From positions 1-25,637 of IMG/VR virus record IMGVR_UViG_3300025009_001472: a stretch of DNA of 25,637 nucleotides, one strand, 5' to 3'. The notes beneath the pieces were generated by a model. That model was not told where the DNA came from and searched no databases. It saw only the letters and a program-made list of their open reading frames with translations. Positions 1 to 25,637 of this stretch are shown one piece after another (the stretch's first letter is position 1; the number at the start of each line of letters is the position of its first letter). Origin of the DNA: a virus. The position numbers and the translations under genes are program-made.

Positions 1-3000
1 ATGCTGGTTGGCTTCTCGTCCAGCATTGCCAGTAGGCGGCGCTCGACCTCGTCCACCATCGGCGCGGTGAACTCGAACCACACCTCGTCTATTCCCGCCT
101 GCCGCGCCTCGATGCGCCCCACCAGGCTGTCGAAATCGGCCATGAAAGGTTCTGTGTCTTTGATAGGCTGCACGGGTGGCTTGCGCGCTCCCATGTCTGT
201 CGCCTTCCCCAAAAATTTTCTGCGTTGAACACGATCCAAAACTGTTTGAAAATGGCTACGAATATCAGAAATCTGTTGTGAGGCTAATTTAAGTAGTTGG
301 GGGTCTGCCCCAGCCTTGTTGAGCTTCGCAAGAGTTTCACTAAGATTGTTGATTAGTTGATTGAGGCGTTCATTTTCACTCGGTAAGCCATGTTCTAATA
401 GTAATTCGGAGGCTCGACGAAATTCTTCTCCCTTCAAACTCTCAATGCCCTTACGAGCAATCTGAATATCAGCTTGTTTTATGGCATCAACAAAGTTATC
501 CATTTCCCCCGCCCTAGAAAGCGGCACCAGGGAAACGCCCTCCTCACCAATCTCGTCCATCACCTTCCAGAAATCCTCGGGCAACCCGCCGTCCGCCAGT
601 TCGCGGAAGGCGATCCTGCGCAGCTCCCCGAATATCGAGTAGCCCGTATCTCCCTCGCCGCGCACGAGTATGTTCAGCGCCTCTTCCACGGCGGCCTTGC
701 CGCGCAGCACAGTCCCGTCCGCCAATCGCAGGTAGGGGTTGAGTTCGCTGTACCAATACGGGTAGCTAGACGAGATGCCACTTACCTCCGACAAGCCACC
801 CCGTCCAGCCACGTCGTAATCCATGATCCTCCGCCCTGGCTTGGCGATGGTCATATCACTCATCATTTCTTCGATCTGGAATTGCAAGGCTGTTCTCAAA
901 TCGGGCGGCAGTTCGGAGACAGGCGTATCGGCAAACCCGAGTTCGGCCTGCCGGAAGATGTCGCTCTGCTGCACGGGGTCAAGCTTACGCAGGGACAATC
1001 TCTCGGCCTGCTCCACGGCTTCGGCAGCCCTGGCCTGAAACAGAGGCAAGTCCTGAACCTGTGAGAACATGCGCAGCGCCTCGGGGTCTCCGGCCACCAT
1101 GCGCCGGCCCGCGTTTTCGAGCAGGTTGATGTTGGCCCACACGCGGCGGCGTGCGAAGTTGTAGTCCCTCCACATCGCCGCCTGCTCCGCTCTCGGAACG
1201 CCCGCAAGCACGCCGCGGAAATCGGCCATGCTCTCCATGTCTGCGATGCGCATGCGCCGGATGGTGCTGCGCCACATGCTCACCTGCGAGCGCAGGCGCG
1301 GGTCACGGAAGCTGTTCACCACCACCGTGTCCATCTTCAGGTAGGCGCGCTCGGTTGTCTCGATGAGGTTCTGGTATTCCTTCGTCAAAATCTCGCGGAT
1401 CTCGTCCCCGCGGGCAAACCTCGAAAAGTCATCGGGGAATTTTTTGGCTACGATGTCCTCGAAGAAGTCGTCCCACAGTTTGTTGCGCTTGGTGATGAAA
1501 TCGCCGGTGGTCTTTTTCAGCGAGCGAAAACCGTCGGTGAAGTCCTGAGTGAGCTTTGCCCCGCGCCCCTTCAAGCCATCGGCAATGCCCTTGAACGCCG
1601 CTTCCTGGAATTGCCAGGTTCTACGCCAGGCGATGTCGCTGTCCCCCAGGATGCCCTTCCACGCGCTGTTGCGCAGGGCCGCGTTCTCGATGTCCAGGAT
1701 TTTCGGCACCTGCTCGTCGAGGCGCATGGTGTGCGCCACCTGGCGGGCGAAGATGGAATCGGCCACCTCGCCATACACCATCGCCACGCCGTGAATGCCT
1801 TCGGTCTCGATCTTGGCCGCGTACTCGGCGGCGCGGTATTCGAGTTCCCTGACGTAAGCCGCCTCCAGTCCATCCTGAAAGGTGCGCTTCATGTCGCTGA
1901 TGCCGGAGGAAATGCGTTCGGCGGTGGGGTTCAACTTGATGTCGTCCACCACACGCCGCAATCCCTCCAGCACCTCCTCGCCCAGGAACATTCGCAGGGT
2001 CTCGGTCGGCATCCCCAACTGCTCTCCCGCCTGCCGGATGATGCTCTCCACGTTCCAGTTCAGGTTCTTCGTCTGGCGGAGTTTGCCGATGTCGTTCACG
2101 GAAAGCGAGGACTGCACGGCCTCCTCGAAGGCCCGCGCCAGATTGGGGTCGCCGATGTTCAGCGCCTCCCGCAAACCCGGTTCAGCCACGTCCATCCCCG
2201 AGATCATCCCCTTCTTGATCTGCGGAAAGACTTTCATGTGTGCGGAGGTGGTGGCGCGCAGGCGTTGCCTCGACTCCGTTATTGCCGCTATAGATCGAGC
2301 CAGCTTGGGTTTCCTGGCCGCATCCCTGACGGTCTTGAGGAACTTCTGGTTATCTCCCCAGCGTGCGTCATCCAGGATTTTCATGGCAGCCTTTTCGATG
2401 TCCGATACCCCTGCTATGGCTTCCTCGCCAGAGATACCGAAGCCTTTCATCAGATTGGAGGGCCGGAAGCCAACTGCCTCATCCCAATATTTCAGTGCCT
2501 GATCGGTGGTCATCATGTTGAACAGTCCGCGGGCGATCATGGTCAGTTCGCCGTTGAAGAAGTTGTTGACCGGGTAAAGCCCGTTCAAGCCCAGCAGCAG
2601 CAGGCTCTCGACCGACTTCATGGCCTCGGTTGCTTTCCTGAATATGCCTATCTCTTTCACCCCAAACTGCGTCTCCGCCAGTTTTGCCGCCACTTCCAGC
2701 ATGTCCGAGAGCATCTTGCCGCGCAGCAGTTCTGGCGTCCAGGGAATGATGTTGTTCTTTGTCGAGCGCAGTATCTCGCCCAGCTTCACCAAGTCTTGCT
2801 GCTTGACCAGCCCCGCTCCGATGTCGTCCAGCAGCTTCACGCCCGGCTGCGTGCCCACCAGTTTCGTCAGCCTCTGGAACACGGCGTTGGACTCGCCCGC
2901 TTGCAGCATCTTGACAATGTTGCCGGGGCTGTCGTCCAGCAAGCGGGCGATGGTGTAAGCCATTTCCCGCTGCGTCTTGAGGGCGTCGTAGGCGGTGAGG

Positions 3001-4679
3001 GCCTCGGCAAATTTGGTCATCGAGGCTTTGAGAACCGCCTGCACGTGCCTGCCCACGGGGGTGATGAACATATGCCCCAGCCTGTCTCCAAATGCCCCTG
3101 CCGCGCCTTTGGCGAAATTCTGCACCCACAGGTACGGCGTCCTGGGGTCTGCAATGTTGCCCTCGGCGGTGATGATGCGCAGCGTGTCCGAGATGTTGTT
3201 CACGAAAATGCGCGCTCTCGATTCGGAGGTGAGAGTGAAAAAGCGCAGCACGCCGCCCACGAGGCGGGACCCAAGAGGAATGTTCTTTGTGGCATTGGTG
3301 AGCTTGAAGTAGTAATCCGGGGGGTTGAGCGGGTCTCCACCAAACAGCGCCGCCACCTTGCGCTCCATCAGCGAGGCGTCCTTCACCTCGTCGAAGCGGC
3401 GCATGATGTCGTCCAGCCTGCCAATCGCTTTGTCCAAGCCCTCGCCGCTCTCCACCGCTTTCTTTAGCCCCAGGGTGATGTCCGAGAGTTCGTCGATCTT
3501 GCTGAAGGTGGCTGTCTCCAGGCTATCGGCAATTCTCACCATGTCATCGGCCAGGCGCGATTTCTCGGCCACGTCCTCGGCGGCGAGGAAGAGTTTCTGG
3601 GCCCGCTTGATGTCATCCACCGCCTGCGTCACCTGCGGCGCCTTCCTGGCGGCGAGCACGTATTCGGTGAGAGCCTTGCCTTTCTCGACCGGCTTTAGTT
3701 TGGGCATAATGAAGTTTATGGGATCGGCGACGATATGGCCCAGGCTGTCGAACATTTGCCCGCGGAAGGCGAGCATGCCGAGGGATTGCTGGTATTCCGT
3801 CAATACCTCATCGGGGTCGCGCCCGCTGAATATCTGCTCACGCATGGCGATAAGCTGCGGCAGGCCGCCGATGTCAGGCAGCGGTTCACCGGCAAACACC
3901 TTCCGCCAGTGCTCTTTCTGTTCGCCCCAATACGTGTCCCACTCACCCCATATCTCCTGCTGCTCTATACGGACTTGTTCTTTTTCTTCTTCCGAGGCGA
4001 AGGGGGAGAACTGCTCGAAGCCGCCAAGCGCCTGACTGACTTTGAGCAATCCCCCAACGTCCTTCGGGGCGATGCTCTCGTAGAACATGCTGGAGGCTCG
4101 CCAGGCCGAAAGGAAAAGTGCTCGCTTTTTTGGATCTGTAGCGATGTCAAGCCAGGCCAGCGAGCTTGTGCCCTTCATTTGTGTCCCCCTCAGCGCCTCC
4201 AACTGGTCGTCGTTGGCGATGAGGTAGGCCGTCCCTATGGCTTTTTCTGTAACTTCTGCCCCGTAATCCAACCCCTTGAATAGCCAATCACCAACCTTCG
4301 TGTCCAGAATGGACTCGATGAATGTTGCGCCCGCCGCTCCTCCCACGACAGCCCCAACCGGGCCTCCCACGGCAAAGCCAAGTACCCCTCCGCCCACCGC
4401 GCCGGTCCCACGCAAAATCCAGGGAGCAATACCCGGAAATATCTCAGAGAACGATTGTTCGAGCGGGGTTAGCTTGTCGTAGCCAGGAGGAGGTCGTTTG
4501 GGCTGAGAGACGGTCCCGGCAACCGCAGATGAAAGTTTAGCCTTGGAGGCCGCGGAAAGCGTGGGGGTTTCGGACGTTCTGCCAGCTGCGCCCGACAAAG
4601 ACAGCCGCTGTCCGTAAAGCGTGTCATCGTAAAGGCCCTTTATCTTTCTTTGCTGCTGTTGCTGATAGGAGCTTACCAT
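1..4679 (-). CDS. Giant virion-associated protein, C-terminus beyond window (partial)
   Basis: The minus frame is open from an ATG at 4679 to base 1: at least 1559 codons with no stop. The ATG directly follows the TAG of the upstream LysM-like gene. The N-terminus (about residues 1-75) is Gln/Ser/Thr/Pro-rich. Residues about 90-120 form a Gly/Ala/Val segment with GxxxG spacing (GVLGFAVGGPVGAVVGGAAG), a glycine-zipper-like membrane segment. The rest is mostly long amphipathic helix. Near residue 700 a stretch LLLLGLNPVYPVNNFFNGEL resembles the NPxxxxRN-type motif I associate with large polyvalent phage proteins. A gene of this size in the packaging/portal operon suggests an internal or ejected virion protein; that role is inference, and I see no clear catalytic domain. 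Bases about 225-500 are markedly AT-rich but remain in frame. Confidence 0.8.
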   Translation of the reverse strand, partial: MVSSYQQQQQRKIKGLYDDTLYGQRLSLSGAAGRTSETPTLSAASKAKLSSAVAGTVSQPKRPPPGYDKLTPLEQSFSEIFPGIAPWILRGTGAVGGGVLGFAVGGPVGAVVGGAAGATFIESILDTKVGDWLFKGLDYGAEVTEKAIGTAYLIANDDQLEALRGTQMKGTSSLAWLDIATDPKKRALFLSAWRASSMFYESIAPKDVGGLLKVSQALGGFEQFSPFASEEEKEQVRIEQQEIWGEWDTYWGEQKEHWRKVFAGEPLPDIGGLPQLIAMREQIFSGRDPDEVLTEYQQSLGMLAFRGQMFDSLGHIVADPINFIMPKLKPVEKGKALTEYVLAARKAPQVTQAVDDIKRAQKLFLAAEDVAEKSRLADDMVRIADSLETATFSKIDELSDITLGLKKAVESGEGLDKAIGRLDDIMRRFDEVKDASLMERKVAALFGGDPLNPPDYYFKLTNATKNIPLGSRLVGGVLRFFTLTSESRARIFVNNISDTLRIITAEGNIADPRTPYLWVQNFAKGAAGAFGDRLGHMFITPVGRHVQAVLKASMTKFAEALTAYDALKTQREMAYTIARLLDDSPGNIVKMLQAGESNAVFQRLTKLVGTQPGVKLLDDIGAGLVKQQDLVKLGEILRSTKNNIIPWTPELLRGKMLSDMLEVAAKLAETQFGVKEIGIFRKATEAMKSVESLLLLGLNGLYPVNNFFNGELTMIARGLFNMMTTDQALKYWDEAVGFRPSNLMKGFGISGEEAIAGVSDIEKAAMKILDDARWGDNQKFLKTVRDAARKPKLARSIAAITESRQRLRATTSAHMKVFPQIKKGMISGMDVAEPGLREALNIGDPNLARAFEEAVQSSLSVNDIGKLRQTKNLNWNVESIIRQAGEQLGMPTETLRMFLGEEVLEGLRRVVDDIKLNPTAERISSGISDMKRTFQDGLEAAYVRELEYRAAEYAAKIETEGIHGVAMVYGEVADSIFARQVAHTMRLDEQVPKILDIENAALRNSAWKGILGDSDIAWRRTWQFQEAAFKGIADGLKGRGAKLTQDFTDGFRSLKKTTGDFITKRNKLWDDFFEDIVAKKFPDDFSRFARGDEIREILTKEYQNLIETTERAYLKMDTVVVNSFRDPRLRSQVSMWRSTIRRMRIADMESMADFRGVLAGVPRAEQAAMWRDYNFARRRVWANINLLENAGRRMVAGDPEALRMFSQVQDLPLFQARAAEAVEQAERLSLRKLDPVQQSDIFRQAELGFADTPVSELPPDLRTALQFQIEEMMSDMTIAKPGRRIMDYDVAGRGGLSEVSGISSSYPYWYSELNPYLRLADGTVLRGKAAVEEALNILVRGEGDTGYSIFGELRRIAFRELADGGLPEDFWKVMDEIGEEGVSLVPLSRAGEMDNFVDAIKQADIQIARKGIESLKGEEFRRASELLLEHGLPSENERLNQLINNLSETLAKLNKAGADPQLLKLASQQISDIRSHFQTVLDRVQRRKFLGKATDMGARKPPVQPIKDTEPFMADFDSLVGRIEARQAGIDEVWFEFTAPMVDEVERRLLAMLDEKPTS

Positions 4680-6050
4680 CTACCTGCCCCCGAAGAGCGC
4701 GGAGGCCTCCCACATGATCGCGTTCCCATAGTTGGAGTATCCGGAGCCATGCCCACCTCCACCATAGCCACCTCCACCACCGCCTCCACCATAGCCTCCA
4801 CCATAGCCTCCACCGCCTCCGCCGTAGTAGTTGAAGCCAGACCCGCCGCCGTAGGAGATGCCCGCGGAATAGAGGCTGAGGTCATTGTCCGGCGCGGTTG
4901 GATCAAGACGCCACCAGATATTTTTGGCCACTTGAATATAACCGAGCAGTTTCATCGCCTCCTCTACCGTTGCGTACCCGTAGAAATCCCTAAGAACCTT
5001 TGTCACCGCCTCCCCGATGGTGACAGGCATCTGGTTGCGATCACCAATTTGCAAAGCATACTCAATAGCCTGGACAACACGGCGGGCGTCCTCTGTGATT
5101 TGTCTGGTCAGGTCTCCCTCGACCTGCTTTTGATTAGCAAAGGCGTCGTAGCTCTCCGTGACCTGTCCCACGGATTCGGCGGCGGTCTTGGGCGGCGTCT
5201 GAGAAGTGGGCGCTGTTCCCACAGCCGAAACGCCACTAGCAGAGTTGGCGGCAATCTTGGCTCGATAAGCAGCGTAGCCTGGCTCGAAGCCCTGGCCCAC
5301 GAATGTCTTGTAGGTCTCGATGTAGACCTGGTTGTAAGCCTGGTTTGTCTCTCCCGCTGGCCGCGCGCCCACACCGCTGCGTCCCGAGGGCGAGGTCTGG
5401 TAAGCCGCTCCGAGTTTAGGCGGCGGCTGGTATTTGGGTAAATCCTCTGATTTTAGGCCCGTGCTTGTAGTTGTGGCCCCGCCCGACATGGTTTCCCACG
5501 GAGGCCTTGCGCCAACCCCATGTCTGCCCGAAGGTGCGGTTTGGTATGCCACTCCAATGCCTAATTGGGCCTGGAGGTTGGCATTCTCCAAACCCGAACC
5601 CATCACCCCGGAACTTGGGGCTGCCGCTGCCGCTGCCGCTGCCTCCTCTGCTTCCTTGGCCGCTTGCAACTCCGCGTAGGTGGCCGCGCCAGGCACGGGC
5701 TGCGCTCCCGCCGTCCGTGGGCTTACGTAGCCGCTGAAGCTCGAGGGCAGGTAAAGCTGGTCTCCCGGCTGCAAGTTAAAGAACATATTTCCGGCGCTGT
5801 CGTAACTGATGAACTGGGCATTGCGGGGGTCATTCAGGATCGCGCCATAGGCGCGTGGGTCCCCATAATAATAGTTTGCAATGTCAGATGGCGTGCTGAG
5901 GCCGCCCCCCACCGTGACGGTTTTTGGCACGTCGTAGTAGCCAAGCTGCTTACTTACGAAGTCAACCGATTTCCCCTGCGCGAAAAGTTTCTGCGCCTCG
6001 GGTTGCAGCGACTTCGGGAGCGACCTAAGGTAATCTACCTTCTGTCCCAT
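4680..6050 (-). CDS. LysM-like, glycine-rich virion protein
   Basis: 456 aa. Residues about 44-103 look like a degenerate LysM domain: DIANYYYGDPRAYGAILNDP followed by LQPGDQLYLP, the ending seen in LysM modules of baseplate and tail proteins. An Ala-rich run (about 137-144) follows. A motif is then duplicated: YQTAPSGRHGVGARP near 169-183 and YQTSPSGRSGVGARP near 217-231. A helical region spans about 300-385 and the tail is Gly/Tyr-rich (about 399-435, repeated YGGG). The gene lies between the 74-aa ORF (26-nt overlap) and the giant ORF (ATG directly after this stop), so it is co-translated with them. A structural role is likely from context; whether it binds peptidoglycan or another virion protein is unknown. 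The Gly-rich tail could be an assembly or adhesion segment. Confidence 0.75.
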   Translation of the reverse strand: MGQKVDYLRSLPKSLQPEAQKLFAQGKSVDFVSKQLGYYDVPKTVTVGGGLSTPSDIANYYYGDPRAYGAILNDPRNAQFISYDSAGNMFFNLQPGDQLYLPSSFSGYVSPRTAGAQPVPGAATYAELQAAKEAEEAAAAAAAAPSSGVMGSGLENANLQAQLGIGVAYQTAPSGRHGVGARPPWETMSGGATTTSTGLKSEDLPKYQPPPKLGAAYQTSPSGRSGVGARPAGETNQAYNQVYIETYKTFVGQGFEPGYAAYRAKIAANSASGVSAVGTAPTSQTPPKTAAESVGQVTESYDAFANQKQVEGDLTRQITEDARRVVQAIEYALQIGDRNQMPVTIGEAVTKVLRDFYGYATVEEAMKLLGYIQVAKNIWWRLDPTAPDNDLSLYSAGISYGGGSGFNYYGGGGGGYGGGYGGGGGGGGYGGGGHGSGYSNYGNAIMWEASALFGGR

Positions 6051-6249
6051 CGACCTGTTCCTGTACCTTTGCCTGTAGTTGTGCGAGAAGCGACTTCAAA
6101 GCCGCGGTGATCTCCGGCGCGAAAGGGTCGAGGCCGTGCGGGGCGGGTGTTCCTCGGCCCTCGAAATGGCGTGCGAGGAACTCGGCGTGCGCCTTGCGCG
6201 CCTCCAGGCGTGCGGAAATAAGAAAGACCTCATCCTCTCTCACGCTCAT
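6025..6249 (-). CDS. Small helical protein downstream of portal
   Basis: 74 aa, starting in an ATGA overlap with the portal stop (6246-6249) and overlapping the LysM-like gene start by 26 nt. It is predominantly helical and charged, with a Pro/Gly turn in the middle (about residues 32-45) and an amphipathic C-terminal helix (LKSLLAQLQAKVQEQV). I recognise no family. A small helical protein immediately after portal could be a head accessory or scaffold-like factor, but nothing in the sequence proves it. Confidence 0.65.
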   Translation of the reverse strand: MSVREDEVFLISARLEARKAHAEFLARHFEGRGTPAPHGLDPFAPEITAALKSLLAQLQAKVQEQVDGTEGRLP

Positions 6250-8183
6250 AGGATTTCATTGCCGGCGCGGTCGGTTCCGGTACGGCCCTCGAAGGTGTCC
6301 AAGCCATCCGAACCCTCGCTGGTTATCCCGCCTTCGGCGCGGTTGAACAGCGGCCCCTCCCTGCCCTCCATCATCGCGCCTCTCATATCCTGCAATTCGT
6401 TCTCTGGGTTGGCGGGCGTTCCCTGTTCCACAGGCCCTCGCCCATTTTGCTGTCCCGCGAGCTCGGGTTGCTGCGTCGCCTGCGCCGCCACCTGCTCCAT
6501 CATCTGGAATATCTGCATCGCCACCGGGTCCCCCGCCGCCAATCTCTGCGCCATGATCGGGAAGCCCCCGGCCTTCATCTGGTTGATAAGCTGCTGGTTG
6601 GCGGCGAACGAAGCCACCTCAGCCTCCATCGCCGCGTTCTCGAAGCTGTCGCTTCTGACCTTATTGACAACACTATCCGGGTTCGTCTCGCCGCTCAGTT
6701 CGATGGCCCCGCGCCGGTCCACCAGGCCCTCGCGGTAAGCCATGAGCGCCTGGTTCATCTTGCTGGTCTTATCCAGCGCGTCTTCCTCGGCCAGCTTCAC
6801 GTCGATGTAGAGGGTCTGCACCGGAATGTCTTGGGCCAGGATAACTTCTTCCATGCCGGGCATCCAAAGAGGCGTGCCGGTGAATGCGTGCCATTCCAGC
6901 ATCACGCGGCAGATGTCAGCGATGGCGTTCTCCGCCAGCCTCACCATCGGCCCGATCCGTTTCACGGCCGATGCCGCCGCCAGATTGATGCTTGCGTAGG
7001 CCACGCCGGATTGTGGCTCGTAGCCTCGCAGCACATTGGACATCGAGCTGGCTTCCATGCGCGCCCTCAGTTTCGAGATCAAGTATTCGATGTTCTGGTC
7101 AATCGGGGGTACGGGCAGTTCGTTAAGCACAGTACCAGGAGGCATACGTAGAATGTCTTCGTGGGTGAAATACTTGATGAAGACTTTCTCGCCGCCGACG
7201 CCCTCGTACCAATACCTCTGCGCTCCCATGCGCTTCGTCGCGTCCCAGAAGTTGAGCGAATCGAGCAGGTTCACGTCCTCCCACATGCCCGTCTCCACAA
7301 TGGGGTAAAGCATGGGCAGCCGCTGCACTTTGCCGGAGCGCATCGGCGGGCCTCCCCCAATCCTGGATGCATAGGGCAAGAACGGCTCCTTTCTTTTCTG
7401 GTTCATCAGCACCAGGCCGGAGTTGACGTTGGCTGCCGAGAACGTAGACGATGGCGTGGCGAGCATCACGTGCGCCTCACGGTCAATGTAATCATAAAGC
7501 GTGGCATAGCGCATGCCCGCGTTCAGCTTATTGTTAGCTGGCCTCTTCTGCCAACCCACGCTGTCGGTCAATGGCTTCATCAGCGTTTCCCCGTAGCGCG
7601 CAACCAAGTTGTCGATCTTGTCCACTCTCACGGTTACGAGGCGTTCGGCCATATTATCCGAATATCTCGCGTGCACATTAGCCGGATGCAGCACGGGCAG
7701 CGAGAAGTTCCCGTAGCGCAGGGTCTCCTGCATGGAGCGGACGTCACGCCCAAAACTCTTCCACGCCTCTATCTGCCAGGGCAGAAAGTTCACCTGGGTG
7801 ATGATCTCGTCGTACAGGAATACGGATTGCACCAGCGACCGTAAGCCGTTGTTGTTTTGCCGCATCCAGGCCAGTTCGAGCGTAGCCCTCAGCCAGGTCT
7901 CGATGTCGTTGATCCGCTCCGGCGTCAGCTTGGCGCTCGAAAGCGGCGAGATAGTTATCATCGGCATGGACTTGGAGTAGATGGCAGCGGCCTGGTTGAC
8001 GACGTCGTGGCCACTGGAGTCAATCATTTCTCTCACTCCCAGTTTGCGGAAGTCCTCGTCGATCTTCCAATCCATGTAGAAGATTTCGTCCACCTTCTGA
8101 ACGAGTTTGTCCCTGTCCTTGTCATCGTCGATCATTTCTCGGATGAGGCCGAGATAGTAGTCTTTGGTCTCAGGCATGGTCAT
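6246..8183 (-). CDS. Portal protein
   Basis: 645 aa, in the normal size range for phage portals. It sits immediately downstream of TerL with an ATGA overlap (8180-8183), the standard terL-portal order. The N-terminus is acidic and helical. The middle alternates beta and helix with many aromatics (for example YIDREAHVMLATPSSTF). A long helical stem-like region near residues 375-420 contains SGVAYASINLAAASAVKRIG. The C-terminus (about 555-645) is Gln/Gly/Glu-rich and probably disordered. The overall pattern matches portals of siphovirus/podovirus type, which form the dodecameric ring at the capsid vertex and dock the terminase. The assignment rests on position, length and pattern, not on a single diagnostic motif. 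Confidence 0.85.
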   Translation of the reverse strand: MTMPETKDYYLGLIREMIDDDKDRDKLVQKVDEIFYMDWKIDEDFRKLGVREMIDSSGHDVVNQAAAIYSKSMPMITISPLSSAKLTPERINDIETWLRATLELAWMRQNNNGLRSLVQSVFLYDEIITQVNFLPWQIEAWKSFGRDVRSMQETLRYGNFSLPVLHPANVHARYSDNMAERLVTVRVDKIDNLVARYGETLMKPLTDSVGWQKRPANNKLNAGMRYATLYDYIDREAHVMLATPSSTFSAANVNSGLVLMNQKRKEPFLPYASRIGGGPPMRSGKVQRLPMLYPIVETGMWEDVNLLDSLNFWDATKRMGAQRYWYEGVGGEKVFIKYFTHEDILRMPPGTVLNELPVPPIDQNIEYLISKLRARMEASSMSNVLRGYEPQSGVAYASINLAAASAVKRIGPMVRLAENAIADICRVMLEWHAFTGTPLWMPGMEEVILAQDIPVQTLYIDVKLAEEDALDKTSKMNQALMAYREGLVDRRGAIELSGETNPDSVVNKVRSDSFENAAMEAEVASFAANQQLINQMKAGGFPIMAQRLAAGDPVAMQIFQMMEQVAAQATQQPELAGQQNGRGPVEQGTPANPENELQDMRGAMMEGREGPLFNRAEGGITSEGSDGLDTFEGRTGTDRAGNEIL

Positions 8184-9964
8184 TTCCTCGCATAAGCTTG
8201 AAGCATAGCATCAGGTTTCACTTTCTGCTCCCCGCCGCCCGCCTCCAAATTCAAGGTCTCGGCCACGGTGTTGATCGAATACTCGTCCACGGGCAGGTAG
8301 GGCATTGCCATCCACAACGCGCCAAAGGCCGTGTCGAGGGCGTCGTCATGTCCAAGCGCGGCCAGCGCGTCCCCTTGCCAGCCCACCCATTCGCTTTTGA
8401 GGGCGTTCAGATATTCGTTCTCCTCGTCTGTGATCCTGACCATGCCACTCTTGAAGCGTGGAGCCAAAATCTTCTCGAAGCGGTAGCCCTTCGATTTCGC
8501 CCACGGCCCTCCCCGGCACGCCCTCGGCACGATGCCGGCTGAAAGCAGGTATTGGTTCTGGGCCAGCGTGTTTTGATATTCCTTCCCCGAGAAAAGCGCC
8601 TCCACCCCCACCACCATCATCTTCGGGTATTCCAGTATCTTCGCCACCGCCAGTTCCTGGGCGTCGTCCTGGTCCAGCCTGGCGTAGATGCCGTCCACGA
8701 GCAAGAGAAATCGTGACCTCGGCGGCAGCAATCCGATAGCGAGTGAAAAGTAATCCGACTGTTGCTTATCAGGCCGCGAGGTCGAGGTGTAGTCAATAAA
8801 GCCAAAGGCGAGCCAGTCCTTCGGTTTGGTCTCGGCCGCGGGGAAGTAGGGTTCGAGCCACACCTTTTTTAGCACCTGCCCCTTCGCCTTTTCTAGGTTG
8901 AGTTCGTACATCTGTGCGAAGGCCACGTCATCGTTCATCGTTTCCCTCTGCCTCTCGATGGCGCCCTCGTTCCACTTCTGCGGCCACGCCGGTGTCCCAT
9001 CCTCTTTCCTCACCGGCGTGCTCATGCTCTTGAATCTCTTGTTGATCTTGGCCCAGGCCACGACGTCAGCAAAGTTGAAGGGCGTTCCGTTTATCAAGAA
9101 CCAGGTCTCCGGTTCAATCACAGGCACGAGGATCCTCGTTACCACACTTTTCACCCTCAGCAGTTCCCGCTGCGACTCCGAGTTCTTTTCGGTGTGGATG
9201 TCGTCGATCATCAGCACGCCTGTCGGGTGCGGCCCCGGCAGGTACTGGCTGTTGTAGCTCGCCACCTTCACCGTGGGCGCGCGCCCTCCCTCCACCATCG
9301 TCTTTTGCGTCCACTCCGGGTAAGGCACTCGATTGTCCCAGACGCTGTATCCTGCCTCCACGCTCCAATGCCCCTGTTCGTCCGGCACCACGTGAGGGAA
9401 GATGCGCTGCCACGCCTTGTTGTATTTGATCACGTTGGCGATCAGTTCCCCGATCTCTTTCACCTTGTCGTCGCTGGACGAGATTATAAGGTTGATTTTG
9501 GCCGGTTCATGGCCCACGCGAAAGCTGACGAACAATGAATTGAACGTGGACTTGATGCTGCCTCGAAAGGCTTCGATGAGCGAGTACATCCCCTCCTCGT
9601 GTGCCTCGTAATAAAGGTTCGCCCAATCCCAGCAGTGCTCCGGCCACTCCTCGCCCCACACCAACTCGTAGTACCCCGAATACCCCATCGGGTTATCGTT
9701 CAACTGAACGAAGGCGGGCAGCAGTTCCTCCTGCCACGCCTGTATGACCTCTTCCTCCTTCACTTCCCCCAACTCTCCATTCAATACGCGCAACGCGGCC
9801 CTCCAGACCTTTGCCTGCGCCTTCTCCTCCCTCGCCTCTAAGAAGCTAAGTATTGCCCCGGCCCGTTTCTTGATCCGCTCTACTTCGTCCCCGACGTTCT
9901 TCTCCGCAATACCAGCAGGGATTGGTGGTGCAGTCAAGACAGATGGGGACGCCGCATTGCTCAC
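8180..9964 (-). CDS. terL: Terminase large subunit (packaging ATPase/nuclease)
   Basis: 594 aa. The ATPase domain has a Walker A-like loop AFRGSIKST (132-140), a Walker B strand ending in two acids, VLMIDD (250-255), and a coupling motif INGTP (291-295). The RNase H-fold nuclease domain shows FGFIDYTS (D391), VVGVEAL (E455) and GHDDALDTAFG (D540/D541/D544), the expected acidic metal ligands. The enzyme powers DNA translocation into the prohead and cuts concatemers. The start is a GTG with GAGGAG about 13 nt upstream, so the first 40 residues overlap the zinc-protein gene by 119 nt. A TTG at residue 10 is an alternative start and would still overlap. Both active sites look intact. Confidence 0.95.
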   Translation of the reverse strand: MSNAASPSVLTAPPIPAGIAEKNVGDEVERIKKRAGAILSFLEAREEKAQAKVWRAALRVLNGELGEVKEEEVIQAWQEELLPAFVQLNDNPMGYSGYYELVWGEEWPEHCWDWANLYYEAHEEGMYSLIEAFRGSIKSTFNSLFVSFRVGHEPAKINLIISSSDDKVKEIGELIANVIKYNKAWQRIFPHVVPDEQGHWSVEAGYSVWDNRVPYPEWTQKTMVEGGRAPTVKVASYNSQYLPGPHPTGVLMIDDIHTEKNSESQRELLRVKSVVTRILVPVIEPETWFLINGTPFNFADVVAWAKINKRFKSMSTPVRKEDGTPAWPQKWNEGAIERQRETMNDDVAFAQMYELNLEKAKGQVLKKVWLEPYFPAAETKPKDWLAFGFIDYTSTSRPDKQQSDYFSLAIGLLPPRSRFLLLVDGIYARLDQDDAQELAVAKILEYPKMMVVGVEALFSGKEYQNTLAQNQYLLSAGIVPRACRGGPWAKSKGYRFEKILAPRFKSGMVRITDEENEYLNALKSEWVGWQGDALAALGHDDALDTAFGALWMAMPYLPVDEYSINTVAETLNLEAGGGEQKVKPDAMLQAYARK

Positions 9965-10064
9965 AGATTTTGAATCGCTCCTCGGGTTTCACTCCTCCAC
10001 AGCTTAGGCAGCTGAGCAGTTTCGCTTTTGCCTCGGTTCGTGGAACGTCCGCCCAGGTTGCCAT
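9846..10064 (-). CDS. Eight-cysteine zinc-binding protein overlapping terL
   Basis: 72 aa with four CxxC pairs: CLSC (19-22), CEQC (34-37), CLDC (42-45) and CWYC (50-53), enough for two zinc ions in a cross-brace or double-ribbon arrangement. The C-terminus is Arg/Gly-rich and could bind nucleic acid. It begins 2 nt after the stop of the 154-aa gene and its 3' third lies inside the terL 5' end in another frame. The regular cysteine spacing argues that it is a real protein. Its place just before terL allows a role in packaging or DNA recognition, but that is inference. Confidence 0.75.
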   Translation of the reverse strand: MATWADVPRTEAKAKLLSCLSCGGVKPEERFKICEQCGVPICLDCTTNPCWYCGEERRGRSRADQETGRGNT

Positions 10065-10066
10065 TT

Positions 10067-10531
10067 TTACAAAGGCTTGTACGGTGTCGGCCCCTTCTTG
10101 CCACCCGGCTTCTTCGGCTTCTTCGTCGTGGTTGAAGTGTCTGTAGTGTCTGTAGTGTCTGTAGTGTCTGTAGTGTCACCCCCTGTGCCTCCTCCGTCTT
10201 TCTTTTTCTCTTTTCTATTGGCTTGCAGCCTCGCTATCGCCTGGTCCTGCGTTAGCCCAGACCCAGCCAGCCACTCTGTCAGCTGAGCCTGCGTCGGATT
10301 CCTTACTCCCCTCCACGGCCTCGGATTGGCTGTCCCTCCACTCCCACCACCGGGCGCAGGATGACTCCCAGGTGTGTACGTGGGCATCTTGGGTATGCCG
10401 CCACTTTGAAATTGCTCGTATGCCGACTTGACTTTCGGCGGCGCATTCGGTGGTAATGGAGGCAAGTTCCCTGACTTGTACTGTTGCTGCATCCCCTTTA
10501 TCTTTTCTCTCCGTTTTGGGTTTGGTGCCAT
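10067..10531 (-). CDS. Lys/Pro-rich protein with DTT tripeptide repeats
   Basis: 154 aa from the ATG at 10531, chosen because AAAGGAG lies 6 nt upstream; the upstream extension to 10597 lacks such a site and overlaps a mini-ORF. The N-terminus is basic (KRREKIKGMQQQYKSG), followed by a Pro/Gly-rich linker. A predicted small helical unit, TQAQLTEWLAGSGLTQDQAI, spans 80-99. Then come a basic stretch (RKEKKK), a run of DTT units (119-132) and a Lys/Pro-rich tail. The repeat is encoded by 9-bp tandem copies. It looks largely disordered. Just upstream of the zinc protein and terL it could be a head-assembly or decoration protein, but I do not recognise a family. Confidence 0.75.
   Translation of the reverse strand: MAPNPKRREKIKGMQQQYKSGNLPPLPPNAPPKVKSAYEQFQSGGIPKMPTYTPGSHPAPGGGSGGTANPRPWRGVRNPTQAQLTEWLAGSGLTQDQAIARLQANRKEKKKDGGGTGGDTTDTTDTTDTTDTSTTTKKPKKPGGKKGPTPYKPL
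10136..10177. repeat. 9-bp tandem repeat inside the Lys/Pro-rich gene
   Basis: Four perfect copies of AGTGTCTGT (plus-strand reading) and a 6-nt partial copy. The unit is a multiple of three, so copy-number changes would lengthen or shorten the Asp-Thr-Thr run without shifting frame. Confidence 0.9.
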
Positions 10532-10545
10532 CTTAGACTCCTTTC

Positions 10546-10665
10546 TTAGAACTGAACGATCAGCCTTCTTTTGCCCTCCCTCAGCCAGGCAAGGCAAAAG
10601 AGAACACAGTTGACTTCAATGCTGCTTCCGGTGCGATTGATAAAGGGTGCTCGACGGTTGAACAT
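10546..10665 (-). CDS. 39-aa mini-protein in late operon leader
   Basis: An ATG at 10665 preceded by AAAAGGAG with about 6 nt spacing, encoding 39 aa (MFNRRAPFINRTGS.. ending KRRLIVQF). It has a basic start, a short Cys/Leu-rich hydrophobic centre and a basic C-terminal end. It ends 14 nt before the start of the 154-aa gene. The strong ribosome site and the promoter just upstream support translation. A 9-bp stem (TCTTTTGCC with GGCAAAAGA, plus-strand reading) lies inside the coding sequence. Function unknown; it could be a leader peptide. Confidence 0.55.
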   Translation of the reverse strand: MFNRRAPFINRTGSSIEVNCVLFCLAWLREGKRRLIVQF

Positions 10666-10706
10666 CACAAACTCCTTTTACTTACAAAGCCAATCGACGT
10701 ATTTTC

Positions 10707-10715
10707 AGTATATCA
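10707..10715 (-). promoter_or_regulatory. Putative extended -10 promoter for the 39-aa and 154-aa genes
   Basis: On the minus strand the sequence reads TGATATACT: a TG extension plus TATACT. No good -35 is seen at 16-18 nt (GGTTCC-like), which is typical of extended -10 promoters. It lies 42 nt upstream of the mini-ORF start. Confidence 0.4.
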
Positions 10716-10797
10716 CACTCGCACGTAAGGGAACCCGGTAAGACGCATATAATCACCACAACCAACATCCCCCCTCCCCCGCCGCTCTGCACATTTG

Positions 10798-10863
10798 TTA
10801 TATCTCCTCGTCACTCATCAACCATCGCTCACCCTTGCCTGACCAGTAGTCCTCGACCCACAT
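10798..10863 (-). CDS. 21-aa mini-ORF with strong ribosome site
   Basis: The ATG at 10863 is preceded by AGGCGAGGTGAT, close to the anti-Shine-Dalgarno complement, and encodes 21 aa (MWVEDYWSGKGERWLMSDEEI). It is rich in Trp and acidic residues. It lies in the 403-bp stretch between the 174-aa and 154-aa genes that otherwise holds only the 39-aa ORF and a promoter. The remainder (about 10716-10797) is a short purine-rich minus-strand segment in which I see no convincing gene. Translation is plausible; function unknown. Confidence 0.4.
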   Translation of the reverse strand: MWVEDYWSGKGERWLMSDEEI

Positions 10864-10934
10864 ATCACCTCGCCTGCCCTGGTGAGACCGTCCCGTCCTC
10901 GCTCGCCGACCAATGGGTAACTGTGCGCCCGCCG

Positions 10935-11459
10935 TCATCCGTCGCCTTCGGTTGCCGCCTCGCCCGTGCTGCCCGGTGTCGGCGTCGCTGCGGGTGGTGT
11001 GGCCTCAACTACCACAGACGGAATGTCAACCGCCTCGCCTTCCACGACCTCGCCAGCCGCGCCAGCCGGGTCCCCCGCCTCCTCAGCCGCGGCGCGCTGG
11101 ATCAGCACCAACACGTTGTTTACCGTGGTCGGGCCGCGCTCCTCCTCCGGCGCGTCACCCATCACAACCTTCCGGACAAAGTCCGCCGCGCCGTTGGCGA
11201 CGTGGCCACTGCCTTTGATGGCGACGCGGGTTTGCTTCTCGACGACGCGACCCCAAGCCTCTGGCGCTGTCCTGGCGGAAGCCCCGTTCATTAGTCCTTG
11301 CTCTTGGGCTTCTCGATATGCATCCCAGCGAGTACGTAGGAGTTCTCGGGCTTTTTCAGATGTGGTTATACGGTGGTGCTTCGCAGGCTCAGGTAGAGTA
11401 ACGAACTGCCCCCGCTCGTTGCGCTCGTAGACAACCTCGGTCGTCTGCTGCTTGTTCAT
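10935..11459 (-). CDS. Possible small terminase subunit / first late-operon protein
   Basis: 174 aa, starting at the ATG at 11459; the longer open frame upstream is non-coding promoter DNA. Residues 1-85 are basic and helical (RITTSEKARELLRTRWDAYR; EAWGRVVEKQTRVAIKG). A segment GAADFVRKVVMGDAPEEE follows, and then an Ala/Glu/Pro/Thr-rich tail that looks disordered. A basic helical N-terminus with an acidic flexible tail, first in the operon leading to terL, fits small terminases, which recognise pac or cos DNA and regulate TerL. This is a hypothesis from layout and composition; no motif proves it. A promoter -10 box lies 6 nt before the ATG with no Shine-Dalgarno sequence, so the message is probably leaderless. 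Confidence 0.7.
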   Translation of the reverse strand: MNKQQTTEVVYERNERGQFVTLPEPAKHHRITTSEKARELLRTRWDAYREAQEQGLMNGASARTAPEAWGRVVEKQTRVAIKGSGHVANGAADFVRKVVMGDAPEEERGPTTVNNVLVLIQRAAAEEAGDPAGAAGEVVEGEAVDIPSVVVEATPPAATPTPGSTGEAATEGDG

Positions 11460-11461
11460 GC

Positions 11462-11513
11462 CTGGATTGTAGCAAAAAGCGTGGGAGGATGCAAGCGGGT
11501 TGCTGCAATCCAG
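11462..11513. repeat. Inverted repeat enclosing the late promoter (putative operator)
   Basis: Arms CTGGATTGTAGCA (11462-11474) and TGCTGCAATCCAG (11501-11513) are inverted copies with one mismatch in 13. One arm covers the -10 box and the other lies just upstream of the -35 box, so a dimeric or looping regulator bound here would control the late operon. Confidence 0.6.
11466..11494 (-). promoter_or_regulatory. Leaderless late-operon promoter
   Basis: On the minus strand: TTGCAT (11494-11489), a 17-nt spacer, and TACAAT (11471-11466), then CCAGGC and the ATG at 11459. Expected initiation about 7 nt after the -10 box coincides with the start codon, so the mRNA should have no 5' leader. Confidence 0.75.
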
Positions 11514-11583
11514 CCCCGCAATCATCTTTGCACCTGTCCTGTGCTTTGCAAACTTTTCAGGCAGTTTTGATATGAAACTGCAA

Positions 11584-11611
11584 CATTGCAATGCCCCAAA
11601 TCTGCTAGACT
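11584..11611 (+). promoter_or_regulatory. Weak promoter for the rightward small-gene operon
   Basis: TAGACT (11606-11611) lies 6 nt before the ATG at 11618, matching the spacing at the opposite leaderless promoter. Upstream, a perfect 10-bp palindrome CATTGCAATG (11584-11593) occupies the -35 area. No consensus -35 is present, so an activator may be needed. Confidence 0.4.
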
Positions 11612-11617
11612 GAGAGT

Positions 11618-11761
11618 ATGAACGCCATCCACGAAGCGCTTGAGACCTCTGAGTACCACCTGGAGCGCGATGAGTACGCCAGGGCAATCTATTGGCTTCT
11701 CTACGCCGTGCTAATGGCGCTGATCCGCCAACCCAAAACAGGAGACACGACCCATGACTAA
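11618..11761 (+). CDS. 47-aa helical protein, first gene of rightward small-gene operon
   Basis: 47 aa (MNAIHEALETSEYHLERDEY..), one amphipathic helix followed by a hydrophobic helix (AIYWLLYAVLMALI). It overlaps the next ATG by 8 nt. There is no ribosome site before its ATG but a -10-like box 6 nt upstream, consistent with a leaderless message. No family recognised. Confidence 0.55.
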   Translation: MNAIHEALETSEYHLERDEYARAIYWLLYAVLMALIRQPKTGDTTHD

Positions 11762-11936
11762 GAAAGAATTGATTGACGCATTGACATCCTTCCCCGATGA
11801 TACAGAAATCGTTATCTGGAAATGGACGAGCGGGGGAGCGGATGAGCATACCTTCCAACCAGTTCTCAACAATCAACCCTCTGAAGCCGTGTTCAGGGTA
11901 AAGGCCGATCCCTGGCATTTCTATACTGAACACTAA
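11754..11936 (+). CDS. Small phage protein of the MTxxELIxxLxxFPDDxEI type
   Basis: 60 aa. AGGAG lies about 9 nt upstream of the ATG. The N-terminus (MTKKELIDALTSFPDDTEIV) is a pattern common in tiny phage accessory proteins: a helix, then a strand with acidic residues. The next gene's product begins in the same way (MKVSELITKLQQFDPEEEIV), so the two are probably diverged duplicates. Function unknown. Confidence 0.75.
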   Translation: MTKKELIDALTSFPDDTEIVIWKWTSGGADEHTFQPVLNNQPSEAVFRVKADPWHFYTEH

Positions 11937-11984
11937 CCAAACCCCCGATGCAGCCGCCGGGAAGAGCGGCAAGGAGAATAGGCG

Positions 11985-12188
11985 ATGAAAGTATCAGAGC
12001 TTATCACGAAATTACAGCAGTTTGATCCCGAAGAGGAAATTGTGACCCATTTACACCCCCGCAATAAAAATCATTCGCTCTCTGGCGATTTTGCAATTAC
12101 GGTTTCAAAATGGTACGTGCATGGTGATGCACCCGTTTTGACTATGTGGGCGGATGAAAATACCGTCATTTTCCAGCGCACCCACTAG
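11985..12188 (+). CDS. Paralogue of the preceding small phage protein
   Basis: 67 aa with AAGGAG 9 nt upstream. Its first 20 residues follow the pattern of the 60-aa neighbour; the rest is beta-rich (DFAITVSKWYVHGDAPVLTM). It ends one base before the first copy of the hairpin cassette. Probably a tandem duplication. Function unknown. Confidence 0.75.
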   Translation: MKVSELITKLQQFDPEEEIVTHLHPRNKNHSLSGDFAITVSKWYVHGDAPVLTMWADENTVIFQRTH

Positions 12189-12259
12189 CCTGCTCCTCCT
12201 CCGACTGCCTCTCTCGCGAGAGAGAGGCAGTAGAGGGCGAACAAGCCCGGAAAGGATAG
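12189..12259 (+). repeat. Hairpin plus ribosome-site cassette, copy 1
   Basis: 71 bp nearly identical to 13001-13074. It holds a perfect 12-bp stem (ACTGCCTCTCTC with GAGAGAGGCAGT) closed by a GCGA tetraloop (12204-12231), then GGGCGAACAAGCC and the ribosome site GGAAAGGATAG that serves the gene at 12263. No U-tract follows, so it is not a standard terminator. Confidence 0.9.
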
Positions 12260-12262
12260 ACA

Positions 12263-12553
12263 ATGCGCACTTTTTACTGGAGGGAAGGCAACACGAATAC
12301 GCCTCCCCAAACTGTCACAGCACACGGGTACGAACACGCCTTCGAGAAGATTTACCCCAAGATTTCACACCTTGAAGATGATGCCGAAGTCCACATTTTT
12401 ACCGAACACAGCAGAACGGGCTATCATTTTACGCTGGGGTTTTGGCGACCAATAGACGGCGAAAACTGGTGTCCGGTCTGTGAGGCCCACATGCTCACGA
12501 TCGAGGACAACTGCGTCGAGTGCGGGGCAAGAACCAGGCCGATAGGAGAATAG
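12263..12553 (+). CDS. 96-aa protein with C-terminal zinc ribbon
   Basis: The C-terminus carries CPVC (70-73) and CVEC (84-87), a compact four-cysteine zinc ribbon. The N-terminal 65 residues are mixed alpha/beta (DDAEVHIFTEHSRTGYHFTL) and of no known family. Its ribosome site AAAGGA comes from the repeated hairpin cassette. Its stop is 5 nt before the next ATG. A nucleic-acid or protein contact role is possible. Confidence 0.75.
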   Translation: MRTFYWREGNTNTPPQTVTAHGYEHAFEKIYPKISHLEDDAEVHIFTEHSRTGYHFTLGFWRPIDGENWCPVCEAHMLTIEDNCVECGARTRPIGE

Positions 12554-12558
12554 CTGAA

Positions 12559-12933
12559 ATGAAACAGGTCATAAACCCAAAAACGCTGGAAAACTTTGGC
12601 CCCTGCTCGCCGGCCAAAGATGAATTCGAGAAGAAATTCCCAAAGGGGTTCGACATCGGCCCGTTGTGGGGGACAGAGGAGGAGGCCAATGGAAAATGGC
12701 ACGAACTACTTGCTGATCCCCTGCTCAAAAAGTATGTGGGCTGGGCGATTGCCAATGGAGTCCTCCCAGCCCGCATTAGGGCCAACCTGAGCGGGGCCAA
12801 CCTGAGCGGGGCCAACCTGAGATGGGCCAACCTGAGCCAGGCCGACCTGAGCGAGGCCGACCTGAGCGAGGCCCGCCACAACAAATACACCACGTGGCCA
12901 GAGGGGTATAAGCCCCCCCAGGAGGGAAAATGA
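12559..12933 (+). CDS. Pentapeptide-repeat protein
   Basis: 124 aa from the ATG at 12559, with AGGAG upstream; the longer frame from 12520 overlaps the previous gene. Residues about 1-75 are a distinct N-terminal region (NPKTLENFGPCSPAKDEF..). Then come consecutive A(N/D)LSx repeats (about 75-107), the signature of the right-handed quadrilateral beta-helix of pentapeptide-repeat proteins, and a short tail WPEGYKPPQ. Some members of this fold mimic DNA and inhibit gyrase. With only about seven repeats here that role is speculative. Confidence 0.85.
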   Translation: MKQVINPKTLENFGPCSPAKDEFEKKFPKGFDIGPLWGTEEEANGKWHELLADPLLKKYVGWAIANGVLPARIRANLSGANLSGANLRWANLSQADLSEADLSEARHNKYTTWPEGYKPPQEGK

Positions 12934-13142
12934 CCCACAATGCCCTCGCCCTTGCCGCCGTATTTGCCCTCGTACTCGTGACCGCCCTCACCCTGGCATA
13001 CCTGCTCCTCCTCCGACTGCCTCTCTCGCGAGAGAGAGGCAGTAGAGGGCGAACAAGCCGCCCGGAAAGGATAGTTCAATGGAATGGATTTACGATGACA
13101 ACGGGCTTACCAGCCGATACGGGATTACTCGTATTCAGTTAG
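12930..13142 (+). CDS. Small single-pass membrane protein, tail replaced by hairpin cassette
   Basis: 70 aa starting in an ATGA overlap, with GGAGGG upstream. Residues 4-28 are one hydrophobic helix (ALALAAVFALVLVTALTLAY). From about residue 25 the reading frame enters the second hairpin cassette, giving an Arg-rich tail (LSRERGSRGRTSRPERI), and it then overlaps the next gene by 64 nt. The original C-terminus was probably lost or extended when the cassette arrived. The membrane part may still be functional. Confidence 0.55.
   Translation: MTHNALALAAVFALVLVTALTLAYLLLLRLPLSRERGSRGRTSRPERIVQWNGFTMTTGLPADTGLLVFS
13001..13074 (+). repeat. Hairpin plus ribosome-site cassette, copy 2
   Basis: 74 bp, identical to 12189-12259 except for a 3-nt insertion (GCC) after AACAAGCC. 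Same 12-bp stem with GCGA loop (13016-13043) and the same ribosome site, now 4 nt before the ATG at 13079. This copy lies inside the 3' part of the membrane-protein frame. Confidence 0.9.
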
Positions 13143-13204
13143 ATGGCGGTGCATTTGGAGCCAAGCGCCGCGCACAGGAAGCACTAATGGAGGCCACAAA
13201 ATGA
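13079..13204 (+). CDS. 41-aa protein driven by cassette copy 2
   Basis: 41 aa (MEWIYDDNGLTSRYGITRIQ..), with the ribosome site GGAAAGGATAG from the cassette. It ends QEALMEATK in an ATGA overlap with the next gene, at the first of three near-identical GGAGGCC..AAATGA junctions. Function unknown. Confidence 0.6.
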   Translation: MEWIYDDNGLTSRYGITRIQLDGGAFGAKRRAQEALMEATK

Positions 13205-13413
13205 ATGTTTACCGGGTTTGGCTAGATAGTGAAAAACATGGGGAATGGGCGCAATCCTACATCTACGAAGCCACAGCCGCGCATATCGCTATCTCGAAGG
13301 CCGCGCGCAAATCCATCCATTGCACAGCCAATGAGCTACACGCATCTACCGAATTGCTTGCCAAGAATATGACCTATCGCGAGTACAAGGCACGACAGGA
13401 GGCCGCAAAATGA
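13201..13413 (+). CDS. Small accessory protein, unknown function
   Basis: 70 aa. GGAGGCC lies just upstream and there are ATGA overlaps at both ends, so it is translationally coupled. The N-terminus is strand-like (MNVYRVWLDSEKHGEW), followed by helices (AAHIAISKAARKSI; MTYREYKARQEAAK). The first half resembles small phage proteins whose strand-helix layout transforms a side-chain-rich edge, but I assign no family. Confidence 0.7.
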   Translation: MNVYRVWLDSEKHGEWAQSYIYEATAAHIAISKAARKSIHCTANELHASTELLAKNMTYREYKARQEAAK

Positions 13414-13598
13414 ACCGGACATTCGAGGTTTTTGACTTTAGAGGACGACTATCCTTGCTTACAGAACTCCCGAAAGTTGGGGCACCCTCACCCAAAAAAG
13501 CCGCAGAAATTTACGCGGAAGCAAGGTTGCAAGAACTTTTGGACTATCCGCCGAACTGCTCATCAAGGAAGGCGGACGCACATATCTCTACAATATGA
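13410..13598 (+). CDS. Small accessory protein, possible -1 frameshift at A6
   Basis: The zero frame gives 62 aa (MNRTFEVFDFRGRLSLLTEL..), starting in an ATGA overlap with GGAGGCC upstream. The -1 frame is open from 13441 to 13615 and ends ..LLIKEGGRTYLYNMIQEAK at an ATGA overlap with the next gene. That is the same junction form as the two preceding genes, whereas the zero frame ends short at 13598. A run of six A residues (13494-13499, codons 29-30) would allow slippage, giving a product of about 68 aa. The gene may therefore be frameshifted, broken by an indel, or use recoding. Function unknown. Confidence 0.55.
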   Translation: MNRTFEVFDFRGRLSLLTELPKVGAPSPKKAAEIYAEARLQELLDYPPNCSSRKADAHISTI

Positions 13599-13611
13599 TC
13601 CAGGAGGCCAA

Positions 13612-13803
13612 ATGACCATCACCCCGCTTGATCCCCGCCAAAAGCTACTCAAGGCTTTCCCGCCCTACGGTGATTTGAGGGGCTATAGCCACATGCTCCC
13701 CGAAGAGGCCGCCCGCCAATTCCGTTTTACAACGGGGCAGGAGCCAAAAACCGCGTACGTGTGCGGCAATCTGTTGTTTCTGTCTGCTAAAGAGGAGAGT
13801 TGA
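13612..13803 (+). CDS. 63-aa accessory protein, unknown function
   Basis: Start chosen at the ATG at 13612, with AGGAGG 5 nt upstream; a longer 123-aa reading from 13432 has no ribosome site and overlaps other frames. Product: MTITPLDPRQKLLKAFPPYG.., with a conserved-looking segment PEEAARQFRFTTGQEPKTAY and a C-terminal strand VCGNLLFLS. It ends 2 nt before the next ATG. Confidence 0.7.
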   Translation: MTITPLDPRQKLLKAFPPYGDLRGYSHMLPEEAARQFRFTTGQEPKTAYVCGNLLFLSAKEES

Positions 13804-13805
13804 AA

Positions 13806-13958
13806 ATGATCCCCGCCGCCTGCGCCCTCTTCCTGCTACTCACCATCCTCGTCGTCTCCTGGTTGCGCTGGGAGCATCTGCCACAGCATCGGGAGAATTG
13901 CGAGGTCAATAAACGACTGGCTTCTATATCCGATAAGCCGCCGTTACCCCGCCGATAA
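13806..13958 (+). CDS. 50-aa single-pass membrane protein
   Basis: 50 aa with GAGAG upstream. Residues 3-20 form a transmembrane helix (PAACALFLLLTILVVSWL), followed by a polar basic tail (HRENCEVNKRL.. PPLPRR). It is the last gene before the terminator at 14001-14040. Small one-helix proteins of this type are common in phage accessory operons; a lysis role cannot be inferred. Confidence 0.65.
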   Translation: MIPAACALFLLLTILVVSWLRWEHLPQHRENCEVNKRLASISDKPPLPRR

Positions 13959-14000
13959 AACGCCAACTGAAAGCAAGGCCTAGTATCGCTTCCAGTTGCC

Positions 14001-14040
14001 AAAACCCTCCGGTCTCCCTAAGCCGGAGGGTTTTCTTTTG
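14001..14040. terminator. Bidirectional rho-independent terminator
   Basis: Perfect 12-bp stem AAAACCCTCCGG / CCGGAGGGTTTT with a 10-nt loop. It has a U-rich end when read rightward (TTTTCTTTTG) and a TTTT arm when read leftward. It separates the convergent operons. The TAG stop of the leftward 134-aa gene sits in the loop, so that gene's last codons form part of the stem. Confidence 0.9.
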
Positions 14041-14422
14041 CCCCCATCTCTTTCAGCGCTTGTTGAACAAGCCATATACGGTATCGGCCAACATTCCTGA
14101 TAGCTATACTCCCTATGCGAAAGCGTTCTAAAAGGAGCTTGAAAGTGCCAGGCGGTTCACCTCTCGTGCCATATCCGTAAGCATAGATAACGGGATTGCG
14201 AACGTGATTGGGAAGATTATAGATAGTACAAAAATCCTCCCACTTTTGAACAATTTCCGCGTGAGGTTCCCTATCTCTGTTCGTGTCATCACCTGGCCGG
14301 GCAAGCCAGCCGAGATAGAAGCTACCTAATGCCGCATACCACAATGCTTTACCCTGCCCATCTACACAATCCCTTAACTTGCCGTGAGTTTCCTCAAACG
14401 CCTTGATAACGTCATTCATCAT
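14018..14422 (-). CDS. Protein of unknown function, last gene of leftward operon
   Basis: 134 aa starting at tandem ATGs (14422) with AGAGGTAGAGA upstream, overlapping the HTH gene end by 11 nt. The sequence is mostly helical with many aromatics (WYAALGSFYLGWLARP; GRYRIWLVQQALKEMG). The stop lies in the terminator loop. No family recognised. Confidence 0.7.
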   Translation of the reverse strand: MMNDVIKAFEETHGKLRDCVDGQGKALWYAALGSFYLGWLARPGDDTNRDREPHAEIVQKWEDFCTIYNLPNHVRNPVIYAYGYGTRGEPPGTFKLLLERFRIGSIAIRNVGRYRIWLVQQALKEMGAKENPPA

Positions 14423-15011
14423 TCTCTACCTCTTTCGCCTTCGTCATATCCAACGCCTTCAACATCTGCTTCCCCGCCTCCCGCAGTTCGTCCGGAACCC
14501 CGTAGCTCGTGGTCAACTTATATAGTGGCTTGCGTATCCTGTCCCCGTACACCAGCCACTCAGGGGGATCGCCCTCCCTGGAACCGAAACTCTCCTGCAA
14601 CTGCGCCGCCAGCCTCTCTTTCGACCAGCCCCCCATAGCCGCTTCGAGGATGACCGTCACCGCGTCCTCGTCCCCCATCTGGCGGTAGCGCCCCTGCGCG
14701 TTCTCCCAATAGCGGCCCAGGATAGCGAGGTGGGTTGGGCCGAGGATCGTGATCACTTGCTTGAAATAGTGGTATTGCTCGGCGTCCCCCATGAGGCGGC
14801 GCAGAGCATAGAGCGTGCGTCCGGCCCGCGCCCAGGTCTCGATCTGGTCAACGCTGAGACCGCGCTTGCGCGCAATGGCGAGGGTGAGGCCGGGTTTATA
14901 GAGACCAACGACGCGGGAGGCGAGGAGACATTTACGCCAGGACTTGCCGCGCTCCTGGTCTATGGCGGCTATCAGTTGTTTGGCGAGCTCGGCAGGCTTG
15001 CGGTCAGTCAC
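14412..15011 (-). CDS. Helix-turn-helix DNA-binding protein (ParB/KorB-like middle region)
   Basis: 199 aa, GTG start at 15011, 5 nt after the upstream stop, so coupled. Residues about 42-75 form an HTH-like unit (LAIARKRGLSVDQIETWARA, then RTLYALRRL). Near 90-100 LGPTHLAILGRY resembles the L(S/G)PSHxxxLL segment found after the HTH in ParB/KorB-type and related plasmid or phage regulators. GGWSKERLAAQLQESFG (127-143) is a further helical pair. It probably binds DNA for regulation or partition-like functions in the recombination operon. The exact family is not certain. Confidence 0.65.
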   Translation of the reverse strand: MTDRKPAELAKQLIAAIDQERGKSWRKCLLASRVVGLYKPGLTLAIARKRGLSVDQIETWARAGRTLYALRRLMGDAEQYHYFKQVITILGPTHLAILGRYWENAQGRYRQMGDEDAVTVILEAAMGGWSKERLAAQLQESFGSREGDPPEWLVYGDRIRKPLYKLTTSYGVPDELREAGKQMLKALDMTKAKEVENDE

Positions 15012-15016
15012 TCAGG

Positions 15017-15202
15017 TCAGAGAAGCTGGGTCATAAACTCATCGAGGGCGTTGCTAACCGTCCCATCTGCCAGTTCCTGCCCCACAGGGATAGGCTGACT
15101 TAGGCTCACTTCCTCTCTGGCAATCTCATCGGCAATCTCATCAGCAGCCTCCCCGCTCCATCCATAAATCACGATAGCGATCTTGCTGTATTTCTCGGCC
15201 AT
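15017..15202 (-). CDS. 61-aa acidic protein, unknown function
   Basis: 61 aa with GGAG 6 nt upstream of the ATG, one base after the previous gene's stop. The N-terminus is a strand (KIAIVIYGW), followed by an acidic helix with a short internal repeat (DEIADEIA, from a 12-bp direct repeat in the DNA). Acidic small proteins can mimic DNA, but nothing specific supports that here. Confidence 0.65.
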   Translation of the reverse strand: MAEKYSKIAIVIYGWSGEAADEIADEIAREEVSLSQPIPVGQELADGTVSNALDEFMTQLL

Positions 15203-15203
15203 T

Positions 15204-15647
15204 CTAATCTCCGGTCAGGAACTCGCTGAGGTCGCTGTCAATCCTGACCCGCGGCTCCTCAGATACCGTCACAAAGTCCGGCTGCAATTCCTTCGCTGCC
15301 TTCTCGAATGCGCGCTTGTCCAGGCTCAAGAGGTTGACGAGTTCGTGATCAACACACCACCCCAAGGCCAGTCCTTGATCATAGGAAAGCACCGTGTACT
15401 CGGCTATCTTGCAACCGGGCAAGTTCGGGATGCCTTTCATTTGGTAATCAGCCAATGCGGTTTCACGCAAGAGCGCCGCGGCATCCGCTTCCCCGTCTTG
15501 AGCCACTTTCAGCGCATCGAGAGCCGCCTTGTAGTGATGCCATTCCGGGCTTTCGTGTAGGCTTGCTTCAACCGCTTCCAAATCATTCTTCTTGTGTTCG
15601 AGAGTTTTCCGCCACAAAGCCAAATCTTTTACAAATTTCTCATCCAT
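15204..15647 (-). CDS. Conserved phage protein with YDxxxALxWCxxH motif
   Basis: 147 aa from the ATG at 15647 (GAGGAG 7 nt upstream); the longer frame to 15833 reads the neighbour's shadow. The N-terminal half is a probable coiled coil (LALWRKTLEHKKNDLEAVEA; ALDALKVAQDGEADAA). The C-terminal half has YDQGLALGWCVDHELVNLLS, then LDKRAFEKAAKE and EEPRVRIDSDL. This layout recurs in phage proteins encoded beside recombination genes, where it is usually unannotated. Its place two genes from the directionality-factor homologue fits that context. Function unknown. Confidence 0.75.
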   Translation of the reverse strand: MDEKFVKDLALWRKTLEHKKNDLEAVEASLHESPEWHHYKAALDALKVAQDGEADAAALLRETALADYQMKGIPNLPGCKIAEYTVLSYDQGLALGWCVDHELVNLLSLDKRAFEKAAKELQPDFVTVSEEPRVRIDSDLSEFLTGD

Positions 15648-15918
15648 TGCCTTGCTCCTCAACTTGCGATAGTTTATTCTTTCGCATCCACGCCTCCATC
15701 CTCTCGGATTGCGCCAGCCTTTCCCGCTCGCATTGGGCGCAGGAGACCTCGTGCTCCACCAGTTCCTTTGCAACCTGCTGAACGAGACGGGCAGCGTGTT
15801 CGCGTGTCCTTGAATTACGGCGGCTACCCTCATAGTAGGTAATGGCGTACCCGCAGCGTTTGAAGATCTCGGCGGCGGTGAGGCATCCCTGCGGCTGCCT
15901 GCCGATGGCGACGTTCAT
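15640..15918 (-). CDS. 92-aa protein with CxxC knuckle
   Basis: Start at the ATG at 15918, which overlaps the upstream stop as ATGA. Residues 10-30 (GCLTAAEIFKRCGYAITYYE) look like a short HTH-type unit. The middle is helical and a single CAQC pair (60-63) is followed by a charged helix. It overlaps the next gene by 8 nt. It could be a small DNA-binding or metal-binding adaptor. Confidence 0.65.
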   Translation of the reverse strand: MNVAIGRQPQGCLTAAEIFKRCGYAITYYEGSRRNSRTREHAARLVQQVAKELVEHEVSCAQCERERLAQSERMEAWMRKNKLSQVEEQGNG

Positions 15919-17000
15919 CCGGCGATCCCAAGCTCGTCGGCCAACTCCCAATATGCCTCCGTGTAATCATGGTTGTTCTTCGCGAGCATCACCTGCCCCT
16001 TGCTCTGGGGTATCCCGTTCTCCTTCACGAAATCCCAATACATCGAGGAGTTTTTGTGTGCGCGCTCATCGCTGTTGCTGACTTGCGCCTCCTGTTTCTT
16101 CGGCTTCGACTCTGCGGCAGCTTTTGCTACTTCGGCTTCAATTACCTCCTCGCCGTCCCCATTCTCATAGCCGTTGCCCTCCGGCAGGAATGCGCCGGCG
16201 GGGGAGGCGGGCAAGCTGGTGGCATAGCTCTCGGCAACCTTCGTGCGCACCCACTCCGGGTTCGCCTCTAGGTGCAGCAGCCACTTCTCCACACGGATGC
16301 GCTCGCCTCCCGCACCCTTGCCCTTCGGCACGGAAATCTTTTTCGGCTTGCGGTATAGGTCGATCAGGATGCGGCTCAGGCTATCATTCCCCGTCACCTG
16401 CGCGTTCGTCCATTGCAAGGCGTCCAGGTTGCCCGAAATCTCGGCGATGTCCCAGATCGAGGTCGTGTGTACCGTGAAGAAAGCCAACCGCCCAAGAATG
16501 GGGAGAATAACTTTTAGGCGGCCCGCCGGAGTTGCGTAAAGCGGAATGCGTTTGCCCTTCTGGTTCATGTAGTGACCCACCGGCGCATCGGGGTCAAACA
16601 CGCGCAGCTTCCCGTCCGCATCCCGCCAATCCTTGACCAGCACCTCCAGCGTCTCCGGGTCCTTCAACTTCTCGAAATAATTCAGAGTGAGGTCAGCCTC
16701 GGGCAGGGGACAGATACCGGCGCGGGCCTTCAACTCGCTGGCGGTATACGCCTCATAAGCCGCTTCCCAGCAGCGGTCACGGTCAGGGAACGGCAGCCAA
16801 ATTTGGATCTTCGCCGGTTCGCTGCCGTAATGCTGCTCGAACACGCGCTGCGCCTCGCGCTCGGCCTCGGCAAACACTACGCGGAAATAGGTCAAGTCCT
16901 TGCCGGGTTGGTCTGCCCTGGTTTTCTCCTCGCCCTTGCGTATCTGCCCGATCTCCGGGAACGCCATACCCCTGTCAGTAAGTCCTACGATTCCAGACAT
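15915..17000 (-). CDS. Recombination directionality factor-like protein (phiC31 gp3 family)
   Basis: 361 aa from the ATG at 17000 (GGAGG 5 nt upstream). The N-terminus reads GIVGLTDRGMAFPEIGQIRK, then TYFRVVF, a putative substrate-like segment AKIQIWLPFPDRDRCWEAAY, and VILPILGRLAFFTVHTTSIW, DIAEISGNLDAL. This order (I-GL-G-IR start, central VILP.L strand, T.S..D) follows the Gp3-like family, whose founding member tells a serine integrase to excise. A Lys/Glu-rich linker and a separate C-terminal helical unit (SMYWDFVKENGIPQSKGQVM) follow. Members also occur in phages without a known integrase, so excision activity here is inference. No integrase is in the window. Confidence 0.8.
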   Translation of the reverse strand: MSGIVGLTDRGMAFPEIGQIRKGEEKTRADQPGKDLTYFRVVFAEAEREAQRVFEQHYGSEPAKIQIWLPFPDRDRCWEAAYEAYTASELKARAGICPLPEADLTLNYFEKLKDPETLEVLVKDWRDADGKLRVFDPDAPVGHYMNQKGKRIPLYATPAGRLKVILPILGRLAFFTVHTTSIWDIAEISGNLDALQWTNAQVTGNDSLSRILIDLYRKPKKISVPKGKGAGGERIRVEKWLLHLEANPEWVRTKVAESYATSLPASPAGAFLPEGNGYENGDGEEVIEAEVAKAAAESKPKKQEAQVSNSDERAHKNSSMYWDFVKENGIPQSKGQVMLAKNNHDYTEAYWELADELGIAG

Positions 17001-17012
17001 TTCTTCCTCCAA

Positions 17013-17321
17013 TCAAAATCCGATTTCGTGGATAAGCTCCTCGGCGCTTTTCTTTTCACCATCATCCGGCGCCAATTCAGGATAATTGCGCTTGACCTCG
17101 CCCGCTTCCAGCCCGCTCTCCAGCTTCCGTTGCCGAGCCCACTCCCGGCTCACGTAGCCGCGCGTCTCCAATCCACAATTGAAGCAGAAGATCAGGTCAA
17201 TGTGCGGCTCATCAGACGGTTCCACCTTCAACTCGCCCCAGCAATTGGAGCAAACCAGAGTTCGTTTTATCCTGGCCGCCTTGTGGTCAGGGTGCAGAAG
17301 ATGCTCAGGAAAGCCGTCCAT
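17013..17321 (-). CDS. 102-aa zinc-ribbon protein
   Basis: Start at the ATG at 17321, with GGAGG 4 nt upstream (the frame is open to 17423 but without a site). CSNC (24-27) and CFNC (46-49) form a four-cysteine ribbon; the C-terminal half is charged and helical (REWARQRKLESGLEAGEV). It overlaps the preceding gene by 17 nt. Possible nucleic-acid or protein adaptor. Confidence 0.75.
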   Translation of the reverse strand: MDGFPEHLLHPDHKAARIKRTLVCSNCWGELKVEPSDEPHIDLIFCFNCGLETRGYVSREWARQRKLESGLEAGEVKRNYPELAPDDGEKKSAEELIHEIGF

Positions 17322-17634
17322 CCAACCTCCGTTCCAGTGCGGAAATCGTGAGCGCCAAGCGGCAACCACCGTTGTGACCATTGCCGTGATAAGCAAAACA
17401 ACCGGGGCAGTAAACGCCGCCATCCCATTGTACCCACTCCACGCTCCTCAGCGTCGCCAACAACTCCGCGTCCGAGAGCAGCGAGGGGGTAGCTTCCTCT
17501 GTCGTGTATATGACGGTGCCTTCGGGTAACGCAGCAGCTTCGTCGATTGGATCAAGACGGCACTGCGCACCCCAGGATTCGATGTCGTGCTCCACGGCTT
17601 TTCCGGTGAGGGGGTCAATCAGTATCAGGGTCAT
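17305..17634 (-). CDS. 109-aa protein with Cys/His metal site
   Basis: Start at the ATG at 17634 (GGAGG 6 nt upstream). The N-terminus LILIDPLTGKAVEHDIESWG suggests a beta hairpin. The C-terminal part has CPGC (76-79), H83, H87 and C91, a plausible zinc site, followed by a helix LALTISALERRLDGR. It overlaps both neighbours, so the three genes are coupled. Function unknown. Confidence 0.7.
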   Translation of the reverse strand: MTLILIDPLTGKAVEHDIESWGAQCRLDPIDEAAALPEGTVIYTTEEATPSLLSDAELLATLRSVEWVQWDGGVYCPGCFAYHGNGHNGGCRLALTISALERRLDGRLS

Positions 17635-17917
17635 CGGTATCCTCCAAATCGGCGAGGGCATCGTTGGCATCTTCCCACCATGTTTGAAGCGACGATAATT
17701 CAACATAGATATATCTGTCCTCGTCAGTTGTTATTTCTTCGGGATGGTAGTGATCGCCAATGCCGTTCCGCAGTTTCTTCAACAAATTCCTTTGCCCCCT
17801 TATTTGGGCGATGAGGGCAGGGACATCTTTGCTAACCATTTCGGCAGCGGACATTCTGTTGTCATGTAAATAATTCCCCAAATGCTTTGCTCTGATCTCA
17901 ATCTCTTTTAGGTTCAT
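17615..17917 (-). CDS. 100-aa helical acidic protein
   Basis: Start at the ATG at 17917 (GAGGAGG 5 nt upstream); reading the frame further upstream only gives the shadow of the heptad repeats. Product: MNLKEIEIRAKHLGNYLHDN.., two or three helices, an acidic C-terminus (DLEDTDDPDTD). It lies 10 nt downstream of the heptad-repeat gene. No family recognised. Confidence 0.7.
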   Translation of the reverse strand: MNLKEIEIRAKHLGNYLHDNRMSAAEMVSKDVPALIAQIRGQRNLLKKLRNGIGDHYHPEEITTDEDRYIYVELSSLQTWWEDANDALADLEDTDDPDTD

Positions 17918-17927
17918 CCAGGCCTCC

Positions 17928-18611
17928 TCAATCGAATTGCGGAAGCTTCTCGCCATCCCACCTACAGTTAGGACACTCGACGGCGTGAATGGCGAGGATT
18001 TGTTTCTTATGCGCTTTGACGTAAGCCTCCCACGCTTTGTCATAAGCCTCCCGCGCTTTGTCATAAGCCTCCCGCGCTTTGACGTTAGCCTCCCACGCTT
18101 TGGCGTAAGCCTCCCGCGTTTTGGCGTAAGGCTCCCACGCTTTGGCGTAAGCCTCCCGCGCTTTGTCATAAGCCTCCCGCGCTTTGGCGTAAGGCTCCCA
18201 CGCTTTGGCGTAAGCCTCCCGCGTTTTGGCGTAAGGCTCCCACGCTTTGGCGTAAGCCTCCCGCGTTTTGGCGTAAGGCTCCCGCGCTTTGGCGTAAGCC
18301 TCCCACGCTTTGGCGTAAGCCTCCCGCGTTTTGACGTAAGCCTCCCACGCTTTGGCGAAATATTTCGGAATAGCCAACTGCCTCTTGGCGGGCCGCATTA
18401 GCGTTAGCCGTTCAAGCCGCTCACGCTCTGGTTTTTTCGTGCCGATTTCAACCGCGCGCTTGCAAAACTCCTCGAATAGCATCGGCCAATATAGCCGAGA
18501 CGCCGGTTGGTGCCAGGGGTGCCAGATGAATTTCAGCCCCGCCCACGGCTTTGGGAAGGGGACATCGTATTCTTCGTAAATCTCGCGGGCTTGCTTCTCG
18601 GTTTCGGTCAT
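17928..18611 (-). CDS. Heptad-repeat protein with C-terminal CxxC knuckle
   Basis: 227 aa, first gene of the leftward operon, with GAGGAG 5 nt upstream. Residues 1-85 are a globular N-terminus rich in Trp and Pro (WAGLKFIWHPWHQPASRLYW), likely a separate fold. Residues 86-197 are 16 uninterrupted seven-residue units of the form AKAWEAY / AKTREAY / DKAREAY, with alternating Trp and Arg units. A single long helix or coiled-coil rod is expected. The end holds ECPNCRWDG (one CxxC). Phages carry similar Trp/Tyr/Ala repeat proteins of unknown role. The unit is exactly 21 bp, so copy number can vary by recombination without frame loss. Confidence 0.8.
   Translation of the reverse strand: MTETEKQAREIYEEYDVPFPKPWAGLKFIWHPWHQPASRLYWPMLFEEFCKRAVEIGTKKPERERLERLTLMRPAKRQLAIPKYFAKAWEAYVKTREAYAKAWEAYAKAREPYAKTREAYAKAWEPYAKTREAYAKAWEPYAKAREAYDKAREAYAKAWEPYAKTREAYAKAWEANVKAREAYDKAREAYDKAWEAYVKAHKKQILAIHAVECPNCRWDGEKLPQFD
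18021..18356. repeat. 16 tandem 21-bp coding repeats
   Basis: 336 bp of degenerate 21-bp units (plus-strand form GCTTTGGCGTAAGCCTCCCGC). They differ at a few fixed positions (GGCG/GTCA/GACG; CGC/CAC; AAGCC/AAGGC), so neighbouring copies form a higher-order pattern that suggests past duplications of two- and three-unit blocks. Confidence 0.9.
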
Positions 18612-18645
18612 CGCGTCTCCTCGTTATTTTGCGGATGTCTGCCAA

Positions 18646-18674
18646 ATTCTAGCATATCTCCTCAATCCTGTCAA
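18646..18674 (-). promoter_or_regulatory. Leftward promoter of the recombination operon
   Basis: Minus strand: perfect TTGACA (18674-18669), a 17-nt spacer, TAGAAT (18651-18646). Predicted start near 18639, giving a leader of about 28 nt before the ATG at 18611. The -35 box is the left half of the palindromic operator. Confidence 0.85.
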
Positions 18675-18685
18675 GTGACTTGACA
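18669..18685. promoter_or_regulatory. 17-bp palindromic operator shared by divergent promoters
   Basis: TGTCAAGTGACTTGACA is a perfect palindrome around a central G. Each half supplies the TTGACA -35 box of one promoter. Polymerase could hardly bind both promoters at once, and any dimer bound here would block both. The flanking 97-aa HTH protein is the natural candidate. Confidence 0.75.
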
Positions 18686-18708
18686 ACCTGTTTCTTTTGT
18701 GATATTCT
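18680..18708 (+). promoter_or_regulatory. Rightward promoter for the HTH regulator, near-leaderless
   Basis: TTGACA (18680-18685), 17-nt spacer, TATTCT (18703-18708) with TG one base upstream (TGATATTCT). Nine bases separate the -10 box from the ATG at 18718, so the leader would be about 3 nt and carries no ribosome site. Confidence 0.8.
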
Positions 18709-18717
18709 TGTGCCGAG

Positions 18718-19011
18718 ATGAAACCCTACGAAAAAGCCATTGCGCAACGAACCCTATTCAAAGAGTATCTCAAAGCCTTGATGGCCGAGCGCAAGGAAAC
18801 GTTCCGCAAGTTCGCGGCCTCTCTGAATTCGGGGCTGCCTGAGGACGCCTGCATAACTCATGCCACCGTACATGCGTGGTCACAGGGGAAGTACATCCCA
18901 GGCCGGAATTACTTTGCCCTCATCATGGCCTACTATGAAGACGGTTCCTGGCAGCGCGACTTTGGCCGCCGCGGGCTTGAGATTCTCTATCCGGGCGGAG
19001 CGCTGTTCTAA
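18718..19011 (+). CDS. Small HTH regulator at the divergent switch
   Basis: 97 aa. Residues about 28-70 (FRKFAASLNSGLPEDACITH, then TVHAWSQGKYIPGRNYFALI) look like a Cro/CI-type helix-turn-helix: helix, variable turn, then T.HAWSQGKY.P in the recognition-helix position. The C-terminus (RDFGRRGLEILYPGGALF) has no known dimerisation domain. The gene starts 33 nt from the palindromic operator on a nearly leaderless transcript, as many phage repressors do. It is probably the repressor or Cro-like protein of the switch; which of these is not decided by the sequence. Confidence 0.7.
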   Translation: MKPYEKAIAQRTLFKEYLKALMAERKETFRKFAASLNSGLPEDACITHATVHAWSQGKYIPGRNYFALIMAYYEDGSWQRDFGRRGLEILYPGGALF

Positions 19012-19169
19012 TGGAAAATGAAATGCTCGGCCACGATGTCCTCACCCACGAAGGGCCGGGCACGATTGTGGGATTACGCTACGGGTACGTTCTGCTCGTC
19101 CGGCTAGTTATCGCTTACGTTGTGCGCCTGCAAGACGGCGAACTCGTGCTGTGGAAGCCGAAGGCCTAG
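19011..19169 (+). CDS. 52-aa protein coupled to the HTH regulator
   Basis: 52 aa beginning in a TAATG overlap with the HTH stop. Beta-rich: GHDVLTHEGPGTIVGLRYGY, then VIAYVVRLQDGELVLWKP, which suggests a small SH3-like or KOW-like barrel. Similar short proteins with the HEGPGTIVG pattern (a signal like GDxVxxxxGxGxV) occur in phages. Function unknown. Confidence 0.65.
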   Translation: MENEMLGHDVLTHEGPGTIVGLRYGYVLLVRLVIAYVVRLQDGELVLWKPKA

Positions 19170-19171
19170 CC

Positions 19172-19199
19172 TTGCGCCCCGCCCGCGACGTGGTACAAT
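19172..19199 (+). promoter_or_regulatory. Promoter for the structured leader and replication genes
   Basis: TTGCGC (19172-19177), 16-nt spacer, TACAAT (19194-19199). Predicted start near 19206, just before the 5' strand of the leader's upstream helix at 19208. Confidence 0.6.
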
Positions 19200-19207
19200 G
19201 TCTCTAT

Positions 19208-19298
19208 CCGCTGCCGCCAGAAGCCCGCTTTGGTGAGGTTTTCGGTTCGTCCATTTAGGTGGCGGCGGAAACCGGAGACCTCATCCAAGCGGGTTTTT
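19208..19298 (+). promoter_or_regulatory. Attenuator-like leader RNA with two competing helices
   Basis: P2: 19224-19247 pairs with 19270-19293 with one mismatch and three G-U pairs in 24, extended by 19219-19223 against the U-tract 19294-19298. This is a terminator hairpin with a 22-nt loop and TTTTT end. P1: CCGCTGCCGCC (19208-19218) pairs in all 11 positions (two G-U) with GGTGGCGGCGG (19258-19268), which sits in the P2 loop. P1 directly abuts P2, so full coexistence looks sterically difficult and a switch is likely. The ribosome site GGAG (19303-19306) of the initiator lies 5 nt downstream. Alternatively the hairpin ends a small RNA of about 93 nt. Confidence 0.7.
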
Positions 19299-19312
19299 CG
19301 TTGGAGCGAGCA

Positions 19313-20134
19313 ATGCCACAAATACAAGGCCTGACCATCCGCGAGGAAACAACCGAATACGTCACGGAATATGGGCAGCTAAAAGAAAAGAAATTACCGC
19401 CTTTCATCAAAATGGACGTTACCTTTCGAGAATCATTGAGCCTTTTATCGGATGCCTCTCTTTCCGTTTTTATCTGCATTGCCCTTCACATCAACGAAAA
19501 AAGCGAGTCTTTTCCCTCCTACGAAACCATAATGGCCGAGACCGGATATTCCAATCGCTCAACGATCAAGAGGGCACTGGACAAACTGGCCGGTCTATCT
19601 CTAATTCAAATAACTCCAGGGGGGGGACGAGGAAAGCCCAACACCTACCAGATAAAACGATTTATGTCCTATGGAAAGAGTCCGAAAAGCGGACAGAATA
19701 GAGGGGGAGAAACAGTCCAGTCTGTGAATAAACAGTCCGTTTCGCAACAAGAAACAGTCCACTTAGTGAGACGGGAAGAAGAACCAATAAGAAGAACCAA
19801 TAAGAAGAAGAACCAGGGGGGTGGCTTCGCCCCACGCCACCCCGCCGTCCAGGCTTACACCGATGGGGCGAAATGGAACGCCAGCCCTCCCCAGGCGGAG
19901 GAAATCATCAAAATCGTGGGGGAAGAACCAAACGACATCGAGTTCTGGTATTCCGTTGCTCGAGCCTACGTTCTCGCCGGCTGGAACCGCAGCAACGTGG
20001 GCGCAATGCTTGACTACTACCAGCGCCGAGAGCTGCCCGGAACGAAACAGAACCGCTCCACCAGCAAGACCGCCCGGAACATGCAACTGCTGAAAGAAGT
20101 CATGGAGGATCGCGAACGTGGCGAAACCGAATGA
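19313..20134 (+). CDS. Replication initiator with N-terminal winged helix
   Basis: 273 aa from the ATG at 19313 (GGAG 6 nt upstream). A GTG at 19259 would put the protein start inside the leader structure and is rejected. Residues about 45-115 form a winged-helix domain of the phage-replication type: LSVFICIALHINEKSESFPS, then ETIMAETGYSNRSTIKRALD and LIQITPGGGRGKPNTYQI. A low-complexity linker (about 120-175) is encoded by the direct repeats described separately. The C-terminal region (HPAVQAYTDGAKW.., FWYSVARAYVLAGWNRSNVG) is helical, as in DnaD-like or O-like initiators that contact the helicase loader. The loader gene follows with overlap. It likely binds the phage origin. Confidence 0.8.
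   Translation: MPQIQGLTIREETTEYVTEYGQLKEKKLPPFIKMDVTFRESLSLLSDASLSVFICIALHINEKSESFPSYETIMAETGYSNRSTIKRALDKLAGLSLIQITPGGGRGKPNTYQIKRFMSYGKSPKSGQNRGGETVQSVNKQSVSQQETVHLVRREEEPIRRTNKKKNQGGGFAPRHPAVQAYTDGAKWNASPPQAEEIIKIVGEEPNDIEFWYSVARAYVLAGWNRSNVGAMLDYYQRRELPGTKQNRSTSKTARNMQLLKEVMEDRERGETE
19675..19812 (+). other. Putative replication origin inside the initiator gene
   Basis: Three perfect iteron-like repeats AAACAGTCC at 19710-19718, 19730-19738 and 19752-19760, spaced 20 and 22 bp (about two helical turns). A 1-mismatch copy lies at 19675-19683. They are followed by two perfect 13-bp repeats GAAGAACCAATAA (19778-19790, 19791-19803) and a partial third, in a purine-rich, relatively AT-rich stretch. 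Iterons followed by an unwinding-type repeat block inside the initiator gene repeat the design of the lambda origin in gene O. Function is inferred from architecture only. Confidence 0.6.
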
Positions 20135-20666
20135 ATTAGACGCCGCCATCGCCCTGCTCACCGGCGCGTTCCCCAACGTCCAGGTCGAGAAGGGTACGAT
20201 AATCGTTTACCAGAAATTCCTGGCCGACCTCGACCCCGAGCTCATGATCCTGGCCGTGCAGACCGCAATTGCGCGTCATCCCTATGCAACCTGGCCCACC
20301 ATCGCAGAAATCCGCTCCGTGTATGCCGAAATCTCGAACCCCGACGTGCCCTCCACCGCCGAGGCCTGGGGGCAGGCGATTGCCGAATTGAACTCCTACA
20401 GTGGGTATCCCTCGACTCACCCCCTGGTGAAGGCCACTCTCAAAGCAATGGGGCGGCAAACCATCATGCAGTACGATAACATGGGCGTGTTGTATGCCCA
20501 TTTTAGCAAAGCCTACGAGCAGATCGTAGCACGCGAGAAGCAGAACCTCACCATGCTGCCGGAGGTACGTGAGCACGTCGCCAGATTGAACGAAGGCAAT
20601 CCCGTCCATAAGCAACTTAAAGCCCTGGCCGCGAGCAAGGCGGTCGAGCAGGAGAGAAGCGAATGA
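20118..20666 (+). CDS. Replicative helicase loader-like protein
   Basis: 182 aa, GTG start overlapping the initiator by 17 nt, GGAGG 9 nt upstream. The N-terminal 75 residues (FPNVQVEKGTIIVYQKFLAD, then LDPELMILAVQTAIARHPYA, TWPTIAEIRSVY) follow the helical pattern of the G39P/loader-type N-domain, in which a short helical bundle ends at a P-T-I-AEIR motif. The rest (residues 80-182) is helical and would contact the helicase. Position after the initiator matches initiator-loader pairs. No AAA ATPase motif is present, so it is not DnaC-like. It would recruit a host helicase, as none is encoded here. Confidence 0.75.
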   Translation: MAKPNELDAAIALLTGAFPNVQVEKGTIIVYQKFLADLDPELMILAVQTAIARHPYATWPTIAEIRSVYAEISNPDVPSTAEAWGQAIAELNSYSGYPSTHPLVKATLKAMGRQTIMQYDNMGVLYAHFSKAYEQIVAREKQNLTMLPEVREHVARLNEGNPVHKQLKALAASKAVEQERSE

Positions 20667-20842
20667 GCACCAAGAAGCTAACAATCCACATCGAACTTGA
20701 AGGACTTACGGAAGAGCAAGAAAATGAGCTTGACCGACTATATGATAAATTCCTGAATTATGCGGAGAGCAAAGGATTGGCAACAGAACGCAGCCACATT
20801 GTTGCTACGATGGAGGATCTGTCGGAGTCCTCCAATGACTGA
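20663..20842 (+). CDS. 59-aa helical protein, unknown function
   Basis: ATGA overlap with the loader gene; GGAGAG upstream. Begins with a strand MSTKKLTIHIELEGLTEEQE, then a helix (LDRLYDKFLNYAESKG). Such short strand-helix proteins with T/L-E-E-Q are frequent in phage replication operons. It overlaps the following gene by 8 nt. Confidence 0.65.
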   Translation: MSTKKLTIHIELEGLTEEQENELDRLYDKFLNYAESKGLATERSHIVATMEDLSESSND

Positions 20843-21170
20843 CCCCCGAACCGAACCCGATCTGGACGCCCGCGTCGCAAGGGCGCAGGGGTGGGTGTTA
20901 TCAGACGATGGCCGCGATTGGGTAATGCGGGATGCTCCCAATTTGATGAGTAAGCGGATACATCCGGTGGCACGCTACCACCCCTCCCGCGACCCCGCGC
21001 AGGCGCTCGCGTTCTTGCGAGAAGCATGTAACAATGCCGATGTTCAGGATCGCCTAACTGAAATTCTGGGTCGGAGATACTCAACAATATATTTATTACT
21101 TTCTAAGGATTTTGCTGAGCGGATTTGCGAAGCCGTCCTCGCGGCTGTGGAGCACAGCGATGACAACTAA
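20835..21170 (+). CDS. ABA-sandwich-like phage protein
   Basis: 111 aa from the ATG at 20835; the frame from 20760 lacks a ribosome site and overlaps the preceding gene. The N-terminus DARVARAQGWVLSDDGRDWV and the segment ARYHPSRDPAQALAFLREA resemble the phage ABA-sandwich domain pattern (a V-A.A.GW start, a W..RD strand, then PS.DPA.A). The N-terminal pattern recurs in the 122-aa protein at 24129 (DELVAEALGFRELSPDWMLR), so the two may be paralogues. Function of the family is unknown. Domain call is moderate. Confidence 0.65.
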   Translation: MTDPRTEPDLDARVARAQGWVLSDDGRDWVMRDAPNLMSKRIHPVARYHPSRDPAQALAFLREACNNADVQDRLTEILGRRYSTIYLLLSKDFAERICEAVLAAVEHSDDN

Positions 21171-21528
21171 TGAAGAGATTGCCCTGCTCCCAAAATGGGC
21201 ACAGGAAATATATGGCCGGAAATGGGGCAACACAATCCCGAAAATGCTCGAATCTTGGGCATCCGCTCTCGCCGAGAACGCCATCCTCAGACGGATAGCG
21301 GAGGCGGCGCAGGTGGACATTCAAAAAATTGTTGATTGGGCCGAGGCCTATCCGCTGCAAGTATTCCAGGAATTGGATAAGCAGGAATGGGAGGAGGTTG
21401 CCCGTGTTTTGAAGGAGCAGGGAGCACCATCCCTTGCTAGGATTTCGGCCTCGAACATGCGCCACGTGATTGAGGGAGTAAGGAAACATGCACAGGACGC
21501 CCTCTCCGCCCTGGATGGCGAGAAATGA
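21160..21528 (+). CDS. 122-aa helical protein, unknown function
   Basis: Start at the ATG at 21160 (GGAG 7 nt upstream), overlapping the previous gene by 11 nt. Almost entirely helical (IPKMLESWASALAENAILRR; IAEAAQVDIQKIVDWAEAYP; VARVLKEQGAPSLARISASN). It ends in an ATGA overlap. No family recognised; an HTH cannot be excluded. Confidence 0.7.
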   Translation: MTTNEEIALLPKWAQEIYGRKWGNTIPKMLESWASALAENAILRRIAEAAQVDIQKIVDWAEAYPLQVFQELDKQEWEEVARVLKEQGAPSLARISASNMRHVIEGVRKHAQDALSALDGEK

Positions 21529-21968
21529 ATCCACGCGAACTCATCCTCGGCATCCTCAAAAACCACCGGAGCCGCGATACCCGCATCAAACGCAATGCCC
21601 TCGTCTCCCGCGTCGTGTTCCTGCTCCTTGAAGCCGACGAGATAGACAATCTCGAATATAGCCACTTCCTCTCAGATAGCCGTTCCGAGGAACACTGGGA
21701 TAGAAAGGTACGCAAATGGATCGAGGAGTTGCGCCTGACCAACGAGGGCTGCTATATCTTCGCCACCTCCGGCGACGGCGGCGGTTATTGGCTCGGGACC
21801 CGGCAGGAGGTGGATGAGGTGACTTTGGAGACGCTGGCGAAGGCGGAGCGCATGAAGCATAATGCCTACGAGCAGCGTCGCCTCGCCAAACTGCCCGTGC
21901 CGAAGCCGGTGCAGGTACAATTACCTCTTGAAATTGTGGAAGGAGCTCAAGATGTTTACAACCGATAA
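21525..21968 (+). CDS. Winged-helix-type phage protein with GYWLG motif
   Basis: 147 aa, ATGA overlap with the upstream gene. Residues about 20-70 are helical (LVSRVVFLLLEADE..DRKVRKWIEELRLTNEG). Then comes the wing-like hairpin CYIFATSGDGGGYWLGTRQE and a C-terminal helix RMKHNAYEQRRLAKLP. The R/K-IeELR...I.S...GGYWL layout is shared by phage winged-helix proteins that usually sit in replication operons. DNA binding is likely; the target is unknown. Confidence 0.7.
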   Translation: MNPRELILGILKNHRSRDTRIKRNALVSRVVFLLLEADEIDNLEYSHFLSDSRSEEHWDRKVRKWIEELRLTNEGCYIFATSGDGGGYWLGTRQEVDEVTLETLAKAERMKHNAYEQRRLAKLPVPKPVQVQLPLEIVEGAQDVYNR

Positions 21969-22275
21969 ACAGAAGAACAGAATGAGGGGCGCCGTCGCCC
22001 GCCTCAATCTCTACAACCCCACGAGCAAGAAGTTCAGCCCTGCCAACTTTGACGTCTCGCGCCCGGATTGGAATGGCGGCAAGGTGCATCTGGTCAGGAT
22101 GTCGGGCGACAAGGCATATCGCCTCATCGAAATGGGTTATACCGTTAGTCCGGCGGCAGACCAGTCCACGCGTGCACAACCAAGACCACGGCGCGTCCCT
22201 CTCCAAAAACTCGAAATCGACAATGCCGTGGGCATGAACGGCAAGTTGACACCGTGGCCGTGGCCGAAGAAATGA
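21952..22275 (+). CDS. 107-aa basic protein, unknown function
   Basis: Start at the ATG at 21952 (AAGGAG 6 nt upstream), overlapping the previous gene by 17 nt. Basic N-terminus (TDKQKNRMRGAVARLNLYNP), a central segment KVHLVRMSGDKAYRLIEMGY, and a Pro/Arg-rich tail ending in PWPWPKK (from a short GTGGCC repeat). May bind nucleic acid because of its charge. Confidence 0.65.
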   Translation: MFTTDKQKNRMRGAVARLNLYNPTSKKFSPANFDVSRPDWNGGKVHLVRMSGDKAYRLIEMGYTVSPAADQSTRAQPRPRRVPLQKLEIDNAVGMNGKLTPWPWPKK

Positions 22276-22334
22276 TCCCCCTCACTCTCGACCTCAATTC
22301 CCTCCTCCCCGCCTACAAGTCCGATGCCCCGTAA
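22272..22334 (+). CDS. 20-aa coupling mini-ORF before VRR-NUC
   Basis: ATGA overlap with the preceding gene; encodes MIPLTLDLNSLLPAYKSDAP. Its end overlaps the VRR-NUC start by 11 nt, and that gene has no good ribosome site of its own, so the mini-ORF may serve to deliver ribosomes to it. Confidence 0.4.
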   Translation: MIPLTLDLNSLLPAYKSDAP

Positions 22335-22650
22335 ACTAGCTTACCAGCCTAAGCGCGCCGACGCCAATCAACCCCGGGTTGTCGCCGCCCTCCGCGCTGC
22401 GGGAGCGAAAGTGTGTCACCTCCATGCTGTCGGAGGCGGTTGCCCAGATCTGCTCGTGGCGTTCCGTGGCCGCTGGGTTCTCATCGAAGTCAAGGATGGG
22501 GCAAAGCCGCCCTCGGAACGGAGGCTAACGCCCGCGGAGGAAGCATGGCACGAGGAGTTCAGCCAACACGCGCCGGTATACGTTTGCAACGATGTGGACG
22601 AGGCGCTGGCGGCGATTGGGGCAGTGGAATACGATGCTCGCCCAGAGTGA
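22324..22650 (+). CDS. VRR-NUC domain nuclease
   Basis: 108 aa, almost exactly a stand-alone VRR-NUC domain (PD-(D/E)xK superfamily). Visible motifs: CHLHAVGGGCPDLLVAFRGR with PD at 41-42, and WVLIEVKDG with E55 and K57 forming the ExK, then TPAEEAWHEEF. Phage stand-alone members act as structure-specific nucleases, for example on recombination or replication junctions. The catalytic set D42, E55, K57 is present, so activity is plausible. Metal dependence is known for the family. Confidence 0.9.
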   Translation: MPRKLAYQPKRADANQPRVVAALRAAGAKVCHLHAVGGGCPDLLVAFRGRWVLIEVKDGAKPPSERRLTPAEEAWHEEFSQHAPVYVCNDVDEALAAIGAVEYDARPE

Positions 22651-22702
22651 CGCCTTCCGCCTCCTGTTTCGGGACGGGTGTAAGGACGGAGGAGTACTGT
22701 GA
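22634..22702 (+). CDS. 22-aa coupling mini-ORF
   Basis: ATG overlaps the VRR-NUC end; encodes MLAQSDAFRLLFRDGCKDGG.. and stops in a GTGA overlap with the next start. Tentative: the next gene has its own GGAGGAG site. Confidence 0.3.
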   Translation: MLAQSDAFRLLFRDGCKDGGVL

Positions 22703-23043
22703 GTGAATTTAGAAATAGATCGCCCCTTGAACGTCTTGATAAGCCACATGGTCAACAACGACAATGGGTATATCCAGATGATATTTCGGCAGGGGGTGAA
22801 TGTTCGGATTGCGGAGCGGACTATGGAGATGAGGGTTGGGCTGATTTGATCGTACCTGACGATGTTTGGGAAGCAATCAATCCAACTCCGTATCCTGGGG
22901 CAGGAGTATTATGCTGTAACTGCATACTCCGCCGCCTGAAATTCCTGGGCATGGAAGAAGTGCCGATGTATTGGGGTAGTGGCCCATTTTCTAGGACTGG
23001 CGAAACACCATCATGGAAAAAGAGAAACGATGCGCAACCATAG
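22699..23043 (+). CDS. 114-aa zinc-binding phage protein
   Basis: GTG start with GGAGGAG about 5 nt upstream. CSDC (35-38) and CCNC (72-75) frame a conserved-looking stretch (VPDDVWEAINPTPYPGAGVL), the arrangement C..C-(X)n-V.D..W..I..-G-LC..C seen in many unannotated phage proteins. The C-terminus is Gly/Ser/Pro-rich. Base composition is more AT-rich than in neighbours. Function unknown. Confidence 0.75.
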   Translation: MSEFRNRSPLERLDKPHGQQRQWVYPDDISAGGECSDCGADYGDEGWADLIVPDDVWEAINPTPYPGAGVLCCNCILRRLKFLGMEEVPMYWGSGPFSRTGETPSWKKRNDAQP

Positions 23044-23158
23044 CGGCCTCCCCGCGGCCTGCGCGGGATGCATGCTCATCGCGATTTCCATTCTTCTTTT
23101 TGTTCTATGCATCCTGTTATTCGCGGCTTCGATATGGTACGCCGGGGCGGGGGCGTGA
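23030..23158 (+). CDS. 42-aa single-pass membrane protein
   Basis: ATG at 23030 (AGAGAAA upstream), overlapping the previous gene by 14 nt. One hydrophobic helix from about residue 14 to 36 (CMLIAISILLFVLCILLFAA) and a short tail. Role unknown; a similar one-helix protein ends the other small-gene operon (13806-13958). Confidence 0.65.
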   Translation: MRNHSGLPAACAGCMLIAISILLFVLCILLFAASIWYAGAGA

Positions 23159-23184
23159 CGGTGGCGAGATAGATTATGTTAGGA

Positions 23185-23236
23185 TATAATTTGCTCATCA
23201 CAAAAAAGCACTCGCGCGGTGTAAGCCGCCGAGTGC
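23185..23236 (+). promoter_or_regulatory. TATAAT box and hairpin upstream of the GIY-YIG gene
   Basis: A perfect TATAAT at 23185-23190 without a good -35. Downstream, 23208-23236 folds as a 7+4-bp stem with one bulged base (GCACTCG / CGAGTGC outside). Read leftward the hairpin is followed by TTTTTT (23207-23202), so it also has terminator form on the minus strand, although no leftward gene is visible to its right. Confidence 0.5.
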
Positions 23237-23262
23237 GTGGCTCAACAAAGAGGATGTCGAGC

Positions 23263-23721
23263 ATGAGCATTTTACCATCAGAATTCCAAAAAATCCTTCA
23301 AAGCGAACATATTGTTTTATCTGATCTCCTCGAAAAGATAACCGGTATTTACGGCATAAGAAATCTCGAAACAAAAAGGGTTTATGTTGGTCAATCAATC
23401 AATATTCTCGCACGCATATTGGATCATACTAACAAACTTCATAATCGAAGACATCCCTGTCTCCGACTTCAAGATGACGTGGATATATTTGGTCTTCGAG
23501 TTTTTGAGGCCTATCTCATTGATGCGCCCGTCCAAAAACGACACCTTCTGTATCTTGAATCTCAAACTATTTGCAATATTCTAAATCAAGGAGGAAGTGT
23601 TTATAATTCTAGTTGGTCTTTTTGTCATCCCCTTCACGAAAAATTTTATTTGAAATATAAGGAAACCGCAAAAATTGGATATAAAAAGGACAACTCACCC
23701 CTCCCTAATATGCCTAAATGA
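23263..23721 (+). CDS. Free-standing GIY-YIG endonuclease
   Basis: 152 aa from the ATG at 23263 (AGAGG 9 nt upstream; ATGs at 23254 and 23176 are less likely, the latter lying upstream of the hairpin). Motifs: GIYGI (28-32), then YVGQS (41-45), R51, H55 and the catalytic glutamate in LLYLESQ (E99), followed by a C-terminal CNILNQGGSVYN. This is the full set of the GIY-YIG nuclease domain. The gene is strongly AT-rich relative to its neighbours and has its own leader, as expected for a mobile homing-type endonuclease. I see no intron. Confidence 0.9.
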   Translation: MSILPSEFQKILQSEHIVLSDLLEKITGIYGIRNLETKRVYVGQSINILARILDHTNKLHNRRHPCLRLQDDVDIFGLRVFEAYLIDAPVQKRHLLYLESQTICNILNQGGSVYNSSWSFCHPLHEKFYLKYKETAKIGYKKDNSPLPNMPK

Positions 23722-23734
23722 TGTCAGGAAGGCT

Positions 23735-23770
23735 TTTGGCAGGGTTTGGCAGTAAAATAAGATATGGCAG
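23735..23770 (+). promoter_or_regulatory. TTTGGCAG direct repeats and -10-like box
   Basis: TTTGGCAG occurs at 23735-23742 and 23745-23752 (10 bp apart, one helical turn); TGGCAG recurs at 23765-23770. TAAAAT (23753-23758) lies between, 5 nt before the ATG at 23764. No good -35. The layout suggests a site where an activator or autoregulator binds. Confidence 0.4.
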
Positions 23771-24132
23771 ATGCTACAAAGCATTTACTCGACGAATTGC
23801 GCAAAATTGTCATACAAAAACGAGGCAAGGATGAGAGCCTTACCGAGACTTGCAAGAGGGTTGCAAGTGAACTTGGGAAAACTCTTGACCCCCCCCGCAC
23901 TTGGTCGGCGAGTTACTTTCTTTCTCTTTTGAATGGGACAGTCGCATTGAATAGCCGCTATGTCAAAACAGCAATAAAAAGATATTTGAACGGGAACAAG
24001 AGACGCCAATATCCCGATACTATCACCATCCGCTACCCCCCAATCGACGGCAAGCCCGACCCCCGCCGCGCCCGCGCGCTGTCCCTGAGCATGGAGCAGA
24101 GGCGCGAGAGATTAGATAAGGAGTCCACATGA
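23764..24132 (+). CDS. 122-aa HTH-like protein
   Basis: No clear ribosome site, but a -10-like box 5 nt before the ATG, so possibly leaderless. Residues about 27-75 (ETCKRVASELGKTLDPPRTW, then SASYFLSLLNGTVALNSRYV) have the two-helix plus SxxYFxxLLNG pattern of XRE-type HTH domains (like the S-YLS-LENG of that family). A basic C-terminus follows. It overlaps the next gene by ATGA. Probably a regulator of the rightmost genes and perhaps of itself through the TTTGGCAG repeats. Confidence 0.6.
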   Translation: MADATKHLLDELRKIVIQKRGKDESLTETCKRVASELGKTLDPPRTWSASYFLSLLNGTVALNSRYVKTAIKRYLNGNKRRQYPDTITIRYPPIDGKPDPRRARALSLSMEQRRERLDKEST

Positions 24133-24497
24133 ACGGAATGCTTTACCGAGACGAGCTGGTTGCGGAGGCGCTGGGCTTCCGAGAACTTAGTCCTGACTGG
24201 ATGCTCCGGGACGGGGACGATAGAATTTACAGAAAGTCAGCGCTTTGCTTCTGCTCCGAGGCCACCCCCGAAACGGAGTGGATGTGCATTGAGCATATTC
24301 GGTTTTTTGAACAGGATGAATGGGATAGGTTCAAAGCGGCATTGCTAAAAATCCTGTGCGAGTCTCAGCCCACCATTTATCCCGAAGATGCAACGATTGA
24401 ATTATGGCTTCGCTTTGGACTGAACCGTCCCGGCGACCTCGCCAACGCCATCGCCGATGTGAAACAGGCCGAGGAGGTCAAGAGTGAGACTTCTTGA
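24129..24497 (+). CDS. 122-aa protein with phage ABA-sandwich-like start
   Basis: ATGA overlap with the HTH-like gene. N-terminus YRDELVAEALGFRELSPDWM resembles the 111-aa product at 20835. A middle acidic segment (CSEATPETEWMC..) and helices follow; RFGLNRPGDLANAIADVKQA ends the protein. Likely a paralogue of unknown function. Confidence 0.65.
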   Translation: MNGMLYRDELVAEALGFRELSPDWMLRDGDDRIYRKSALCFCSEATPETEWMCIEHIRFFEQDEWDRFKAALLKILCESQPTIYPEDATIELWLRFGLNRPGDLANAIADVKQAEEVKSETS

Positions 24498-24963
24498 TAT
24501 ATGGTATCGGACGCTCGGACACCCACAACGTGCCCTGCGGGTAGAAAAACAATCTGATGGGTGGCGGTTCTGGTATCACGACAAAGATCTGAAGCGCCGC
24601 GAAGTCAGCCAGCCAATCACGGAGGAATTGGCGCAATTCCTGATTGAGACGTTTCAACTGGTTCAATGGAAGCGGGCCGAGACCGCCGCGGAGTTTGAGG
24701 AACTTAGAATTATGATTGGCCCGTATCCTGATTTGCTGGAGGAGCAAAAATATGAACGTCGCTACATAGTTGGTATAGGAGATATCGTAATGACCACCAG
24801 AGGGAAAGGCCATGTGGTTGGTTTCAATAAGTTTGTCCCTCCCGGCTTCTACTGGGGCGAGAAGACTCGTATCGACGGCATCTATGTGACCATTGAGGGA
24901 AACACGATAGAGTTACAACCCAATGAAATCCTAGAAGTAATTCGGGAAGCCGAAGATGTCTGA
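24484..24963 (+). CDS. 159-aa protein with C-terminal SH3-like segment
   Basis: GTG start at 24484 with GAGGAGGT upstream, overlapping the previous gene by 14 nt. The N-terminal half is alpha/beta and basic (WRFWYHDKDLKRREVSQPIT). From about residue 97 GDIVMTTRGKGHVVGF and IDGIYVTIEGNTIELQPNEI form an SH3/KOW-like barrel pattern (GDxV..T.G.G.V.G). Such segments bind nucleic acid or proteins. Function unknown. Confidence 0.65.
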   Translation: MRLLDIWYRTLGHPQRALRVEKQSDGWRFWYHDKDLKRREVSQPITEELAQFLIETFQLVQWKRAETAAEFEELRIMIGPYPDLLEEQKYERRYIVGIGDIVMTTRGKGHVVGFNKFVPPGFYWGEKTRIDGIYVTIEGNTIELQPNEILEVIREAEDV

Positions 24964-25132
24964 CCTCACGCACCGCACCGACACCGCCCTCGCCGCTGTC
25001 CGTCTCTTGGCCGCAGTCAAGGTCTCACCGATAGCTCGCATCGAAGCCCTCGAAACCGTGCAGGAGGAGATTGAAAAGCTACTGGCGCAACTGGACGACG
25101 GCGAGGAGATCGAGGAGGATGACGTCGGCTGA
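24956..25132 (+). CDS. 58-aa acidic helical protein
   Basis: Overlaps the previous stop by 8 nt. One long helix (ARIEALETVQEEIEKLLAQL) with an acidic tail (DDGEEIEEDDVG). Probably a small coiled-coil adaptor. No family recognised. Confidence 0.6.
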   Translation: MSDLTHRTDTALAAVRLLAAVKVSPIARIEALETVQEEIEKLLAQLDDGEEIEEDDVG

Positions 25133-25195
25133 TCTCGTCCTCACCCTTCGGCGCGGGAGCATCCTATCCACCACCTAACCCAGGAGTGTACTGCG

Positions 25196-25243
25196 ATGTC
25201 AAGCTACCTCTCAAATAGCTCCTGCGCCGCAAGGCGTGGATGA
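25196..25243 (+). CDS. 15-aa mini-ORF, first of an ATGA chain
   Basis: ATG with AGGAG about 11 nt upstream; encodes MSSYLSNSSCAARRG and ends in an ATGA overlap with the next ORF. The chain of exact ATGA overlaps is the only support. Bases 25133-25195 hold no gene that I can see. Confidence 0.3.
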   Translation: MSSYLSNSSCAARRG

Positions 25244-25332
25244 TACACGCCCACATGAGCCTGGTAATTCCCGCCGGCCCGCCCAACGAGTGGTGTGAGA
25301 TGCAGGCGGGAGGTTGCAGGCAAATACTATGA
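25240..25332 (+). CDS. 30-aa mini-ORF, second of an ATGA chain
   Basis: Encodes MIHAHMSLVIPAGPPNEWCE.. and overlaps both neighbours by ATGA. Its short length and lack of a ribosome site leave it tentative; it may couple translation to the membrane protein. Confidence 0.35.
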   Translation: MIHAHMSLVIPAGPPNEWCEMQAGGCRQIL

Positions 25333-25574
25333 ACCGCCCCAATGACCGCCAGCTCTGGCAGAAAGAGGACTACATGAACCGTTGGAGAAACAACCGCCTT
25401 CGCGATTGGGCACGCATCGCTTTCCTACTTGTCATGGGCTATCTCATCTTCGTCCTGGTCATCGTCCAGATCGAGTTACCCCCGCTTTACCAGACCCGAG
25501 CCGCCCTCTGTGCGCTGCCGTTCCTGCTGGCCGGTATCATCATGGGCGCAGTGGTGATGCGGGCAAGACACTAG
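25329..25574 (+). CDS. Two-helix membrane protein (holin-like)
   Basis: 81 aa from the ATG at 25329, preferred over a TTG at 25314. It has a basic N-terminal region (NRWRNNRLRDWAR), a first membrane helix (IAFLLVMGYLIFVLVIVQI), a short loop, and a second helix (ALCALPFLLAGIIMGAVVM) ending in RARH. Two helices and a basic start resemble class II holins, but no endolysin is adjacent. It could equally be another small phage membrane protein. Confidence 0.6.
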   Translation: MNRPNDRQLWQKEDYMNRWRNNRLRDWARIAFLLVMGYLIFVLVIVQIELPPLYQTRAALCALPFLLAGIIMGAVVMRARH

Positions 25575-25590
25575 CGATTATTTCCCGGAC

Positions 25591-25618
25591 GCCGGCGGCC
25601 ACCCTTCCTCCCGCCGGC
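25591..25618. terminator. GC-rich hairpin after the membrane-protein gene
   Basis: Perfect 8-bp stem GCCGGCGG / CCGCCGGC with a 12-nt loop, 16 nt past the stop. No U-tract follows, so it may be a factor-dependent terminator, an mRNA-end stabiliser, or chance. Confidence 0.35.
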
Positions 25619-25637
25619 AGAAATGGAAAGACCCTCG

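Follow-up and report, generated by a model that had tools for sequence, protein, structure and literature searches.

A candidate attenuator with a crossing second helix ahead of the replication initiator gene of a phage

In phage lambda, the terminator tR1, on which N acts through nut sites, separates cro from the cII-O-P operon, and the O gene carries origin iterons within its coding sequence. In P4, transcription of a replication operon is described as ending prematurely within its untranslated leader, and the account of CI RNA includes complementary leader segments (PMC4825925). The Gifsy-1 prophage makes from one promoter both a short terminated RNA, IsrK, and a read-through mRNA, with alternative folds (PMC4825925). 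Additionally, early-operon RNA structure can alter the response to terminators in cis, as in HK022 putRNA (PMC9378689), and transcription attenuation acts in the leader of the replication initiator repR of pIP501 (PMC4981023).

The leader considered here belongs to an uncultured phage, and the window analysed is the entire IMG/VR virus record of 25,637 nt (Table 1). A preliminary description of this DNA held that an attenuator or small regulatory RNA at this place would be new, which is too strong a claim, as premature termination before replication genes is already known (P4 CI RNA, pIP501 RNAIII, lambda tR1). Read rightwards, the locus consists of divergent promoters, a 97-aa ORF, a 52-aa ORF, the leader and the initiator. 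A 17-bp palindrome, TGTCAAGTGACTTGACA (18669-18685), is common to both divergent promoters, contains or abuts their -35 elements and occurs once in the window. Both sites are strong promoter-like matches, and the palindrome is likely an operator of the immunity type. Neither of the two small ORFs has a match in Pfam or PHROG, and the predicted structure of the 97-aa product is of low confidence (pLDDT 47) and not interpretable, so that "cro-like" refers to its position only. The gene downstream had been called a replication initiator, and this is borne out by an HTH_36 domain (E 6e-9) and by best PHROG matches that are replication initiation families (E down to 1e-8). Within this gene, three AAACAGTCC repeats, spaced by 20 and 22 bp, form a candidate replication origin.

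Several features elsewhere in the window are recorded for completeness. An ORF with a match to the Gp3-like recombination directionality factor family (15915-17012, - strand, E 4e-15) suggests that the phage is temperate and that its serine integrase is encoded beyond the contig. In the ORF at 17928-18611 (- strand), a 21-bp unit (AKAREAY/AKAWEPY heptads) is repeated about 16 times, and the repeat part matches tail-fibre families. An exact 59-nt direct repeat (12189-12247 and 13001-13059, 812 bp apart) holds a 28-nt palindrome, ACTGCCTCTCTCGCGAGAGAGAGGCAGT, tandem 15-bp repeats at 12764-12883 encode pentapeptide-repeat-like ANLSG/ADLSE units, and a GIY-YIG homing-endonuclease-like ORF is located at 23176-23721.

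Table 1 Coordinates of the features at the leader and in its surroundings
Feature	Position	Strand	Basis or remark
Divergent sigma-70-like promoter, leftward (TTGACA-17-TAGAAT)	18674-18646	-	Sequence match
Divergent sigma-70-like promoter, rightward (TTGACA-17-TATTCT)	18680-18708	+	Sequence match
97-aa ORF	18718-19011	+	cro position
52-aa ORF	19011-19169	+	Between 97-aa ORF and leader
Candidate promoter (TTGCGC, 16-bp spacer, extended -10 TGGTACAAT)	19172-19199	+	Sequence match
P1 5' arm	19207-19218	+	Pairing, fold
P0, weak hairpin within P1 loop, covers part of P2 5' arm	19220-19242	+	-9.2 kcal/mol
P2 5' arm	19224-19247	+	Pairing; extends to 19219 against U-tract
P1 3' arm, within P2 loop	19258-19269	+	Pairing, fold
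P2 3' arm	19270-19293	+	Pairing
U5 tract, predicted 3' end of terminated RNA	19294-19298	+	Sequence
Shine-Dalgarno GGAG of initiator	19303-19306	+	Sequence; ATG at 19313
Replication initiator, HTH_36 winged helix, 273 aa	19313-20134	+	Pfam and PHROG
AAACAGTCC iteron-like repeats (n = 3)	19710, 19730, 19752 (19710-19760)	+	Inside initiator gene

The hairpin P2, reported earlier as a helix of 24 positions with one mismatch followed by a U-tract, is confirmed by pairing, folding energy and shuffling. It pairs at 23 of its 24 positions (three of them G-U) around the mismatch T19231-C19286, and five more pairs, 19219-19223 with 19294-19298, lengthen it to 29 positions, still with the one mismatch. 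Among stems of 20 or more positions that have no more than one mismatch and a loop no longer than 40 nt, it is unique on both strands of the window, and dinucleotide shuffling of the entire window, repeated six times, produced none of this class. As RNA, 19219-19305 folds at -48.0 kcal/mol (z = -7.3; equalled in 0 of 200 shuffles), and P2 is the strongest hairpin-plus-T-tract of the window at -46 kcal/mol, the runner-up reaching -32. The base of the stem, CCCGC/GCGGG, leads directly into five U and then C; this tract is confined to the + strand, where it faces the initiator, and the reverse strand folds less well (-36 vs -51.9; z -2.0 vs -5.5). A stable G+C-rich hairpin with an immediate U-tract is what characterises an intrinsic (Rho-independent) terminator, and P2 with its U5 is likely to be one. 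The U-tract had been placed 5 nt before the ribosome site; the close spacing holds, with a measured distance of 4-5 nt to GGAG.

A promoter had likewise been proposed at 19172, and a promoter-like site is indeed present, but its core is the extended -10 TGGTACAAT at 19191-19199, one of five such sites (at least 5/6) on both strands of the window, whereas 19172 marks a weak -35 (TTGCGC, 3/6). Transcription is predicted to start at A19206, a purine at the usual distance from the extended -10. Counted from this start, the P1 5' arm would span +2 to +13 and the 3' end would fall near +93, yielding a predicted promoter-to-U-tract transcript of about 93 nt that carries P1 at its 5' end.

The pairing of the sequence 5' of P2 with the P2 loop, given as 11 of 11 positions including two G-U, is likewise upheld, and U19207-A19269 adds a twelfth pair, so that P1 pairs at all 12 positions. 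Runs of at least 12 pairs arose in 5 of 5000 shuffles with a 17-nt flank and in 33 of 5000 with a 40-nt flank, and real phage flanks set against the P2 loop put the chance at 0.1-0.8%, uncorrected for the choice of target. P1 is unlikely to have arisen by chance; it is less striking than P2 because its sequence is G+C-rich and GCC-like.

P1 and P2 have no nucleotide in common, and each P2 pair crosses each P1 pair. Consequently, any exclusion between them is geometric, and P1 is not a conventional antiterminator; P1 uses neither terminator strand, and only the weak P0 uses the P2 5' arm. The proposal of two alternative folds thus stands in that both are predicted, but the helices are disjoint and crossing, and the geometry allows partial coexistence. 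The pseudoknot with a zero-length connector, suggested as the other possibility, is geometrically implausible with a full P2, since all 24 P2 pairs and an intact P1 would leave zero nucleotides between the helices on the 3' side. P1 and the 9-12 lower P2 pairs may, however, coexist as a pseudoknot, with 12-15 nt left and a 5-nt linker. Stacking plus a fixed penalty of 9.6 gives estimates for this structure of -33 to -38 with the window allele and -37 to -45 with the allele of its relatives (see below), and the P1/P0 state at the same lengths lies at -34 to -37, on par with the window-allele estimate. With a pseudoknot about as stable as P1/P0, P1 may hardly affect termination.

Folding of the nascent leader was followed by advancing the exposed 3' end in two-base steps, using equilibrium energies and nested folds, with no kinetics. 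For the window allele, P1/P0 is the best fold from 19266 to about 19290 and a P1-free fold is better from about 19292, while in the full-length leader P2 reaches a probability near 1, by a wide margin. With starts from 18716 to 19206, the mean probability of P1 is 0.97-0.98 at 19269, and P2 dominates at 19312 whichever start is used; at the intermediate length 19288, P1 is ahead for most starts but not for 18900, and a start at 19210 loses P1. An alternative fold is therefore preferred, in this energy model, before the terminator is complete, as an attenuator requires. The attenuator proposed in the preliminary description accordingly retains its terminator shape and its order of P1 first and P2 afterwards, but not the form of a classical antiterminator, as P1 leaves the terminator strands free. 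In this model P1 is the first helix to form and, having no base in common with P2, would have to open or enter a pseudoknot before P2 is complete; it is therefore predicted to delay or weaken the terminator, perhaps only partly, and so would set the level of read-through. We also considered that the P1 5' arm, once free, might mask the ribosome site (full-length fold -59.3), and rejected this, as 468 of 1000 shuffles equal this energy, which is chance level.

Relatives with the same initiator in the viral collection amount to two near-identical contigs (L002 and L003/L010), which carry neighbouring IMG sample numbers. Over 11.1 kb, L010 departs from the window at 3 substituted positions and by a 16-nt indel at 24753; L002, over 5.3 kb, has the identical three substitutions. 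Near-identical contigs also differ from the window by 12-nt indels at 4803 (4803-4814) and 5644. Within the leader the three contigs differ at two positions only, both in the P2 3' arm and 2 bp apart: the relatives have C for T at 19284 and A for C at 19286. These changes repair the mismatch and one G-U so that all 24 positions pair. In the energy model they also move the switch from P1/P0 to P2 about 4 nt earlier, from about 19290 to about 19286. Both changes are one-sided and improve P2, in a sample of two near-identical relatives. Template switching at an imperfect inverted repeat yields such arm-repairing changes (Monttinen and Loytynoja, PMC8794818), and the two substitutions are probably one such event and not independent covariation, nor are they proof that selection acted on the RNA. 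This suggests that the P2 arms interact at the DNA level in the population and that both alleles persist there, although an assembly artefact is a possible source of the difference. A longer initiator, beginning at GTG 19259, was considered and set aside: its frame is open, but both allele changes alter amino acids and ATG 19313 has the better ribosome site.

Beyond these contigs, searches of viral contigs with the initiator, the downstream ORF, the 97-aa ORF, the 52-aa ORF, the terminase and the DNA pattern returned no leader homologue, and no genome contigs with both initiator and terminase were found. Phage and plasmid collections gave no DNA match and distant protein matches only, and no comparable terminator accompanies the distant initiators (L011-L013 and L016-L022, 30-36% identity). 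Rfam contains no match at the gathering threshold; at E up to 5 there is one chance-level match to a miRNA model.

We favour, with moderate confidence, the reading of the leader as a promoter-to-terminator attenuator of the phage replication initiator, built on an intrinsic terminator in a position like that of lambda tR1. In the course of events that we infer, from promoter use and folding order in the cell to termination and any regulation, RNA polymerase would start at about 19206 or read through from the early promoter near 18700. The P1 5' arm would be made first and the P2 5' arm next, the latter being held in P0, after which P1 would close. As the P2 3' arm and U-tract emerge, the far more stable P2 would form, and P1 would have to open or join a pseudoknot before P2 is completed. 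Most transcripts would then end near 19298 as an RNA of about 93 nt, and the remainder would read into the initiator, whose ribosome site follows. We assign the element to the class of intrinsic terminators in an initiator leader; the antiterminator class fails on strand sharing, although the leader may work alike. That attenuation is regulated through P1 is plausible on these folding models, and we identified no trigger or trans factor for the switch. Further points against the favoured reading are the shortness of the U-tract, with only five U ahead of a C, the estimated stability of the pseudoknot, the 0.1-0.8% chance that P1 is fortuitous, and the lack of a homologous leader outside the two near-identical contigs and of a comparable terminator at the more distant initiators. 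A more specific idea, which we hold to be doubtful, is that tuning depends on topology instead of strand competition, with a helix at the RNA 5' end capturing the terminator loop, the full terminator needing this helix to open or enter a pseudoknot, and the template-switch alleles shifting the switch point.

Among the alternatives, a plain intrinsic terminator is less likely; it would have no switch, P1 would be a coincidental G+C-rich match, and the initiator would be shielded from part of the transcription that arrives from the early operon or the local promoter. In its favour are the absence of terminator strands from P1, the clear dominance of P2 at full length and a chance level for P1 that precedes any correction for the choice of target; against it, P1 has 12 contiguous pairs, lies exactly at the predicted RNA 5' end and forms before P2 in the folding model. 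Less probable still is a gene for a small regulatory RNA of about 93 nt, made from the promoter at 19172-19199 and ended by P2, that acts in trans: its target might, for instance, be the read-through transcript itself, as for IsrK, or it might serve in immunity, like CI RNA. The distance between predicted start and terminator end suits such a gene, and phages offer precedents with the same gene logic (PMC4825925), but Rfam gives no match even at the relaxed threshold, and among the top matches in the window there is no notable complement outside the leader.

The near-perfect inverted repeat might also serve as DNA, as a protein-binding or origin-related palindrome at the initiator gene and not as an RNA element. 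Its length, its position adjoining that gene and the apparent homogenisation of its arms at the DNA level (by the mechanism of PMC8794818) agree with this reading, which we nevertheless regard as very improbable: a U-tract adjoins the stem on just one of the two strands, folding of the reverse strand is far poorer, and the likely origin iterons are inside the initiator gene. Finally, we give hardly any credence to an attenuator of the pT181/pIP501 type, in which a counter-transcript pairs with the leader and decides between P1 and P2. It would share with pIP501 repR both the class of target and leader attenuation (PMC4981023), but we found no consensus-type promoter match on the - strand near 19300-19480, where non-consensus promoters are possible, and the sequence upstream of P1 lacks a U-tract that could serve an antisense terminator.

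Returning to the favoured attenuator, the leader probably belongs to a familiar type of on/off brake on phage replication, its crossed helices being the unusual part. If P1 modulates P2, the competing helix would contain no terminator bases, a design overlooked by the customary searches for antiterminators, and it would sit where the phage commits itself to replication; if P1 is idle, P2 is an ordinary phage terminator, though unusually long. Two natural alleles, two bases apart, provide a ready-made test of terminator-strength tuning.

The likeness to P4 lies in premature leader termination, which is predicted here, and in complementary segments; the processed CI RNA of P4 pairs with seqA and seqC, and there is no sequence match here. 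IsrK acts on an anti-repressor via translation, whereas comparable ribosome-site sequestration in the phage leader is at chance level. HK022 put consists of two adjacent stem-loops of about 70 nt and acts on distant terminators via the zinc-binding domain of RNA polymerase, while the nascent leader folds as a single P1-closed domain with an inner hairpin, overlapping its own terminator. The pIP501 and pT181 attenuators depend on antisense RNA; near the phage leader, no consensus-type antisense promoter match was found.

The layout also resembles lambda. The divergent promoters and likely operator, the small ORFs, the leader and the initiator with its iteron-like repeats are arranged much as in the right operon of lambda, and the terminator stands where tR1 does: between what may be a small early operon and a replication initiator that has internal repeats. 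No boxA or boxB was seen by eye at the leader. Moreover, tR1 is farther from its initiator than P2 is, and the phage leader adds a candidate local promoter and a crossing helix.
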